Positions 1 to 64,000 of a stretch of 64,000 nt of DNA are shown here, piece by piece. A program made the position numbers and the translations under genes. The stretch's first letter is position 1. Every line of letters begins with the position of its first letter. The notes under the pieces were generated by a model that had not been told where the DNA came from, searched no databases, and was given only the letters and a program-made list of their open reading frames with translations. The stretch comes from Desulfofundulus salinus (GTDB taxonomy: Bacteria; Bacillota; Desulfotomaculia; Desulfotomaculales; Desulfovirgulaceae), in the NCBI RefSeq assembly GCF_003627965.1, contig NZ_RBWE01000001.1, positions 1,664,016 to 1,728,015 of the forward strand, in the 5' to 3' direction.

Positions 1-240
1 AACCCGAAGACTTACGAGGCCTTCCATCCGGAAGAGGTAGGCCTGGAGCGCCAGATCGTGATCGGCAAACATTCCGGTACCGCTGCCCTGAAGGCCAAGT
101 TTGCTGAGTACGGGATCCATTTGAGCGAATTCCGGGCTCAGGAGTTGCTGGCCAAAGTACGTGCTTACTGTGTAGCCTTAAAGCGGCCGCTCTTCGATAA
201 GGAGCTCATGTACATCTACGAAGACTATTTTGGAAAGTAG
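1..240 (+). CDS. C-terminal end of a citrate/homocitrate/isopropylmalate synthase family protein (5' partial)
   Basis: The frame is open from base 1 and ends in TAG at 238-240, so only the last 79 codons of a gene that begins before the window are visible. The sequence contains IGKHSGTAALKAK, the C-terminal motif of the DRE-TIM metallolyase family (2-isopropylmalate, homocitrate and Re-citrate synthases). No LeuA regulatory domain follows, so it is a short synthase of the NifV/AksA or Re-citrate synthase kind. The next gene starts about 10 bases downstream, and genes for an aconitase-type dehydratase and an isocitrate-type dehydrogenase follow. That order fits conversion of acetyl-CoA and a 2-oxoacid to a 2-oxoacid longer by one carbon, possibly 2-oxoglutarate. 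The substrate cannot be decided because the catalytic barrel is missing. Confidence 0.8.
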   Translation, partial: NPKTYEAFHPEEVGLERQIVIGKHSGTAALKAKFAEYGIHLSEFRAQELLAKVRAYCVALKRPLFDKELMYIYEDYFGK

Positions 241-250
241 GGGTTTTGCC

Positions 251-1507
251 TTGGGTCAGACCATCATTGAAAAAATTCTGTCCAGTCATAGCGGTCAGGA
301 GGCCTATGCCAACGATATTGTGGTAGCCCGGGTTGACTTCATCATGGGTCAGGACGGTACCTCCCCCCTGGCCATTCGGGCCTTCGAGGAAATGGGGGGA
401 TCAAAGGTCTCCGATCCCGACCGGGTTGCCTTTGTTATCGATCACAGTGCCCCGAGCCCCAATGAAGGGGTATCGGCTTTGCACCAGCTGATGCGCCGGT
501 TCGCCCGGGAAAAGGGCATTCATCTTTACGACATCGGGGAGGGTGTCTGTCACCAGGTGGTGCCGGAGAGCGGGCGGGTAGGTCCCGGAACCCTGGTCAT
601 TGGTGCCGATTCCCATACCTGCACCTACGGGGCGCTTAATGCCTTTTCCACGGGTGTGGGTTCCACCGATCTGGCCGGTGCCTTGATTTCGGGGCAGATG
701 TGGTTTAAAGTGCCCGAAACCTTCAAGTTTGTCTGTCACGGCACCCTGCCCCGGGGTGTTTACGCCAAAGACCTCATCCTGCACCTCATCGGTGATGTAA
801 CGGCCGATGGCGCCACTTATATGGCGGCGGAATACACCGGTGAAGCCATTGCCAACCTGTCCATGGACGGGCGTTTTACCATTGCCAACATGGCCATTGA
901 AATGGGTGCCAAGGCGGGTTTAATGGAAGCCGACGAAAAGACCTTTGCCTGGCTGGCCCAGTTCACCCGCCGGCAGTTCATCCCCGTAAGCCCGGATCCC
1001 GATGCCCGCTATGCCCGGATCAAGGAATATGACGTCTCAAACCTGGAACCTCAGGTGGCCCGGCCCCACCGGGTGGATAACGTCTGCCCGGTGGCGGAGG
1101 TGGCCGGAACCCCCATCCAGCAGGCGGTGATCGGCACCTGCACCAACGGGCGGCTGGAGGATTTACGCATCGCAGCCCAAATTCTGGCCGGAAGGCGCAT
1201 CCACCGGGACGTGCGCCTGATTGTCGCACCCGCTTCCAGGCGCATTTACCTGCAGGCCATGCGGGAGGGGATCATCCAGACCCTGGTGGAAAGCGGTGCC
1301 GCCGTGGTTACCCCCGGCTGCGGACCCTGCGTGGGCACCCATAACGGCGTGCCTTCCGATGGGGAGAATGTAATTTCCACCGCCAACCGGAACTTTAAAG
1401 GCCGCATGGGCAACAGCAAAGCCTTTATTTACCTGGCTTCCCCGGCCACGGTGGCAGCCTCGGCCCTGACCGGACGGATTACCGACCCGCGGGAGTTTTT
1501 GCGTTAA
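251..1507 (+). CDS. Aconitase/3-isopropylmalate dehydratase family, large subunit
   Basis: A 418-residue protein of the LeuC/homoaconitase type, which isomerises a 2- or 3-hydroxy tricarboxylate on a [4Fe-4S] cluster. The cluster cysteines are visible in GTCTNG and PGCGPCVG in the C-terminal third, and the GADSHTCTYG substrate motif is present. I place the start at the TTG at 251 (protein begins MGQTIIEKI), because family members begin there and GTAGGGG lies just upstream. An in-frame TTG at 230 would add seven unlikely residues and overlap the previous gene. The small subunit follows 24 bases downstream. In this cluster it could be a bacterial homoaconitase-like aconitase for glutamate synthesis or a leucine-pathway enzyme. 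Family is certain, substrate is not. Confidence 0.9.
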   Translation: MGQTIIEKILSSHSGQEAYANDIVVARVDFIMGQDGTSPLAIRAFEEMGGSKVSDPDRVAFVIDHSAPSPNEGVSALHQLMRRFAREKGIHLYDIGEGVCHQVVPESGRVGPGTLVIGADSHTCTYGALNAFSTGVGSTDLAGALISGQMWFKVPETFKFVCHGTLPRGVYAKDLILHLIGDVTADGATYMAAEYTGEAIANLSMDGRFTIANMAIEMGAKAGLMEADEKTFAWLAQFTRRQFIPVSPDPDARYARIKEYDVSNLEPQVARPHRVDNVCPVAEVAGTPIQQAVIGTCTNGRLEDLRIAAQILAGRRIHRDVRLIVAPASRRIYLQAMREGIIQTLVESGAAVVTPGCGPCVGTHNGVPSDGENVISTANRNFKGRMGNSKAFIYLASPATVAASALTGRITDPREFLR

Positions 1508-1531
1508 ACTGAACATAAAGTAGGTGACGGG

Positions 1532-2032
1532 ATGCTTTTACAGGGAAAAGCCCATAAATTCGGCGATGACGTAAATACTGACTACATCATTTCGGGTAAA
1601 TATAAATTTAAAACCCTGGACATGCAGGAACTGGCCAAACATGTCATGGAAGACCTGGACCCTGACTTTTACCATAAGATCAACGCGGGCGATTTCATCG
1701 TGGCCGGCCGTAATTTTGGCTGCGGCTCATCCCGGGAACAGGCCCCCCTGGCCATCAAACACGCCCGCATTTCCGCCGTGCTGGCCAAATCCTTTGCCCG
1801 CATTTTTTACCGCAACGCTATCAATACGGGACTACCCGTAGTGGAATGCGACACCGACCAGATCGACCCGGGGGATGAGCTGGTAGTGGACTTAAGTAGC
1901 GGGGTGATTACCAACAAAACGAAAGGGATCACCATTGCGGCCAAACCCCTCCCCCCGGTGATGATTAAAATTCTTAACGACGGCGGCCTGGTGGCCCACT
2001 TCCGGAAATACGGCGGTTTTAATTTAGATTAG
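1532..2032 (+). CDS. Aconitase/3-isopropylmalate dehydratase family, small (swivel) subunit
   Basis: A 166-residue LeuD-type swivel domain that completes the active site of the large subunit. The hallmark NFGCGSSREQAP loop (substrate-binding serines and arginine) and FARIFYRNAINTGLP are present. The length matches the archaeal/clostridial LeuD type of about 160-170 residues rather than the longer proteobacterial LeuD. TAGGTGACGG precedes the ATG. It lies between the large subunit and the dehydrogenase, evidently in one operon. It should form a heterodimer with the 251-1507 product. Confidence 0.92.
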   Translation: MLLQGKAHKFGDDVNTDYIISGKYKFKTLDMQELAKHVMEDLDPDFYHKINAGDFIVAGRNFGCGSSREQAPLAIKHARISAVLAKSFARIFYRNAINTGLPVVECDTDQIDPGDELVVDLSSGVITNKTKGITIAAKPLPPVMIKILNDGGLVAHFRKYGGFNLD

Positions 2033-2056
2033 GTAACCACTAGGAGGTACTAAGCG

Positions 2057-3061
2057 GTGACACATAAAATAACCCTGATCCCCGGTGACGGCGTGGGCCC
2101 GGAGATTGCCCAGGCCACCCGCCGGGTTATCGATGCCAGCGGTGTGAATATTGAATGGGAAGTGGTAGAGGCCGGGGAAGCCTTGATACCCCGGTACGGT
2201 ACTCCTCTGCCCGAGCATGTACTGGACTCCATCCGCCGGAACCGGGTAGCCTTAAAGGGGCCCATCACCACCCCGGTGGGAGGGGGCTTTCGCAGCGTAA
2301 ACGTTACCCTGCGCCAGGAATTAAACCTTTACGCCAACGTGCGCCCGGCCCGCACCCTGCCGGGAATAGTTACCCGTTACCAGAACGTGGACCTGGTGGT
2401 GGTAAGGGAAAATACGGAAGACCTTTATGCGGGTATTGAACACCGGGTGGGCCCGGATGCGGCCGAAAGCATCAAAATCATTACCCGCCAGGCCTCGGAG
2501 CGCATTGCACGCTTTGCCTTCGAACTGGCCAGGAAACAGGGGCGCAAAAAAGTCACCGCCGTACATAAGGCCAATATTATGAAACTCACCGATGGCCTGT
2601 TTCTGGAATGTGCCCGGCAGGTGGCCCGGGAATACCCGGATATTGTCTTTGAAGACATGATCGTCGACGCCATGTGCATGAAACTGGTACAGGCTCCGGA
2701 AAACTATGATGTCCTGGTGCTTCCCAACCTGTACGGTGATATCGTCAGCGACCTCTGTGCCGGTCTGGTGGGCGGCCTGGGTGTCGCCCCGGGAGCAAAC
2801 ATCGGTACCGGGGCGGCGGTTTTTGAGCCGGTTCACGGCAGTGCTCCCAAACACGCCGGCAAGAACCGCATTAACCCCCTGGCCATGATTCTGTCCGGCA
2901 TAATGATGCTGCAGCACCTGGGCGAAGATGAGGCGGCCAACCGCATATACGAGGCCGTGCTGGCCGTACTGCGGGAGGGCAAGGCCCTGACCTACGACCT
3001 GGGTGGCAATGCCGGAACCAGTGAAATGGCTGATGCGATTATAAGTAAAATGCTGGCTTAA
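2057..3061 (+). CDS. Isocitrate/homoisocitrate/isopropylmalate dehydrogenase family (NAD-type)
   Basis: A 334-residue metal-dependent beta-decarboxylating dehydrogenase. It starts [10 protein letters not shown], has the substrate loop [19 protein letters not shown], and [13 protein letters not shown], a signature of NAD-dependent isocitrate and homoisocitrate dehydrogenases rather than LeuB. The metal-binding aspartates lie in [10 protein letters not shown], and the nucleotide loop [15 protein letters not shown] is intact. The GTG start is set by AGGAGGT 10 bases upstream. It is the last gene of the four-gene cluster and probably makes 2-oxoglutarate (or 2-oxoadipate) in the cytoplasm. The likeliest reading is an NAD-isocitrate dehydrogenase serving glutamate synthesis. 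Confidence 0.88.
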
Positions 3062-3144
3062 TAATGTAGGGTCCTGTACTTTTAAGGAGGCCGAAAAAAC
3101 CCTCCGGGGTACAAAACGCTTGCCTATCTCAAATACTTCCATTT

Positions 3145-3170
3145 AACGGTGTGATCCGTGTCACACCGTT
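3145..3170. repeat. Perfect 10-bp inverted repeat in the 3062-3523 intergenic stretch
   Basis: AACGGTGTGA and TCACACCGTT flank a 6-base loop. No T-run follows, so it is not a standard terminator. A TTGACA hexamer begins at 3172 but no good -10 follows. The rest of the 462-base gap holds no convincing gene. A frame from 3199 to 3357 without a start or ribosome site may be a gene remnant. The gap ends with the terminator at 3368 and the ribosome site of the next gene. Confidence 0.5.
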
Positions 3171-3367
3171 ATTGACACGGCTATGCAGGACACCTTAAGC
3201 AAATGTTTGGGTGTATATTTACCGCTCCAACGTGCGATGCCCTTTTCATCCCACAGCACGAGGCCGCAGGTTTTCTGGGGCGGTGCTATATAAAATTGGT
3301 GTGCCGGACATGTTAGCTAGCTACGCCCAACGCCTTAAAAACAAGTACCGGGTTACCTAACACTTAA

Positions 3368-3397
3368 CCGCCGGTGTTCCACCGGCGGATTTTTTTA
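3368..3397 (+). terminator. Rho-independent terminator
   Basis: A perfect 9-bp stem (CCGCCGGTG, loop TTC, CACCGGCGG) is followed by ATTTTTTT. It lies between the dehydrogenase gene and the starch-binding gene. Confidence 0.85.
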
Positions 3398-3523
3398 TTG
3401 TAAAAACATCTATTGTTGCCCCTTTATCAACGGGAAAGTTGTGTGCATAAAAAAAGCCCGCCGGCATAATAATAAGCTTGTGGCCTGATTTCGCTTACCG
3501 TTACAGCCAGGAGGTGATGTTAT

Positions 3524-3898
3524 TTGGCGCATCCAAGCAATTTCGGGGAAGGCGAGGGGCGGCTTAAAGCCATGCACGACGCCGACTTCCCCGGTGGAGT
3601 TGTGGTGGACCCCACTCCGATCACAGCATATGATGAGATCACCGTATTTTACAACGGACTGCTGGCCCAAAGCGGCGCCGAACAGGTTTACCTGCACGTG
3701 GGATTCGGAGATCCCAGGAACTGGCGCAATGTCCAGGATTTACGGATGTCCCGTACGGGGTGGGGTTTTGTGAAAACACTGGAAATGCCCGATGAAAGCC
3801 GCTTCAACTTCTGTTTTCGGGACAACGCCTATAACTGGGATAACAATAACGGGCTCAACTGGAGTTTCGAAATCCATAACGGCCAGCGCCGTATTTAA
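3524..3898 (+). CDS. Stand-alone starch/glycogen-binding module (CBM25-like)
   Basis: A 124-residue protein with no signal peptide and no catalytic domain. Residues of about 25-120 look like a family 25-type carbohydrate-binding module: ITVFYNGLL, VYLHVGFGD, NWRNVQDLRM and FCFRDNAYNWDNNNG, with the aromatic residues typical of starch binding. The start is TTG at 3524, set by AGGAGGTGAT five bases upstream; a nearby ATG at 3517 is in another frame. Terminator-like hairpins flank it on both sides, so it may be its own transcript. The next genes are glucan-related, so it may tether an enzyme to intracellular alpha-glucan. That role is inferred from context. Confidence 0.8.
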   Translation: MAHPSNFGEGEGRLKAMHDADFPGGVVVDPTPITAYDEITVFYNGLLAQSGAEQVYLHVGFGDPRNWRNVQDLRMSRTGWGFVKTLEMPDESRFNFCFRDNAYNWDNNNGLNWSFEIHNGQRRI

Positions 3899-3959
3899 AT
3901 TTCCAGGGAAGCTTTATGGTCACCACTGGCTTTAAGCAACAGCTTGCCATTTGCTTTTT

Positions 3960-3998
3960 AAATCCCTACCGCCAGGGCCCGGTAGGGATTTCACTTTA
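3960..3998 (+). terminator. Probable terminator hairpin
   Basis: A 12-bp stem (AAATCCCTACCG with CGGTAGGGATTT) around an 8-base loop is followed by the weak T-rich tail CACTTT. It lies between the starch-binding gene and the glycosyltransferase. Confidence 0.65.
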
Positions 3999-4045
3999 GG
4001 TTCAAAGTCAAAAAACAAAAAACGGATCAGGGAGGGAAAAGCCTT

Positions 4046-5293
4046 TTGCGGATCCTGATGCTTTCATGGGAATACCCGCCTAAATCCGTAGGGGGACTGG
4101 CCCAGCACGTCTACGACCTGTCCTGTGCCCTGGTGGGAATTGGAGAGGAGGTACATGTGCTCACCTGTGGGGCACCCGGTATTCCCGATTACGAGCAAGT
4201 AAACGGCGTACACGTCCATCGCTTTCATACCTACCAGATATCTGCCCCCCATTTTGTCACCTGGGTTGCCCAACTGAACATAGCCATGCTGGAACGGGCC
4301 ATCCCGCTCTTCTCCGAATTGGGAGGGGTGCATATAATCCATGCCCATGATTGGCTGGTAGCATATGCGGCCCGGGCCTTAAAACACGCCTGGCGCCTGC
4401 CCCTGGTAGCCACCATTCATGCCACCGAATACGGCCGTAACTGTGGTTTACATAATGATATCCAGCGACATATTAGTGATATTGAATGGTGGCTGACGTA
4501 CGAGGCCTGGAAAGTGATCTGCTGCAGCCAGTACATGAAAAATGAGGTGCGTCACGTCTTTCAAGTGCCGGATGATAAGATCGAGGTTATCGTCAACGGG
4601 GTTAATCCGGCCAATTTTGCCATCCGCACCATACGGGTAACCAGGGACCAGTTCGCCGCCCCAGACGAACACATCGTTTTTTATGTGGGACGGCTGGTGC
4701 GGGAAAAGGGCGTACAGGTCCTTTTAGACGCTGCCCCGCAAATTCTAGCCCGGCACCCCCAGACCAAATTTATTATTGCTGGTAAAGGCCCTTACGCGGA
4801 GGAACTGCACCGCCAGGCCGTTAGCCTGGGCATTGCCCAGCGGGTTTATTTTACCGGGTATGTAGATGACGAGGTACGGAACACCCTGTACAGCTGGGCC
4901 GATGTAGCCGTTTTTCCGAGCCTGTATGAGCCCTTTGGCATTGTCGCCCTGGAAGGTATGGCCGCCCGGACTCCGGTGGTAGTGGCGGATACCGGCGGCT
5001 TAAGTGAAATTGTGGAACATGGAGTGGACGGTTTAAAGTTTTACCCCGGCAATAGCCGTTCCCTGGCCGATATGATCGTCTGGCTGTTACAGGACCGCCA
5101 GTTGGCCCAAAACCTGCGCCAGCGGGCTTTTCGCAAGGTGCAGGAAAAGTTCAACTGGCGGGATATTGCCCTTGCCACCAGGCGGGTTTACCAGCAGGTG
5201 TGGAATGAATACCGCCACGTTCCATGGTATAGCCCGTACATGCGTAGCAACCGTCTGTTCACCCGCATGTCCAAAATCTTTGCCCGGGCCTAA
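4046..5293 (+). CDS. GT4-family glycosyltransferase, glycogen-synthase-like
   Basis: A 415-residue GT-B fold enzyme. The N-terminal domain begins MRILMLSWEYPPKSVGGLA, the glycine-rich donor-loop motif seen in glycogen/starch synthases and GT4 enzymes. The C-terminal Rossmann domain carries FYVGRLVREKGVQVLLDA and the EX7E-type motif in EPFGIVALEGMA. TTG at 4046 is the start, following GGGAGGG. It is followed after about 30 bases by a sugar-nucleotide transferase fusion and shares the locus with a GH57 branching enzyme. A role in making alpha-1,4-glucan is therefore likely. Donor specificity (ADP-, UDP- or GDP-sugar) cannot be read from the sequence. Confidence 0.88.
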   Translation: MRILMLSWEYPPKSVGGLAQHVYDLSCALVGIGEEVHVLTCGAPGIPDYEQVNGVHVHRFHTYQISAPHFVTWVAQLNIAMLERAIPLFSELGGVHIIHAHDWLVAYAARALKHAWRLPLVATIHATEYGRNCGLHNDIQRHISDIEWWLTYEAWKVICCSQYMKNEVRHVFQVPDDKIEVIVNGVNPANFAIRTIRVTRDQFAAPDEHIVFYVGRLVREKGVQVLLDAAPQILARHPQTKFIIAGKGPYAEELHRQAVSLGIAQRVYFTGYVDDEVRNTLYSWADVAVFPSLYEPFGIVALEGMAARTPVVVADTGGLSEIVEHGVDGLKFYPGNSRSLADMIVWLLQDRQLAQNLRQRAFRKVQEKFNWRDIALATRRVYQQVWNEYRHVPWYSPYMRSNRLFTRMSKIFARA

Positions 5294-5326
5294 CCTGGGC
5301 TTTTAGTGCAGAACAGGAGGGATTTA

Positions 5327-7795
5327 ATGAAAGCAATCATTATGGCCGGGGGAGAGGGTTCCCGCCTGCGCCCCCTCACCTGCAACCGCCCTAAGCCCAT
5401 GGTGCCGGTAGCCAACCGGCCCATGATGTCTCACATTGTGGAACTGCTGAAAGCCCACGGTTTTACCGACGTGGCGGTAACCCTGCAATACATGCCGGAA
5501 GCCATCCGGGATTATTTCGGAAACGGCGCCCGGTACGGAATTAATATGCAATACTTCATCGAGGAAACCCCCCTGGGCACCGCGGGCAGTGTAAAGAACG
5601 CCCGGGAGTTTCTGGATGAAACCTTCCTGGTGATTAGTGGGGACGCCCTCACCGATTTAGATCTTTCCCGGGCCGTTGCCTTTCACCGCCAGCGGGGAGC
5701 CATGGCCACCCTGGTGCTTACCCGGGTGAGCTGTCCCCTGGAGTACGGTGTGGTTATCACCAAACCCGACGGACGCATCACCCAGTTTCTGGAAAAGCCT
5801 GCCTGGGGTGAGGTTTTCAGTGATACGGTAAACACGGGCATTTATGTGCTGGAACCGGAAGTCCTGGAATATATCGAACCCGGCCGCATGGTCGACTTCA
5901 GCAAGGATCTCTTTCCCTTACTGTTGCAGGAGAAAAAGCCGCTGTTCGGCGTGGTGCTGCCGGGCTACTGGTGTGATATAGGCAACTTGCAGCAATATTT
6001 GCAGGCCCATCAGGACGTTCTTTCGGGCCGGGTGAAAATTAACATTGCGGGCCGGGAAATTCAACCGGGAGTTTGGGTGGGTGACGGGGTGGATATCAGT
6101 ACCGGCGCCCGCATCACCGGTCCGGTCCTGATTGGAGACGGGTGTTACATCGGTCCCGGTGCGGAGATAGATCCTTTCAGTGTCCTTGGAGAAGGTTGTT
6201 TGATCCAGGAACGGGCCTCCATCAAGCGCAGCGTTCTATGGAACAACGTATATACGGGGCCGGGGGCGGCCTTAAGGGGGGCCATCGTAGCCAGCCGCGT
6301 GCAGGTGCAGGCCCACGCGGCGGTCTATGAAGGGGCCGTCATTGGCAGCGACTCGGTAATTCAGGAACGAAGCATAATCAAACCAGACGTAAAGTTATGG
6401 CCCCATAAACTGGTGGAAAGCGGTACCGTTGTCCAAAACAGTCTGGTCTGGGGTACCCGATACCCGAAGAAAATTTTCGGGCTTGAAGGTATCAGCGGCC
6501 TGGTTAATGTGGAGCTGACTCCGGAGTTTGCCTGCCGGGTGGGAGCGGCCTTTGCCTCGGCCATGGGCAGCCGGGGGGTGCACCTGGCTGTAAGCAGCGA
6601 TGCCTATCCGGCTTCCCGGATGATTAAATGCGCCCTGACCTGCGGGTTGCAGTCGGCCGGCGCACAGGTGGTGGACCTGGGCACCGGTATTACCCCCATG
6701 CAGCGTTTTGCCGTGCGCCAACTGGCGCTGGCCGGAGGGGTACATGTACGGCTATCTCCCCACCGCTCCGATCATGTAACTATGATTTTTATCAACGGCA
6801 AGGGCGGAAACATTTCCCGCAACGTCGAGCGAAAAGTGGAAAACTTGCTCATGCGGGAAGACTTTCACCGGGCTGAACCGCAGACCATCCTTCCCCCGGA
6901 GTTTGTTCCCGCCGTTCCCGAAAGTTATATCGAAGCCCTGATGCGGGATCTCGACCCGGCAGTGCTGGAGGAAGCGCGTTTCCGGCTGGTAGTAGCCTAT
7001 GATAGGGATAATTTGGGCCCCTTCCTGGAACATCTGATCGGAAGATTGGGCGTTATAGTGGAAAACCTGAACCTGCCGGCGGATACACCTCCCGCCACCT
7101 GGCGGAATTATCAGGAAACCTTGTCCTTCTTGGGCCGGCGGGTACGGGAAACGGGTGCTTCGGCCGGGGCGCTCCTGGATGCCAACGGCGACCGGCTGGT
7201 GCTGGTGGATGAACGGGGGCGGGTAATCCAGGATAACCTGCTTACCGCCCTGATCGCGCTCATCATCCTCCGGGCCCGGGGAGGACCGGTGGTAGTCCCG
7301 GTTACAGCCCCGCTGGCTATTGATACTCTGGCCGAAAAATACCGGGGACGGGTGGTACGCACCAAGACGGCCGTCCAGGACTTTGTGGAAAAAGTGCTGG
7401 GACAGGATGAGTTCCAGTTCCTCCTGAATTTTGATGCCCTGGGAGCCCTCACCCGCATCCTGGAGTTTGCCGCCAAAAACGGACTTACCCTCGGTGAGCT
7501 GGTAGATGAAATACCCACCTTTTTTATGGACCAGAAGGAGGTGCCCGTGCCCTGGGAGGCTAAAGGCCGGGTAATCCGGCGGTTGATTGAAGACCCTCCC
7601 ACAGCACAACTGGAGTTGCTGGATGGTGTAAAGGTTTTTCACCCCCAGGGATGGGCGCTGGTCCTGCCGGACCCCGACGAACCGGTTTGTCGGGTATTTA
7701 CCGAAGGAGCATCCATGGAAATCGCCCGGTCCTTGTGTGATTTTTACATTGATAAAATAAGTCAAATTGCGGGTTCTGCCGAAGCTACCGGTTAA
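5327..7795 (+). CDS. Sugar-1-phosphate nucleotidyltransferase fused to a degenerate phosphohexomutase
   Basis: An 822-residue fusion. Residues 1-235 are a nucleotidyltransferase domain ([19 protein letters not shown]). About 250-365 form hexapeptide left-handed beta-helix repeats ([19 protein letters not shown]). About 380-820 resemble phosphomannomutase/phosphoglucomutase. The catalytic serine loop, normally TASHNP, reads RLSPHRSD around residue 477, and the metal loop DGDGDR reads DANGDR around 618-623. Mutase activity is therefore doubtful. ATG 5327 is preferred over the GTG seven codons upstream because AGGAGGG fits it. The annotation usual for this family is mannose-1-phosphate guanylyltransferase/phosphomannomutase. 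Here it probably supplies activated hexose for the neighbouring glycosyltransferase. Confidence 0.9.
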
Positions 7796-7799
7796 AAAA

Positions 7800-7829
7800 A
7801 GCTCCCCGTAGGTAACGGGGAGCTTTTTT
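7800..7829. terminator. Bidirectional terminator between convergent genes
   Basis: The stem AGCTCCCCGT / ACGGGGAGCT is flanked by A7 on the left and T6 on the right. It can therefore stop transcripts of both the plus-strand fusion gene and the minus-strand GH57 gene. Confidence 0.9.
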
Positions 7830-9435
7830 AACCGGCTGCCATCAGCTCTTTTTCTTTAGAACGATACCAGGAGTAATCGATATCGGGGAAAATATTATTG
7901 GTGTGTTCCAGCCAGGATAACCAGCCCTCGTCGATATGCTGCCCTTTGATTTCATCGTAAAGCCGCAGGAAATTTGACAAATGGCTTTTGGTGCGCCTCA
8001 CCGCGTAATCGACCATGGTGCCGGTGCTCATGATGAAAGCCCAGTCACTGCTCTGGGCCAGGAGCAGCTCCCGGGCCGCCTGATTTAAAGCCCGGCGCAA
8101 GAGCCCCTGCGCTTCGGTATGGGTATTGGCCAGTTCAACCATCCTGGAGGCGGCCAGGTGAAGGTGGCGGTAAATCCAATCGTTGGCCTGGCAGAGCCAG
8201 ACTTCATTATATCCCTTGTTCCCCCAACTGGAAGGACAGGGCCTGGCCACCTGGTTGCAGGGAAAACGCTGCAGGTAATCGCTGGGGGTAACCAGTTCCA
8301 CCGTATCCTGGTCAAAATGGATTTTGCGAATGAGAAATTCCAGCCACATGGGACCTTCAAACCACCAGTGGCCAAAAAGTTCGGCATCATAGGGAGCAAC
8401 AATAATGGGTGGCCTGTCCATGTGCCGGCAGAGGTACTTAATCTGCAGTTCCCGGTTAAACATAAAGTTTCCGGCATGGATGGCGGCCTTTTCCCGGGCC
8501 CAGGCCGGCACATAAGGTTCTTTATGGTTTGTCCGCCCGGTGATGCGGTAATATTTAATGCCGGTGTGCACGCGGATGCCGTCGGGGTGAATATACGGCT
8601 TGATGTAATCATAGTCCAGGTCGAAACCAATATCCCGGTAAAACTCCCGGTAATCAAAGTCCCCGGGGTAACCTTCCTGGGCACTCCACACCTGCTTGGA
8701 AGACTCCACATCCCGCCCAAAGACGGCCACCCCCGAAGGACAGTAAATAGGAGCAAACACCCCGTAGCGGGGCCGGTGGGAGGCAAATAAAACCCCGTGG
8801 GTATCGGTAAAGAAAAAGCGAATACCGAACTCTTTAAGAATCTGATCAATGCCCGGCCCGTAGGCACATTCAGGCAGCCAGAGTCCCCGGGGGGGCACGC
8901 CAAAATGCCGGCGGTGCAGATCCACGGCCACGGCAATTTGTGCCCGCACCGCCTCGGGATTGACCATAAGCAGGGGCAGATACCCGTGGGTGGCCGCACA
9001 GGTGATAATCTCCAGACGACCTAAATCCTGAAAGCGCTTGAACCCCTGGATCAGGTTGCGTCCGTAAGTGTGATGGTAGGTATGGGCAATCTCCCGGAAC
9101 AGCCTCTGGTACATCAGGGCCGTTTCGTGGAAGGGGCTGTTTCGCGTACGCTCCACTTCTTTATCAGCCAGTTCCATTAATTGTCTTAAATGGCGGGAAT
9201 AGCGCTCCTGCAACAGGGGATCGGTAAGCATGGAAACCAGGGGTGGCGACAGGGAAACGGTGAGGCGGAAAGGTATGCCGTCGGCCACCAGGCGTTCAAA
9301 GACATGCAAAAGGGGGATGTAGGTTTCGGTGATGGCCTCGTAAAGCCACCTTTCTTCTAAAAAATGCTCATGCTCTGGATGGCGTACATAGGGTAGATGG
9401 GCGTGCAACACCAGCGCCAGGTATCCTTTGGCCAT
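7828..9435 (-). CDS. GH57 1,4-alpha-glucan branching enzyme
   Basis: A 535-residue GH57 protein beginning LALVLHAHLPYVRHPEH, the family's opening motif. The nucleophile glutamate lies in WLPECAYG and the acid/base aspartate in APYDAELFGHWWFEGP, the signature of branching enzymes with the DUF1957-type C-terminal domain (about residues 430-530). It would transfer alpha-1,4-glucan segments to 6-positions in the cytoplasm. The length matches characterised GH57 branching enzymes. It ends inside the bidirectional terminator and follows the DUF4912 gene by 17 bases, so the two are one minus-strand operon convergent with the glycosyltransferase operon. Confidence 0.92.
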   Translation of the reverse strand: MAKGYLALVLHAHLPYVRHPEHEHFLEERWLYEAITETYIPLLHVFERLVADGIPFRLTVSLSPPLVSMLTDPLLQERYSRHLRQLMELADKEVERTRNSPFHETALMYQRLFREIAHTYHHTYGRNLIQGFKRFQDLGRLEIITCAATHGYLPLLMVNPEAVRAQIAVAVDLHRRHFGVPPRGLWLPECAYGPGIDQILKEFGIRFFFTDTHGVLFASHRPRYGVFAPIYCPSGVAVFGRDVESSKQVWSAQEGYPGDFDYREFYRDIGFDLDYDYIKPYIHPDGIRVHTGIKYYRITGRTNHKEPYVPAWAREKAAIHAGNFMFNRELQIKYLCRHMDRPPIIVAPYDAELFGHWWFEGPMWLEFLIRKIHFDQDTVELVTPSDYLQRFPCNQVARPCPSSWGNKGYNEVWLCQANDWIYRHLHLAASRMVELANTHTEAQGLLRRALNQAARELLLAQSSDWAFIMSTGTMVDYAVRRTKSHLSNFLRLYDEIKGQHIDEGWLSWLEHTNNIFPDIDYSWYRSKEKELMAAG

Positions 9436-9452
9436 TTTAGCCAGCTCCTCCC

Positions 9453-10202
9453 TTACTCTTTAACCTCTATTTTGGGGCCTGCTACCGGCGGTCCAAAACC
9501 GGGAGAACTGATCCCCAGGGGAACCACGGCCGCCCGGCCGGCCACCTCCTGGATTAGCATGGGTGAACTGATACCAAACTGGAATTGATAGGAGCGATAC
9601 ACCCCCTCAATCCACATCCATTCTTCATCCAGGCATTCCGAAAGGCGTGACCTGGGGGTAGTTACCACATTGGACCGCAAAAGGGTTACAAAACGGCCAT
9701 CGGGAAACATGCGGCCCAGGTCGACACAAAAGGAACGGTTGGGCTGGCCAACGGGGATATGCCAGTTATCCACCCCTTCCTGGACGTTGATATCCATATA
9801 ACTGTTGGCATTGTACCCGTTAAAAGTTATTCCTGTAACATCGTAAACCCTTAAAACCGGGCGGGTAGTATTCCACGCCCGGGGCCCGTAAGTGGCATTA
9901 AACTCTTCCTGCCTGGTGGCGGTTATTTCCCAGTATGCGTAGAGCCAGTAAGGATCCCGGACCAGAAGCACCAGACGGTCCACTCCGTAGCGGCGGGGCA
10001 ATTCGGGAACTGGCGGTGGGGATTGTTCAACCTGCGGAACAGGCAAGGCCAGTTCCTCCGCGATTTCCTCGGTGAAAAGGGGGGGAATAACTTTTTCCGC
10101 GGGCACCGGCTGGGGTGCCCGGCGCCGGGAAGGCCATAAAAAAATAACTAGAAACAGGACCACCAGGGCGATCCCGAAAAGAAGCGGAACTAACGCGCTC
10201 AT
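9453..10202 (-). CDS. DUF4912 protein with N-terminal membrane anchor
   Basis: A 249-residue protein. Residues 1-25 form one hydrophobic segment (VPLLFGIALVVLFLVIFLW), then comes a proline-rich linker to about residue 70. The conserved domain starts YGVDRLVLLVRDPYWLYAYWEIT and matches DUF4912, often found beside alpha-glucan genes in Firmicutes and cyanobacteria. AAGGAGGG precedes the ATG. No catalytic motif is visible. The immunoglobulin-like pattern and the operon with the GH57 branching enzyme suggest a glucan-binding or scaffold role at the membrane, which is only inference. Confidence 0.85.
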   Translation of the reverse strand: MSALVPLLFGIALVVLFLVIFLWPSRRRAPQPVPAEKVIPPLFTEEIAEELALPVPQVEQSPPPVPELPRRYGVDRLVLLVRDPYWLYAYWEITATRQEEFNATYGPRAWNTTRPVLRVYDVTGITFNGYNANSYMDINVQEGVDNWHIPVGQPNRSFCVDLGRMFPDGRFVTLLRSNVVTTPRSRLSECLDEEWMWIEGVYRSYQFQFGISSPMLIQEVAGRAAVVPLGISSPGFGPPVAGPKIEVKE

Positions 10203-10466
10203 GGAATACCCTCCTTATAGAAAAATATAAATAACACCAGTTTCGGGGTGAGATAATTTAAGAAGTGTTAAAAAGCTTTTTTTATTATTGCCCTGGTGCC
10301 GGGATTTATGAACGAAAAATGAGTCCCAACCTGCATAAATTAACTTATTTAGAAAAATACGACCGATTTGTTTTCATAGCTTCTAGAGGACTGGAGACGG
10401 CCATGTAATGTGGGTGTATATGACTGGGGGCAATCGCGTTCCCTGTTTTATCACGTACGGGTTGTA

Positions 10467-10495
10467 TTGAAAAACTAAAGGGGTTAAGATAAAAA
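10467..10495 (+). promoter_or_regulatory. Possible sigma-A promoter in the 10203-10522 intergenic stretch
   Basis: TTGAAA and TAAAAA are separated by 17 bases, ending about 27 bases before the TTG start at 10523. The rest of this 320-base divergent region is AT-rich and should also hold the promoter of the minus-strand DUF4912 gene. No other element is clear. Confidence 0.35.
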
Positions 10496-10522
10496 TGAGC
10501 TTTTTATTAAGAGGTGGTCAGG

Positions 10523-10948
10523 TTGTTTCAAAATCCAGACGATGCCGTTTTAAAGGAAATATTAAGTAAAAGCCGGCGCATTGCCGTGGTGGGTTTATCC
10601 AATAAACCGGAACGGGATAGTTACCGGGTGGCCCGTTACATGAAGGAACAGGGCTATGAAATTATCCCGGTCAACCCTATGATCCAGGAGGCCCTGGGTA
10701 AAAGGGCCTACCCGGAGCTCAGTGCTATACCCCATCCCGTGGACATAGTTAATGTTTTCAGGCGTGCAGAGGAAGTCCCGGCGATTATCGAAGCCGTACT
10801 ACAGCTTAACTTCCAGCCGGTCATCTGGTTGCAACTGGGAGTGGTGCATCAGGAAGCGGCTGAAAAGGCACGGGCCCGGGGCCTAACAGTGGTTATGGAC
10901 CGTTGTCTGATGGTGGAGCACCGTCGGCTGCTGGGAGGCAGCTGCTAA
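10523..10948 (+). CDS. CoA-binding domain protein (YccU-like)
   Basis: A 141-residue single-domain Rossmann protein. RRIAVVGLSNKPERDSYRVARYM is the nucleotide/CoA-binding loop of the CoA_binding_2 family, related to the N-terminal part of succinyl-CoA synthetase alpha. The later LGVVHQEAAEKARARG and DRCLMVEHRRL are also family-typical. The TTG at 10523 fits the AGAGGTGG ribosome site; a GTG three codons upstream has none. The stop overlaps the start of the endonuclease III gene (TAATG), indicating translational coupling. The biochemical role of this family is not established. Confidence 0.85.
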   Translation: MFQNPDDAVLKEILSKSRRIAVVGLSNKPERDSYRVARYMKEQGYEIIPVNPMIQEALGKRAYPELSAIPHPVDIVNVFRRAEEVPAIIEAVLQLNFQPVIWLQLGVVHQEAAEKARARGLTVVMDRCLMVEHRRLLGGSC

Positions 10949-11637
10949 TGCCGGCCCTGCACGGGACAACCCAACCGCAGGAAGAACAGGACCGGGCCGC
11001 CCGGGTCAGTGAAATCCTGGCCATATTATCCCAAACCTACCCCGATGCCGGAACAGCCCTGCGCTTTGAGACTCCCTTCCAGCTGCTGGTGGCGGCCATG
11101 CTTTCAGCCCAGACCACGGACCGGCAGGTGAACATCATTACCGGTAGGCTGTTTCAGCGTTACCGTGAACCTGCGGATTTTGCCCGCCTGCAGCCGGAAG
11201 AACTGGGCCGGGAAATCCGGGGCTGCGGTCTCTACCGGAATAAAAGCAAAAATATTATCGCCGCCAGCCGCATTCTGGTGGAGAAATATAATTCTCAAGT
11301 GCCTCAGAGTCTGGAAGAGCTGGAAAGTCTCCCGGGGGTGGGCCGTAAAACGGCCAATGTGGTGCTGAATGTAGCCTTCGGTCGACCCACTCTCCCGGTG
11401 GATACGCATGTCTTCCGGGTCAGTCACCGCCTGGGCCTGGCCCGGGGTAAAACTCCCGAAAAAACTGAGGAGGAATTACTGGCCATCATCCCGGAATACG
11501 CCCGCCGGGCCGCCCACCACCAGCTAATCGCCCACGGCCGCACCATTTGCACCGCCCGCCGGCCCCGGTGCAACATCTGCCCCGTGGCCCATCTTTGCCC
11601 CAGCCGCGACGGGCAAGAACCGGTAACAAGTGCTTGA
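10948..11637 (+). CDS. nth: Endonuclease III
   Basis: A 229-residue base-excision-repair DNA glycosylase/AP lyase. The helix-hairpin-helix LPGVGRKTANVVLNVAF contains the catalytic lysine, the catalytic aspartate is in VDTHVFRV, and the C-terminal [4Fe-4S] loop has spacing C-X6-C-X2-C-X5-C (CTARRPRCNICPVAHLC). Start ATG 10948 overlaps the previous stop and follows GGGAGG. An upstream in-frame GTG would overlap the CoA-binding gene by 45 bases. It acts on oxidised pyrimidines in DNA. Confidence 0.95.
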   Translation: MPALHGTTQPQEEQDRAARVSEILAILSQTYPDAGTALRFETPFQLLVAAMLSAQTTDRQVNIITGRLFQRYREPADFARLQPEELGREIRGCGLYRNKSKNIIAASRILVEKYNSQVPQSLEELESLPGVGRKTANVVLNVAFGRPTLPVDTHVFRVSHRLGLARGKTPEKTEEELLAIIPEYARRAAHHQLIAHGRTICTARRPRCNICPVAHLCPSRDGQEPVTSA

Positions 11638-11667
11638 AAAAAAGCTCCCGCCTGTTCAGGCGGGAGC
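11637..11667 (-). terminator. Terminator for the minus-strand transporter gene
   Basis: An 11-bp stem (GCTCCCGCCTG with CAGGCGGGAGC) has a run of seven A on its left side, which gives a T-run on the minus strand. There is no T-run on the plus side, so it mainly serves the acetate-transporter gene. Confidence 0.8.
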
Positions 11668-11681
11668 CAAAAGGCCGCGTT

Positions 11682-12308
11682 CTAATGTTGCTGGCTTGTC
11701 GTTGATACCGGCATCGGCTTGATAATGGGTCCGGGAAAGGGAACTACCGTTCGACCATAGGCGGTATTTAATATCACAGCCATGGCCGTGTAGAGGCCGA
11801 AAATACCGGCAAGGAGCAAGAGATTTCCGGCCAGGGACAGCATTGTCCTGGGAATGACTCCCATATCAGCAAAGGCAACAATGAATATGGCCGGATCGAG
11901 GGCTAATACCACCCCCAGCAAGGTAAGAGGTGATTTAAAGTAAGCCGGCGTCCAGGTGAGCAGGGCAATGCCCAGGGCAAGCCAGGCCCAACCGTCGATA
12001 CGGGCGTCAATCTTCCAGCCATTCATGGCGGCAAAAAATTTAAAGATCAATTCCAAACCGGTAACCAGCATAAAAAAGGCCGAGAAAAAGGTGAACACGT
12101 TACCCCCGGTAGTATTGCCTTCCTTTAGTTCAATTAGTCCCACGCAAATTTGAATGACAAATCCTCCCAGAAGCCAGATTCCCAGCAGGGGAATGGCGCT
12201 GTGCTCAACTTTACCAGTAAAGACCGCATAAAAGGTAAAACAGGCCATGGCCAGGGCAACCAGCCCGGCCGGACCGGGATTGGCCCAGTCGTGTCCCTTT
12301 GCCGACAT
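11682..12308 (-). CDS. GPR1/FUN34/YaaH (SatP) family acetate transporter
   Basis: A 208-residue, six-helix membrane protein. The family motif NPGPAGLVALAMA opens the first transmembrane segment, and further hydrophobic helices fill the remainder up to about residue 185. Length and topology match SatP/AceTr acetate-succinate transporters and channels of the plasma membrane. GGGGGAGGAAT precedes the ATG. It is a single gene with its own terminator. Acetate is the usual substrate of this family; direction of transport is not determined by sequence. Confidence 0.88.
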   Translation of the reverse strand: MSAKGHDWANPGPAGLVALAMACFTFYAVFTGKVEHSAIPLLGIWLLGGFVIQICVGLIELKEGNTTGGNVFTFFSAFFMLVTGLELIFKFFAAMNGWKIDARIDGWAWLALGIALLTWTPAYFKSPLTLLGVVLALDPAIFIVAFADMGVIPRTMLSLAGNLLLLAGIFGLYTAMAVILNTAYGRTVVPFPGPIIKPMPVSTTSQQH

Positions 12309-12809
12309 CTAGATTCCTCCCCCGATTATCATTTTGGTTACACTCATAGCTAGGGGTCCCATTAAATACATCCCTGCCCGTTCAAGGGCCCTTTGTGCCA
12401 GGGATTCTCCTTTCCGGTTCTTTTTTAGTGAACACCTCCCTTAAGACATCTAAACTATCCCGAAATGAGGCAATTGCAATAAATGGGGCAATATTCAGCC
12501 ATTTCAGGCGAAAGGCTATTTAATAGCCGGGAATGGTTGACTTAAGACGGTGAACAGCATTTAAGAACAAATGAAAATTACCCCAAAAGCAGCGTTGAAG
12601 CCGGATACATGTCAAGTTTCATAAACATGTCTAGAGTTTTCCAACCCAAGTAGCCGGGGCAAAATTTACAAAATGACTACCTGCTCAAATGAAAAAGCCT
12701 TATAATTTTTAGCAGACGGATTAGAGTGCATGTTTTTTAAATTTCTGTTCAGGCAGGCGGTGGCGGCCGACCAAAGTGAAACAATTTTTCCCTAAAGGAG
12801 TCGATTCCA
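12309..12809. other. 501-base intergenic stretch with a small palindrome
   Basis: No supported gene. It contains a perfect 7+1+7 palindrome at 12514-12528 (GGCTATT T AATAGCC), a TTGACT at 12537 with only a weak -10, and a TATAAT at 12701-12706 with no good -35. It should carry the upstream signals of both the minus-strand transporter and trmL. Confidence 0.4.
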
Positions 12810-13271
12810 GTGCACATTGTTCTCGTTGAACCGGAGATTCCAGCTAACACCGGCAATATTGCCCGCACCTGTGCGGCCACGGGCAGCATCCTCCACCTGG
12901 TTCGCCCCCTGGGCTTTTCCACCGACGACAAACATCTTAAGCGGGCGGGCCTGGATTACTGGCATCTGGTGGAAATACACTACCACGATTCCTTTGAGGA
13001 AGTGCGCCGCCTGTATCCCCGACACCGTTTTTATTTCCTCAGCACCCGGGGCATACATCTATATAGTGAAGTCAGATATGGACCGGATGACTTTCTGGTC
13101 TTCGGGAAGGAAACGCAGGGATTGCCGGCGGATCTACTGTCCGCCAACCGGGACTATACCCTGCGCATTCCCATGCGAGAGGGCACTACCCGCTCCTTAA
13201 ACCTGGCCAACTCCGTGGCCCTGGTTCTTTACGAGGCCTTGCGCCAGCAGGGCTTTCCAGGACTGCGTTAA
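12810..13271 (+). CDS. trmL: tRNA (cytidine/uridine-34-2'-O)-methyltransferase
   Basis: A 153-residue SPOUT-class methyltransferase. It begins MHIVLVEPEIPANTGNIARTC, the TrmL N-terminus, and contains FGKETQGLP and the C-terminal knot IPM..TTRSLNLANSVALVLYE that binds S-adenosylmethionine. The length matches E. coli TrmL (157). It methylates the wobble ribose of some leucine tRNAs. The start is GTG 12810 after AAAGGAGT. It appears to be transcribed on its own or with the downstream ATPase. Confidence 0.93.
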   Translation: MHIVLVEPEIPANTGNIARTCAATGSILHLVRPLGFSTDDKHLKRAGLDYWHLVEIHYHDSFEEVRRLYPRHRFYFLSTRGIHLYSEVRYGPDDFLVFGKETQGLPADLLSANRDYTLRIPMREGTTRSLNLANSVALVLYEALRQQGFPGLR

Positions 13272-13392
13272 CACACATTTATGTAATTTCTAAAAATTAT
13301 TGAAGGATTTTGGTGTTGGCAGGACGAATACTATCGTTTACACCTGGCTGTTTGCACCTGTTACAAGAGCAATACCGGGGAAGGAGAAGCCC

Positions 13393-14334
13393 ATGGATTT
13401 AACCATAAAACAGCTACAACAAAGACTGGAAGCCCAGGGGTACATTTGTGATCAGGACCTGGTGATTACCCTCTACCTGTCCTTAAAACTGGCCAAGCCC
13501 CTGCTGGTGGAGGGGGCCCCCGGGGTAGGCAAAACTGAGGTGGCCAAAGCCCTGGCCGGGGCTTTAAATACGGAGCTGATTCGCCTGCAGTGTTACGAAG
13601 GGCTGGACGAAAACCGGGCCCTTTACGAATGGAACTACCAGCGGCAGTTGCTGAAGATCGAAATTGCCAGAGGCAGCTGCGATCCTGCCGCCCTGGAAAA
13701 GGATCTTTTCGATGTGGAATATTTGCTGGAAAGACCACTTTTAAAGGCCATCCGGGCTGAAAAACGAGTTGTTTTATTAATTGATGAAATTGATAAAACC
13801 GACCCGGAATTTGAGGCCTTTTTATTTGAAATGCTGTCCGATTTTCAGGTATCCATTCCCGAACTGGGCACACTCAAAGCGAAGCAAATCCCGGCGGTAG
13901 TATTAACCAGCAATGGCGAAAGGGAATTATCCGACGGGTTAAAACGCCGGTGCGTCTATTTGTACATTGATTATCCCACGGTGGAAAAGGAAGTGCGCAT
14001 TTTACAGGTCAAAGTACCCCAGGCCCAGGAGGAACTTGTACGCCAGGTGGTCCGGGCGGTACACTTCATCAGGTCCCACCTGAATTTGAAAAAGAAACCG
14101 TCCATTGCCGAAACCCTGGACTGGACCCGGGCACTGGTAGCCCTGCATGCCGATGCCCTGACGCCGGAAATCCTTGGGCAAACCCTGAGCCTTTTCCTGA
14201 AAAACCGTGATGACCAGGAAACGTTAAAAAGGGAGGTGGGATTAAGCGGACTGGTGGAGCAGATCCGGGGGGTAAAGGATGATTCGTCCGGCCCTGCCGG
14301 GGCCACCTGTCATTGCGGCCACCATCAGCGTTAG
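13393..14334 (+). CDS. MoxR-family AAA+ ATPase (CoxD-like)
   Basis: A 313-residue AAA+ ATPase. Walker A is GAPGVGKTE (about residues 40-48), Walker B is VVLLIDEIDK, and sensor/arginine elements follow in LTSNGERELSDGLKRRC. It lacks other domains. ATG 13393 follows AAGGAG; an in-frame GTG 31 codons upstream is not supported. The next gene, 14 bases downstream, encodes a VWA protein of the CoxE type. The pair is the standard MoxR-VWA chaperone arrangement thought to mature or load metals into client enzymes. No client gene is adjacent, so the target is unknown. Confidence 0.88.
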   Translation: MDLTIKQLQQRLEAQGYICDQDLVITLYLSLKLAKPLLVEGAPGVGKTEVAKALAGALNTELIRLQCYEGLDENRALYEWNYQRQLLKIEIARGSCDPAALEKDLFDVEYLLERPLLKAIRAEKRVVLLIDEIDKTDPEFEAFLFEMLSDFQVSIPELGTLKAKQIPAVVLTSNGERELSDGLKRRCVYLYIDYPTVEKEVRILQVKVPQAQEELVRQVVRAVHFIRSHLNLKKKPSIAETLDWTRALVALHADALTPEILGQTLSLFLKNRDDQETLKREVGLSGLVEQIRGVKDDSSGPAGATCHCGHHQR

Positions 14335-14348
14335 CGGGGGGAGCACAC

Positions 14349-15755
14349 ATGGAAATTGATCCGGTCACCCGGGCGGTGGCCCGGGTAGAAGGGCAGGGCG
14401 AAAATACCCTGCACCATAACCTGGTACGCTTCACCCATATCCTGCGCCACCTGGGGATCCGGGTAAGCATGGCCGAAGCCCTGGATGCTTACCAGGCCCT
14501 GACGCTGGTTGACCTTACGTCCAGGGAACAGGTCAAGGCTGCCCTGGGGGCGGTGCTGGTAAAAAACGCCTCCGACAGGCAAATTTTTAACCTGTCCTTT
14601 GATCGCTTCTTTGTCCCCCCGGAGGAAAAGAAGCGGCGGCGCATGTTAAGAAAACAGCTGGAGGAAGAAGAACGGCGGCGCCTGGCAGAAGCCCGGGAAA
14701 AATTAAACCAGGCCCTTTCTCCCTGGTCCACGGAAGTGAATTTTAGCCCGGAGGAAATCCAAACCTTTGCCCGCATGCCCGCCCGGGAACAAAGGCGTTT
14801 AACGGAACTTATCCGCCAGATGCACGGTAATCCGGTGAACAGCCCGGGACACCTGATCGCCCGGGTAATGCAATCAGCTCTCAATTACTGGCGCTACTAC
14901 TTGCTGAAAACCCAGGGGGAAGAAGCCAGGCGGCAACTGGAGGCAGAGCTGACCGGGGAAACGGAAATGGATGACGTAATTGCCGGTGTGGCCGCAGATT
15001 TTTACCGGGACCCGGATGATCAGTTGCTCCACCAGGACATGCAGCAGGTTGCCGATGCTGACCTGGAAAAGTTTACCTTAGCCCTTGAGCGCCTGTCCAC
15101 ACACCTGGCCAACCGGCTTTCTCGCCGTTACCGGAAAAGCAACCGCCGGCAAAAACTGGACATGCGCAGGACGATTCGCCGGAACATCGCCTTCGGCGGT
15201 TCACCCCTTAAATTATGCTATCGATCCCGCCGCCGGCACCGTCCCCGCCTGCTCCTCATCTGTGACGTGTCCGCCTCCATGGCCCGCTATGCCCGGTTTG
15301 TCCTCCAGTTTATCTATGGTTTAAGCAGTGCGGCACAAGATATCGAAAGCTTTGTCTTTTCCGAGGATCTGGAACGGGTTACCCCTTACTTCCGGCGGGA
15401 TGATGGTTTTGTACCCGTAATGACCGAGCTTGTTAATGCCAGCCGGCAGTGGGGAAAGACTACCGACTTTAACGTAGCCCTGAAAACTTTTCACCGCCAC
15501 TGGCGCCACCTGCTTACCGGCGATACCCTGGTAATCATAGTCAGTGACACGAAGACCGTTGCCCCCCAGGAAACCGCCCGTGAGCTGGCCGCTTTACGGG
15601 AGCGGGTGCGGGAGATCCTGTGGCTCAACCCCGTTCCCCGCAAGCAATGGCCCTATTTACCAGGTGTTAATGCCTTCCTGCCTTATGTACGCATGTTCGA
15701 ATGTTATTCCCTGCATCACCTGGAAGCAATCCTGCACCGGCAAATGCTGAAGTAA
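14349..15755 (+). CDS. VWA-containing CoxE-like protein
   Basis: A 468-residue protein. The N-terminal half is helical and charged (about residues 95-125 are very basic). The C-terminal half has a von Willebrand A domain with the metal-site motif DVSASMARYARF near residue 308, followed by the threonine/aspartate positions in TDFNVAL and SDTKTV. The whole matches the CoxE-like VWA family that pairs with MoxR ATPases. ATG 14349 follows GGGGGAG. It forms an operon with the preceding ATPase. Function in this organism is unassigned; involvement in metalloenzyme maturation is an analogy with cox clusters. Confidence 0.87.
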   Translation: MEIDPVTRAVARVEGQGENTLHHNLVRFTHILRHLGIRVSMAEALDAYQALTLVDLTSREQVKAALGAVLVKNASDRQIFNLSFDRFFVPPEEKKRRRMLRKQLEEEERRRLAEAREKLNQALSPWSTEVNFSPEEIQTFARMPAREQRRLTELIRQMHGNPVNSPGHLIARVMQSALNYWRYYLLKTQGEEARRQLEAELTGETEMDDVIAGVAADFYRDPDDQLLHQDMQQVADADLEKFTLALERLSTHLANRLSRRYRKSNRRQKLDMRRTIRRNIAFGGSPLKLCYRSRRRHRPRLLLICDVSASMARYARFVLQFIYGLSSAAQDIESFVFSEDLERVTPYFRRDDGFVPVMTELVNASRQWGKTTDFNVALKTFHRHWRHLLTGDTLVIIVSDTKTVAPQETARELAALRERVREILWLNPVPRKQWPYLPGVNAFLPYVRMFECYSLHHLEAILHRQMLK

Positions 15756-15841
15756 AAGGACGGAAAAAAATTCACCTGATCATGCAATAAAATTAAGTTA
15801 AGTAAAACAGGTCCTGGTTACAGGTGGGGGAGGTGAAAAGC

Positions 15842-17578
15842 TTGGCGATCAACAAATTGGAAAGCACCGCCTTTTTAGGGAACGAACTATCTATTTTTAA
15901 TTCCGTACACAATATGGTCGTTGCCGTGGACTATCAGGGCCGCGTGATCATTTTTAACCCCACCAGCGAACGGGTTTTTAATTATCCGGCAGAAAAGGCC
16001 CTGGGTCGTCCCATCAGGGAGGTCGTTCCTTTTACGGGTCTTCCCAAGGTGTTGCAGACGGGAAAACCCCACATCGGACGTAAATTTGTCGTAGGCAATG
16101 CCCTGTATGTGGTCAACCGCACACCCATAATCCGCAATAACACCATTGTAGGCGCCATTGGCGTGGCTCAAGAAATCACCGAGCTACAACATCTAGCCCA
16201 GGAGCTGAAAGAAATCAAGGAAGTCAACGGCCTCCTGGAAAATATCTTTCACAGCACACATGAAGGCTACATTGCCACCGGTAACGATGGCCGGATCCTG
16301 ATGCTAAACGGGCCCATGGCGGAACTGCTGGGCGTTACCATCGAAACAGCCCTGGGCCGGCACATCCGTGAGGTGGCTCCCGATAAGCGGTTGCACCAAA
16401 TCCTCTGGACCGGTAAATTGCAGTATGGGGAAGTGGTACGCATCCGGGGCAGAGAAACGGTGGTCATGCGGGTACCCCTTTATAACCAGGGCAAGATGGT
16501 GGGAGCAGTGAGCAAAGTAATGTTCCAGGATGTGGAACAGCTGCTGGCCCTGGCGGAAAAGATCAGTACTCAACGGCGAAATTTCTCCTGCCCTTCCATA
16601 ACACACAACGACAACCAGACCGCGCGTTACACCGTAGATAACCTGATCGGTGCCAGCAGGGATATGCTCCGGCTCAAGGAAACCATCCGGCGGGTGGCTC
16701 AGGGACCTTCCACAGTGCTTATCCGGGGGGAAAGCGGCACAGGCAAAGAGCTGGTGGCCCATGCCCTGCACACGGCCTCCCCCCGTCACCGGGGGCCCTT
16801 CATCAAGGTTAACTGCGCTGCCGTACCAGAAAACCTTTTAGAATCGGAACTTTTCGGTTACCAGGAAGGCGCCTTTACCGGGGCGAGAAAGGGCGGGCAA
16901 ATTGGTAAATTCGAACAGGCCCATGGGGGAACAATTTTTCTCGATGAAATTGGGGATATGCCCCTGCCCATGCAGGCCAAAATATTGCGGGTCCTGCAGG
17001 AAAAGGAAATTGAGCGCCTGGGAGACACCCGGCCCCGTGCCGTTGATGTACGGGTGGTGGCAGCTACCAACCGGGATCTGGAGGAATTAATCCGGCAGGG
17101 ACACTTCCGGGAAGATCTTTATTACCGCTTAAATGTAGTTTCCCTTTATATTCCGCCCCTGCGGGAAAGACCCGATGACCTCCCCCTGCTGGTCAATCAT
17201 TTTATCAAGAAATTCAACCGGGAATTTGGTCTTCTGGTGCGGGGCGTGTCACCGGAAGTCTGGGAGATGCTTTGCGCCTACGATTGGCCGGGTAACGTGC
17301 GGGAACTGGAAAACGTAATGGAAAGGGCTTTTAACCTGGTGGAAGGAGATACCATTGAAGTTAAACATATGCCCCCCTACCTTCAGAAAATGAGTCAGAG
17401 CAAGAAAAGAAACCTGCACAACCGCACGCTGGCAACATTACTGCAAGAGGTGGAAAAGGAAGCCCTTCTGGAAGCCCTGGCTACTGCCGGTGGTAATAAA
17501 ATGCAGGCGGCTAAAACCCTGGGTATTTCCAGGGCCTGGTTATATAAGAAGATGAAACAATACGGCATCAGGGGATAA
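15842..17578 (+). CDS. Sigma-54-dependent transcriptional activator with two PAS domains
   Basis: A 578-residue enhancer-binding protein. Two PAS-like sensor domains lie at about 10-110 and 125-235. The AAA+ domain (about 265-495) has Walker A GESGTGKE, the sigma-54 contact loop GAFTGA and a Walker B ending GGTIFLDEIGD. A Fis-type helix-turn-helix closes the protein (KMQAAKTLGISRAWLYKKMK). TTG 15842 is preferred because GGGGGAGGTG lies 7 bases before it. It should activate a -24/-12 promoter in response to a ligand or redox signal sensed by PAS. I saw no clear sigma-54 promoter nearby, so its target is unknown. Confidence 0.92.
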   Translation: MAINKLESTAFLGNELSIFNSVHNMVVAVDYQGRVIIFNPTSERVFNYPAEKALGRPIREVVPFTGLPKVLQTGKPHIGRKFVVGNALYVVNRTPIIRNNTIVGAIGVAQEITELQHLAQELKEIKEVNGLLENIFHSTHEGYIATGNDGRILMLNGPMAELLGVTIETALGRHIREVAPDKRLHQILWTGKLQYGEVVRIRGRETVVMRVPLYNQGKMVGAVSKVMFQDVEQLLALAEKISTQRRNFSCPSITHNDNQTARYTVDNLIGASRDMLRLKETIRRVAQGPSTVLIRGESGTGKELVAHALHTASPRHRGPFIKVNCAAVPENLLESELFGYQEGAFTGARKGGQIGKFEQAHGGTIFLDEIGDMPLPMQAKILRVLQEKEIERLGDTRPRAVDVRVVAATNRDLEELIRQGHFREDLYYRLNVVSLYIPPLRERPDDLPLLVNHFIKKFNREFGLLVRGVSPEVWEMLCAYDWPGNVRELENVMERAFNLVEGDTIEVKHMPPYLQKMSQSKKRNLHNRTLATLLQEVEKEALLEALATAGGNKMQAAKTLGISRAWLYKKMKQYGIRG

Positions 17579-17728
17579 AAAAAAATATTTACCCCCAAAA
17601 AAGGAGGATAACCGGCCGAAAACATCGAAATAGTAACTTCAGGCGGCCGTCCTTAAAATGGCTTAAAATGCAAGGGTTACTTCTATAAGCCGGAACCAAC
17701 CCGGCCTCTAAAGCCTGAACCGGCAAAG

Positions 17729-17822
17729 TACAACGGGGAGCTCCTGTTAGGGGCTGAGAAAGGGCTAGTGAGCACCTGACCCGCTAAACCTGCTCGGGGT
17801 AATGCCCGCGAAGGGAAAAGCC
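17729..17822 (+). ncRNA. TPP riboswitch (THI element)
   Basis: The conserved core is readable: GGGGAGC, then GGGGCTGAGA, ACCCGCT, AACCTGCTCGGGGTAATGCC and GCGAAGGGAA. This is the thiamine-pyrophosphate aptamer. It is followed 20 bases later by a terminator hairpin and then by the thi4-type gene, so binding of TPP should stop transcription before the gene. Upstream (17579-17728) I see no clear promoter hexamers. Confidence 0.95.
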
Positions 17823-17841
17823 GTGCGTGCTGTTGACTGTG

Positions 17842-17876
17842 GCGCATCCTTTTGTGGGTGCGCTATTTTTTATTTG
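17842..17876 (+). terminator. Riboswitch-controlled terminator
   Basis: The stem GCGCATCC / GGGTGCGC is followed by TATTTTTTATTT. It lies between the TPP aptamer and the thiazole synthase gene, the expected place for the expression platform. Confidence 0.8.
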
Positions 17877-17936
17877 CCACCGGGATGCCCACCAGTCAAC
17901 CGCTATAAATAATTAAAAAAGGAGTGGTTTTGCAAA

Positions 17937-18716
17937 ATGCACCTGGAAGACGTAACCATTTCCAAGGCCATTATCACAAGGTACCAGGAGGAACTGCTGG
18001 AAGCTCTGGAATCAGACGTAGCCGTAGTGGGCGGAGGTCCGGCGGGACTGGTGGCCGCCTATTACCTGGCCCGGGCAAACAAAAAAGTGGTTCTCTTTGA
18101 ACGCAAACTCAGCATCGGCGGCGGTATGTGGGGCGGCGGGATGATGTTCAACCAGATTGTGGTCCAGGACGAAGCATTGCCCCTTCTCAAGGAGTTTGGT
18201 GTCTCCTACAGGACATTTGAGGAAGGGTATTACACGTCCAGCTCCGTGGAAACCGTTGCCGCCCTAACCCTTGGTGCGGTACGGGCCGGGGCGAGAATCT
18301 TCAACTTAATCTCCGTGGAAGACGTCATGGTCAGGGATAACCGGATAACCGGCCTGGTCATCAACTGGACCCCCGTTGATTTGGGCCGCCTGCACGTGGA
18401 CCCTCTGACGGTACAGTCGGCATACGTCATCGACTGCACCGGACATGATGCCCAGGTAGCCAGTATGGTAGTCAAAAAAATGGGGGCGGTTTTAAGAACC
18501 AGGACCGGCAACCTGGAAGGAGAAAAGCCCATGTGGGCCGCGCGGGGTGAAACAGCCACCGTAGCCAATACCCGTGAAATTTACCCCGGGCTCCTCGTGG
18601 CCGGTATGGCGGCAAACGCGGTTTGCGGCGGCCATCGCATGGGACCGATTTTCGGCGGGATGCTCCTGTCAGGCCGACGGGCGGCCCGGCTTATTCTCGG
18701 TGAAGATGAAGAATAG
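17937..18716 (+). CDS. thi4: Thiamine thiazole synthase, Thi4 family (anaerobic type)
   Basis: A 259-residue FAD/NAD-binding protein. The dinucleotide motif is VAVVGGGPAGLVAAYYLA, followed by GGGMWGGGMMFNQIVV and, near the end, GHRMGPIFGGMLLSG, both diagnostic of Thi4/RBP-synthase. Yeast Thi4 sacrifices a cysteine in the segment after TGHD. Here that segment reads TGHDAQVASMVVKK, with no cysteine, so it should be the sulfide-using, catalytic archaeal/anaerobe type. It makes the thiazole moiety of thiamine. Control by the upstream TPP riboswitch agrees. A ribosome site AAGGAG lies 15 bases before the ATG. Confidence 0.93.
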   Translation: MHLEDVTISKAIITRYQEELLEALESDVAVVGGGPAGLVAAYYLARANKKVVLFERKLSIGGGMWGGGMMFNQIVVQDEALPLLKEFGVSYRTFEEGYYTSSSVETVAALTLGAVRAGARIFNLISVEDVMVRDNRITGLVINWTPVDLGRLHVDPLTVQSAYVIDCTGHDAQVASMVVKKMGAVLRTRTGNLEGEKPMWAARGETATVANTREIYPGLLVAGMAANAVCGGHRMGPIFGGMLLSGRRAARLILGEDEE

Positions 18717-18719
18717 AAC

Positions 18720-18757
18720 TTGACATTGGGGAAAAAAAGGCTGTATATATAATTATA
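18720..18757 (+). promoter_or_regulatory. Promoter with overlapping PerR/Fur-like palindrome
   Basis: TTGACA at 18720-18725 is followed after 18 bases by TATATA. The perfect palindrome TATAATTATA (18748-18757) overlaps the -10 region and resembles the core of PerR/Fur boxes. It precedes the Fur-family gene by about 30 bases, suggesting autoregulation. Confidence 0.6.
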
Positions 18758-18789
18758 AAAGTAGCTGTTATTAGATAGGGGTGAGGTTA

Positions 18790-19200
18790 ATGGTAAAAAC
18801 CACACGGATGACCAGGCAAAAAAAATTAATCCTGGAAATCCTGCGTAACACTGACACTCACCCCACGGCAGACTGGATTTACGAGCAAGCCCGCAAACAA
18901 ATTCCGGACATCAGCCTGGGTACCGTATACCGCAATTTAAATAACCTCAAACAGGCCCGGGAAATCATGGAACTCAACTACGGCAGCACATTCAGCCGCT
19001 ACGATGGTAATCCCCATAACCACTATCATTTTGTCTGCGATAGCTGTGGCCGGGTATTCGATCTAGATCTACCCCTGCTAGACAATCTGGAGGGAGAAGT
19101 AGAAAGCCGCACGGGCATGCAGGTAACCCGGCACCGGCTGGAATTTTACGGGTACTGCCCTGATTGCCGGCAAAGGCAACCGGGCGAAGCAGAGCAGTAA
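18790..19200 (+). CDS. Fur-family transcriptional regulator, PerR-like
   Basis: A 136-residue Fur protein. The winged helix is at about 5-80 (TRQKKLILEILR, HPTADWIYEQAR, ISLGTVYRNLNNL). The dimer/metal domain has HNHYHFVCDSCGRVFDL and a second CPDC pair, forming the structural zinc site of four cysteines. ATG 18790 sits downstream of GGGGTGAGG. The length and motifs are nearest to PerR-type peroxide sensors of Firmicutes, but Fur or Zur cannot be excluded. It has its own promoter carrying a PerR-like palindrome and its own terminator. Confidence 0.9.
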   Translation: MVKTTRMTRQKKLILEILRNTDTHPTADWIYEQARKQIPDISLGTVYRNLNNLKQAREIMELNYGSTFSRYDGNPHNHYHFVCDSCGRVFDLDLPLLDNLEGEVESRTGMQVTRHRLEFYGYCPDCRQRQPGEAEQ

Positions 19201-19220
19201 ACTTCCATAGAGGTTTAAAT

Positions 19221-19254
19221 AAAAAGGGGGGCTTAGAGCCACCCCTTTTTATTT
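19221..19254 (+). terminator. Rho-independent terminator
   Basis: The hairpin AAAAAGGGG-GGCT, loop TAG, AGCC-ACCCCTTTTT is followed by ATTT. It closes the Fur-family transcription unit. Confidence 0.85.
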
Positions 19255-19338
19255 ACGACCGGGAGCAGGATTTTGCCTGACTTAAACGAATGAGGATCAT
19301 AGAAAAAAGGCTAGGTTGTCCAGGAGTGTCTGAAGACC

Positions 19339-22300
19339 ATGTTTATACACCTTCATGTACATACCGAATACAGTCTACTGGACGGTGCCGCCCGGATCAA
19401 GGAAGTAGTGGCCAGGGCCAGGGAACTGGGTATGGACTCCCTGGCCATCACCGACCATGGCGTTATGTTTGGGGTGGTGGACTTTTACAAGGCCTGCCAG
19501 AAGCAAGGGGTTAAACCCATCCTGGGTTGCGAGGTTTACGTGGCCCCCCGCACCATGAAAGACCGCACGCCCAAGGTGGATGACCGCCTTTATCACCTGG
19601 TATTGCTGGCCGAAAACCAGACCGGGTATCGTAACCTCCTGCAATTGGTATCCTTGGCCTACACCGAAGGTTTTTACTACAAACCCCGGGTGGATAAAGA
19701 TGCCCTGGCCCGCTACAGCGAAGGGTTAATTGCCTTAAGCGGCTGCATAGCCGGGGAGGTGGCCGACCGTCTCCTGGCCGGGGAGAAGGAAAAAGCCGTG
19801 GAAGCCGCCGCCCTCTACCAGGATATTTTTGGACGGGGGAATTTCTTTTTAGAACTACAGGACCACGGCCTTCCCGAACAGCGCAAAGTCAACCGGGAAC
19901 TTTTGCGCCTGCACCGGGAAATGAATATACCCCTGGTGGTAACCAACGACGTCCACTACGTAAACAAAGAGCATGCCGAAATGCAGGACATCCTGCTCTG
20001 TATTCAGACGGGTAAAAGTGTGGACGATCCTTCCCGGATGAAGTTTGATTCCCAGGAACTATACCTGAAAAACGAAGAAGAAATGGCCCGTCTCTTTGGA
20101 GAGCTGAAAGAGGCCATGGAAAATACCCGTCTCATTGCCGAACGCTGTAATGTAGAACTCAGTTTCGGCCAGATCCACCTTCCCTATTACGAGGTACCCC
20201 CGGGTCATACCGTGGATAGCTACCTGGAACAGCTGTGCCTGGAAGGGGTACGCCGCCGCTACGGGGAGATCACCGAGCCGGTACGGCAGCGGCTGGAATA
20301 TGAGTTAAAAGTGATCCGGCAGATGGGCTACTCCGCCTACTTCCTGATTGTGTGGGATTTCATCCATTATGCCCGGCAACAGGGCATCCCGGTAGGGCCC
20401 GGCCGGGGTTCTGCCGCCGGCAGTCTGGTAGCCTACGTGCTGGGGATTACCAACCTCGACCCGTTAAAATACGGCCTGTTATTTGAGCGTTTCCTCAACC
20501 CGGAACGAGTCTCCATGCCCGACGTGGATGTGGACCTGTGCTTTGAGCGCCGTGGAGAGGTAATTAACTACATTACCAGCAAATATGGAGCCGATAAAGT
20601 AGCCCAAATTGCCACCTTTGGTACCATGGCTGCCAGGGCAGCCATCCGGGACGTGGGGCGAGCACTGAATATGCCCTACGGGGAAGTGGATAAAATAGCC
20701 AAACTGGTGCCCGCGGAACTGCACATGACCATTGAACGGGCCCTCAGTGAATCCAGCGAATTAAGGGAACTCTATGAACGAAACCCGCAGGTAAAAAAAC
20801 TAATTGATACCGCCGCCCTTCTGGAAGGTATGCCCAGGCACGCCTCCACCCATGCGGCCGGTGTGGTGATCACCAGGGAACCTTTAACCCATTACCTGCC
20901 CCTGTACAAGGCCGCCGACGGTCCATTAACCACCCAGTTTGCTAAAGACCAGGTAGAGGAATTGGGCCTTTTAAAAATGGACCTCCTGGGCCTGCGCACC
21001 CTGACGGTCATTGCCGACACTTTAAAGCTCATCCGGGAAAGTGGCGGACCGGAAATAAACATTGATGAAATTCCCTTAGACGATCCGAAAACCTTTGCCC
21101 TGTTATGCCGGGGAGAAGGGAGCGGCGTGTTCCAGCTGGAATCCAGCGGCATGCGGGCCCTGTTAAAAGAGCTGCGCCCGGAGGTTTTTGAGGATATCGT
21201 GGCCCTGGTGGCCCTCTACCGACCCGGCCCCCTGGGTAGCGGCATGGTGGAGGACTTCATCAAGAGCAAGCACGGGGAAAAGAAAGTTACCTACCTGGAC
21301 CCCAGGCTGGAACCAATATTAAGGGATACCTACGGTGTCATTCTCTACCAGGAACAGGTTATGCGCATAGCCAGCGACCTGGCGGGCTTCACCCTGGGGG
21401 AGGCCGACCTTCTGCGGCGAGCCATGGGTAAAAAGAAGCCCGAAATTATTGCCGGGCTGAGGAACCAGTTTATCGAGGGGGCGGTAAAGAACGGGGTAGA
21501 CCCCCAAATTGCCGGACAGATTTTCGATCTGATGGAGTACTTTGCCGGTTACGGTTTTAACAAAAGCCATAGCGCCGCCTATGCCCTGGTTGCCTACCAG
21601 ACGGCCTACCTGAAGGCCAATTACCCGGCCCAATATATGGCGGCACTGCTTACCTCAGTGCGGGACAACGCGGACAAGGTAGCGGCGTACGTGGAGGAAT
21701 GCCGCCGTATGGGCCTGGAAGTCCTGCCTCCCGATGTCAACGAAAGCCGGGAAAGTTTCGCCGTGGTTGACGGTAAAATCCGTTTCGGGCTGGCGGCAAT
21801 TAAAAACGTGGGCGAGGGTGCAGTGCAGGCCATTATCAAATCCCGGGAGGAAAAGGGACCCTTCAAAAACTTTGCCGACTTCTGCCGGCGCCTGGACACG
21901 CGGATCATTAACAGGCGGGTGCTGGAAAACCTCATTAAAAGCGGAGCTCTGGATTCCCTGGGCCACCACCGGGCACAGCTAATGGCAGGCATTGAGCTGG
22001 GGCTGTCCTTAGCCCAGCAGTCGCAGCAGCAGCGACAAAACGGCCAGCTCACCTTTGAGCAGTTCTGGCAGGGGACAGGAGAAGATATTGTGCTGCCCCA
22101 GGTGCAGAAATATTCCCGTGCGGAAATGCTAGCCCTGGAAAAGGAGGCCCTGGGACTTTACATCAGCGGTCATCCCCTGGAAGAATACCGCCAGGCCCTG
22201 GCGGAAGAAACCACCGCTACGGTGGCGGAACTTGGGGAGGGGGAACAGGCCGGGGTCACGATCGGCGGCATGCTCACCGCCCTAAAGCGCATCAGCACCC

Positions 22301-22737
22301 GGCGGGGGGAACCCATGGCCTTTGGTACCCTGGAGGATCTTACCGGTAGCATCGAAGTAGTTTTCTTCCCCCGCGTTTACCAGCAGTACGCTAAACTCAT
22401 CGTCCCCGAAGAGGTGGTGTTAATCCGGGGGGAAATAAGCTCTACCGGTGAAACATTAAAGATTGTCGCTGAAGAGGTATCCCCCTTACAAAAGAAAACC
22501 AGTGCCAGCCTTTATCTACAGTTCAGGGAAGCTACCCCCCAGCTAATCAGGCGGGTCCAGCTGGTCCTGCGCAATTATCCCGGCCCCTCACCGGTCTACC
22601 TGTACTTCCCCCTGGAGAAGAAGCTGGCCCGAACTTCCCGGGACTACTGGATTAACCTGTCTTCACCGGTAGTCACAGAACTGGCCACCCTTTTAGGGCC
22701 GGAAAACGTGAGAATAAAGGAATCGCCTGGCAGGTAA
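19339..22737 (+). CDS. dnaE: DNA polymerase III alpha subunit
   Basis: A 1132-residue replicative polymerase. The N-terminal PHP domain begins HLHVHTEYSLLDGAARI. The polymerase catalytic aspartates are in MPDVDVDLCFERR, and GPGRGSAAGSLVAY, HxAG-type HASTHAAGVVI and the GYGFNKSHSAAYALVAYQTA helix are all present. An OB-fold domain is near the C-terminus (about 990-1070, AGVTIGGMLTALKRI). It resembles the DnaE1 type. Firmicutes normally also carry PolC, which is not in this window. AGGAG is 12 bases before the ATG. Confidence 0.96.
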   Translation: MFIHLHVHTEYSLLDGAARIKEVVARARELGMDSLAITDHGVMFGVVDFYKACQKQGVKPILGCEVYVAPRTMKDRTPKVDDRLYHLVLLAENQTGYRNLLQLVSLAYTEGFYYKPRVDKDALARYSEGLIALSGCIAGEVADRLLAGEKEKAVEAAALYQDIFGRGNFFLELQDHGLPEQRKVNRELLRLHREMNIPLVVTNDVHYVNKEHAEMQDILLCIQTGKSVDDPSRMKFDSQELYLKNEEEMARLFGELKEAMENTRLIAERCNVELSFGQIHLPYYEVPPGHTVDSYLEQLCLEGVRRRYGEITEPVRQRLEYELKVIRQMGYSAYFLIVWDFIHYARQQGIPVGPGRGSAAGSLVAYVLGITNLDPLKYGLLFERFLNPERVSMPDVDVDLCFERRGEVINYITSKYGADKVAQIATFGTMAARAAIRDVGRALNMPYGEVDKIAKLVPAELHMTIERALSESSELRELYERNPQVKKLIDTAALLEGMPRHASTHAAGVVITREPLTHYLPLYKAADGPLTTQFAKDQVEELGLLKMDLLGLRTLTVIADTLKLIRESGGPEINIDEIPLDDPKTFALLCRGEGSGVFQLESSGMRALLKELRPEVFEDIVALVALYRPGPLGSGMVEDFIKSKHGEKKVTYLDPRLEPILRDTYGVILYQEQVMRIASDLAGFTLGEADLLRRAMGKKKPEIIAGLRNQFIEGAVKNGVDPQIAGQIFDLMEYFAGYGFNKSHSAAYALVAYQTAYLKANYPAQYMAALLTSVRDNADKVAAYVEECRRMGLEVLPPDVNESRESFAVVDGKIRFGLAAIKNVGEGAVQAIIKSREEKGPFKNFADFCRRLDTRIINRRVLENLIKSGALDSLGHHRAQLMAGIELGLSLAQQSQQQRQNGQLTFEQFWQGTGEDIVLPQVQKYSRAEMLALEKEALGLYISGHPLEEYRQALAEETTATVAELGEGEQAGVTIGGMLTALKRISTRRGEPMAFGTLEDLTGSIEVVFFPRVYQQYAKLIVPEEVVLIRGEISSTGETLKIVAEEVSPLQKKTSASLYLQFREATPQLIRRVQLVLRNYPGPSPVYLYFPLEKKLARTSRDYWINLSSPVVTELATLLGPENVRIKESPGR

Positions 22738-22738
22738 C

Positions 22739-22767
22739 TTGTCAAAGACCTTGCGGTATGCTATGAT
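22739..22767 (+). promoter_or_regulatory. Sigma-A promoter of mtrB
   Basis: TTGTCA (22739-22744) and TATGAT (22762-22767) are separated by exactly 17 bases. They lie immediately after the dnaE stop codon, giving mtrB its own promoter with a leader of about 40 bases. Confidence 0.75.
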
Positions 22768-22815
22768 GGAACTGCTAAAACCCGGCAATCTACCTGAAAA
22801 GGGGGGGGTACTTGC

Positions 22816-23052
22816 ATGCCTGAAAACTGGGAAATTAATGCCGACTATGTGGCAGTCAAAGCCCTGGAAAACGGGGTAACCATCATCGGCCTTACCCGTG
22901 GGAAGGATACCCGCTTTCATCATTCGGAAAAGCTGGATAAGGGCGAAATTATGATCGCCCAGTTTACAGAACATACTTCGGCGATTAAAATCCGCGGCAA
23001 GGTAGAACTGCTGACCCGGTACGGCGTCATGCGCAATGACGATCTGGCCTGA
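22816..23052 (+). CDS. mtrB: Trp RNA-binding attenuation protein (TRAP)
   Basis: A 78-residue homologue of Bacillus TRAP, an 11-mer ring that binds tryptophan and then wraps (G/U)AG repeats in trp leader RNA. The family core [20 protein letters not shown] and [16 protein letters not shown] is present. It includes the RNA-contacting lysine in KLDKG, the K-x-R pair in IKIRG, and the tryptophan-pocket threonines and histidines in [15 protein letters not shown] precedes the ATG. No trp operon or anti-TRAP gene is in the window, so its targets lie elsewhere. Confidence 0.95.
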
Positions 23053-23084
23053 AAGTATCCAGGGTATATACTCTGGATATACTT
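23053..23084 (+). terminator. Possible weak terminator after mtrB
   Basis: AAGTATCCAG pairs imperfectly with CTGGATATACTT around a short loop. The tail ATTGTT is poor in T, so termination may be partial. Confidence 0.35.
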
Positions 23085-23143
23085 ATTGTTATCCTTCTTC
23101 TAACTTCTAAATTAATTAAATCCCGGCCCCGGGGGTGGGAATC

Positions 23144-23335
23144 TTGTGGACTGTGGTTTATATTGCCCCAAATAAAAAAGAAGCGACCCGGATCCAAAAC
23201 ATTCTTTCCAATGAAGGAATACTGGTGAAATTGCGGGAACTCTCACCGACCCATTGTGGGCACAACTGTTCGGTGGAAATCCTGGTACCGGAAGCAGAAG
23301 TGGACGAAGCCCTGGAAATAATAAACACCATTTAA
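23144..23335 (+). CDS. Small DUF2007-like protein
   Basis: A 63-residue protein with an alpha-beta pattern (TVVYIAPNKKEATRIQNILSNE, then VEILVPEAEVDEALEIIN). It looks like the ferredoxin-like DUF2007 family of putative signal-transducing proteins. TTG 23144 is taken as start because family members begin MWTVVYIA; a GTG three codons upstream is possible. It sits between mtrB and accD with only 20 bases before accD. No function can be assigned. Confidence 0.7.
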   Translation: MWTVVYIAPNKKEATRIQNILSNEGILVKLRELSPTHCGHNCSVEILVPEAEVDEALEIINTI

Positions 23336-23355
23336 ATTACTTTGGAGCGAGCAAA

Positions 23356-24198
23356 ATGCTGGATATTTTTAAAAGACAGCGACAGCGTTACGCCACGGTC
23401 AATCCCGCCAGTCGGGAAATACCCGATGGCTTATGGGTAAAATGTCCCCGTTGCCACGAAATCCGGTTCACAGGGGAGCTGGGAAAACAATTTAAGGTTT
23501 GTGCAAGGTGCGGCTACCATTTTCGCCTCACTGCCGAAGAACGCATTAAAATAACCATTGATGAGGGCACCTTTACCGAATGGGACCGGGACATGATGCC
23601 TGTAAACCCCTTCGGATATACCGAGTACAACGAAAAGCTGGCCAGGGCCCGCCAGGACACCGGACTGAACGAAGCGGTAGTCACCGGAGAAGGGAAAATT
23701 GGCGGGCACCGGGTAGTGGTGGCCATAATGGACACCCGCTTTATGATGGCCAGCATGGGCACGGTGGTGGGGGAAAAAATTACCCGGGCCATTGAGCGCG
23801 CCCGGGAAAAAAGGTTGCCCCTGGTCATTTTTGCCGCTTCCGGGGGGGCCCGCATGCAGGAAGGAGTACTTTCATTAATGCAAATGGCCAGGACATGCGC
23901 GGCCCTATCCGCCTTTTCCGAAGCGGGACTGCTGTACATATCCGTACTTACCGACCCGACAACGGGGGGAGTCAGCGCCAGCTTTGCCTTTTTAGGGGAT
24001 ATCATCCTGGCTGAGCCGGGGGCACTGATTGGGTTTGCCGGCCCCAGGGTGATTGAGCAAACCATTCGCCAGAAGCTGCCCGAAGGATTTCAAAGGGCCG
24101 AGTTTCTGCGGCAGCATGGCTTTATAGACGCTGTGGTTCCCCGGCCGCAGTTGAAATCCACCCTGGCCCAAATCTTAGATTTACACCGGAGCGAGTGA
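23356..24198 (+). CDS. accD: Acetyl-CoA carboxylase carboxyltransferase beta subunit
   Basis: A 280-residue crotonase-fold carboxyltransferase subunit. The N-terminal zinc ribbon has CPRC and CARC pairs (residues about 30-55). Further on are ASGGARMQEGVLSLMQM and LTDPTTGGVSASFAFLGD, which bind CoA and the carboxybiotin. ATG 23356 follows GGAGCG. It forms the heterotetramer with AccA, encoded one base downstream, and commits acetyl-CoA to fatty-acid synthesis. Biotin carboxylase and carrier genes are not here. Confidence 0.95.
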   Translation: MLDIFKRQRQRYATVNPASREIPDGLWVKCPRCHEIRFTGELGKQFKVCARCGYHFRLTAEERIKITIDEGTFTEWDRDMMPVNPFGYTEYNEKLARARQDTGLNEAVVTGEGKIGGHRVVVAIMDTRFMMASMGTVVGEKITRAIERAREKRLPLVIFAASGGARMQEGVLSLMQMARTCAALSAFSEAGLLYISVLTDPTTGGVSASFAFLGDIILAEPGALIGFAGPRVIEQTIRQKLPEGFQRAEFLRQHGFIDAVVPRPQLKSTLAQILDLHRSE

Positions 24199-24199
24199 G

Positions 24200-26163
<1,964 letters not shown>

Positions 26164-26176
26164 GGAGGAACAGGCC

Positions 26177-27928
26177 GTGAGACGAACCAAAATAATCTGC
26201 ACCATCGGTCCAGCCTGCGAACAGGTAGAAACCCTGATGGAAATGATGCGGGCGGGCATGAATATAGCCAGGCTTAATTTTTCCCATGGCACCCATAAAG
26301 AACACGCCCGGCGCATTGCCAATATCCGCGAGGCTGCCGGCCGGGTAGGTAAAAATATTGCCATTTTGCTGGATACAAAGGGGCCGGAAATCCGCCTTGG
26401 TTACCTGGAAAAGGAACCTGTAGTGCTCAAGGCAGGACAGCGGGTAGTGCTCACAACCGAAAAAATTAAGGGTACGGCGGAACGCCTGCCCATCACCTAT
26501 GCCGGATTGCCCCGGGACGTGTCCCCCGGAAACACCATCCTTATTGCCGATGGACGAATCGAGCTGCGGGTACTTAGCACCAACGGGCACGAAGTGGAAT
26601 GTGAAGTAGTGCACGGGGGGGAATTGACCAGCCAAAAGGGGGTCAATCTCCCCGGAGTGCCGGTGAACCTGCCCGCCATTACCGAGCAGGACATCCGGGA
26701 CATCAAGTTTGGCATTGAACAGGAACTGGATTTTATCGCCGCCTCCTTTATTCGCAAGGCTTCAGATGTGCTGGCCATCCGCCGCATCCTGGAAGAGCAT
26801 GGGGCGGACATGGACATTATCGCCAAAATCGAAAGCCGTGAAGGCGTGGAAAACCTGGATGAAATTATCAAGGTTGCCGACGGCATCATGGTGGCCCGGG
26901 GTGATTTAGGGGTTGGCCTTCCGGTAGAGGAAGTACCGCTGATCCAAAAATCCATCATTGAAAAATGCAATTTGGCCGGAAAGCCGGTCATTACCGCCAC
27001 CCAGATGCTGGAATCCATGATCCATAACCCCCGGCCTACCCGGGCCGAGGCCAGCGACGTGGCCAACGCCATCCTGGACGGTACCGATGCCATTATGCTC
27101 TCGGGAGAAACAGCCGCAGGGCACTATCCGGTGGAGGCGGTAAAAACCATGGCCCGCATTGCCAGCCGCGTGGAGCGCGCCCTGCCCTACGAAGAAATTT
27201 TACAACGGCGGGGCCGGGCGCTGGCCCGCACGATCACCGATGCCATCAGCCACGCCACCTGTACTACCGCCCAGGACCTGGGAGCCGCCGCCATTATTAC
27301 CTCCACAGAAACGGGCTACACGGCCAAGATGGTAAGCAAATACCGTCCCCGGGCGCCGATCATTGCCGTGACCCCGGTAGCCCGGGTGTTGCGCAAGCTG
27401 GCCCTGGTCTGGGGCGTGCAGCCCCTCCTGGTAGGACGCACCCGGGACACTGACAGTATGATTGCTTCGGCCATTGAAGCATCCCTGGCGGCGGACCTGA
27501 TCAAACCAGGAGATCTGGTGGTCATTACTGCCGGTGTTCCCGTGGGTGTTCATGGCACCACCAATCTTTTAAAAGTCCATACTGTTGGGGATATCCTGGT
27601 CCGCGGCCAGGGTATTGGCACCCGGGCAGTCACCGGGCGTGTGCGCATCTGCCACACCGTGAAAGATGCTTTGGAAAAGGTGGAACCCGGGGACATCCTG
27701 GTCACACCCTTCACCGACAAGGACTTTATACCGGCCATCGAAAAGGCGGCCGCCCTGATCACGGAGGTGGGAGGACTGACTTCCCATGGCGCCATTGTCG
27801 GCCTGGAATTCGGCATTCCGGTAATTGTAGGGGTAGATGCTGCCACCTCCATCCTTACCGACGGGGAAACGGTTACGGTGGACGGACAACGGGGCCTGGT
27901 GTACCGGGGTACCGCCAGGGTGCTATGA
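26177..27928 (+). CDS. pyk: Pyruvate kinase with C-terminal PEP-utiliser domain
   Basis: A 583-residue enzyme. The TIM barrel begins RRTKIICTIGPA, with ILLDTKGPEIRLG, the catalytic lysine region DIIAKIESREGVENLDEI and VARGDLGV. An alpha/beta domain follows. The extra C-terminal domain (about 505-583) contains GGLTSHGAIVGLEFGIPVIV, a PEP-utiliser mobile domain seen in Bacillus-type pyruvate kinases. GTG 26177 follows GAGGAGGAAC. It catalyses PEP plus ADP to pyruvate plus ATP and is co-transcribed with pfkA. Confidence 0.96.
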   Translation: MRRTKIICTIGPACEQVETLMEMMRAGMNIARLNFSHGTHKEHARRIANIREAAGRVGKNIAILLDTKGPEIRLGYLEKEPVVLKAGQRVVLTTEKIKGTAERLPITYAGLPRDVSPGNTILIADGRIELRVLSTNGHEVECEVVHGGELTSQKGVNLPGVPVNLPAITEQDIRDIKFGIEQELDFIAASFIRKASDVLAIRRILEEHGADMDIIAKIESREGVENLDEIIKVADGIMVARGDLGVGLPVEEVPLIQKSIIEKCNLAGKPVITATQMLESMIHNPRPTRAEASDVANAILDGTDAIMLSGETAAGHYPVEAVKTMARIASRVERALPYEEILQRRGRALARTITDAISHATCTTAQDLGAAAIITSTETGYTAKMVSKYRPRAPIIAVTPVARVLRKLALVWGVQPLLVGRTRDTDSMIASAIEASLAADLIKPGDLVVITAGVPVGVHGTTNLLKVHTVGDILVRGQGIGTRAVTGRVRICHTVKDALEKVEPGDILVTPFTDKDFIPAIEKAAALITEVGGLTSHGAIVGLEFGIPVIVGVDAATSILTDGETVTVDGQRGLVYRGTARVL

Positions 27929-27997
27929 CCTCCGCGGGGACAGGCCTGCAAGATATTCAACGGGCAAATTTGGCGCAAGCGTACCCATATATAACGC

Positions 27998-28037
27998 ACC
28001 TTTTCCGGGCATGTTAAAGCCCGGGAAGGTGAATTTT
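27998..28037 (+). promoter_or_regulatory. Hairpin that contains the ribosome site of the DedA gene, followed by a T-run
   Basis: ACCTTTTCCGGGC (27998-28010) pairs with GCCCGGGAAGGT (28019-28030) around an 8-base loop, and GAATTTTTT leads directly to the ATG at 28040. The ribosome site GGAAGGTG is inside the right arm. The structure could act as pyk terminator, translation block, or both. Confidence 0.7.
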
Positions 28038-28039
28038 TT

Positions 28040-28636
28040 ATGAAGGACTGGGTCCTGCACTACCTGGGCACCCTGGGTGCAGGGGGACTGTTCCTGGGGT
28101 TAATTATCGAAGCCCTGGGCATTCCCTTTCCCGGGGGCTTAATGACCCTCCTGGCCGGTATTCTGGTAAACCAGGGGAGGCTTGATTTTTACCATATACT
28201 TGCTGCTGCCGTGCTTGGTTTTAACGTAGGTGCCACAGCGGCCTATTTGATCGGCCGCTGCGTAGGCGAACCGTTTTTGCTCCGTTACGGAAAATATTTA
28301 ATGGTTACACCGGCCAAATTTAATCAAGCCCGCAGCTGGATGTATCGGTCGGCACCGGCCTTTATCATTTTCGGTCGCTTTGTGCCCATGGTGAGCAACC
28401 TCACCCCCTATCTGGCCGGTATCAGCCGCTTACCGTTTGTGCAGTTTTTAATTTATAATTCTCTTTTCGCCTTAAGCTGGGTTTCGTTCAACCTGGGCAT
28501 CGGCATCTTTTTTGGGCATCACTGGGAATCTATCTTTTCCCTGATCCAGTCGAGGTTGCCCCTGCTGGCCTTAGGGGTGTTAGTTGTTTATTTGCTTTAT
28601 CTTTTCCTCAAGCAAAAAGCGTTGCACCGGACATAA
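28040..28636 (+). CDS. DedA-family membrane protein
   Basis: A 198-residue integral membrane protein with about five hydrophobic segments. The DedA/SNARE-associated motifs are visible: EALGIPFPGGLMTLLAGILV near the start, FNVGATAAYLIGRCVGEPFL, and the FGRFVPMVSNLTPYLAGIS arginine/proline motif. DedA proteins are undecaprenyl-phosphate or phospholipid translocases of the cytoplasmic membrane. It starts with ATG 28040 behind a hairpin that can hide its ribosome site. Confidence 0.88.
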   Translation: MKDWVLHYLGTLGAGGLFLGLIIEALGIPFPGGLMTLLAGILVNQGRLDFYHILAAAVLGFNVGATAAYLIGRCVGEPFLLRYGKYLMVTPAKFNQARSWMYRSAPAFIIFGRFVPMVSNLTPYLAGISRLPFVQFLIYNSLFALSWVSFNLGIGIFFGHHWESIFSLIQSRLPLLALGVLVVYLLYLFLKQKALHRT

Positions 28637-28728
28637 AAATTAGAAAGATTTTTCTTTGCTGTAGGGATAAATTAGTTTTCGTCGAATTAGGTAGATAAGT
28701 GCGTACATAAACAACAAAGGGGTAAAAT

Positions 28729-29844
28729 ATGCGCAAGGTTCCTACAGATCTTTTACGGCCCGGTTTAAAGGTCGGCCGGGCGGTTTACAATGCTTCCGGG
28801 CAGGTACTGCTCCAGGCCGGGACCATTCTTACCGAAAGGTTTATCACCAGGTTAAAAATGCTGGGTATTCCGGCCGTATACATAGACGACTTTGTGGGTG
28901 TAGAAGTAGAGGATGTCATTTCCGAGGAAACACGGGTCCAGGCCACAGCCAAAGTCAAAGCCCTGTTCCTTTCCGAGTCCCAACGGGGCACTGGCCCAAG
29001 CCGGGCGTTAATTGATGTAAAGGATATGATCAGCACCGTAAATGAGATCATTGACGAATTGCTCAGCCGGCGTTCATTGATGGTCAACCTGGTGGATATC
29101 CGGAGCCTGGATGAGTATACATTCGGTCATTCGGTTAACGTCTGTGTCCTGGCAGTGATTACGGGCATAACCCTCGGTTACAGCCGCACCAAGTTGTTCC
29201 ATCTGGGCATGGCGGCTTTATTGCACGATATTGGTAAAACACGTATTCCTCTTGAAATTTTAAATAAGCCCGGGCCACTGACCAGTGAAGAATTTCAGCT
29301 GATCCAAAAACACTGTATTTACGGTGCCGAGATCCTGCAGCAGGACCCCGAAGCCAACCTCCTGTGCCGGATCGTGGCCATGCAGCACCATGAACGCCAT
29401 AACGGTCAGGGTTATCCCCTGGGGCTCAAGGGGGCGGAAATTCATGAATTCGCCCAGATCACCGGCCTGGTGGACATGTATGACGCTCTGACCGCCGACC
29501 GGGTTTACCGCCCGGCCTATCCCGTGCACGAAGCTTATGAAATGATTGCCGGTTCGGGTAACTTTTTATTTGACTTTGATATTGTACAGGCCTTTTTAAG
29601 TAACGTGGCCGCTTACCCCGCAGGCAGCCTTGTGCGCCTATCCAGCGGTGAGATTGGCGTGGTGATTGAAACCAAGCGGGGCTTTTCCCTTTATCCCCGG
29701 GTACTAGTTTTATTTTCCGCCCAAAGGCAACCCCTGGGCAAACCCTATGAAATAAACCTGGCGGAACACCGCCACCTTACCATAACCGAAGTTATTAAAG
29801 ATTACTGGGAATCGTTCTCTGAAACCATTAAAAATGTCACGTGA
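28729..29844 (+). CDS. HD-GYP domain protein, probable c-di-GMP phosphodiesterase
   Basis: A 371-residue protein. Residues 1-125 form an N-terminal domain of the type often found before HD-GYP (LRPGLKVGRAVYNASGQVLL). The HD-GYP domain at about 125-290 has HSVNVCVLAVI, LLHDIGKTRIP and HHERHNGQGYPLGLKG, so the metal HD pair and the GYP motif are intact. A short C-terminal domain (RLSSGEIGVVIE) follows. It should hydrolyse c-di-GMP in the cytoplasm. It is a single gene followed by a terminator. Confidence 0.92.
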   Translation: MRKVPTDLLRPGLKVGRAVYNASGQVLLQAGTILTERFITRLKMLGIPAVYIDDFVGVEVEDVISEETRVQATAKVKALFLSESQRGTGPSRALIDVKDMISTVNEIIDELLSRRSLMVNLVDIRSLDEYTFGHSVNVCVLAVITGITLGYSRTKLFHLGMAALLHDIGKTRIPLEILNKPGPLTSEEFQLIQKHCIYGAEILQQDPEANLLCRIVAMQHHERHNGQGYPLGLKGAEIHEFAQITGLVDMYDALTADRVYRPAYPVHEAYEMIAGSGNFLFDFDIVQAFLSNVAAYPAGSLVRLSSGEIGVVIETKRGFSLYPRVLVLFSAQRQPLGKPYEINLAEHRHLTITEVIKDYWESFSETIKNVT

Positions 29845-29878
29845 ATACAAATGGTGCTTGAGGTCATATCTCTGATCG

Positions 29879-29912
29879 CTGGGGGAACATCAACGCTTCC
29901 CCCAGAAAAATT
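29879..29912 (+). terminator. Rho-independent terminator
   Basis: A 9-bp stem (CTGGGGGAA with TTCCCCCAG) around a 9-base loop is followed by AAAAATTTTT. It ends the HD-GYP transcript. Confidence 0.8.
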
Positions 29913-30100
29913 TTTACTATCCCGCTGGGCAGGCAGGAAAAAGGAAGGTTAGCGCCGAATAATTATGAATATTCATTTAATATAGCACAACTAGAGTTAC
30001 GCACACAACAACCGTTTTGATCGGGAAAAAACGCCGATTGCCACCGTCAGGCCAGTACCCTGATAAACCACCATGCCGGAAAAGAGAGGAGTAAAAAACC

Positions 30101-31711
30101 ATGACCCAGCGCACGGTTTACTATGAACCGCTAAGTCCTTTAAGTTTTCTGCGGCGCAGCGCCTTTGTTTTCCGCGATAAAACGGCAGTGGTATATAATG
30201 ATAAACGTTACACTTACAGTGAATTTTATCAACGGGCTAACCGGCTGGCCAGCGCCTTAAAAAAGATTGGCATCGGGAAAGGGGATAAGGTGGCTTTCCT
30301 GTGCCCCAACATTCCACCCATGCTGGAAGCCCATTATGGAGTACCCATGCTGGGAGCAGCCCTGGTAAGCATTAACATACGCCTATCTCCCCGGGAAATA
30401 GCCTACATTCTCAATCATTCCGACAGCAAAGCCCTTTTTGTGGATAATGAATTTGCCCATCTTATTACCGCCATCAAAGAGGATCTCCCCAATATCAAAA
30501 CCTTTGTCAACATCTGTGATGTTAACGACAGCCGCCCGTTGGAAGGACCCGAGTATGAAGAATTCCTGGCCGGAGGTTCCCCGGATCCCCTGCCCAATGT
30601 AATTGAGGATGAAATGGAAGTTATTACCATTAACTATACCAGCGGAACCACCGGCCTGCCCAAGGGTGTCATGTATCACCACCGGGGGGCCTACCTGAAC
30701 GCCCTTGGGGAAGCCCTGGAACATAAAATGAGTTCTAATTCGGTCTACCTGTGGACATTACCCATGTTCCACTGCAACGGGTGGTGTTTTACCTGGGGTG
30801 TCACTGCGGTAGGTGGGACCCATGTTTGCCTGCGCAAAGTGGTGCCGGAAGACATTTACCACCTCATCGAAAGGGAAGGGGTTACCCACCTTTGTGCCGC
30901 CCCAACGGTGCTGGTGTCCATGGCCAATTACCCGAAGGCGAAAGAATGCAAGATGAAAGCAAAACTAAATGTAATCACGGCCGGTGCTCCTCCATCTCCG
31001 ACCGTGATCAGGAACATGGAGGAGATTGGGGCGGAGGTAACCCACGTTTACGGCCTGACGGAAGTATACGGGCCCCACACCATTTGTGAATGGCAGGCCC
31101 CGTGGAATGAACTGGATGTAAGTGAAAGGGCGAAAATTAAGGCCCGCCAGGGAGTGGCCTACATTCACGCGGAGTTCGTGCGGGTCGTGGATCCGGCAGA
31201 TATGACCGATGTCCCCGCGGATGGTCAGACTATGGGTGAAATCGTCATGCGTGGCAACAACGTCATGCTGGGTTATTACAAACAACCAGAAGAAACTGAA
31301 AAGGCCTTTCGCGGCGGCTGGTTCCACAGCGGAGACCTGGCCGTGATGCACCCTAACGGTTACATTGAAATTAAGGACCGCTTGAAGGATATTATCATCA
31401 GCGGCGGGGAAAACATTTCCACGGTAGAAGTGGAGAACTGCATTTACGAACATCCCGACGTGCTGGAAGTAGCGGTAATCGGCATTCCCGATCCCAAGTG
31501 GGGGGAAGTACCCAAGGCCTTTGTGGTCCCCAAACCGGGCACCAACCTTACTGCGGAAGACATCATTAACTTCTGCCGGGAACGCATCGCCCGCTTTAAA
31601 GTGCCCAAGGCCGTGGAATTTGGCGAGCTACCCAAGACCTCCACGGGTAAAATTATGAAGTACCGGTTGAGGGAAAAAGAATGGCAGGGTTATGATAAAC
31701 GGGTCAACTAA
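30101..31711 (+). CDS. Acyl-CoA synthetase (AMP-forming)
   Basis: A 536-residue ANL-superfamily ligase. It carries the P-loop-like core INYTSGTTGLPKGVMY, YGLTEVYGPHT, the hinge region GWFHSGDLAVMHPNGYIEIKDR, and the C-terminal catalytic lysine in PKTSTGKIMKYRLR. It activates a carboxylic acid to the acyl-adenylate and then to the CoA thioester. The chain-length preference is not evident; relatives are called medium- or long-chain acyl-CoA ligases. It is transcribed alone, ending at the hairpin at 31810. Confidence 0.9.
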   Translation: MTQRTVYYEPLSPLSFLRRSAFVFRDKTAVVYNDKRYTYSEFYQRANRLASALKKIGIGKGDKVAFLCPNIPPMLEAHYGVPMLGAALVSINIRLSPREIAYILNHSDSKALFVDNEFAHLITAIKEDLPNIKTFVNICDVNDSRPLEGPEYEEFLAGGSPDPLPNVIEDEMEVITINYTSGTTGLPKGVMYHHRGAYLNALGEALEHKMSSNSVYLWTLPMFHCNGWCFTWGVTAVGGTHVCLRKVVPEDIYHLIEREGVTHLCAAPTVLVSMANYPKAKECKMKAKLNVITAGAPPSPTVIRNMEEIGAEVTHVYGLTEVYGPHTICEWQAPWNELDVSERAKIKARQGVAYIHAEFVRVVDPADMTDVPADGQTMGEIVMRGNNVMLGYYKQPEETEKAFRGGWFHSGDLAVMHPNGYIEIKDRLKDIIISGGENISTVEVENCIYEHPDVLEVAVIGIPDPKWGEVPKAFVVPKPGTNLTAEDIINFCRERIARFKVPKAVEFGELPKTSTGKIMKYRLREKEWQGYDKRVN

Positions 31712-31809
31712 ACTTCAGGCAGGGTGATGGTAAACAAAAGCAGAGATTTTTAGAACGGGAAGCGGTTGAAGCACCAGATGGGTGGCGAAGCAATAATCGC
31801 GGGAAAAAT

Positions 31810-31840
31810 AAAAAGGCGGGCCAAGAAGCCCGTCTTTTTT
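31810..31840. terminator. Bidirectional terminator between convergent genes
   Basis: AAAAAGGCGGGC pairs with GCCCGTCTTTTTT (one G-T wobble) around CAAGAA. A and T runs on the two sides allow it to serve the acyl-CoA synthetase and the minus-strand homocysteine operon. Confidence 0.85.
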
Positions 31841-31846
31841 ACGTGT

Positions 31847-32578
31847 TTATGCGGGTACCAGTTTGAGGCGACCCCAGGCGGCCATTTTGTCCCGGCAAAT
31901 GATCAGCGCCCCGGTGACCCCGGGGATGCGGGCGGCAAAATCCACCGCCTGCCCTACCTGATCGGGATCCTTTACCAGATTTCCCGCCGCCGTGGCCACT
32001 GCATCGGCCAGGGCCGTATTGGGGGAAAGGATAACCACCGCATCGGCCATGCCGAAACTCAAAGAGTGCCCTACCGTACCCGAAGAAGTGCAAATGCCTA
32101 GAGGAGTATCCTCCGGGCGGACCTCCAGGGCCAGGCGATGGGAAAAGGGAGAGTTCCCGGCATAAATACCAATCCGCCGGATCCGGGCACTGCGCAGGTA
32201 AATGTCCCCGCCATTTTCCACAATAACATCGCGGCTGAAGCGGACCAGAGCCCGTCCCACCCTTTCGGCTATGGCCCCGGCCACGGCAGCCATGGGGCCA
32301 ACGCCGGCCAACCTGGCCGCTTCGGCCATCTCCCGCACAATGGGGGGGGCGTCGGGCGGTATATCGTAAGGTGTATGGGCTTTAAGGAATGCCGGGTCTC
32401 TTTTAATATATTCTTCCAGGGGGGCCCGGCATTCCCGCACCATTTGCGTTACCCGCTCCACCAGTTCCGGGGAAAAACGCTCCCTGCGCACACCAATATC
32501 CAGGTCCGTTTCCCCTACCACCACCTGAAAGTGTACCAGATCCTCCTGCCGGTGGCGGTAACGATAGGTTCGTTCCAA
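31847..32578 (-). CDS. UPF0280 (COG2122, ApbE-like) protein of the homocysteine operon
   Basis: A 243-residue protein of the UPF0280 family, distantly related to ApbE flavin transferases. Family regions include VENGGDIYL, GIYAGNSPFSHRLAL and GICTSSGTVGHSLSFGMADAVVI. It is the last gene of a three-gene minus-strand operon with a COG1900 protein and a NIL-ferredoxin. The same trio was linked in methanogens to sulfide-dependent homocysteine formation. The family member may modify or assist the sulfurtransferase; its exact reaction is unproven. The start is taken at 32578 but no strong ribosome site stands out. Confidence 0.87.
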   Translation of the reverse strand: MERTYRYRHRQEDLVHFQVVVGETDLDIGVRRERFSPELVERVTQMVRECRAPLEEYIKRDPAFLKAHTPYDIPPDAPPIVREMAEAARLAGVGPMAAVAGAIAERVGRALVRFSRDVIVENGGDIYLRSARIRRIGIYAGNSPFSHRLALEVRPEDTPLGICTSSGTVGHSLSFGMADAVVILSPNTALADAVATAAGNLVKDPDQVGQAVDFAARIPGVTGALIICRDKMAAWGRLKLVPA

Positions 32579-32640
32579 CTACAGTTTAACCTCCATTGTC
32601 CTTCTCCCGGCGGCAATAAAGAGTGCCCCCGGCAAGTTTC

Positions 32641-33042
32641 CTATAGCTTAACCTCCATCGCCCGCACCGGGCAGGCCTTCACGCATAGCTGGCAGACCAC
32701 GCAGCTATCCCCGTCAAAACGCACTTCCATGCCTGGCCGGTCCAGGTACAGGGCACCGGTGGGACAGATGGCAGTACAGGCACCGCACATGGTGCAGCGT
32801 TGTTCATTGCGCACCACCTCGTGGGTGAGGGCCTGGACCGTTACCCCCTGTTCCCGCAGGTACTTCAGACCCTGCTCGTAGTTATCCCCCGTTAACTCCA
32901 GGACCATAATGCCTTCTTTTTGGGGGTTAACATTGGCCTTTACTATGTTCATCACCAGGTCGTAATCCTTGACCAGGCGGTAAATAATAGGTTTATCAGA
33001 AATCTCGGGTCCAAAGCGAAGGACTATTTTCCTGGGCGACAT
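32641..33042 (-). CDS. NIL domain-ferredoxin protein (L-aspartate-semialdehyde sulfurtransferase ferredoxin)
   Basis: A 133-residue two-domain protein. The N-terminal NIL domain (about 1-75, IVLRFGPEISDKPIIYRLV) is the substrate-binding domain otherwise seen in methionine ABC transporters. The C-terminal part is a dicluster ferredoxin with CTMCGACTAICP and CVVCQLCVKACP. AAGGAGGGC precedes the ATG. Gene order places it after the COG1900 gene. By homology to the methanogen MA1822 type it supplies electrons to the sulfurtransferase that turns aspartate semialdehyde and sulfide into homocysteine. Confidence 0.9.
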   Translation of the reverse strand: MSPRKIVLRFGPEISDKPIIYRLVKDYDLVMNIVKANVNPQKEGIMVLELTGDNYEQGLKYLREQGVTVQALTHEVVRNEQRCTMCGACTAICPTGALYLDRPGMEVRFDGDSCVVCQLCVKACPVRAMEVKL

Positions 33043-33062
33043 GGTCGTTTGCCCTCCTTAAC

Positions 33063-34256
33063 TTAACCTTTTAAAACTTTTCCGGTCAAACCATCGGCCG
33101 GAGAGGGTAGGAGCTGCACTGGTTCGGAAAGGAAAAACTCACCCTTTTGAATCCATTCCTTCAAGATGCCGGCAATTTCCCGGGCCCGGGGGTAGCTGGA
33201 CAATGGTGCCGTGGGCACTTCCTTACCCTGGACCACGATCTTCCCCGACTTCAGCTGGGCGTAACTGACATAACCCAGGTTCCCCGGTTTCCGGTTGGGA
33301 TAGGCCTCACCATAATCCACAATGGGGGCGTAAAGATCCGCATCGGTGGCTGCGGCATAACGGGCAATTTCTTCATTTAAAATGGGAATGGGTACGCCAA
33401 TACCGACGCTCAAGGTGGCCCCGTAGCCCAGGTAACTGGTGCCCATGAGCCAGCGGGGACTCATTTGCTTTAAATCTCCAATAACCGCCAGGGTGCCGCC
33501 GGCAGGCCCCAGTTCCTTGCCGCTGGCATCGGTTTGTATGGCCGGGAAGTGCTGGGTGCCGTGCCAGGCCACATACCCGATACCGCCGCCCAGGAAAATG
33601 CGGGTACCGATGCCAATAGTTTTAAAATGGGGATCTTTGAGCAAAGGACTTAATTGACCGGAAGTGGAATAATGGGCGTTACCCAGATTGGGCTTCAAGA
33701 TCCCCATGTAGGTATATATGGTCCGGTTGGAAAGGTTGACGGCACAGTTGTAATTCTGGTAAGCATTCCGCGGGTTAAACAAAATGGCCTCGTTAATATC
33801 ATGAATGGTGATGGTGGTTTCAATTTCCCGCCGCGGGTAGCAATCGGTGCCGTAACCCACTGCTTTCAAACGGACAGGCCTTCCGGCTACCAGGTCTTCA
33901 ATAACATGGCCGCCGCCGTAGCGGAATTCCCCCGGGTGATTGCTGTTCAAGGGGTCATCATCAGGAAGCTCGGTGGCTCCAATATAGGCATCTACCGCCG
34001 CGATGCCCGTATAGGCCGGTACGTTGTTAAGCCACACCCGGTGCATTTTGATGCGCGGGGCCGGGTGGCCGAAATTGAGAAAGGCGCCGGAGGAGCACAT
34101 GGGGGCAAAGGTGCCGGTGGTCACCACATCCACTTCCCGGGATGCATGGGCAAGCCCCTTCTCTCGGACGATGTCGATAAATTCTTCCGCCGTTACCACT
34201 ACTGCTTTGCCGCTTCTAATCCGGGCATTGATCTCTTGATAGGTTTTTTCGCTCAT
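33063..34256 (-). CDS. COG1900/DUF39 homocysteine biosynthesis protein (L-aspartate semialdehyde sulfurtransferase)
   Basis: A 397-residue protein beginning KTYQEINARIRSGKAVVVTAEE, the DUF39 N-terminus. It contains TTGTFAPMCSSGAFLNFGH with the conserved cysteine, and GTDCYPRREIETTITIHDIN. The family (methanogen MA1821 type) replaces the usual O-acyl-homoserine route by direct sulfide insertion into aspartate semialdehyde. The start ATG follows GGATGAGGTGA. The gene is first in a trio and lies behind a SAM-I riboswitch, which independently ties it to methionine/SAM supply. Confidence 0.93.
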   Translation of the reverse strand: MSEKTYQEINARIRSGKAVVVTAEEFIDIVREKGLAHASREVDVVTTGTFAPMCSSGAFLNFGHPAPRIKMHRVWLNNVPAYTGIAAVDAYIGATELPDDDPLNSNHPGEFRYGGGHVIEDLVAGRPVRLKAVGYGTDCYPRREIETTITIHDINEAILFNPRNAYQNYNCAVNLSNRTIYTYMGILKPNLGNAHYSTSGQLSPLLKDPHFKTIGIGTRIFLGGGIGYVAWHGTQHFPAIQTDASGKELGPAGGTLAVIGDLKQMSPRWLMGTSYLGYGATLSVGIGVPIPILNEEIARYAAATDADLYAPIVDYGEAYPNRKPGNLGYVSYAQLKSGKIVVQGKEVPTAPLSSYPRAREIAGILKEWIQKGEFFLSEPVQLLPSPADGLTGKVLKG

Positions 34257-34297
34257 TCACCTCATCCCTTTCGTCGTGTGCTCTACTCCAGACGTCA

Positions 34298-34327
34298 GGA
34301 GGCCTCTTCTAAACAGAAGAGGCCTCC
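34298..34327 (-). promoter_or_regulatory. 13-bp hairpin in the SAM riboswitch expression platform
   Basis: GGAGGCCTCTTCT and AGAAGAGGCCTCC form a perfect 13-bp stem with a 4-base loop between the aptamer and the gene. On the minus strand no T-run follows (TGACGTCTGG), which is unusual for an S-box terminator. Confidence 0.75.
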
Positions 34328-34339
34328 ATAAAATGAACC

Positions 34340-34488
34340 CTCTTATCTGTCAGAAGATAAACTTCTGCAGGAATTAGCACCATTCCCCGGGCAACGGTAA
34401 AACCCGCCGGCGGTTTGCGGGTTCACCTTCACCCCAGGGCGGTTGCCGGGTTTCATCGGGCCAGTCCCTCCACCACTCTGGATAAGAG
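34340..34488 (-). ncRNA. SAM-I riboswitch (S-box)
   Basis: Read on the minus strand, the leader has CTCTTATCCAGAGTGGTGGA, GGGACTGGCCCGATGAAACC and CGGCAACC, the canonical S-box core. The P1 helix closes by CTCTTATC (34481-34488) with GATAAGAG (34340-34347). It controls the homocysteine operon, so SAM should switch it off. Confidence 0.96.
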
Positions 34489-34519
34489 CACCCCGGTATT
34501 CGTTTTTAATTCGATAGAT

Positions 34520-34548
34520 ATTCTAACAACTGGCCAGGAAAAAGTCAA
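34520..34548 (-). promoter_or_regulatory. Sigma-A promoter of the S-box operon
   Basis: On the minus strand TTGACT (34548-34543) and TAGAAT (34525-34520) are separated by 17 bases, and the S-box aptamer begins about 30 bases downstream. Confidence 0.8.
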
Positions 34549-34614
34549 CGGTTTTATAATTTATTTATATAGCGGGATTTTTGGGCCATTTGTCCGTTAA
34601 ATCACGCAAATTAT

Positions 34615-35322
34615 TCATCTCCCGGCCTCACAGGGGAAATACTGGGTTAAACGACTGAGCGCCCGCTTCTCAATGCGGGAAACGTAAGAACGGGAGATGC
34701 CCAATCGCCGGGCGATTTCCCTCTGGGTGCGGCGGGCACCGTCCTTCAAACCGAAACGCAACACCAGCACCTTGCGTTCCTGGGGTGATAGCTGCTCCAA
34801 CTGCTTCCACAGGCGGTCCTGCTCCATCTGTCCGGCCACGATATCACTGACAATCTCCGGATCGGTCCCCAGGACATCGATAAAACTAATCTCATTGCCT
34901 TCCTTATCCACGCCAATGGGATCATAGAGGGAAAGCTCTGCCCGGATTTTTTTGCGTGCCCGCAAATGCATGAGGATTTCATTTTCAATGCAACGGGAAG
35001 CATAGGTGGCCAGGCGGGTAGCCTTTTCGGGATTGTAGGTATCCACGGCCTTGATTAAACCAATGGTACCGATGGAAATCAGGTCGTCAAAATCCTCACC
35101 GCTGTGATCGAACTTCTTGATGATGTGGGCTACCAGGCGCAGGTTGCGCTCAATGAGCACCCGCCGGGCCGACTCATCCCCGGCCAGCATTTTTTCCAGG
35201 TATAGGGCTTCCTCCTCCTCGCTCAAAGGTTTGGGAAAGCTGTTCCCGGCTACATGGCAGATCAGGATCACCAGACCGTTAAGCATCGACAATACTGCCA
35301 GCGCCAACAGACCAGGCCCCAT
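34615..35322 (-). CDS. sigK: Sporulation sigma factor K (pro-sigma-K)
   Basis: A 235-residue sigma-70 family factor. Residues 1-25 are hydrophobic (GLLALAVLSMLNGLVILI), a pro-sequence that must be removed before activity. Region 2 includes RNLRLVAHIIKKFD and GTIGLIKAVDTYNPEKATRLATYASRCIENEI, and region 4 ends with RTQREIARRLGISRSYVSRIEKRAL. ATG 35322 follows GGGGGAGGG; an upstream extension of 63 codons is not supported. The gene is uninterrupted, with no skin-type element. It directs late mother-cell gene expression during spore formation. Confidence 0.94.
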   Translation of the reverse strand: MGPGLLALAVLSMLNGLVILICHVAGNSFPKPLSEEEEALYLEKMLAGDESARRVLIERNLRLVAHIIKKFDHSGEDFDDLISIGTIGLIKAVDTYNPEKATRLATYASRCIENEILMHLRARKKIRAELSLYDPIGVDKEGNEISFIDVLGTDPEIVSDIVAGQMEQDRLWKQLEQLSPQERKVLVLRFGLKDGARRTQREIARRLGISRSYVSRIEKRALSRLTQYFPCEAGR

Positions 35323-35353
35323 GGTATCCCTCCCCCAAAAGAGTAGGACTGTA

Positions 35354-35383
35354 TATCTTATGGAATGATAAAAAAAAAGGTGC
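35354..35383 (-). promoter_or_regulatory. Sigma-K/sigma-E-like promoter of sigK
   Basis: On the minus strand GCACC (35383-35379) and CATAAGATA (35362-35354) are 16 bases apart. This matches the CATA---TA -10 and the AC-type -35 of mother-cell sigma factors. Confidence 0.5.
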
Positions 35384-35552
35384 CTGGCATGAAAAAATTT
35401 TTTGCCATTTAAAAATCCAGGCCTTCGTAATTGCTTAATGAACATAAAGAAGAGTAATACCAACCAGCTATGGTACACTTTACCGTACTCCCAGAAAAAG
35501 AGATTTGCCATTTTTTACATGGCAAAAAATTTTTTGAGTTAATAAAAGTTCT

Positions 35553-35598
35553 GAAGGAATTTTTAAATTCATGCCGAAAAGTAGTTTTGTGTTATAAT
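35553..35598 (+). promoter_or_regulatory. Promoter region of the first TRAP operon: sigma-H-like box plus extended -10
   Basis: GAAGGAATT (35553-35561), 11 bases, then GCCGAAAAG (35573-35581) fits the sigma-H pattern RNAGGAWWW-N11-RNNGAATWW except for one T. An extended -10 TGTTATAAT ends at 35598. The region recurs at 40713, before the second TRAP operon. Confidence 0.5.
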
Positions 35599-35603
35599 AC
35601 ATG

Positions 35604-35670
35604 ATTTCACTTTATGAAACAAACTTTTATTTTTTGCTACTTACCAAAACATTGTTTCACATTGTGCAAC
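35604..35670 (+). promoter_or_regulatory. Two IclR/KdgR-like operator candidates
   Basis: TTTCACTTTATGAAAC (35605-35620) is palindromic (TTTCA-N5-TGAAA). GTTTCACATTGTGCAAC (35654-35670) has GTTTCAC and GTGCAAC arms, one mismatch. Both lie between the -10 at 35598 and the start at 35725, the position expected for a repressor. Confidence 0.5.
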
Positions 35671-35724
35671 TAGCCAACAGTGTTAACGATCATATAAGCT
35701 TTAACTTAAAAGGGGAGGTTGTTT

Positions 35725-36495
35725 ATGAGCTTAGACCTTTTCGACTTATCTGGAAAAGTAGCTCTGTTTATAGGCGGTGGTGGCGGACTGGGGAAGGTGG
35801 TTAGTTTGGGACTAGCCAGGGCTGGAGCAAATGTAATTCCGGTTAGTCGCAATAAGGAGCGGAATGCAGATCTGGTCGAAGAAATTATGGCTTTAGGCCG
35901 CAAATCTTTCCTCACCTCGGTAGACATTACTAACAAGATGGACATCAAGAGATTGGTCAATGAGGTTATTGAAAACTTTGGTAAAATTGATATTTTAATC
36001 AATGCAGCGGGTAAAAATTACAAAAAACCGGCCCTGGAACTTACAGAAGAGGAATGGGACGATGTTTTGGAGGTTAACGCCAAGGGCGTATTTCTGGCCA
36101 GTCAAATAGTTGGGGAGAAAATGATTGCCCAAGGCGGTGGAAAAATTATTAACTTTGCCTCTCTAGGTTCCCATCTTGGTATTACCCGATCAGTTGCATA
36201 CTGTTCCAGCAAGGGTGCCGTAATGCAGATGACAAAGGTCCTTGCTACCGAATGGGCACCTTACGGCATCAATGTCAATTGCATCTCGCCGGGCTATTTC
36301 AAAACCCCGCTTACCGAAAAAGTCCTTTCGGAAAAAGAGACCTGCGAGAAAATAATCAACCGCACACCGATGAGGCGGTTAGGTGTACCGGAGGATTTGG
36401 TCGGAGCGGTCATCTTCCTGGCTTCGGACGCTTCAAATTTTGTCACCGGCACCACCATTGCTGTTGATGGCGGTTTTCTCTCGCTGGCTATCTAA
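35725..36495 (+). CDS. Short-chain dehydrogenase/reductase (sugar-acid type)
   Basis: A 256-residue classical SDR. The cofactor loop is IGGGGGLGKVVSLGLA, the NAG motif is INAAGKNY, and the active site is the serine in NFASLGS plus YCSSK. It ends VTGTTIAVDGGF. Closest in pattern are gluconate 5-dehydrogenase and 2-deoxy-gluconate 3-dehydrogenase-like SDRs, which interconvert keto and hydroxy sugar acids with NAD(P). ATG 35725 follows GGGGAGG. It is the first gene of the TRAP-transporter operon, 35 bases before a zinc dehydrogenase. Substrate unknown. Confidence 0.88.
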   Translation: MSLDLFDLSGKVALFIGGGGGLGKVVSLGLARAGANVIPVSRNKERNADLVEEIMALGRKSFLTSVDITNKMDIKRLVNEVIENFGKIDILINAAGKNYKKPALELTEEEWDDVLEVNAKGVFLASQIVGEKMIAQGGGKIINFASLGSHLGITRSVAYCSSKGAVMQMTKVLATEWAPYGINVNCISPGYFKTPLTEKVLSEKETCEKIINRTPMRRLGVPEDLVGAVIFLASDASNFVTGTTIAVDGGFLSLAI

Positions 36496-36530
36496 GCAGG
36501 GAGGCAGCAATCAACTCAGGAGGGTTGTTA

Positions 36531-37553
36531 ATGAATGCCAAAATGAAAGCAGCTGTCTGGGTGGGAAAAGAAAAGATAGCCCTGCAGGAAGTAGATGTTC
36601 CAAAACTAAAGCCGGGGGAGGTGATGATCAAGATAGCATATGCCGGTATCTGCGGTTCAGACCTGGGTATTTACGCCGGCAAGCACCCCAGGGCGAAAGC
36701 CCCCCTAATTATGGGTCATGAGTTTGCCGGGGAAATTGTTGAAACCGCACTACCCCAAGGGAGTGATTTGAAAGTAGGTGACAGGGTAACTGTAAATCCT
36801 TTAATCAGTTGCGGCATATGTCAGCCCTGCCAAACAGGTCATTCTCATGTATGTCGTAACCTTGGGCTGGTGGGTATTGACTGCGATGGTGGTTTTGCAG
36901 AGTATGTAGCAGTGGATGCTGACAGGGTGGTGAAGGTACCACCCGGAATGCCTTTGGACATAGCTACCCTGGTAGAACCGGTCGCAGTGACGGTACATGC
37001 CTTACGCCGGTCGAACTTCAAGGCAGGGGATGCCGTTGTGGTATTAGGGGGTGGACCGATTGGCCTGCTGACCGCATTCAGTGCACGATATGCCGGAGCT
37101 TCTCAGGTAATACTCAGTGAAATAAGTGAACAGCGTCTAAAACTGGCTTCTGATCTGGGATTTACCGTAGTTGATGCCAAACAGGACCCCGGGCAGAAAA
37201 TATTAGCCATGACCGGTGGCGATGGCGCTGACGTGGTTTTTGAGGCAGCCGGCGTGCCGGAAACCGCTGCGCTGGCAACCCAAATAACAAAAATCACCGG
37301 GCAAATAGTTATTGTCGGGGTATTTAAGGAACCCGTCCCGCTTGACCTGCAAGCAGTGAATTTCCGCGAGCTGTCAATAACTGGAGCCCGGGTCTATACC
37401 CAAAAAGATTTCCAAATTGCCATTACCATGCTCGAGCGGGAACCGGGTATTGCCAGCGTAATTTCTCACCATTTGCCGCTGGAAAAAGCCGAAGAAGGCA
37501 TCAGGCTAATACTCTCAGGTGGGGACTCAATGAAGGTTTTGTTGCACCCTTAA
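36531..37553 (+). CDS. Zinc-dependent alcohol/polyol dehydrogenase (MDR family)
   Basis: A 340-residue medium-chain dehydrogenase. The catalytic zinc ligands are in GICGSD and MGHEFAGEIVE. The structural zinc loop has four cysteines (CGICQPCQTGHSHVC), and the cofactor fold has VVVLGGGPIGLL. It resembles sorbitol/threonine/galactitol-phosphate dehydrogenases. ATG 36531 follows AGGAGGG. Placed between the SDR and a sugar-acid-type TRAP transporter, it probably oxidises a hydroxyl of the imported substrate. The exact substrate cannot be told. Confidence 0.9.
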   Translation: MNAKMKAAVWVGKEKIALQEVDVPKLKPGEVMIKIAYAGICGSDLGIYAGKHPRAKAPLIMGHEFAGEIVETALPQGSDLKVGDRVTVNPLISCGICQPCQTGHSHVCRNLGLVGIDCDGGFAEYVAVDADRVVKVPPGMPLDIATLVEPVAVTVHALRRSNFKAGDAVVVLGGGPIGLLTAFSARYAGASQVILSEISEQRLKLASDLGFTVVDAKQDPGQKILAMTGGDGADVVFEAAGVPETAALATQITKITGQIVIVGVFKEPVPLDLQAVNFRELSITGARVYTQKDFQIAITMLEREPGIASVISHHLPLEKAEEGIRLILSGGDSMKVLLHP

Positions 37554-37605
37554 TTCCAGAAATTCCGTCTATTATCTCTCATTTTCTGGAGGAGGAATAA
37601 AAACT

Positions 37606-38652
37606 ATGAGAGTAAAACGTTTGCTGTTACTTTTCACAATCTTTAGCTTGTTGATTGGTTTGGTCGGTTGTGGCGCATCGCAGAGTAAAAAAGAAGGTGA
37701 AGAAAAAAGTAAAGATCAGGCGCAGCAGATTGTTCTAAAGGCGGGCATTGGATCCAGTTTACAAAACAGCTCCCATGGAAAAGGATTGGTAAAATTTCAA
37801 GAAATCGTTGAAAAAGAAAGTAACGGCAGGATTAGTTTGCAGATATTTCCAGACGGCCAGCTTGGCAACGATAAGTCCATGATGGAAGCGCTGCAAATGG
37901 GTACCCTGGATATTACCATTCCGTCCACAGCACCTATTGCCAACTTTACCAAGTCCTTTATGGTTTTCGATCTTCCTTATCTATTCCCGAACGAAGAAGT
38001 AGCTGACAGGGTTTTAGACGGACCGGCAGGACAAGAAATTCTAAAAACCCTGGAAGACGTGGGCATGGTAGGGTTAGCCTATTGGGAAAATGGTTTCCGG
38101 AATATTACCAACAGTAAAAGACCCATTAACTCCATCGATGATTTGAAAGGGTTAAAAATTAGAACGATGCAGAATCCGATTCACCTGGAAACTTTTAAGG
38201 CCTGGGGAGCCAATCCCGTACCGATGCCTTTTAATGAAGTGTTTACTGCTCTGGAACAGAAAGTCATTGATGGCCAGGAGAATCCTAATACCCTTATTTA
38301 CGATGCAGGATTTTATGAGGCGCAAAAGTATCTGACTTTATCCAGACATTTCTATACTCCTTTTGTATTCATGATCAGTAAAAAGACATGGGATAAGCTA
38401 TCTCCTGCTGATCAGGAACTGCTTAAAAAAGCGGCTGTTGAAGCCGGAAAATATCAGAGACAGATAAATCGGGAACTGAGCGAGATGTATTTGGAAGATA
38501 TGAAAAAGAAAGGTATTGAAGTAAACGAACTCTCTACTGAAGAGAAGCAAAAGTTTATCGAAAAGTCCAGGGCAATTTATGCGAAATTTGAAAACGAAAT
38601 TGGAAAAGATCGACTCAAAAAAGTTTTAGACGAAATAGCGAAAGTACAATAA
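37606..38652 (+). CDS. TRAP transporter solute-binding lipoprotein (DctP family), first system
   Basis: A 348-residue extracytoplasmic binding protein. A signal peptide ends in the lipobox LVGCGAS, so it is membrane-anchored through a lipidated cysteine. The DctP fold shows DLPYLFPNEEVADRVLDGP, the arginine-containing LKGLKIRTMQNP that typically binds the ligand carboxylate, and EVFTALEQKVIDGQENP. The ligand is therefore an organic or sugar acid. GGAGGAGG precedes the ATG. A stable hairpin follows the gene, then the two permease genes. Confidence 0.93.
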   Translation: MRVKRLLLLFTIFSLLIGLVGCGASQSKKEGEEKSKDQAQQIVLKAGIGSSLQNSSHGKGLVKFQEIVEKESNGRISLQIFPDGQLGNDKSMMEALQMGTLDITIPSTAPIANFTKSFMVFDLPYLFPNEEVADRVLDGPAGQEILKTLEDVGMVGLAYWENGFRNITNSKRPINSIDDLKGLKIRTMQNPIHLETFKAWGANPVPMPFNEVFTALEQKVIDGQENPNTLIYDAGFYEAQKYLTLSRHFYTPFVFMISKKTWDKLSPADQELLKKAAVEAGKYQRQINRELSEMYLEDMKKKGIEVNELSTEEKQKFIEKSRAIYAKFENEIGKDRLKKVLDEIAKVQ

Positions 38653-38677
38653 CAATTTGGCAAACTGATTGGTAAGG

Positions 38678-38716
38678 CTGGATCCAGGCTACGGATGTAC
38701 CCCAGCCTGGATCCAG
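38678..38716 (+). repeat. Intercistronic hairpin after the first dctP gene
   Basis: CTGGATCCAGGCT (38678-38690) and AGCCTGGATCCAG (38704-38716) form a perfect 13-bp stem with a 13-base loop and no T-run. It lies between the binding-protein and small-permease genes and may stabilise the upstream mRNA part. Confidence 0.75.
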
Positions 38717-38784
38717 TCAAATAGGTTAAGTAGATTTCTCACAGAGAGTTCGTCTTTTTAACATTACATCTCGGAGGTGAGGAA

Positions 38785-39246
38785 ATGAAAAAATCAGGGC
38801 ACTTGTTGGGAATCATAGTTAATTTTTCAACTGCAATAGCATTGGCCGGTATAGTCGTACTGGTATTTATTAATGTTATTTTGCGCTATTTCTTCAATAG
38901 TGGCCTTACCTGGAGCGAAGAAGTAGCAGTGAATCTCTTCGTCTGGGTGATCTTCCTTGGTGCTATCATGGCCGCCAGGGACGGGTTGCACATCAGAGTA
39001 GATGTATTTGTTAGTAGACTTCCAAAAGGCCTTCAAAAAATATTTTTGCTTCTTGCTAATTTTTTAGTGTTAATAGGATTGGCAGTACTTATACACGGAG
39101 GAATCAAAGTTGTCAAGGTAACTCACGCCAGCATTAGCCCGGCGACTGGTATTCCTTTTTCCTACATTACCATATCCCTTGTTGTTTCTGCTATAGGCAT
39201 AGGGCTTATTACAATGTACCAGACCTATAAAACTTTGCAGCGGTGA
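38785..39246 (+). CDS. TRAP transporter small permease (DctQ family), first system
   Basis: A 153-residue protein with four transmembrane segments. The DctQ hallmark is seen in LRYFFNSGLTWSEEVAVNLFVWVIFLG (first 16 or so residues before the second helix). GGAGGTGAGG precedes the ATG. It joins the DctM protein encoded 28 bases downstream to make the membrane part of a sodium- or proton-driven, periplasmic-binding-protein-dependent importer. Confidence 0.93.
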   Translation: MKKSGHLLGIIVNFSTAIALAGIVVLVFINVILRYFFNSGLTWSEEVAVNLFVWVIFLGAIMAARDGLHIRVDVFVSRLPKGLQKIFLLLANFLVLIGLAVLIHGGIKVVKVTHASISPATGIPFSYITISLVVSAIGIGLITMYQTYKTLQR

Positions 39247-39274
39247 GTCTGAGAAAAAGGGGGGGGCAGGTAGA

Positions 39275-40567
39275 ATGTCAGGAAACGAATTGATTCTTCT
39301 ATTTTTAGGGGTATTATTTCTTCTGTTGTTTATTGGTGTACCCATAGCTTTTACATTGTTGCTCGTAGCTGTAGCCTTGTTGATTGCCATCGGAAATTTC
39401 GATACGCAGTTAATAGCCCAATCTGTTATTTTTGGCGCAAATAGCTATACTTTGTTAGCGATACCCTTCTTCATCCTTGCAGGGGAAATAATGAGCTATG
39501 GTGGTATATCACGCAGAATAGTAGATTTTGTTGCAAGTCTGGTTGGACATGTTAGAGGTGGCTTGGGGTACGTAGTAATTATAGCTAGTATCATATTTGC
39601 CGGTTTGTCGGGGTCAGCGGTCGCCGATGCTGCTGCTTTAGGAGCTATATTAATACCAATGATGGTTCAGATGGGATATGATAAGGCAACTTCCGTAGCT
39701 CTTGTCTGTGCCTCGGCAATTATTGCCCCTATCATTCCTCCCAGTATCCCCATGATCTTGTTCGGAGTTGCGGGACAAGTATCCATTAGTCGCCTTTTCA
39801 TGTCTGGAATTGTTCCAGGCCTCATTCTGGCTCTTTCTCTGATGACTATCTGGTATTTCATAGCCAGGAAAAACAATTATCCGGTTGGGCAGAAGGCTTC
39901 TCCAGAGCAAGTGCTTAAAGCTTTTAAAGGTGCCATATTCGCTCTGGTCATGCCTCTGATTATTGTCGGAGGCATTCGTTTTGGTATTTTCACGCCCACT
40001 GAGGCCGGTGCCATTGCCGTGGTATATGCTTTTATTATTTCTGTTTTTGTTTATAAGGAAATAAAGCTCAAGGAAATCCCGCAAGTTCTAACGGCTGCAG
40101 CAAGGACTACAGGACAGGTGTTACTGGTTGCCGCGACAGCAATGAGTGCCGCGTGGGTAATTACAACTGCCGGTCTTCCTCAAAAGATTGTTACAACATT
40201 ATCCGGCCTGGCGGAAACAAAACTAATGCTTTTATTAGTTATTAACGTATTTCTCCTGTTCCTGGGAATGGTAATGGATATCACCCCTGCTATTTTGATT
40301 TTTACTCCCATCTTGATACCACTTATAAAGCAGGTCGGGATAGATCCCATTTATTTTGGACTGATTATGACGCTCAACCTCGTAATGGGTCTTATTACAC
40401 CCCCGGTTGGTACTGTTCTTTATGTAGGCTGTGGTGTGGGAAAAATAAACATGGCAGAACTTGTTAAGAAGATCTTGCCGTTTATTATGGTTGAGTTTAT
40501 TGTGCTGTTACTGTTGATTCTCTTCCCCCGCCTGGTTATTGCACCGCTGGGTTGGTTGGTAAAGTAA
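39275..40567 (+). CDS. TRAP transporter large permease (DctM family), first system
   Basis: A 430-residue polytopic membrane protein of about twelve helices. DctM motifs are FAGLSGSAVADAAALG, IAPIIPPSIPMILFG, FGIFTPTEAGAIAVVYAF and TPPVGTVLYVGCGVGKI. It is the ion-coupled translocation subunit. ATG 39275 follows AAGGGGGGG. It ends the first TRAP operon; a 356-base regulatory gap leads to the second TRAP system, whose DctM is a clear paralogue. Confidence 0.94.
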   Translation: MSGNELILLFLGVLFLLLFIGVPIAFTLLLVAVALLIAIGNFDTQLIAQSVIFGANSYTLLAIPFFILAGEIMSYGGISRRIVDFVASLVGHVRGGLGYVVIIASIIFAGLSGSAVADAAALGAILIPMMVQMGYDKATSVALVCASAIIAPIIPPSIPMILFGVAGQVSISRLFMSGIVPGLILALSLMTIWYFIARKNNYPVGQKASPEQVLKAFKGAIFALVMPLIIVGGIRFGIFTPTEAGAIAVVYAFIISVFVYKEIKLKEIPQVLTAAARTTGQVLLVAATAMSAAWVITTAGLPQKIVTTLSGLAETKLMLLLVINVFLLFLGMVMDITPAILIFTPILIPLIKQVGIDPIYFGLIMTLNLVMGLITPPVGTVLYVGCGVGKINMAELVKKILPFIMVEFIVLLLLILFPRLVIAPLGWLVK

Positions 40568-40712
40568 CCGGGAAGGCAACAGGACCTTGGGAAGTATATT
40601 GGAATTATGGCCACCAGTAGCTGTAACTCCCAGGAAGAGGAGGAACCGATCCCAAATGCCAGGTTGTTCCTTCTGAGCTGGTGATAAAAAGTTTTCAAGT
40701 TAATGAAAGTTT

Positions 40713-40741
40713 GAAGGAATTTTTAAACCCATGTCGAAATG
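40713..40741 (+). promoter_or_regulatory. Sigma-H-like promoter copy before the second TRAP operon
   Basis: GAAGGAATT (40713-40721), 11 bases, GTCGAAATG (40733-40741). This is the second copy of a repeated stretch (about 40683-40763) that matches 35524-35603 base for base over long runs. The rest of the 40568-40923 gap holds the operator at 40760 and no gene. Confidence 0.5.
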
Positions 40742-40759
40742 TTGTATTACGTTATGGCA

Positions 40760-40775
40760 CAATGTTTCATATTGC
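40760..40775 (+). promoter_or_regulatory. IclR/KdgR-like operator candidate
   Basis: CAATGTTTCATATTGC shares the GTTTCA word with the sites at 35604-35670 and 46988-47020. It lies just downstream of the promoter-like box at 40713. Confidence 0.4.
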
Positions 40776-40923
40776 AAAATTCACAGATGACGGCGAAGGA
40801 ATAATGTGGCCTGGGAAATGTAAAATATTTCAATAACTAACCCAGGGGAGGTGATGTAAAGGTAGCTATACGCCGGCGATCTTCAAAATTTAAAAAAGAA
40901 ATACCAGAAAACGGGAGGGTTAA

Positions 40924-41952
40924 ATGGTGAAAAAACATTTTAAGCTGGTTTCGAGTTTAATTATTACTTTACTTTTTGCATTTTTCTTAAGTGGCTGTGG
41001 CAGCAACCAGACTGCCGACGGCTCTAAAGGAAAAACTTATACCATTAAAGTAGCTAACTACTTCGCTGCCGATCACCCCCAAAACATTGCCTTAAAAGAA
41101 AAGTTCAAGCCCATGGTTGAGAAGGAATCCGGTGGCAGGATAAAAGTGGAAATATATGACAATTCCACGCTGGGTTCTGAGGAGCAGTTTATTGACGGTG
41201 TAAAGAACGGCAGCATTGAAATGGCTGTTCCTGGTATGCTGGTTGCCAAGGACATGCCGATTATCGGATTAACTGAAATGCCATATTTGTTCCGTGATTA
41301 CGAACATGCCCAAAAGGTCTTGAATGGCGAGCTGGGCAAGGAACTTACTAAAGGTATGGTGGAAAAAATGGGCATTCGTCCGCTGGCGTGGACTGCCAAT
41401 GGGTTTAGAGTTGTTTCTTCCAGCAAGCCAATTAACAGGTTTGAAGATTTTAAAGGATTCAGGTTAAGGGTTCCCAATAACCCTCGTTTTCTGGAAATGG
41501 CTAAGGGTTTTGGTGCAAACCCCATACCGATGCCAATTTCAGAGGTATTTACTGCTTTAGAACAAAAAGTGATTGATGGACAAGAAAACCCCTATGCAAC
41601 TCTGCGGGCTTCTGGTTTCTATGAAGTGCAAAAATACGTAGTAGATACCCGGCACATATTTTCTCCCAACCTATATGTTATTAACGAGAAATTCTACCAA
41701 AGCTTGGATCCCGAGCTGCAAAAAGTAATTGAAAAAGCTGCTATCGAATCTGCGAACTACGAATGGAAACTGCTGCAGGAGTCTGAAGAAAAAGATATCC
41801 AATTCTTAAAGGAAAAAGGCCTGACTGTTGTATTTCCGGATGATACATTTAAACAAAAGCTAATCGAATCTCAGAAACCCGTTCAAGAATGGTTCTACCG
41901 GACCTACCCCGGTACCAAAGAACTGGCCGAAAAGATCATGGCTGCAAAATAA
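40924..41952 (+). CDS. TRAP transporter solute-binding lipoprotein (DctP family), second system
   Basis: A 342-residue binding lipoprotein with a signal peptide ending in the lipobox FLSGCGS. The DctP core is present: EMPYLFRDYEHAQKVLNGE, FKGFRLRVPNNPRF with the carboxylate-binding arginine, and ISEVFTALEQKVIDGQENPY. It is paralogous to but clearly diverged from the 37606-38652 protein, so the two systems may take different acids. GGGAGGG precedes the ATG. A hairpin separates it from its permease genes. Confidence 0.93.
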   Translation: MVKKHFKLVSSLIITLLFAFFLSGCGSNQTADGSKGKTYTIKVANYFAADHPQNIALKEKFKPMVEKESGGRIKVEIYDNSTLGSEEQFIDGVKNGSIEMAVPGMLVAKDMPIIGLTEMPYLFRDYEHAQKVLNGELGKELTKGMVEKMGIRPLAWTANGFRVVSSSKPINRFEDFKGFRLRVPNNPRFLEMAKGFGANPIPMPISEVFTALEQKVIDGQENPYATLRASGFYEVQKYVVDTRHIFSPNLYVINEKFYQSLDPELQKVIEKAAIESANYEWKLLQESEEKDIQFLKEKGLTVVFPDDTFKQKLIESQKPVQEWFYRTYPGTKELAEKIMAAK

Positions 41953-41973
41953 ACTACCACCAGGTAAATGGCT

Positions 41974-42000
41974 GCTGCCTCCCGCTGGACGGGAGGCAGC
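41974..42000 (+). repeat. Intercistronic hairpin after the second dctP gene
   Basis: GCTGCCTCCCG and CGGGAGGCAGC form a perfect 11-bp stem with a 5-base loop and no T-run, directly after the binding-protein gene. The position mirrors the hairpin at 38678-38716. Confidence 0.75.
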
Positions 42001-42021
42001 AAAATTAGAAAGAGGTGGACT

Positions 42022-42504
42022 ATGATTGAGCTCATTCAAAAAATAGGTCGTGGCGCTGAGAAGCTGGTGGAATATTTACTGTTTGCATCCCTGGGCGGGA
42101 TGGTTTTTCTGGTTTTCGTTAACGCAGTCTTAAGATACATTTTTAACGAAGGTTTTGCTCCCAGTGAGGAGTTAGCTCGATACCTCTTTGTGTGGGCTGT
42201 TTTTCTCGGCGCAATCACTGCTTACAAAGATAACAAGCATATTGCCGTAAATTTAATTACTGCTCGCTTAAAGGGTCTGCCGAAAAAAATAATAGAATTA
42301 GCAGGATATATGCTGGTGCTGGTAGCAGCAGGGGTTATGATCAAAGGTGGGTTAGAGTTTACTCAACAATCTATATCCTCTTTAGGTCCTGCTACAGGAA
42401 TTCCCTTTTCGTTTATTACTTTTTCTTATGTCTTAGCTACCGTGTTCATTGGAGCAATGACCTTGGGGAGAATCGTTAATGTAATTCGCAAGGGTGGTGT
42501 GTAG
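42022..42504 (+). CDS. TRAP transporter small permease (DctQ family), second system
   Basis: A 160-residue four-helix membrane protein with the DctQ motif NEGFAPSEELARYLFVWAVF. ATG 42022 follows AAGAGGTGG; an in-frame start 18 codons upstream would run through the hairpin. Its stop codon is directly followed by the start of the large permease gene, indicating coupled translation. Confidence 0.92.
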   Translation: MIELIQKIGRGAEKLVEYLLFASLGGMVFLVFVNAVLRYIFNEGFAPSEELARYLFVWAVFLGAITAYKDNKHIAVNLITARLKGLPKKIIELAGYMLVLVAAGVMIKGGLEFTQQSISSLGPATGIPFSFITFSYVLATVFIGAMTLGRIVNVIRKGGV

Positions 42505-42505
42505 G

Positions 42506-43786
42506 TTGGCCTTAGGAATATTTTTTGCTAGTTTGTTTGCATTGTTAGCCTTAGGTATCCCCATTGCTGTTGTTCTAGTGCTTTGTGCAATTACTTTAAT
42601 GTTGTTCCTGGGTAATTTTGATGCACAAATTATTGCTCAAAACATGGTTTACGGTGCCAACAGCTTTCCCCTGATGGCAATTCCCTTCTTTATGCTGGCC
42701 GGGGAAATTATGGCATACGGATCCCTCTCACAAAAGATTGTCGACTTTGCCACGATGTTGGTCGGTCGTATCAGAGGAGGATTGGGTTATGTTGTAGTCC
42801 TGGCCAGTATATTATTTGCCGGTCTTTCCGGGAGTGCAGTGGCTGACGCGGCTGCTCTGGGAAGCATCTTGGTACCCTTGATGGCCCGGGAAGGTTACCG
42901 CAGGGATGTTTCAACCGCCTTGGTAGCCAGTTCGGGGATTATTGCTCCGATTATCCCGCCCAGTATTCCCATGATTATTTTTGGGGTTACGTCTGGAGTT
43001 TCGATCACAAAATTATTTATGTCAGGTATTATTCCCGGCTTAATTTTAGGTTTAATACTCATGGTGACCTGGACTTTTCTGGCCAGGAAGGGTAATTATC
43101 CACGAGGAAAAAAATATAGCCGGGCAGAAAGTTTAAAAGTCGTTAAAGAGTCCGTCTGGGCTCTATTAATGCCGATCATCATTGTAGGTGGAATCAGATT
43201 CGGCGTTTTTACACCCACTGAAGCTGGTGCCGTCGCAGTTGTTTATGCGTTAATTGTTTCCATGTTTATCTATCGGGATGTGAATCTGAAGGATTTAAAA
43301 CCCATTTTTATAGCAGCAGCTAAGTCAACATCAGTGGTCATGTTTGTTGCTTCAGCGGCTATGGCGGTGGCCTGGCTGTTGACGGTAGCGCAAATTCCAA
43401 ATCAAATGGCTCAAATTTTCGGGGGCTTAACAGAAAATAAATTAGTATTTCTTTTTGCCGTTAACGTATTCCTTTTATTCCTTGGTATGATCATGGATCT
43501 AACTCCTGCTATTCTAATTTTTACCCCCGTTTTAATGCCATTAGTAGCAAAAGCAGGTATCGACCCGGTTTATTTCGGAGTAATTATGGTCTTTAACTTA
43601 TGTATAGGTTTGATTACTCCTCCTATTGGAACTGTTTTATATGTAGGATGTGGTGTCGGTCAAATTAATTTCATAGATTTGACAAAAAAGATCTGGCCTT
43701 TCCTGATTGCGGAAATAATTGTGTTGATTTTATTGATTCTCTTTCCAGATCTGGTAATGGTGCCACTGAAATGGTTTGCTCATTAG
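42506..43786 (+). CDS. TRAP transporter large permease (DctM family), second system
   Basis: A 426-residue polytopic membrane protein with the DctM motifs FAGLSGSAVADAAALG, IAPIIPPSIPMIIFG, FGVFTPTEAGAVAVVYAL and TPPIGTVLYVGCGVGQI. I take TTG 42506 as start (LALGIFFASLF), one base after the dctQ stop. In-frame GTG codons at 42494 and 42497 are alternatives overlapping dctQ. It is strongly similar to the 39275-40567 protein, showing duplication of the TRAP module. Confidence 0.92.
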   Translation: MALGIFFASLFALLALGIPIAVVLVLCAITLMLFLGNFDAQIIAQNMVYGANSFPLMAIPFFMLAGEIMAYGSLSQKIVDFATMLVGRIRGGLGYVVVLASILFAGLSGSAVADAAALGSILVPLMAREGYRRDVSTALVASSGIIAPIIPPSIPMIIFGVTSGVSITKLFMSGIIPGLILGLILMVTWTFLARKGNYPRGKKYSRAESLKVVKESVWALLMPIIIVGGIRFGVFTPTEAGAVAVVYALIVSMFIYRDVNLKDLKPIFIAAAKSTSVVMFVASAAMAVAWLLTVAQIPNQMAQIFGGLTENKLVFLFAVNVFLLFLGMIMDLTPAILIFTPVLMPLVAKAGIDPVYFGVIMVFNLCIGLITPPIGTVLYVGCGVGQINFIDLTKKIWPFLIAEIIVLILLILFPDLVMVPLKWFAH

Positions 43787-43802
43787 GAGAGGTGTATGGA
43801 TA

Positions 43803-45095
43803 ATGCCGGTACTTGGTGATTTCTCTATGATAGAGCGAATTCTGGACGAAGTTAGGATACCGAAATTTGCCAAAGCGAGGCAGAACTTACCAGCGCCTGT
43901 ACTGGATAATGTCGAGGAAGCTGTTTTGACCGAATTAAATCGAGAGAAGATAAAACGTCTGCTCACGCCGGGAATGAAAGTCGCAGTGGCGGTGGGGAGT
44001 CGTGGTATTACAAACATTTCTAAAATCGTTAAAACAACCATTGATTTTCTCAAGAGCCGATTTATAGAGCCTTTTATCATACCAGCAATGGGTAGTCATG
44101 GTGGGGCTACTGCGGAGGGACAAAAACAAGTCCTGGCAGAATTTGGCATTACCGAACAGACGATGGGGGTTCCAATTCTGTCTTCAATGGAAGTTGAAAA
44201 AATTGGGGAAGCAAGCGGGATGCCGGTCTATGTTGATAAGTATGCGCTCACTGCCGACGGGGTGATTATCATTAACAGGATTAAGCCCCATACCGCCTTT
44301 CGGGGGGTTATTGAAAGCGGTATTATCAAAATGAGTGTTATTGGACTAGGAAAACAGAAGGGCGCAGAATCCTGCCACCAGTTGAGTATGAATCGTTTCG
44401 ACCGGCATTTGATCGCCATGAGCAAGGTTGTGTTTGAAAAGGTTAACGTACTATTTGGATTGGCTATCCTGGAAAATGCTTATGATCAGACTGCAGAAAT
44501 TTACGCCATTCCTGTTCCAGAAATATTGGAGAATGAACCCCGGTTGTTAGAAAAAGCCAAAAGTTTAATACCCAAAATACTGCTCAATCCCTTGGACGTT
44601 CTGATTGTTGATGAGATCGGTAAGGACATCAGCGGGGACGGTATGGATCCAAATGTAACCGGGCGATTTTCTACCAAATTTGCCCATGGAGAATTAGAGG
44701 TTGAGCGTATCGTCGTTTTGGGTCTTACTGAAAAAACCGAGGGAAACGCCAATGGCCTGGGTGCGGCAGATATTACCACTGAACGGGTATTTAACAATTT
44801 TAATATGGCAAAAACATATATTAATGCTATAACCGCTGCCTTCCCGCCCACTGTGCGTATTCCAATGGTGATGCGTAACGATAACTATGCCATCAGGTGT
44901 GCTATAAAAACTTCATATTGTTTACAGCCCGAACGGATCCGGATTGTGAGGATTAAAAATACCCTTCATGTAGATGAGATTTATATCTCTGAAGGCCTTT
45001 TGCCTGAGGCTATGGCTAACCCGCAAATAGAAATTCTAAGTAAACCTGAACCGTTTAAGTTTGATAGGTTTGGTAACCTGCTTACAAAAATTTAG
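43803..45095 (+). CDS. LarA/DUF2088-family protein (nickel-pincer isomerase family)
   Basis: A 430-residue protein resembling lactate racemase LarA. The N-terminal domain (about 1-215) has VAVAVGSRGITN, the histidine loop MGSHGGATAEGQ and INRIKPHTAFRG. The C-terminal domain (about 250-425) contains VDEIGKDISGDGMDPN. LarA relatives epimerise 2-hydroxyacids, including lactate, malate and gluconate, using a nickel-pincer nucleotide. This one follows a TRAP permease by 16 bases, so it probably epimerises the imported hydroxy or sugar acid. LarB/C/E cofactor genes are not in the window. ATG 43803 follows AGGAGAGG. Confidence 0.82.
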   Translation: MPVLGDFSMIERILDEVRIPKFAKARQNLPAPVLDNVEEAVLTELNREKIKRLLTPGMKVAVAVGSRGITNISKIVKTTIDFLKSRFIEPFIIPAMGSHGGATAEGQKQVLAEFGITEQTMGVPILSSMEVEKIGEASGMPVYVDKYALTADGVIIINRIKPHTAFRGVIESGIIKMSVIGLGKQKGAESCHQLSMNRFDRHLIAMSKVVFEKVNVLFGLAILENAYDQTAEIYAIPVPEILENEPRLLEKAKSLIPKILLNPLDVLIVDEIGKDISGDGMDPNVTGRFSTKFAHGELEVERIVVLGLTEKTEGNANGLGAADITTERVFNNFNMAKTYINAITAAFPPTVRIPMVMRNDNYAIRCAIKTSYCLQPERIRIVRIKNTLHVDEIYISEGLLPEAMANPQIEILSKPEPFKFDRFGNLLTKI

Positions 45096-45214
45096 GGTTT
45101 TCATTACATTACCGGGTTTGGGGTCAGCTCCATGGTAGCACCAGGATAGCTTATGACTAATTCTGGCACGAGTTTATTCTTTATTCGTTGATTTCAACCC
45201 AGGGGGGTCTATCA

Positions 45215-46129
45215 GTGACTGTAGCTAAATTCCGGGGAGTTATTCCGCCCATGTTGACAATCTTTAAGGAAGATGGTTCCTTTGACTGGGAAGGCAACAA
45301 AGCCTTGATTGAACACCTGCTCAGGGGTGGAGTCCACGGCATCTTTGTGCTGGGCAGCAGCGGAGAATTTTCTCACCTGAGCGTGGATGAAAGAAAGGAA
45401 TTTGCCGAGTTTGCCGTGAATTATATAGCTGGCCGCGTACCTGTTGTTGTGGGTACTTCCAGTTGCAACACCCGCGAAGTAGTGGAACTTACCCAACATG
45501 CCACGGAAATTGGTGCCGATGGTGCAGTCATCGTCACTCCGTACTACTGGGGCTTATCTGAAGAAAACCTTTATCTTCACTACGCTACTGTGGCCGAGAC
45601 AGTGGATATTCCAATCATTCTCTATCACTTTCCCGACAATACCGGCCAAAGCCTTTCCCCTGCGCTGGTAGCCCGTTTGGCTAAAGACTTTTCCAACATT
45701 GTGGGGATCAAAGACACCGTTGACAGCATTGCCCATATCCGGGAACTGATTTTGCAAGTGAAAGCAGTCAGGCCTGATTTCAGCGTACTGGCCGGTTATG
45801 ATGACCATCTGCTCAACACTCTCGCCATGGGCGGTGATGGGGCTATTCCCGGCACTGCCAATTTCGCTCCTCAGGTGACCGTCAATATTTACAATAACTT
45901 TGTAAGAGGAAACCTGCAGGAAAGTATCAATTGGCACCGCCAGCTATTAAAGCTTCCCCGGATTTATACCCTCGACAAACCTGCCATTGGTGTATTGAAA
46001 GAAGCCTGCAGGCTCTGTGGTGTACCGGTAGGGACCACTGTCAGGCAACCTGCGGGTCGTCCCGACGAAACTGTCCTGACAAAACTGAAAATCATGCTAG
46101 ACGAAGCCGGTTTGCTTAGAACTTGTTAG
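45215..46129 (+). CDS. Dihydrodipicolinate synthase/N-acetylneuraminate lyase family aldolase
   Basis: A 304-residue TIM-barrel class I aldolase. The pyruvate-binding motif is GSSGEFSHLS, the tyrosine is in VTPYYWG, and the Schiff-base lysine is in VGIKDTVDS. In this setting a 2-keto-3-deoxy-gluconate aldolase or 5-keto-4-deoxy-glucarate dehydratase role is likelier than lysine synthesis. GTG 45215 follows AGGGGGGT. It is followed by an IclR regulator gene 17 bases downstream, so the two are probably co-transcribed. The specific substrate is not certain. Confidence 0.88.
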   Translation: MTVAKFRGVIPPMLTIFKEDGSFDWEGNKALIEHLLRGGVHGIFVLGSSGEFSHLSVDERKEFAEFAVNYIAGRVPVVVGTSSCNTREVVELTQHATEIGADGAVIVTPYYWGLSEENLYLHYATVAETVDIPIILYHFPDNTGQSLSPALVARLAKDFSNIVGIKDTVDSIAHIRELILQVKAVRPDFSVLAGYDDHLLNTLAMGGDGAIPGTANFAPQVTVNIYNNFVRGNLQESINWHRQLLKLPRIYTLDKPAIGVLKEACRLCGVPVGTTVRQPAGRPDETVLTKLKIMLDEAGLLRTC

Positions 46130-46146
46130 TTAATAGGGTGATAAGG

Positions 46147-46920
46147 ATGTCCACGCGTAACGGGCAAAATGTACAATCGCTGGGCCGGGCTTTAAAAATT
46201 CTCGAAGTTTTGGGCAACAACCCAAAAGGCCTGGGTGTTACCGAATTGGCACATGAAGTTGATCTCCATAAAAGCACTGTCCACCGCCTTCTTAATACAC
46301 TGGCACAGAGAGGTTATGTTGAGAAAGATCAGGAAACGGAAAAGTATAAATTGGGTTTAAAAATTGTTGAGTTAAGCAACAAAATTTTGACCAACATGGA
46401 ATTGCGCGGAGAGGCCCGGCCTTATCTGGAAGAATTAATGAAATTTGCCAATGAAGTGGTACACCTGTGTGTTTTGCGGGAAGGTGAAGTGGTCTACATT
46501 GATAAAGTTGAGTGCCCAAGTACAATTCGAATGTATTCGCAAATTGGCCGGCGCGCACCCGTTCATTGTACAGGAGTAGGAAAAGCTATTCTAGCCTTTC
46601 TGCCTGAAGACGAGATCATAAGTATTTTGAAAACAAAAGGCATGCCGCAAAAAACGCCCAACACTATTACTGACATCCAGGAGATGCTTAAACATTTAAA
46701 AGAAATCAGGCATTTAGGTTATGCCGTAGATGAAATTGAGCACGAACCTGGTATCCGTTGTGTTGCCGCGCCTGTTTGGGATCATACAGGGCAGGTCATA
46801 GCGTCTATAAGTGTTTCAGGACCGGCATATCGTTTAACCCGGGAAAGAGTACCTGAACTGGCGGTTAAAGTTAAGGAAACCGGATTGAAGATCTCTCGCC
46901 GTCTCGGCTATTGTCCTTAA
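46147..46920 (+). CDS. IclR-family transcriptional regulator (KdgR-like)
   Basis: A 257-residue IclR protein. The winged helix is at about 10-70 (GLGVTELAHEVDLHKSTVHRLL). The effector domain at about 85-250 has VVHLCVLREGEVVYIDKVE, GRRAPVHCTGVGKAILAF and EPGIRCVAAPVWDHTGQVIAS. KdgR of this family senses 2-keto-3-deoxygluconate, and the operators it binds contain TGAAACA/TGTTTCA words. Such words lie upstream of three operons in this island. ATG 46147 follows AGGGTGATAAGG. It is the probable local repressor. Confidence 0.9.
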   Translation: MSTRNGQNVQSLGRALKILEVLGNNPKGLGVTELAHEVDLHKSTVHRLLNTLAQRGYVEKDQETEKYKLGLKIVELSNKILTNMELRGEARPYLEELMKFANEVVHLCVLREGEVVYIDKVECPSTIRMYSQIGRRAPVHCTGVGKAILAFLPEDEIISILKTKGMPQKTPNTITDIQEMLKHLKEIRHLGYAVDEIEHEPGIRCVAAPVWDHTGQVIASISVSGPAYRLTRERVPELAVKVKETGLKISRRLGYCP

Positions 46921-46948
46921 TTATGTAGGGAGACATGGTGTCATATTG

Positions 46949-46957
46949 TGGTATAAT
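46949..46957 (+). promoter_or_regulatory. Extended -10 promoter of the KDPG aldolase-kinase operon
   Basis: TGGTATAAT is a perfect extended -10. No good -35 is seen 17 bases upstream. The start codon is at 47066. Confidence 0.55.
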
Positions 46958-46987
46958 AGTTAATTAATGGGCCTTTTCTTTTAAAAG

Positions 46988-47020
46988 TAATATGAAACAA
47001 GATACCATAATATGAAACAA
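46988..47020 (+). promoter_or_regulatory. Tandem operator: 13-bp direct repeat, 20 bp apart
   Basis: TAATATGAAACAA occurs at 46988-47000 and again at 47008-47020. The two copies start exactly 20 bases apart, about two helical turns, downstream of the -10. The word matches the operator candidates at 35604-35670 and 40760. Confidence 0.65.
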
Positions 47021-47065
47021 CCAGGCGCTTTGGCCCCAGAGCAAAGAAAAACCGAGGTGAATTTA

Positions 47066-47710
47066 ATGAGTTTGGATCTGATAACAGATACCGGTCTCGT
47101 TGTTATTATTCGGGGAACGAAAAAGGAAGAATTGTTACCGGTAGTTGATGCTCTTCGGGAAGGAGGTGTTAAGGTAATAGAGGTAACCTGCAACACTCCG
47201 GGAGCCCTGGAAATGATCGGTGAACTAAGGAACAAATTTGGTAACGAATTATCAGTAGGAGCCGGTACGGTACTGGACCGGGAAACAGCCAGGCTGGCTA
47301 TTTTAGCAGGGGCTCAATTTCTCATCTCACCGCACCTTTCCAGAGAGGTAGTAGAATTAGGAAATCTCTACGGTAAGGCAGTGATACCGGGAATAATGAC
47401 TCCCACTGAAATTGCCCAGGCCCTCCAATGGGGCGTAAAGATGGTGAAGGTATTTCCGGCAGCGGCTCTCGGGGCGAAATATTTTACTGACGTTTTAGGT
47501 CCCCTTGCTCAAACACAGCTGATGGCAGTGGGTGGTGTAAATATTGCTAATGCCGGTGACTTTCTGCAGGCTGGGGCAACGGCTCTAGGCATTGGCAGCG
47601 ATCTGGTAAACAGAGAGGTAGCACGAAGGGGTAGCTACCGGGAAATTACCGCTAAAGCAAGGCAATATTTAAAAATAATCACCGAGGTAAGACAAAAAAA
47701 CGTCCAATGA
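47066..47710 (+). CDS. KDPG/KHG aldolase family protein, first copy
   Basis: A 214-residue class I aldolase. The catalytic glutamate is in VIEVTCNTPGALEMI, and GAGTVLD and the Schiff-base lysine in MVKVFPAAALG are present. It cleaves 2-keto-3-deoxy-6-phosphogluconate to pyruvate and glyceraldehyde-3-phosphate, or a close analogue. ATG 47066 follows CGAGGTG; an earlier ATG at 47012 would lie within the operator repeats. The kinase gene follows by 40 bases. Confidence 0.9.
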   Translation: MSLDLITDTGLVVIIRGTKKEELLPVVDALREGGVKVIEVTCNTPGALEMIGELRNKFGNELSVGAGTVLDRETARLAILAGAQFLISPHLSREVVELGNLYGKAVIPGIMTPTEIAQALQWGVKMVKVFPAAALGAKYFTDVLGPLAQTQLMAVGGVNIANAGDFLQAGATALGIGSDLVNREVARRGSYREITAKARQYLKIITEVRQKNVQ

Positions 47711-47750
47711 CTACTGACTTTACAATTCGTTTTTAAGGGAGAGGACTAAG

Positions 47751-48701
47751 ATGCCGGAAGTAGTTACACTGGGAGAAACCATGGTTCTGATGAACCCGGA
47801 TAGTTCCGGACCTTTAAAATATGTTACTCGCTTTACCAAACAGATTGGTGGCGCCGAATCCAACTTTGCCATTGGTGTTGTCCGGCTCGGACATGGTGCC
47901 GGCTGGATCAGCCGAGTGGGTAATGATGAATTTGGCAAGTATATAGTAGCTTTCATTCGGGGAGAAGGGGTTGATACGTCTCAGGTTAAGTTTGATCCCG
48001 ATGCCCCTACCGGATTGTACTTCAAGGAACGGCGGGAGTACGGCGAAAGTAAAGTGTACTATTATCGCCGGGGCTCTGCTGCGAGCCGGCTTTCCCCGGA
48101 AGATCTTGATCCTGACTATATTGGGTCAGCTAAGTTTTTGCATGTTACCGGAATCACGCCGGCACTGAGTGAATCATGCTACCGTACTGTCAAAGAGGCA
48201 ATCAAAATTGCCAAAAGCCGGGGGGTAAAAGTCTCCCTGGATCCCAACATCCGGCTGAAGCTGTGGAGCAAGGAACGCGCCAGAGAGGTCATTATGGAGT
48301 TAGCCACCCAGGCTGATATTATTCTGCCCGGTCTCAGTGAAGGAGCCATTCTGGTCGGGGAAAGGGAACCGGAGAAAATTGCCGCTAAATTTCTGGACCA
48401 GGGAATAGAAACGGTTGTGGTTAAGTTGGGAAAAGAAGGTGCTTATTTTGCTTCAGGCTCAGAGAGCAAATTTGTACCTGGTTATCCAATTGAAAGAGTG
48501 GTTGACCCCATCGGAGCCGGGGATGGATTTGCCGCCGGCTTTATCGCCGGTTTGCTCAAGGGTTATAGTATTGAAGAATCAGTGAAGCTGGCCAACGCTG
48601 TGGGCGCGCTGGCCACTACCGTGACCGGTGATGTGGAAGGGTTGCCCACCATGGAAGAGGTTGCTGTCTTTCAAGGAAAAAAGGAGGGGGTTGATCGTTA
48701 A
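47751..48701 (+). CDS. kdgK: PfkB-family sugar kinase, probable 2-keto-3-deoxygluconate kinase
   Basis: A 316-residue ribokinase-fold kinase. The N-terminus is VVTLGETMVLMNP, with the GGAESNFAIGVVRLG substrate loop, and the PfkB signature VVDPIGAGDGFAAGFIAGLL includes the catalytic aspartate. Lying between two KDPG aldolase genes, it most likely phosphorylates KDG to KDPG. GGGAGAGG precedes the ATG. Its last base is the first base of the next start codon (TAATG), showing coupling. Confidence 0.87.
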   Translation: MPEVVTLGETMVLMNPDSSGPLKYVTRFTKQIGGAESNFAIGVVRLGHGAGWISRVGNDEFGKYIVAFIRGEGVDTSQVKFDPDAPTGLYFKERREYGESKVYYYRRGSAASRLSPEDLDPDYIGSAKFLHVTGITPALSESCYRTVKEAIKIAKSRGVKVSLDPNIRLKLWSKERAREVIMELATQADIILPGLSEGAILVGEREPEKIAAKFLDQGIETVVVKLGKEGAYFASGSESKFVPGYPIERVVDPIGAGDGFAAGFIAGLLKGYSIEESVKLANAVGALATTVTGDVEGLPTMEEVAVFQGKKEGVDR

Positions 48702-49342
48702 TGAAAGGATTGGAGAAACTTAGAGCCAGTGGTGTCGTGGCGGTAGTCCGGGGAGCCAAAGCCGAAAGTATCCTTAACATAGCACGGGCTTTAAAAGCCG
48801 GTGGTGTCACTGCCATTGAGATTACCGTGGATGCTCCCGGGGCGATGGAGATGATCAAGCAACTTACCTCCGGGCTGGGAGATGAGGTGTGGGTTGGAGC
48901 CGGAACCGTCCTGGATGGAGAAACTGCCAGGCTGGCCATTCTGGCCGGAGCGGAGTTTATTGTCTCCCCCAGCCTCCACCCGGACGTCATTACCACCTGT
49001 AAGCGCTACGGAAAAATTATAATCCCCGGGGCGATGACTCCTACCGAAATTGTAAAAGCCTACGAACTGGGAGGAGACGTGATCAAGGTTTTCCCTGCCG
49101 GTGTTTTAGGGCCTCAATATATCAAGGATGTACGCGGACCTCTGGGGCACATTCCACTAATACCCACAGGGGGCGTCGACCTGCATAACGCCGCCGATTT
49201 CATCCGGGCCGGCTGTATAGCCATCGGGGTGGGCGGTTCCCTGATCTCTCGAAAGGATGTTGTGGAAGGAAACTGGGAGTCGATTACTAAAAAAGCCCGC
49301 CAGTTCGTAGAAACGGTCCGGCTAGCGAGGTCGGAACGATAA
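48701..49342 (+). CDS. KDPG/KHG aldolase family protein, second copy
   Basis: A 213-residue paralogue of the protein at 47066-47710. It has IEITVDAPGAMEMI, GAGTVLDGETARLAILAGAEF and the lysine in VIKVFPAGVLGPQYIKDVRGP. The two copies flank the kinase. The glutamate-region cysteine of copy one (TCNTP) is an aspartate here (TVDAP), so substrates may differ, for example KDPG against KDPGal. AAGGAGGGG precedes the ATG. Confidence 0.89.
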   Translation: MKGLEKLRASGVVAVVRGAKAESILNIARALKAGGVTAIEITVDAPGAMEMIKQLTSGLGDEVWVGAGTVLDGETARLAILAGAEFIVSPSLHPDVITTCKRYGKIIIPGAMTPTEIVKAYELGGDVIKVFPAGVLGPQYIKDVRGPLGHIPLIPTGGVDLHNAADFIRAGCIAIGVGGSLISRKDVVEGNWESITKKARQFVETVRLARSER

Positions 49343-50272
49343 GTGAAACCTACAGTTCTTATTTCCTCAGCTTCTTTTGGCAGGCTGTCCGGAGATGCTC
49401 TTGAGCTCCTGGCCAGGGCAAAGGTTAAAGTTGTGCATAACCCATTCGGCCGCACCCCGACCGAGGATGAAATGGTAGGGCTGATCCAGGGGATAGACGG
49501 GGTAATTGTCGGTACCGAACCCATAAGTGCTCGGGTTCTGGAACGAGCGGATCGGTTGAAGGTAATTGTTAGAAGAGGTACCGGGCTGGACAATATTGAT
49601 CTGGCAATAGCCCGGCGAAAGGGTGTGCAGGTATTTAATACCCCGGGAACTGTTGAGGATTCGGTAGCCGAATTAACAATGGGGCTCATCCTTGCTTTGG
49701 CCCGACAATTGACAGTACTGGATAAAGCCCTTAAAAATAACCGGTGGTGGAAGCTGCCAGGTATTGAACTGGCTGGAAAGATTCTGGGTCTCGTGGGATT
49801 GGGACGAATCGGCCAGGCAGTGGCCGAAAGGGCCAAAGCATTTAAGATGAGGGTTATCTATTACAGCCGTACCAGGCGGTTTGATCTCGAAGAACGACTT
49901 GGGGTAACCTTTATGCGGTTGGACCAACTGTTGCAAGAGAGCGATTTTGTAACCCTCCATGTACCTTTAAGTAAGGAAACCACGGGTCTGATTGGAGAAC
50001 GAGAATTAGCCCTGATGAAGCCTGCGGCCTTTCTCATTAATACAGCCAGGGGTGCGGTGATTGACGAAGAGGCATTATATCGCTTTTTAGAGGAGGGGCG
50101 GATAGCCGGAGCAGCTTTGGACGTGTTCAAGCAAGAACCTCTCCGCGATAGCCGGCTTCAAAAACTGGATAATGTTATTCTCACCCCTCACGTTGGTACC
50201 TACACGAAAGAAGCTGCCCAGAAAATGGATCTCAAGGCGGCCGAATTAGTCTTGAAAGTTCTTCAACCCTAA
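49343..50272 (+). CDS. D-isomer-specific 2-hydroxyacid dehydrogenase (phosphoglycerate dehydrogenase-like)
   Basis: A 309-residue NAD-dependent dehydrogenase. It has the cofactor motif GLVGLGRIGQAVAERAKAF, the catalytic arginine in VRRGTGLDNID, a conserved NTARGAVIDEEAL, and the histidine in LTPHVGTYTKEA. There is no ACT regulatory domain, so it is not a standard SerA. GTG 49343 follows the aldolase stop without a gap. It likely interconverts a 2-keto and a D-2-hydroxy acid of the sugar-acid pathway. Confidence 0.88.
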   Translation: MKPTVLISSASFGRLSGDALELLARAKVKVVHNPFGRTPTEDEMVGLIQGIDGVIVGTEPISARVLERADRLKVIVRRGTGLDNIDLAIARRKGVQVFNTPGTVEDSVAELTMGLILALARQLTVLDKALKNNRWWKLPGIELAGKILGLVGLGRIGQAVAERAKAFKMRVIYYSRTRRFDLEERLGVTFMRLDQLLQESDFVTLHVPLSKETTGLIGERELALMKPAAFLINTARGAVIDEEALYRFLEEGRIAGAALDVFKQEPLRDSRLQKLDNVILTPHVGTYTKEAAQKMDLKAAELVLKVLQP

Positions 50273-50296
50273 AAATTTCCGAAAGAGGTGGAGAAG

Positions 50297-51292
50297 ATGA
50301 GTCAATTCAAGGTTGTGGTAACCGATTACGAGTATGGAAACCTTAAGTATGAAGAGGAGGTCCTGGCACGGGCTGGTATTACCCTGGTCCCTGCCCAGTG
50401 CCGGACCGAAGAAGAATTAATTGCCGCCTGTAAAGATGCCCACGGCCTGTTAAACCAGTATGCTCAAATTACAAGGCGCGTCATTGAGGCGCTGGATAAC
50501 TGTAAAGTAATTGCCCGTTACGGGGTAGGAGTAAATACTATTGACCTTGCGGCGGCGACGGAAAAGGGGATTTGTGTGGTCAATGTGCCAGATTATTGCA
50601 TGGACGAAGTTTCCGATCACGCTCTTGCCCTGCTGCTGGCCTGTGCCCGGAAAGTAGTTCTGTTAAATAACAGCGTGAAAGCAGGGACATGGGATTACAA
50701 AATAAGCAGGCCTATTTCACGCCTTCGGGGTCAAACCCTGGGAATTGTCGGATTTGGCCGTATACCCCGCACCCTGGCGGAAAAAGCAAAACCTTTTGGT
50801 TTTCATCTGCTGGTATATGATCCCTATCTTACCCAGGCAGACGTAGAACCTTACGGAGCTACTTTGGTTGAGTTGGAGGAGCTGCTGGCTAAATCTGACT
50901 TTGTTTCTGTGCATGCTCCGTTAACCCCGGAAACTTATCACCTGATTGGTGAAAAAGAATTGGGGTTGATGAAGCCCAGCGCATTCATTATTAATACCTC
51001 AAGAGGTCCTGTTATCGATGAAAAGGCCCTCATTAAAGCTTTGCAAGAGGGGCGCATTGCCGGAGCAGGGCTGGATGTCTTGGAAGAAGAGCCTGCTCCC
51101 CGGGATAATCCTCTGCTGACCATGGATAATGTCATTATCAACCCCCATGTTGCATGGTACTCCGAGCAAGCTGAAATAGAGCTGCGGACAAAGGCGGCCC
51201 AGGGAGTGGTAGAAGTGTTGCAAGGTTATTATCCCAGAAACCTGGTAAACAAAGAAGTTAAAGATAAAGTACATTTAAAAAGGCTACCGTAG
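50297..51292 (+). CDS. D-2-hydroxyacid dehydrogenase, C-terminal-binding-protein-like
   Basis: A 331-residue dehydrogenase with the cofactor loop GIVGFGRIPRTLAEKA, where the last glycine of GxGxxG is proline. The active-site parts are ARYGVGVNTIDL, NTSRGPVIDEKAL and NPHVAWYSEQAE. The HxAWYS pattern is typical of the CtBP-like branch. ATG 50297 follows AGAGGTGG; an earlier GTG at 50288 is part of that ribosome site. It is the last gene of the operon, before the terminator at 51386. Substrate unknown. Confidence 0.87.
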   Translation: MSQFKVVVTDYEYGNLKYEEEVLARAGITLVPAQCRTEEELIAACKDAHGLLNQYAQITRRVIEALDNCKVIARYGVGVNTIDLAAATEKGICVVNVPDYCMDEVSDHALALLLACARKVVLLNNSVKAGTWDYKISRPISRLRGQTLGIVGFGRIPRTLAEKAKPFGFHLLVYDPYLTQADVEPYGATLVELEELLAKSDFVSVHAPLTPETYHLIGEKELGLMKPSAFIINTSRGPVIDEKALIKALQEGRIAGAGLDVLEEEPAPRDNPLLTMDNVIINPHVAWYSEQAEIELRTKAAQGVVEVLQGYYPRNLVNKEVKDKVHLKRLP

Positions 51293-51385
51293 CATAGAAG
51301 CGTGGTTTCAGGCTTCCAGGCTGTTGACAAAGGTGGTATTTTAAAAGCTTTAAATTTTGCATTAAAACAATATGAGATTTTTAAG

Positions 51386-51420
51386 AAGCTGAAGCGTGAT
51401 TATTACGCTTCAGCTTTTTG
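51386..51420 (+). terminator. Rho-independent terminator
   Basis: A 12-bp stem (AAGCTGAAGCGT with ACGCTTCAGCTT) around GATTATT is followed by TTTGGG. It closes the aldolase-kinase-dehydrogenase operon. Confidence 0.8.
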
Positions 51421-51454
51421 GGTTGTTTAACTTACTTTTAAGGCCGGTGAATAA

Positions 51455-52108
51455 ATGTTTAAAGGAATTCTTTTTGATCTGGACGGGACATTGATAGATA
51501 CCCTACAGCTAATTGAAGAATGCTACCGTTTCACCTTTCACAAAAAAACTGGCCTGGACGTACCTGTTCAAAAAATTATGAAGCACCTGGGACTTCCCTT
51601 GAAGGATATCTGTACCATTTTTGCTCCAGACAGGGTTGAAGAAGCCATAAGTTATTACTTAGAAACCTATGACCGGCTCCATGACCGGCTTATCAAGGTA
51701 TATCCCGGGGTATGGGAAGTTTTAGACCATATAAAGGACAATGGTCTCAAACTGGGAGTTGTTACGTCCAAAAACCGAACCAATACCGACAAGGCGTTAA
51801 ATCTGTTTGGACTGGAGCAGTTTTTGGATGTAATAGTTAGTTCAGACGATTGTCGGCTTCATAAACCACATCCTGAGCCCGTAATAAAAGCATTAAGATT
51901 TTTGCAGATTGATCCCGGGCAAGTCCTTTTGATAGGTGACAGCCCTTATGATATTAGGGCCGGAAAAGCCGCCGGTGTTAAAACAGGCGGCATAACGTGG
52001 GGGGTATCTACCAGTGAGGAACTACTGGCTTATCAACCCGATTTTTTGCTAGGGGGTCTAAATGAAGTTTTGGACATCATTGGCCTGACCGGGAAGGCAC
52101 GAAGGTAA
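51455..52108 (+). CDS. HAD-superfamily phosphatase (phosphoglycolate phosphatase/PpaX-like)
   Basis: A 217-residue HAD hydrolase with motif I FDLDGTLIDTLQ, motif II VVTSKN, motif III lysine in HKPHPEPV and motif IV IGDSPYDIRAGKAAG. The helical cap at about 15-80 makes it subtype IA, like phosphoglycolate phosphatase or pyrophosphatase PpaX. It lies between the sugar-acid operon and methylglyoxal synthase. Substrate cannot be determined; removal of a stray phospho-sugar acid would suit the context. Confidence 0.87.
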   Translation: MFKGILFDLDGTLIDTLQLIEECYRFTFHKKTGLDVPVQKIMKHLGLPLKDICTIFAPDRVEEAISYYLETYDRLHDRLIKVYPGVWEVLDHIKDNGLKLGVVTSKNRTNTDKALNLFGLEQFLDVIVSSDDCRLHKPHPEPVIKALRFLQIDPGQVLLIGDSPYDIRAGKAAGVKTGGITWGVSTSEELLAYQPDFLLGGLNEVLDIIGLTGKARR

Positions 52109-52185
52109 ATGTTTACCGGAGTAGAGATTATTCTTAGTTTCCCTGATTGGGCGTTTTAATAAGATTTTTTTTAGGAGGCAAAAAT

Positions 52186-52557
52186 ATGGAGATTGCCCTT
52201 ATTGCCCATGATAAGAAGAAAGAAGAAATGATTAAGTTAATTAAAGAGAACAAGGATCTTTTCAGCAGGCACAGCCTGATAGCAACCGGTACAACCGGGA
52301 AGATGATTAAGGATAAAACAGGACTTGCTGTCGAGTGTCTTATGTCAGGGCCATTGGGAGGAGACCAGCAGATTGGCAGTAGGATCGCTGCAGGTGAGGT
52401 GGACCTTGTGATTTTTTTGAGGGACCCGCTGACCGCCCAACCTCATGAACCGGATATTAGTGCCTTGATAAGAATTTGCGACGTCCACAACATACCTATT
52501 GCGACTAATTTGGGAACAGCTAAGTTAGTGTTACAAGCATTGGCGACAATGGAGTAA
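52186..52557 (+). CDS. mgsA: Methylglyoxal synthase
   Basis: A 123-residue MgsA. The family regions [37 protein letters not shown] (catalytic aspartate) and [14 protein letters not shown] are all present. It converts dihydroxyacetone phosphate to methylglyoxal and phosphate, a bypass used when triose phosphates build up. ATG 52186 follows TAGGAGGC; an upstream in-frame GTG is not supported. Its place at the end of a triose-phosphate-producing island is sensible. Confidence 0.93.
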
Positions 52558-52799
52558 GAAGTATTGCCTTATTCCATTGATTTTTCTTTAGCTGCTGAGC
52601 TATTAAAAGGGGTTTTTTAGAGCCTGGAACCAGGCGCCGAGTATCGCTTAATAGCCAGTTTACTGCTGGAAGGAACTGCCGGGATAATACTTTACTTTTT
52701 CCCCGGGGTTCCTGTATTGCTTTTCACAAGCACCTCCACCATGTATACACCTTCCTTCTCCGGGCATTACTAAAAAAAATGTTTCCGGGAGGAAGACAG

Positions 52800-54710
52800 A
52801 TGGCCAAAAGGGAAAGGGTCCAGCTAGGCGGCCGGGTCAGTGTGCACGACTCGGTCCAGGAAATGTATGAGCATATACACCGGGACGGTTTAACCAATGT
52901 ATGGGATCGCTTTGACCCCCAGGAGAAAATCCGCTGTAACTTTTGCCTGGCGGGGGTTAGCTGCCAGCTGTGCACCAACGGGCCCTGCCGCATTTCCGAC
53001 AAAACCGATGCCATTTTGGGCGTATGCGGCATCGACCGCAACGCTATGGCCATGCGGGACATGCTTTTGCGCAACGTGATGGGTACCGCCACCTATACTC
53101 ACCACGCCTATGAAGCCTTCCGCACCCTCAAGGCCACGGCTCAGGGGAAAACGCCTTTTACCATCACAGATAAAGATAAACTGTACAGCTTCGCCGGGCA
53201 GGTGAAGGTAGATACCAACGGTTCTCCCGAACAGGTGGCCATTCGCCTGGCCGATTTTCTGAACAGCGAACTTTACCGCGACTACGATGAACCCAGCACC
53301 ATGGTGGAAGCTTTCGCCCCCGAACCACGGAAAAAATTATGGCGGGAACTGGCCATTTACCCTGCCGGAGTGATGCATGAAATTAAAGACGCCACTGCCA
53401 GCTGCCTGACCAATGTGGACGGGGACTTTGTTTCCTTGGCCAAAAAGGGTCTGCGCCTGGGCATAGCCTGTATATACGGCGCCCAGATCGGCCTGGAAAT
53501 GGTGCAGGACATCCTTTTTGGCACCCCCATGCCCCATGAGGTGGAAGTGGACCTGGGCATCATGGACCCGGAGTACGTGAACATCGTGTTCAACGGACAT
53601 GAACCCTGGATTGGCGTAGCCACCATCCTGGCCGCCCGGGACCCCCAGGTCCAGGCCCAGGCCCGGGAGGCAGGCGCCAGGGGCGTGCGGGTGACCGGTT
53701 CCATCGAAAGCGGCCAGGAGGTACTCCAGCGGTTTGCCATCGATGAAGTCTTCCGGGGATTAACGGGAAACTGGCTGACCATTGAACCCCTGTTGGCCAC
53801 CGGTACGGTAGACGTCTTTGCCATGGACGAAAACTGCTCACCCCCCTGGCTGGCCCCTTATGCCGAAAAATACGGTGTCACCCTGGTATGCGTTTCCGAC
53901 CTGGTGCGCATGCCCGGGGTGGAAAAACACCTGGACTATAAGCCTACGGAAGTGGCCGGTCAGGCCCGGGAACTGATCCGCCTGGGCATTGAAAATTTTA
54001 AGAAACGTCACGGCCGCATTAAACCCAGGGTGCCCCGGAAAGTGCAAAAGGCCATTGCCGGATTTTCCACCGAAGCGGTACTCAAAGCACTGGGGGGCAG
54101 GCTGGACCCCCTGGTGGATGTACTTAAGGCCGGAAAAATTAAAGGTGTGGTGGCCCTGGTCAACTGCACCACCATTTCCACCGGTCCCCACGACTACATG
54201 ACCGTGGGGTTGGCGAGAGAAATGATCCGGCGCAACATACTGATAGTCAGCGGCGGTTGCGGTAATCACGCCCTGGAAGTGGCTGGCTTGGCCAGCCTGG
54301 AAGCGGCAGAGCAGGCGGGGGAAGGCCTGCGGGAGATCTGCCGGTCTTTAAATATCCCTCCGGTGCTCAGTTTCGGTACCTGTACCGATACGGGGCGCAT
54401 TTCCATGCTGGTCACCGCCGTGGCCAACCACCTGGGGGTGGACACCAGTGCTTTGCCCGTGGCCGTAACCGCGCCGCAGTACCTGGAGCAAAAGGCCACC
54501 ATTGACGGGCTTTTTGCCCTGGCCTTTGGGCTTTACACCCATCTTTCACCCACTCCTCCGGTAACCGGGGGCCCCGAACTGGTCAAGCTGCTGACCGAAG
54601 ATCTGGAAGGCATTACCGGTGGGAAGGTTGCCCTGGGAGACGATCCGGTGCAAGCAGCCAATGGTATTGAGGAACACATTAACAAAAAACGTGCCGCCCT
54701 GGGAATTTAA
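52800..54710 (+). CDS. CooS-family (Ni-CO dehydrogenase-like) protein with altered C-cluster ligands
   Basis: A 636-residue CooS homologue. N-terminal cysteines are C46, C49, C55, C58, C63 and C76. C55/C58/C63/C76 match the B-cluster, and C46-x2-C49 replaces the usual C-x7-C of the D-cluster. C-cluster counterparts H267, C346, C456, C487, C528 and K565 are present. The conserved GICCTGNE reads GSIESGQE (residues 300-307), placing Glu303 where the iron-binding cysteine normally sits. ATG 52800 follows GGGAGGAAG. No cooF, cooC, acs or hydrogenase gene adjoins. The 52558-52799 gap shows no clear promoter. CO dehydrogenase activity is uncertain. Confidence 0.9.
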   Translation: MAKRERVQLGGRVSVHDSVQEMYEHIHRDGLTNVWDRFDPQEKIRCNFCLAGVSCQLCTNGPCRISDKTDAILGVCGIDRNAMAMRDMLLRNVMGTATYTHHAYEAFRTLKATAQGKTPFTITDKDKLYSFAGQVKVDTNGSPEQVAIRLADFLNSELYRDYDEPSTMVEAFAPEPRKKLWRELAIYPAGVMHEIKDATASCLTNVDGDFVSLAKKGLRLGIACIYGAQIGLEMVQDILFGTPMPHEVEVDLGIMDPEYVNIVFNGHEPWIGVATILAARDPQVQAQAREAGARGVRVTGSIESGQEVLQRFAIDEVFRGLTGNWLTIEPLLATGTVDVFAMDENCSPPWLAPYAEKYGVTLVCVSDLVRMPGVEKHLDYKPTEVAGQARELIRLGIENFKKRHGRIKPRVPRKVQKAIAGFSTEAVLKALGGRLDPLVDVLKAGKIKGVVALVNCTTISTGPHDYMTVGLAREMIRRNILIVSGGCGNHALEVAGLASLEAAEQAGEGLREICRSLNIPPVLSFGTCTDTGRISMLVTAVANHLGVDTSALPVAVTAPQYLEQKATIDGLFALAFGLYTHLSPTPPVTGGPELVKLLTEDLEGITGGKVALGDDPVQAANGIEEHINKKRAALGI

Positions 54711-54832
54711 GCATTAGCTGAGCGGAAAAGGTTCAATCAAAATCTTTTAGGAAAGCATCATTCGCCGACAACCCACGTCCACGCGACCAAATACGGCGCA
54801 GTAACGAAAAAGTGCGCCCGGAAACCAGGTTT

Positions 54833-54865
54833 AAACCCCTTGCCATGTTCCATGGCGAGGGGTTT
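54833..54865. terminator. Hairpin between the convergent CooS-like and DUF3795 genes
   Basis: AAACCCCTTGCCATG and CATGGCGAGGGGTTT pair (one mismatch) around TTC. The T-runs on both sides are short, but the location between convergent stops suits a shared terminator. Confidence 0.65.
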
Positions 54866-54866
54866 C

Positions 54867-55154
54867 TTAATGCTGGGGACCGGATCGGCGCCTGTACATT
54901 TGCAAAAAACTCAGGCTCAACGGATAGGGACCACGCTCATAGCGGGAACAGGGAAACTCGGAACAATCCCGGGAGCAGTAATCGATGTTCCGGGTAATAG
55001 CGCAGGCCAGCACGGGGCAGCGAAAACCCAACTGTTCCTGAAAGTTGATTTTGGCCCGGGCTTCAATGCTGTTGCCGGGACCGCAGGACGCACATTTGCC
55101 CCGGTTGTACAGACCACAGGCATCGCAGGCCAGCCCACAGGGACCGGTAGCCAT
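54867..55154 (-). CDS. Cysteine-rich DUF3795-like protein
   Basis: A 95-residue protein with eleven cysteines: GPCGLACDACGLYNRGKCASCGPG, then FRCPVLACA, YCSRDCSEFPCSRY. The pattern is that of DUF3795 proteins of anaerobes, which may bind zinc or an iron-sulfur cluster. AAGGAGG precedes the ATG. It is convergent with the CooS-like gene. Function unknown. Confidence 0.8.
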   Translation of the reverse strand: MATGPCGLACDACGLYNRGKCASCGPGNSIEARAKINFQEQLGFRCPVLACAITRNIDYCSRDCSEFPCSRYERGPYPLSLSFLQMYRRRSGPQH

Positions 55155-55307
55155 GAAAAAACCTCCTTAAATAATTAAAAAAACAGCATGATGGCATTGC
55201 AAACACGGCATTCCGGGAAATATTTTACCTATCGCTTTTTGCCGTTTCAATGACTTCTTGTTTTTCTTAGAGAGCGCGTCCACTCTGGCCCAGCAACACC
55301 TAACCCC

Positions 55308-55336
55308 TTGACATTGGGTTAAGGATACAGTAAAAT
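55308..55336 (+). promoter_or_regulatory. Sigma-A promoter of tRNA-Pro
   Basis: TTGACA (55308-55313) and TAAAAT (55331-55336) are 17 bases apart and 22 bases before the tRNA. Confidence 0.8.
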
Positions 55337-55358
55337 TAATAATGCAAGCAGGTAATGT

Positions 55359-55436
55359 CGGGGCGTAGCTCAGTTTGGCTAGAGCGCTACCTTGGGGTGG
55401 TAGAGGTCGCACGTTCGAGTCGTGTCGCTCCGACCA
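55359..55436 (+). tRNA. tRNA-Pro (anticodon GGG)
   Basis: The acceptor stem CGGGGCG pairs with CGCTCCG, followed by A and an encoded CCA. The D arm has GCTC/GAGC. The anticodon stem CTACC/GGTAG encloses TTGGGGT, giving anticodon GGG. The T arm has GCACG-TTCGAGT-CGTGT. The C1-G72 pair is typical of bacterial proline tRNAs. It is the apparent integration site of the element that follows. Confidence 0.95.
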
Positions 55437-55466
55437 GAAAAATCAAGGCTTCCGGGGTTCGGAAGC

Positions 55467-55530
55467 TGACCACAAAAGGCAGTTGACCACAATTTTGACC
55501 ACAATGAGAATTGATGGTCTGTTGTGGTCA
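55467..55530. repeat. Four TGACCACAA repeats, probable integrase arm-type sites
   Basis: TGACCACAA occurs at 55467-55475, 55484-55492 and 55496-55504. Its complement TTGTGGTCA is at 55522-55530, overlapping the integrase stop codon. The cluster lies between the tRNA end and the integrase gene, where phage attachment arms lie. Confidence 0.7.
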
Positions 55531-56709
55531 TTGCCTTTTTGGGGCCACATTCAACAGGGAGGACAGCTTTTCCACCGCCCGGCGCTTGTCGTCCAACCCA
55601 CTGTGGCAGTAGGTTCCCAGTGTCGTGCGGATGTCGGCATGTCCCATCAGCGCCTGCAGGTTCCTGGGGTTTTCTCCAGCCTGGGCAATAGCATTCCCGA
55701 ATGTATGCCGCAGGGTGTGTACCCTTATTTCTTCCCGCAGGCCAGTTTTCTTCAGAATGCTTTTCAGCTTCCGCAAAAAGTTTCTCGGGTCAATGGGCTT
55801 TCCTGTGGAGGTACAGAAAACCAGGTCGTTGTCCTCGTATTCCCTCCCGAAGAAAAGCCTCTCTTCGTTCTGCCGGGCCTTATGCCTCTTCAACTCCTGG
55901 ACCACCTCGGGGAGCAGGGGAATGGTCCTCTTCCCGCTTTCTGTCTTAGGCTCGGAAAAGACCAGCTCCGTTTTGCCCGGTTCGATTTCCACCCTGGACA
56001 GGGATTCACGAACGGTTATAGTCCCGGCCTTGAAGTCAACATCACTCCAGCGCAGGGCCAGCAGCTCACCCCTCCGCAGGCCGGTGAACAGGTCCAGCAG
56101 GAAGGCCGCATACAGACGGTCACCCCTGGCAGCCTCCAGGAATTTGGTCACTTCTTCCTCTGTCAGCGGTTCAACCTCTCTGTACTTTACCTGTGGCCGT
56201 TCCGTATACTCGGCAGGGTTGTTCAGAATGACCCTCTGCTTGACGGCCTGTTTTAAGCTGCCGTTGATTATCTGGTGCAGTATGGCAATGACACTGCTGG
56301 AGTGTGTTTGGGCCTTCTCGTTGTAAAACTCCTGGATGTGTTCCGTGGCCAGTTTCTGCAGCTCGATGTGACCCAGGGCAGGGACGATGTGCGTCCTGGT
56401 GTTAATCTGGTATTTGGCATATGTACTCTGCCGCACCTTCGGCTTTACAAACAGCTCCAGCCAGCGATTGACCCACTCACCGAAGAGGATTTTCTGCGGT
56501 TCAACGTAAGTGCCGGTCCTTACGGCGGTCAGGTATGCATCCCGCTTTTCAATAGCCTCGGCCTGTGTTTTGCCGTAGAAGTGTTTAAACTTCGGTTTGC
56601 CGGTAACAGGGTCTATTCCTACAGTAATCCTTGCCTCCCAACGTCCATCAGGCCGCTTCCTGACAAGCCCTTCACCGCTCGCCCGTTTCTTCGTCTTTCT
56701 CTTCGCCAT
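55528..56709 (-). CDS. int: Tyrosine site-specific integrase
   Basis: A 393-residue phage-type integrase. Its AP2-like arm-binding N-terminus is GLVRKRPDGRWEARITVG, the SAM-like core-binding domain lies at about 75-165, and the catalytic domain at about 180-375. The catalytic residues are the arginine in TGLRRGELLALRW, HTLRHTFG with H-x-x-R, and GHADIRTTLGTYCH with the tyrosine nucleophile. It begins with ATG after GGAGGGG. It sits 91 bases from tRNA-Pro and presumably recombines at that tRNA. Confidence 0.95.
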   Translation of the reverse strand: MAKRKTKKRASGEGLVRKRPDGRWEARITVGIDPVTGKPKFKHFYGKTQAEAIEKRDAYLTAVRTGTYVEPQKILFGEWVNRWLELFVKPKVRQSTYAKYQINTRTHIVPALGHIELQKLATEHIQEFYNEKAQTHSSSVIAILHQIINGSLKQAVKQRVILNNPAEYTERPQVKYREVEPLTEEEVTKFLEAARGDRLYAAFLLDLFTGLRRGELLALRWSDVDFKAGTITVRESLSRVEIEPGKTELVFSEPKTESGKRTIPLLPEVVQELKRHKARQNEERLFFGREYEDNDLVFCTSTGKPIDPRNFLRKLKSILKKTGLREEIRVHTLRHTFGNAIAQAGENPRNLQALMGHADIRTTLGTYCHSGLDDKRRAVEKLSSLLNVAPKRQ

Positions 56710-56757
56710 AATGTCCCCTCCTTCCTATTTTGGCTACAGGGCCGGGATATTTCCCGG

Positions 56758-57147
56758 TTAGTGTGATTGTACCTGCCCGCCCGCTTCGATGGCTTCCAGG
56801 GCCTTCTGGAGCGGTCCGGCTATGTCCGGCCTGGCATGGTATCGCTCCACCAGCCGCCGCACCGCCCGGATCGCGCTTTCCCGCCTCCAGTCCGGTGTTG
56901 GCTCCAGGGCCTCCGGCGGGGCCAGCTCCCGTAACTGCCGCATCAGCCGGGCCTTTTCCTCAGCCGTTAGCACCCACCCGCGCCCGAATCCGTTCAGCAT
57001 CTCCTGTTCCAGCCGCCGTTCGGCTTCCTCCAGGGTCTTGCCCAGGAAGGTCGTGGCCGTCCTGACCTTCCCGTTCTCCCGGTAAGAGTGCTTGAAATAA
57101 GCATACTTTCGCTTACCACGGCTGCCCGCAAACCACGTTATATACAT
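56758..57147 (-). CDS. Hypothetical protein of the element
   Basis: A 129-residue protein that I do not recognise firmly. The N-terminus (MYITWFAGSRGKRKYAYFKHSYRENGK motif region) resembles the start of some transposases and DNA-binding proteins, and the rest is charged and helical. TAGGAGGTGATC precedes the ATG, strong support for translation. It is the next gene before the integrase in the same direction, with 48 bases between, so it may be co-transcribed with int. Confidence 0.7.
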   Translation of the reverse strand: MYITWFAGSRGKRKYAYFKHSYRENGKVRTATTFLGKTLEEAERRLEQEMLNGFGRGWVLTAEEKARLMRQLRELAPPEALEPTPDWRRESAIRAVRRLVERYHARPDIAGPLQKALEAIEAGGQVQSH

Positions 57148-57244
57148 GTAACCTGATCACCTCCTAATAACAGGTTATACAATTACCAGAGGGCAGTCAA
57201 TGCCTTTTTTTCTGACAAAATACGACACGGCCTCTTTTGGGGAT

Positions 57245-57368
57245 GGTCGTAACGCCAACACCCTTCTAAGGGGCCATCGTTACGATGATGCCCAGGGCAG
57301 GTGGTCAGCGAAACGATTTCGGTGACCATCACCGTTACGATGATGGGCAGGGGACGGTCGTTACAACC
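57245..57368. repeat. 25-bp palindrome flanked by CGTTACGATGATG repeats
   Basis: CGTTACGATGATG is at 57278-57290 and 57333-57345. Between them lies an imperfect palindrome (57303-57327) running from GGTCA to TGACC. Outer inverted words GGTCGTAACG (57245) and CGTTACAACC (57359) complete the set. The pattern is that of an origin or regulatory site of the element. Confidence 0.6.
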
Positions 57369-57809
57369 ACCCCTTTGTAATCCTCCCGGCCTTAATGAGC
57401 GCATTACCGCCCGGAAGTATCCCCAGCCGGGGCCTTCTCCCCTGGAGGCCGCATTTTATGCGGGTTTGGCGGGCCTTTTGCTTCCCGCCTGCTCCGGTGT
57501 GGCTTGTTCGCACGAAACAGCTATGCCAGCGTAGCAGAAAAAGGGGTAGGGAACGGCAGTCCAGGGAAACAGCAGTTAAAACTTACCTGTGACCGGTCAG
57601 GGTATGCCTCCTGTTTCCACCCTGGCTGCTGGTGCGAAACGTGCTTCGCAATATTCGCACCCGAAAGCCAGGGTTGGTTCCGGCGGAAATGGGGCGGGCC
57701 GGGAAAGGGCCGCTGGAGGGCTGTAAAAGGCCCTATAAGGCCATGAAAAAACCGAGTAGGTATTCCCTCTTGCCCGCTCAATAACCCTTGCTCTCAGGGC
57801 CGTCCTGCG
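57369..57809. other. 441-base stretch with no supported gene
   Basis: Several short open frames exist on both strands, the longest being 86 codons on the minus strand. None has a good ribosome site or protein-like composition. No hairpin-T-run is clear. It follows the repeat block at 57245-57368. Confidence 0.4.
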
Positions 57810-58133
57810 TCATTCCAGGGGCCACCGGTAGACCAACACCTGGCCGGTGGGGATGTCCACCAGGACCACCGGCGGGGCTATCGTCCACCAGGGAGTAACC
57901 CCCCTGAAGCAAGAAGGGGTGATAAGCTGCCGGGGCTTCTTCTTGCCAATGGCCTGCCTTGGCCTGGCCTTCGCTTTTTCCCGGATGTCTTCATGGAAAG
58001 CCCGGTCGGTGTCGGAAAGCCATAACCTCACCGTCTCGCGGGAGACGTCCAGCCTGTCGGCTATCTCGCGGAGTGCCATGCCTGCCTTCCGGAAGTTCCG
58101 GGCCATTGCCATTTTTGTTTCCCGCTCCCGCAC
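57810..58133 (-). CDS. Small helix-turn-helix protein
   Basis: A 107-residue protein. Residues 8-45 form a resolvase/transposase-type helix-turn-helix (ALREIADRLDVSRETVRLWLSD), followed by a basic stretch. GTG 58133 is the start because AGGGAGGG lies 7 bases before it; an internal ATG at residue 8 is an alternative. It is divergent from the zinc-ribbon gene at 58170. It probably binds DNA; role in the element unknown. Confidence 0.7.
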   Translation of the reverse strand: MRERETKMAMARNFRKAGMALREIADRLDVSRETVRLWLSDTDRAFHEDIREKAKARPRQAIGKKKPRQLITPSCFRGVTPWWTIAPPVVLVDIPTGQVLVYRWPLE

Positions 58134-58169
58134 GTTTCAAACCCTCCCTCGTTATGATACACTACAGGC

Positions 58170-58421
58170 ATGGAGAGGACAGTTTTATGCCCGCTCTGCG
58201 GGGAAACAATGGCTCAACAAAAGCTGCGGGGAGACACCTTCTGGGAGTGCCCCGGGTGTTCCTGCGAAGTGTGGCCGTATGATCCTGCCGTAGAAAAAGA
58301 GGTCCGGAAGTTGATGGCTCCTTCTGCCGGCAAAAAGAAGAAGGGTTCCGGCGGACGGAGGAAGTCCAGGTTTAAATCAAAAAAGCCTGGGGAAAAATTT
58401 ATCCCCTGGTATCGGCGGTAA
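58170..58421 (+). CDS. Small zinc-ribbon protein
   Basis: An 83-residue protein with CPLCG and CPGCSC pairs (residues 7-31), a zinc ribbon, then a very basic tail (GKKKKGSGGRRKSRFKSKK). The start has only a weak ribosome site, but the coding frame is followed directly by a good terminator at 58439. It likely binds nucleic acid. It is the only clear plus-strand gene in this part of the element before 63.5 kb. Confidence 0.65.
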   Translation: MERTVLCPLCGETMAQQKLRGDTFWECPGCSCEVWPYDPAVEKEVRKLMAPSAGKKKKGSGGRRKSRFKSKKPGEKFIPWYRR

Positions 58422-58438
58422 CCGGGGACGAAGCATTT

Positions 58439-58466
58439 GCCGGGCAGAAGCGCCCGGCTTATTTTA
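58439..58466 (+). terminator. Rho-independent terminator
   Basis: GCCGGGC / GCCCGGC with a 6-base loop is followed by TTATTTTA. It closes the zinc-ribbon gene and overlaps the end of the convergent minus-strand gene. Confidence 0.75.
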
Positions 58467-58841
58467 CCTGGGATAGGGCCGGCCGCATTCCGAGCAGGTT
58501 TCCCATACCGGGGAAAACAATATGCCTTGCAAAAACTCCAGCGGGTCTATGTCCCGGCGGTAGCCTTCCCGCCAGCAGACAACCAGGGCCTCCAAGAATT
58601 TTTGTGGGGAAAAGTCAAAATGGTTAAGCAAGACGGCTTCCTCGTCAGGGGTTAGCACCCTACCAAAAACCAGGGGAAGGAAATGACGCACTTTTTCTCT
58701 GTACCTGCGTGGGTTATTGGAAACATATGTAGAAAGAAGCAACCTGACAATGTACCTGCTTTGCTTTACCCGCTCCTGCTGGCGTTTTTGTCTCCACTTT
58801 CTCAAGTATTCCGCCTGTTTTTCTTTGTTCCGGTAGGGCAT
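58464..58841 (-). CDS. Hypothetical protein with basic N-terminus and a C-terminal CxxC
   Basis: A 125-residue protein not recognised. It begins PYRNKEKQAEYLRKWRQKR, a charged helix common in phage-encoded small proteins, and ends ETCSECGRPYPR with one CxxC pair. ATG 58841 comes two bases after the stop of the upstream XRE gene, so it is translationally coupled. Confidence 0.65.
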   Translation of the reverse strand: MPYRNKEKQAEYLRKWRQKRQQERVKQSRYIVRLLLSTYVSNNPRRYREKVRHFLPLVFGRVLTPDEEAVLLNHFDFSPQKFLEALVVCWREGYRRDIDPLEFLQGILFSPVWETCSECGRPYPR

Positions 58842-58843
58842 TA

Positions 58844-59107
58844 TCAATGCACCGTCCCTTCCTTCGGTTCGCCCCGCCGCCAGCGCGTATATTCCGTAAT
58901 CAGCTCAAAGGGAAGTCCGGCCTTGTAGATGGCGTATACCAGCCGCTCAGGGAGGGGGGCAGGATAATGGCCTTTCTCCAAGCTGTAAACGACATTGTAC
59001 GACGTACCGAGCAATCGGGCCAATTCCGCGCGGGTTAAGCCCTGTTCTTTCCTCCAGGCCACAAACGGATTTTCGCCAGCCTGTTCAAACCTTCGCTTGA
59101 AGTCCAT
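58844..59107 (-). CDS. XRE-family helix-turn-helix regulator
   Basis: An 87-residue protein with a helix-turn-helix at about 20-50 (LTRAELARLLGTSYNVVYSLEKG). ATG 59107 follows AAGGAGGG; a longer frame upstream lacks a ribosome site. It precedes the gene at 58464-58841 with near overlap. Candidate repressor of the element. Confidence 0.78.
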   Translation of the reverse strand: MDFKRRFEQAGENPFVAWRKEQGLTRAELARLLGTSYNVVYSLEKGHYPAPLPERLVYAIYKAGLPFELITEYTRWRRGEPKEGTVH

Positions 59108-59164
59108 GTGCAACCCTCCTTTCTTTCGGGGGTAAGTGGACGGCCAGGTTTCCCCGGCCGCCAT

Positions 59165-59599
59165 CTATGTCACGGCCTGTTGCCGCGCCTTTTGCAGCCG
59201 CTGCCAGTGGTGGAAGTCGCCAAATCCCTGCATGACGCCAGGAGAGGTTTCCTCATAATGACACACATCTCTTTCGTCGATGAACCTGCCGGCTGTCTGG
59301 CGCCGTTCGTTTAAAACTTTTATGGTTTCGTCAATATCTTCTTCGGTCTTGTCCACTCTGGGAGGTTTCTCTTTGGGTCTCTCCGGGGGGCGGTAGTCAC
59401 TGAACAGGTCTGCCAGCTTGACGCCCAGGGCATCCGCAAACCTCCTGTCGGTGTCGTATCCCCACGGTGTGCGTCCCCAGGAGTCTTCCGCCCGCTCAAC
59501 CTGCAACACCCAGGCGGGGTGGAGGTTGGCCTTTCGTGCCAGTTCCCTAACTGATAAGCCCGCTTTTTCTCTAAAGTACCGCACTTGGTTGGTTCCCAT
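59165..59599 (-). CDS. XRE-family helix-turn-helix protein
   Basis: A 144-residue protein. The N-terminal Cro/C1-type helix-turn-helix (FREKAGLSVRELARKANLHPAWVLQVER) is followed by a charged tail of unknown role. ATG 59599 follows AAAGGAGGA. It lies 57 bases upstream of the smaller XRE gene in the same direction, so the element has two candidate regulators in tandem. Confidence 0.8.
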   Translation of the reverse strand: MGTNQVRYFREKAGLSVRELARKANLHPAWVLQVERAEDSWGRTPWGYDTDRRFADALGVKLADLFSDYRPPERPKEKPPRVDKTEEDIDETIKVLNERRQTAGRFIDERDVCHYEETSPGVMQGFGDFHHWQRLQKARQQAVT

Positions 59600-59645
59600 T
59601 AAATTTTCCTCCTTTGCATAGCATAAAGCCATTTAGTGTGCCGGT

Positions 59646-59855
59646 TTAGTGGGGGGGCCGGGAAGACCCAGCCGCCCCATATGTTAACGGCCTGGCCGGG
59701 CCGGTTCGTTGTTTCCGCTCCCGCGCCCGGATGATGGCCTTGCCGCGCCGTATGGCCGCCTTCCAAAGCTCGGGGTCGCGGGCCAGCAGGGAGATAAGTT
59801 CCGTTTCGGTGAGAAACAGCCTGCACCTGGTAAGCCGTATCTCAATCAGCCGCAT
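59646..59855 (-). CDS. Small hypothetical protein
   Basis: A 69-residue protein not recognised. It has a predicted helical core (TETELISLLARDPELWKAAIRRGKAIIRAR), basic in its second half. ATG 59855 follows GAGGGGTGG and overlaps the end of the upstream gene by 14 bases, which supports real translation. Confidence 0.6.
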   Translation of the reverse strand: MRLIEIRLTRCRLFLTETELISLLARDPELWKAAIRRGKAIIRARERKQRTGPARPLTYGAAGSSRPPH

Positions 59856-60324
59856 GCGTCCGCCACCCCTCGGGGGAATGCCACCGTTTCCCGGCTGCTT
59901 CCACCACGGGCAGGGGGGAAGCAAAAATCGTGTCCAGCACCTGCGCCTGCTCATCGGTAAGGTTCCAGGTCCTGTCGCAGCCGAACATCTGAATGACTTC
60001 GTCCGCCGTCAGCGGTCGCTGATCCCGGTAGGCTGTAACCACGTCCCAAATGGCCCTCTCGAAAACCTGTGCCGCCTTCCGGCAGCCGGCCATGTCCCTG
60101 GCCCGATATGCCCGGTCAAACTGTTGCTCTGCTTCGGTGATGGCTTCCACCAACTCCGGGTGGTGCTTCTCGGCCCAGGGTATGGACCCGGTGACGTAGG
60201 TGTTTTTCGCCCGTTCAAGGACCTCCCGGAACAGGGCTTCGGCCTGGCGGGGGTCGAACGTACCAACGTCACCAAGTATGGCCGTTTGAGGAGAAATTTT
60301 AAACTCGGCCAACCATTTCCCCAT
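59842..60324 (-). CDS. Hypothetical element protein
   Basis: A 160-residue, mostly helical protein not recognised. ATG 60324 follows GGGGGG. Its N-terminus (KISPQTAILGDVGTF) is encoded by a partial copy of the repeat module that also forms R1 and R2. The aligned segment in the upstream gene's product is KIYPQTPQARTDIGDVGD. No catalytic motif seen. Confidence 0.62.
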   Translation of the reverse strand: MGKWLAEFKISPQTAILGDVGTFDPRQAEALFREVLERAKNTYVTGSIPWAEKHHPELVEAITEAEQQFDRAYRARDMAGCRKAAQVFERAIWDVVTAYRDQRPLTADEVIQMFGCDRTWNLTDEQAQVLDTIFASPLPVVEAAGKRWHSPEGWRTHAAD

Positions 60325-60355
60325 CGCTTTTACCCCCCTTACATACCTACCCCAC

Positions 60356-60493
60356 AAAAATTTTCCCTAAAAGGGTCAGGTAAGGTACTGACACCGCTGA
60401 CGTTGGTCACTAAAATACGGTATTGCTGGCATATGTTAGTCGCCAACGTCACCAATGTCGGTACGTGCCTGGGGCGTTTGGGGGTAAATTTTT
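60356..60493. repeat. 135-bp repeat module, copy R1
   Basis: It aligns along its length with 60906-61042: AAAAATTTTCC, GGTAAGGTACTGACA, GGTCACTA, CCAACGTCACCAATGTCGGTAC and a GCGTTT...AAATTTTT end. The ends of the module are inverted repeats of each other. It sits between two minus-strand genes and overlaps the 3' end of one. Confidence 0.75.
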
Positions 60494-60888
60494 TCAATCT
60501 CCCCTCCCGATAGCCGCAGGTGTTTGGCGAATATGCGACACATTGCCTGATGAATGTATGCCTCTTCACCCACCGGGCAGGGGGCAATAGAAATAATGGT
60601 TGGGCCGTTACCATAAACGACAGTCTGTTTGCTCCTGGGGAGTTTTTTATCTATACACCACCGGGCAAACATCGCCTCAAAAACACCGGCAATTTCGTAC
60701 CTGCCCTCTTCCGTAAGTGAAAACCCTGCACGCTGGACGGGCAGCAGGTCACAGTAGTACTCGCCATATTTCCTACCTCTGGCAAAAAACGCATATGGAA
60801 AGATTTTGTCGCAACACTCCTGCCACGCACCCTTTACTCTGTCACCGTTCCAAAGGGGAGTCTTGAGAAATCTCTTATCCCAAACCAT
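60436..60888 (-). CDS. Hypothetical element protein
   Basis: A 150-residue protein not recognised. It begins MVWDKRFLKTPLWNGDRVKG and has a GFSLTEEGRYEIAGVFEAMFARW segment. ATG 60888 follows GAGAGGTG. Its C-terminus (about 20 residues) is encoded by repeat copy R1, which may have been captured into the frame. Lower AT/GC contrast and cysteine content give no functional clue. Confidence 0.62.
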   Translation of the reverse strand: MVWDKRFLKTPLWNGDRVKGAWQECCDKIFPYAFFARGRKYGEYYCDLLPVQRAGFSLTEEGRYEIAGVFEAMFARWCIDKKLPRSKQTVVYGNGPTIISIAPCPVGEEAYIHQAMCRIFAKHLRLSGGEIEKIYPQTPQARTDIGDVGD

Positions 60889-60905
60889 CCTGCATGCACC
60901 TCTCA

Positions 60906-61042
60906 AAAAAATTTTTCCTCAAACGGCCGGTAAGGTACTGACATTGGTGACATAGGTCACTATAAAGTGGCAACGCTGTCATTCATTAGGTACCAACGTC
61001 ACCAATGTCGGTACCTTCCGGGTGCGTTTACGGGAAAATTTT
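60906..61042. repeat. 135-bp repeat module, copy R2
   Basis: Second copy of the module at 60356-60493. GGTACTGACATTGGTGACATAGG (first 20 bases at 60933-60952) is the inverted match of the CCAACGTCACCAATGTCGGTACC arm ending at 61015, with about three mismatches. It lies just upstream of the 60436-60888 gene and overlaps the end of the DUF3987 gene. Confidence 0.75.
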
Positions 61043-62593
61043 TGGGTTCACACGGTACACGATTTTGGGCTGCCGTCCAGGAACATCTTCGGGCACCGGC
61101 TTTAACCAGCCAGCATCCACAAGCTCATCACATGCCGCCTGGACCAGTTCCCTGCTGTTAAGCAAGTACCATCCCTTGCGGTAAACATCCCGCACAGTAA
61201 AACCATCTTTCAAAACGCGTTTTTGGATTTTCTTTGCCAGCTCCGCCGCCGCCCGCTGGCCAACACTTCCCACCAGGCCATAAATCCGCCTGGCGTGCGA
61301 TTCAAGGTAATCGCACCACGCTGCGGCCATCTTTGCTGCTTTAAGCGAAACATCACCTTCCGCAGCACCTGCCGCAATGTCGATCAGGTGAATAATGAGG
61401 GCCAGGCTCGGCATCAAGCTGCGGTATTTACTCAGATGCTCTAACAGTGCAGGAGGGTCATCCCGCCTCAGTTTCTCGTTCTCGAGCTCTGTCAGCCATT
61501 CGTAAAAAAGGTCCTGGGCTTCGTTATCAAAACGAAAGTATGGAATTCTCTCGCCCTCGTCCAGTCGGGCACCGTAGGCCACGAAGTCCATCTTATCCAG
61601 GCGCTCAATCACCTTAAAAGCTAGTTCCTGTGCCTTCTTATCAGGGTAACGGTCCACCAGTTCCCAGTCCCCGAGTTCATCGGGGAAAACCAGCAACTGC
61701 AACCTTTGCATTAGGCCGTCGTTTTCTAATTCGTTCATTGCCTGGTGGAGGTAGGCCAGTAGTTTCGCCGGCTGGATACCGCCCAGGATGGACACACAAA
61801 GGTTGTCCACGTGGATCGTCCCCCTCCCTATGCGGTCGGTGGTCATGCTCCCGTAACCATTCCACGCCTCCAAATAAAAGGCACGGTCCGTTTCTCTACC
61901 TTCTTTGTCCCAACCTGCCAGTAAGCCGATTAATTCATCTCTAAACAGGAGGATTCCACGCGGGTTTTCCGAAAGCAATTCGCTCATCTTCTCGATTGTC
62001 GCATCGTTCGTTCGGTAGCGCCTCCAGACGGGGGGTTCAGGCTCCTTCAGGTTTAGATATTGCTGGCGCAGTTCTGCCAAAGATAGTCCCTCGGTCTTTT
62101 TCTTACCCTTCGTTGCTTCTAGCATTTTTGATTTAAGGGCTTCCTTCTGCGCCTTGAAAAGCTCTCTGTCCGCCTCATATTCTTTCATCGCGGCTTCGTA
62201 TTCTTTACGCGCACGCACCTCCAATGGGACCAAGGGCTTTAAAGCCTCCGCGAGTGCGGGGGTCTTCAACTTTCCGGGTCGGGCTATAGGACCACCCCAA
62301 AGGTTGGGTACCACAAGCCAATCGTCATATTTTTTGGGTCTTATCCCGCATCCCGTGCCGATTATTGATCCGGTCATAATGATGGTAGGAACGGCAACAA
62401 AGTCGGCGGGGCACTGCATCCGATAGGAAACGTCCATTACCCACGGTCTGAACGGTTCTGGAATTATTTCTGGGGGAAGTTTTTCCACAGGCAGTAGATA
62501 AGTCCCGAGAGGCTCCGGGTCCGGCCAATCCTCGACGGTGGTCAACAATTCCGCCTGCTCGTCCTGGGTCAGAAGCTCCGTCACACAACCCAC
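61028..62593 (-). CDS. DUF3987 protein (YfjI-like, replication-associated)
   Basis: A 521-residue protein of the DUF3987 family. It has RMQCPADFVAVPTIIMTGSIIGTG, then NLWGGPIARPGKLKTPAL at the degenerate nucleotide-loop position, a coiled-coil insert (about 125-195), and the helicase-like core FRDELIGLLAGWDKEGRETDRAFYLEAWNG. A winged-helix-like end follows. Such proteins partner primases in phages and plasmids. GTG 62593 is 7 bases after GGAGGT. It overlaps the end of the primase gene, so the pair is co-translated. Confidence 0.85.
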   Translation of the reverse strand: MGCVTELLTQDEQAELLTTVEDWPDPEPLGTYLLPVEKLPPEIIPEPFRPWVMDVSYRMQCPADFVAVPTIIMTGSIIGTGCGIRPKKYDDWLVVPNLWGGPIARPGKLKTPALAEALKPLVPLEVRARKEYEAAMKEYEADRELFKAQKEALKSKMLEATKGKKKTEGLSLAELRQQYLNLKEPEPPVWRRYRTNDATIEKMSELLSENPRGILLFRDELIGLLAGWDKEGRETDRAFYLEAWNGYGSMTTDRIGRGTIHVDNLCVSILGGIQPAKLLAYLHQAMNELENDGLMQRLQLLVFPDELGDWELVDRYPDKKAQELAFKVIERLDKMDFVAYGARLDEGERIPYFRFDNEAQDLFYEWLTELENEKLRRDDPPALLEHLSKYRSLMPSLALIIHLIDIAAGAAEGDVSLKAAKMAAAWCDYLESHARRIYGLVGSVGQRAAAELAKKIQKRVLKDGFTVRDVYRKGWYLLNSRELVQAACDELVDAGWLKPVPEDVPGRQPKIVYRVNPKIFP

Positions 62594-63183
62594 GGGAACC
62601 ACCTCCGGGCATACCGCCAGGCCTCCACCTGCCGGGCCGGGTCTCGGGACGTTAACTCGTCCAACACATATTCCAAGAGGGGCTGGGCGTGGACGAGTCT
62701 ACTCAGTCGTTTGTAATCCTCGGGCGTCCGCAGGCTCCGGAAAATGCACCGGTGCAGCATGGCCAACCGCTGGCGAATCCGCTCAAGGTCGGCCTTGAAA
62801 GCCTGCTCAATCTCCCTTTGGCGGGCCGCTTCCTCTGTTTTGCGCCTGGTCTCCGAGGAAAGGGGCCGGTTATTCACCGGCAGGCCAAAGTCGCGGCATA
62901 TTTGCCGGGCCGCTTCGATGGGCCGCAGGTTAAACAACCGGGACACCAAGTCCGTCGCATCGCCGTGGGCCTGGCATCCGAAACAACGCCATCTGCCATC
63001 AGGGAAAAGGACCAGGGACGGGTTGTTGTCTTGGTGGAAAGGGCACCTGGTCAACCACCGGCTGCCAGCCCGCCGCAGTTCCAGGCCATAACGCCGGGCC
63101 ACATCGGTAAGAGGAATTTCCCTGGTCAGCTGAAAAACATCGTGGGAACGTGCTATACTATGCATAGAGAGCATCGCCTCCAT
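62581..63183 (-). CDS. CHC2 zinc-finger primase-type protein
   Basis: A 200-residue protein. The CHC2 zinc finger RCPFHQDNNPSLVLFPDGRW continues to RCFGCQAHGDATDLV (residues about 40-75), as in DnaG-type primases, but no TOPRIM domain follows. The second half is helical. The start is uncertain; ATG codons at 63183, 63174 and 63165 are all possible. Together with the following DUF3987 gene it looks like the replication module of the element. Confidence 0.83.
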   Translation of the reverse strand: MEAMLSMHSIARSHDVFQLTREIPLTDVARRYGLELRRAGSRWLTRCPFHQDNNPSLVLFPDGRWRCFGCQAHGDATDLVSRLFNLRPIEAARQICRDFGLPVNNRPLSSETRRKTEEAARQREIEQAFKADLERIRQRLAMLHRCIFRSLRTPEDYKRLSRLVHAQPLLEYVLDELTSRDPARQVEAWRYARRWFPWVV

Positions 63184-63235
63184 CACAAGTTGCTCCACAT
63201 CCCCTTTTCGTCCACCCGGCCGCCGCCGGGGTTTT

Positions 63236-63439
63236 TTATTTTGCTTCCCGATTCCACCAATCGATGAAAGCCTGTTTATTAATAATCCACCGGCGGCCAA
63301 TCTGCTTCGCGGGAAACCCCTGACTCCGAACGAGCTGGTAGGCTCTCGCCTCGGCAATGCCGAGAATCCGCGCTACCTCTCGCGGGCCGATGAAATCGCC
63401 CACATCATTGAGATTCAGTCGGTTGCTGGCAGTCCGCAT
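63236..63439 (-). CDS. Excisionase-family DNA-binding protein
   Basis: A 67-residue MerR-like helix-turn-helix protein (IGPREVARILGIAEARAYQLVR, then IGRRWIINKQAFIDWW), the standard excisionase/HTH_17 form. AGGAGGGTGAC precedes the ATG. It is divergent from the gene at 63531 and upstream of the primase. It may act in excision or regulate the divergent promoters. Confidence 0.82.
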   Translation of the reverse strand: MRTASNRLNLNDVGDFIGPREVARILGIAEARAYQLVRSQGFPAKQIGRRWIINKQAFIDWWNREAK

Positions 63440-63464
63440 GCAAAGTCACCCTCCTGTAAACGGC

Positions 63465-63494
63465 TTGTCTTACTCTCATCTGATATTATATAAT
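63465..63494 (+). promoter_or_regulatory. Promoter of the gene at 63531
   Basis: TTGTCT (63465-63470) and TATAAT (63489-63494) are 18 bases apart, about 37 bases before the GTG start. It is in the divergent region shared with the excisionase gene. Confidence 0.6.
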
Positions 63495-63530
63495 GCAGGT
63501 GAAAACCGATGAAAACCAGGAGGGACAACC

Positions 63531-64000
63531 GTGTTTCCTGGCTTCGTGGAAGTGCCGAAGAAGTTTTCCGTTCCGGTGTGCGCTTCCGCCTGGACCGAAG
63601 AAAGGCCTTTGCCGCTCGAAACGGCCATGCGCCTTTCGGCGTTTGCAAGCGCAATGGAAAAGGTAGCGGGGGAAAGGCCCGACATTAAGCCGACCGAAAC
63701 GTACCTTTGCTGGCGTTCCGGGCCGGGGAGGAAAAAGGTGGAAGGGGGGCGGGCAGTGGCCGCTTTGCTTAATTGCGGTTACACTATGGACGCGGCGGAA
63801 GAAATAAAAGGTTTCTATCTTTCCTATGGCCCCCTCTTGAATAAAAAAGAAGCCCCTCTCCGGGAGATCCTGCGCTTGGTTTGGAGTTTTCACATAATCG
63901 CTTACAGCATTCTTCCATCGCTTCACCCGGAAGGGTTTGATATTGGCGTAGAAAACGTCATTAATCCGCTCAAAATAGCGGTCTATGTTCACAATATGAT
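63531..64000 (+). CDS. Hypothetical protein (3' partial, runs off the window)
   Basis: From GTG 63531 the frame stays open to base 64000 (156 codons visible). CAGGAGGG lies 7 bases before the start, and a good promoter precedes it. The protein starts MFPGFVEVPKKFSVPVC and is mixed in composition. It has no motif I can name. It faces away from the excisionase-primase operon, the usual place of an element's second major transcript. Confidence 0.7.
   Translation, partial: MFPGFVEVPKKFSVPVCASAWTEERPLPLETAMRLSAFASAMEKVAGERPDIKPTETYLCWRSGPGRKKVEGGRAVAALLNCGYTMDAAEEIKGFYLSYGPLLNKKEAPLREILRLVWSFHIIAYSILPSLHPEGFDIGVENVINPLKIAVYVHNM

Follow-up and report, generated by a model that had tools for sequence, protein, structure and literature searches.

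We propose with good confidence that the DUF3987 helicase encoded by a small integrative element in Desulfofundulus salinus uses the repeat modules beside its gene as iteron sites, and that these most likely serve as the element's replication origins. The architecture, position and spread of these modules, together with their covariation with the protein, are established by comparison of sequences; their likely reader is the DUF3987 protein itself. This supports one of the proposals made in an earlier note on this DNA, namely that the repeats are iterons for the adjacent primase/DUF3987 system.

The integrative element and its repeat modules

The window, by which we mean the whole stretch of 64,000 nucleotides that was analyzed, contains the final 45 bp of a tRNA-Pro gene that recur identically at 64710-64754, beyond the window. 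From these repeats at both ends, the element spans 9,318 bp, reaching as far as C1:1728769 in the genome. The following features of the element are relevant here:

55392-55436, plus strand: attL, the final 45 bp of tRNA-Pro(GGG)
55528-56709, minus strand: the element's own tyrosine integrase
59842-60357, minus strand: MGKWLAEF ORF, with ATG at 60324 and a leader of the WL-ORF type that carries the half module
60436-60906, minus strand: 156-aa ORF between R2 and R1, its C-terminus supplied by R1
61028-62602, minus strand: DUF3987 protein of 524 aa, with an AAA+ core and a winged helix
62581-63357, minus strand: fragment of a CHC2 zinc-ribbon DnaG-type primase, 258 aa
63236-63439, minus strand: small HTH_17 / AlpA- or excisionase-like protein (HTH_17 above its cut-off, the AlpA and excisionase models just under theirs)

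The families PF00589, PF12728 and PF13148 all scored above cut-off in the element, which also holds two XRE-type HTH proteins and several ORFs of no assigned family; family searches with the 156-aa ORF (60436-60906) likewise gave no family. The primase fragment (62581-63357) matched the N-terminal part of the PADLOC models for UG29-type defence reverse transcriptases (E 4e-22), a match that probably reflects the shared zinc-ribbon primase domain alone.

The earlier note had described two modules, R1 and R2, that align over their full length and have self-complementary arms able to pair, and both statements were borne out. R1 and R2 are direct repeats of 138 nt that share 74% identity in a gap-free alignment at a spacing of 550 bp. 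Within each module, the two arms form a long inverted repeat (62 nt at 71% complementarity and 57 nt at 72%), and R2 folds as single-strand DNA at -32.9 kcal/mol, compared with a shuffle mean of -12.95 (z -7.2). What the earlier note had missed is the composition of the arms. They are built of 9-bp tandem units (GACRTTGGT), which stand on both arms of each module in head-to-head orientation, with outer AT-rich boxes (AAAAATTTT..AAACG) on either side of the units. The modules and their parts are located as follows:

60906-61043, minus strand: R2, the complete module, with an AT box, two 9-bp units, a 34-bp centre, two inverted 9-bp units and an AT box; it overlaps the final codons and the stop of the DUF3987 gene, and its arms are non-coding
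60992-61009, minus strand: R2 left arm, in the DUF3987 sense, GACATTGGT GACGTTGGT
60940-60957, plus strand: R2 right arm, on the strand opposite the DUF3987 sense, GACATTGGT GACATAGGT
60356-60493, minus strand: R1, the second module, one half of which forms the C-terminal codons of the 156-aa ORF
60442-60459, minus strand: R1 left arm, GACATTGGT GACGTTGGC, inside the coding part
60390-60407, plus strand: R1 right arm, degenerate, GACACCGCT GACGTTGGT, the first unit read by eye
60260-60302, minus strand: decayed half module with one intact unit and an AT box, encoding KISPQTAILGDVGT in the MGKWLAEF ORF

Two further statements of the earlier note, that a third, partial copy encodes the N-terminus of one protein and that R1 encodes the C-terminus of another, also proved correct. 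The half module supplies KISPQT..GDVG to the ORF at 59842-60357, and R1 supplies KIYPQT..TDIGDVGD to the ORF at 60436-60906. The earlier note also missed how the module itself explains these shared peptides: in-frame translation turns the AT box into KI.PQT and the units into GDVGD.

The search of the element's own genome (2.89 Mb, E <= 10) listed 15 matches, of which four were R1 and R2 on either strand and the remaining 11 were no longer than 21 nt, two of them in the half copy; there was no copy of the module outside the element among these matches. The earlier note had suggested looking for the module in the rest of the genome and in related elements. The genome proved to hold it only here, whereas most of the relatives collected carry the same architecture, composed of different units, after the DUF3987 gene. 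We also considered a recent duplication as the source of R1 and R2, which found no support: R1 and R2 agree in 107 of 137 positions, and this likeness is no greater than that between R2 and a Pelotomaculum copy in locus L018 (104 of 133). The two module copies within L018 agree in 115 of 120 positions.

Inverted 9-bp arrays after the DUF3987 gene

Relatives were collected with a four-protein alignment, which gave 80 genome loci (the best 80 of at least 268 confirmed) and 29 loci on viral contigs. The genome loci span many phyla, as judged by record titles. Two of these 109 loci were dropped, L098, which shares its contig with L014, and L123, which lacks the C-terminus, and clustering at 90% reduced a set of 111 loci to 101 by removing ten near-duplicates. 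The closest viral match, L014, has a DUF3987 protein 56% identical to that of the window, directly followed by an ORF starting MGKWLAKF..., and the DNA of this ORF contains inverted GACA units at 9-bp spacing. Inverted 9-bp arrays are visible by eye in most relatives, and their units differ, including ACTGACAAA, ACTGCCAAA, CCCTACAAA, ACCCCCAAA, ACCTTCAAA and others.

The period of the arrays was confirmed by counting. Within 300 bp after the DUF3987 gene, we found 483 exact 6-mer self-matches at period 9, distributed over 80 of 98 loci, compared with at most 38 at any other period from 3 to 40 in the same loci. At period 9, the control regions gave 25 self-matches in 15 of 96 loci (within the DUF3987 gene) and 15 self-matches in 12 of 80 loci (at +1.5 kb). 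In 77 of 101 loci, a joint score for direct 9-bp repetition plus inversion was higher than in 99% of 1010 dinucleotide shuffles, a level that eleven other periods reached in 26 to 33 of the 101. When up to 5 kb on each side was searched, the best inverted 9-bp array fell between -20 and +450 of the end of the DUF3987 match in 74 of 101 loci, the window's included; this interval makes up 6.4% of the searched stretch on average. The AT boxes are also a general property of the arrays. In 61 loci with an array score of 22 or more, they stand about 21-27 bp outside both arms, with AT peaks of 0.90 on the left and 0.85 on the right versus 0.46 in controls.

The arrays are not ubiquitous. By eye, none was seen after the DUF3987 genes of L054, L060, L063 and L079, and none was found at Escherichia coli K-12 yfjI, which also belongs to DUF3987, so that the rule is limited to a subfamily of DUF3987. 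One locus from the same genus as the window, L013 (G252:C15, 3668-6870), encodes a DUF3987 protein of 33% identity and has, by eye, CCCGACAAATA repeats about 11 bp apart rather than 9. Its array-following ORF (6400-6870), located after DUF3987, resembles by eye the body of the window's MGKWLAEF ORF minus the WL leader. At a divergent DUF3987 locus, L153, the gene is followed by head-to-tail 9-bp units, TTAACACAT, with scattered inverted copies. The Acinetobacter plasmid pYUSHP14-1 (L015, 6683-9354) carries DUF3987 with an inverted ACTGACAAA array beside ISAba1 and streptomycin-resistance genes. Mixed-unit arrays follow DUF3987 in L115 (CCGAC beside CCCCC) and in L118 (TGAC and CGAC); possibly these are sites caught in the middle of a change of specificity.

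Among free plasmids, we considered candidates in which DUF3987 is the sole replication gene. Bartonella tribocorum pBT01 was ruled out by RepC and a Sulfitobacter plasmid by its annotated replication initiator A, each present in addition to DUF3987. The Priestia and Salinibacter plasmids were set aside as their DUF3987 matches stop short of the C-terminus. A Rhodovastum plasmid of 10.7 kb has no other annotated Rep and shows, by eye, 9-bp-spaced inverted repeats after DUF3987; its DUF3987 protein has an alignment gap at position 475.

Many of the arrays lie within genes. Arrays could be placed in 89 of the 101 loci (those with a score of at least 20 and a few added by eye), with placements that are off the visible units in at least L016, L060 and L110. 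According to a loose WL pattern, 44 of the 89 are in an ORF of the M..W(L) type, eight are in another ORF, nine are at the DUF3987 3' end, and 28 are in no ORF. In the 44 captured cases, the array lies within the 5' part of the gene that follows DUF3987. Under a strict definition, with WL in the first ten residues, the leader is present in 30 of the 44 array ORFs versus 19 of 1454 other ORFs. The reading frames of the units are distributed as 27, 2 and 4 of 33 after register correction (24, 2 and 8 of 34 uncorrected), three of the eight being rotated registers and the ambiguous L043 being excluded. Depending on the frame, the units are translated as TDKTDK, NPQNP or LTKLTK peptides. Since units occur in all three frames, selection acts on the DNA, though one frame is preferred. 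Where the start of the next gene reads through the site, one stretch of DNA thus provides both a protein site and codons. This kind of capture is seen in many relatives, and in the window only in part.

Residue 475 of the DUF3987 protein and base 4 of the unit

The predicted full model of the DUF3987 protein (pLDDT 92.5) comprises an AAA+ core at about 45-445 and a C-terminal winged helix at about 447-518, which includes Arg475. In this model, the core has the AAA+ fold of MCM proteins (6mii_B: Z 18.0, 269 aligned, rmsd 3.6), with helicase activity predicted; the best Foldseek E was no lower than 1.3e-3. The winged helix modelled alone (pLDDT 87.9) had its best match in the repressor VanR (Z 9.5, 66 aligned, rmsd 1.9), and winged helices of other transcription factors were close behind. 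Residue 475 is placed by the model immediately past the second helix of this domain (470-474). In FadR, a GntR-type regulator, an arginine of the same winged-helix region contacts a base.

We compared all protein columns with the class of the unit in 78 loci, for which hand labels of the units were fixed before residues were tabulated, although four of the proteins had already been displayed earlier. Column 475 ranked at the top with z 18.5 (runner-up 9.0). Arginine occupies this position in all 47 GA-class and all 13 GC-class loci by hand labels, and in two of the three loci of the GT class, which also has G at base 4, the third (L062) having lysine. In the 15 loci of non-G classes, residue 475 is Lys, Gln, Leu or His; one label in this test, TT for L119, differs from the actual reading, CCCTC.

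Similar results were obtained with automated units in 88 loci, a set for which the caller gave no valid call for the window itself and several other loci. Base 4 was again associated with column 475 (z 14.2, next 8.5). Base 3 was led by the same column (z 9.0) and base 2 by column 477 (z 6.0), whereas columns 393 and 264 came before column 474 (z 4.2) at base 5; with column 393 in the lead there, part of the signal is shared ancestry. This column test was run without L058, which was included in the automated table and the tree. In the fully automated table of 88 loci, Arg475 is accompanied by G4 in 67 of 70 loci, and a non-Arg residue by a non-G base in 16 of 18. The three arginine exceptions are L039 and L044, in which the register is rotated by one base, and the ambiguous L058, which reads T4; the two others are L062 and L146, both with Lys475 and G4. 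Using a tree built without the C-terminus and automated calls, we counted 11 independent pairs on supported branches, with a mean of 9.7 in agreement, none opposite and a median p of 0.002. With hand calls added, the same tree gave 12 pairs (10.6 in agreement, none opposite, p 0.001); in this version 35 loci, L058 (Arg) among them, were either assigned a unit or omitted on visual inspection, at a point when the residues could be seen. By these sequence comparisons, residue 475 covaries with base 4 over about ten phylogenetically independent switches.

A prediction rule (Arg to G; Lys to C; Gln, Leu or His to T) was recorded ahead of fetching held-out loci. Of 38 loci flagged, L126, L128, L155, L172 and L174 had no C-terminal match, and L147, L160, L168, L169, L175 and L176 were removed as near-copies of loci in the first set. 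In the 17 loci with automated calls, G was found for Arg in 12 of 12, T for Gln in two of two and C for Lys in one of two, and a single Val, which is outside the rule, went with T. Hand calls, made while the residues could be seen, extended this set to 24 loci, in which the rule held for Arg in 13 of 14, for Gln or Leu in five of five and for Lys in one of three, and both Val loci had T. The sole arginine failure among the 14 was L162, with T4 and G5 by eye. Both held-out failures of Lys475 had CCGGC units (L146 and L180), and on the available sequences Lys475 falls outside the rule. In addition, Gln475 in L119 and its copy L160 is accompanied by C4 (CCCTC) and not T4. Together with the lysine failures, this indicates that the code needs context beyond one residue.

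Two genomes contain several of these loci with unlike units. Genome G300 has CTAC units at L038 and L042 and CCGGC units at L146, while genome G299 has TGCC units at L039 and CTAC units at L145; in both genomes residue 475 differs as well. Different iterons and different residues within one genome are as expected if specificity separates replicons.

Proposed function and comparison with known systems

In the mechanism that we propose, the DUF3987 protein would bind the 9-bp units through its C-terminal winged helix, with the loop 474-477 reading unit bases 2-5 and Arg475 reading the G at base 4. The two oppositely oriented sets of units would load the helicase, probably as two rings face to face, after which the AT boxes would melt, and the CHC2 primase would start synthesis once the element is excised. 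What we infer here is that the protein physically binds the sites, that rings are loaded, that the DNA melts and that the sites act as origins. A broader reading, to which we give about equal chances of being right or wrong, would extend this to mobile elements of many phyla. Their origins would have 9-bp iterons, and the DUF3987 protein, as an MCM-like helicase that loads itself, would read these with its C-terminal winged helix in a short collinear code in which residue 477 specifies base 2, residue 475 bases 3-4 and residue 474 base 5. Repeated switches of the code would let several elements share a cell without cross-firing, and the origin would commonly be embedded in coding sequence. Neither DUF3987 iterons, nor a residue-base code, nor capture in genes was found in the literature searched, which largely excluded subscription papers and preprints. 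If the proposal is true, DUF3987 moves from a predicted helicase to an initiator that recognizes its own origin, and the origins of many unclassified integrative elements and satellites become predictable from sequence alone. Puzzling peptides of the TDKTDK..FVSFVS and GDVGDV types would be explained as captured origin DNA. A natural residue-to-base code would also make the replication compatibility between elements predictable, with about ten independent switches to compare.

Alternatively, the DUF3987 protein might use the sites for excision, packaging or concatemer recombination rather than for origin firing. PICMI satellites depend on prim and alpA and occur as concatemers (PMC10803314). 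However, the same paper reports that excision of PICMI115 needed alpA, int and iolg and that deletion of its DUF3987-type prim lowered the circular/concatemer copy number, and a place just 3' of an initiator-type helicase gene is that of known or putative origins in PMC6092414 and PMC7581432, so that we regard this alternative as quite improbable. The modules might also, as the earlier note likewise suggested, be operators that are bound by the DUF3987 protein or by an XRE repressor and regulate the following genes, with no role in the start of replication. This has more in its favour, as R1 and R2 each precede a gene, the two XRE-type HTH proteins are encoded in the element, and a cis element serving as an operator would look identical. 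Head-to-head sites are, moreover, common in operators. We still consider it unlikely, because the covarying residue belongs to the DUF3987 protein and not to a repressor, the sites are found behind the DUF3987 gene or in the gene that follows it and not at a promoter of the replication genes, and the DUF3987 protein has an MCM-like fold in the model.

The other two explanations are less probable still. The earlier note had also proposed a miniature mobile unit, and self-complementary ends and two copies are what a MITE-like unit inserted twice would leave. Yet the 2.89-Mb genome holds no dispersed copies, only R1, R2 and the half copy, and a module confined to the element is not expected of a miniature transposon. 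Relatives keep the module at a fixed position after the DUF3987 gene with differing unit sequences, and it covaries with the neighbouring protein; fixed position and covariation refute this idea as the main explanation, leaving it a very small probability. Smaller again is the chance that the module acts in the DUF3987 transcript as an RNA hairpin or as a terminator. The fold is strong, albeit computed as DNA, but an RNA would need neither 9-bp direct repeats within the arms nor a match to a protein residue, many arrays are inside coding sequence, and Rfam gave only sub-threshold matches at the module, with no family at gathering score.

The preferred reading, in which the modules are origins read by the element's own DUF3987 protein, has several parallels. 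Phage P4 (alpha/ori/crr) has a primase-helicase initiator that reads repeated short sites in more than one cis region; it differs from the present system in the protein family and the unit. In PICI replicons, iterons are located just 3' of rep (PMC6092414). The resemblance to the PICI / SaPI pri-rep-ori arrangement includes an initiator gene followed by iterons in two sets, nearby genes of primase and excisionase type, and a small integrative element. As in PICI, the iterons of the window are immediately 3' of the initiator gene, R2 overlapping the DUF3987 stop codon, and there are two iteron sets. In contrast, the AT-rich part stands between the iteron sets in PICI origins and outside both sets here (61 loci), the initiator here is DUF3987 with a predicted MCM-like fold, and the site is often inside a gene.

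PICMI satellites of Vibrionaceae, as described in PMC10803314, have an integrase, AlpA and a DUF3987 protein annotated as primase as their core, and the element contains the same set of int, alpA (PF05930 or PF12728) and DUF3987 prim. PICMI integrate beside fis, whereas the 45-bp att repeat here is the 3' end of tRNA-Pro. The word "iteron" is absent from the main text of that paper. In PMC5862659, DUF3987 domains fused to primases were predicted to represent new helicases in mobile elements, and for another family, PolpTN2, it was suggested that a C-terminal winged helix recognizes the origin; in the available text of this paper, DUF3987 iterons or a recognition code were not found, with zero occurrences of "iteron".

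In SCCmec, the Cch2 protein binds to repeats situated downstream of the gene that encodes it, and the C-terminal domain in isolated form also binds the putative origin (PMC7581432). The likeness consists of a helicase gene with short repeats just downstream and a C-terminal domain as reader, which is putative here. The iterons of Cch2 are 5-nt direct repeats (AAGTG), and Cch2 is discussed together with D5-family helicases (PMC7581432). In the present system, by contrast, the units have 9 bp and form inverted pairs, the DUF3987 core is MCM-like, and a protein residue covaries with a base across many phyla. Taking PICI, SCCmec Cch2, the prim of PICMI115 and the helicase prediction together with the covariation, we regard DUF3987 as a self-recognizing initiator and the module as its origin as the best reading.
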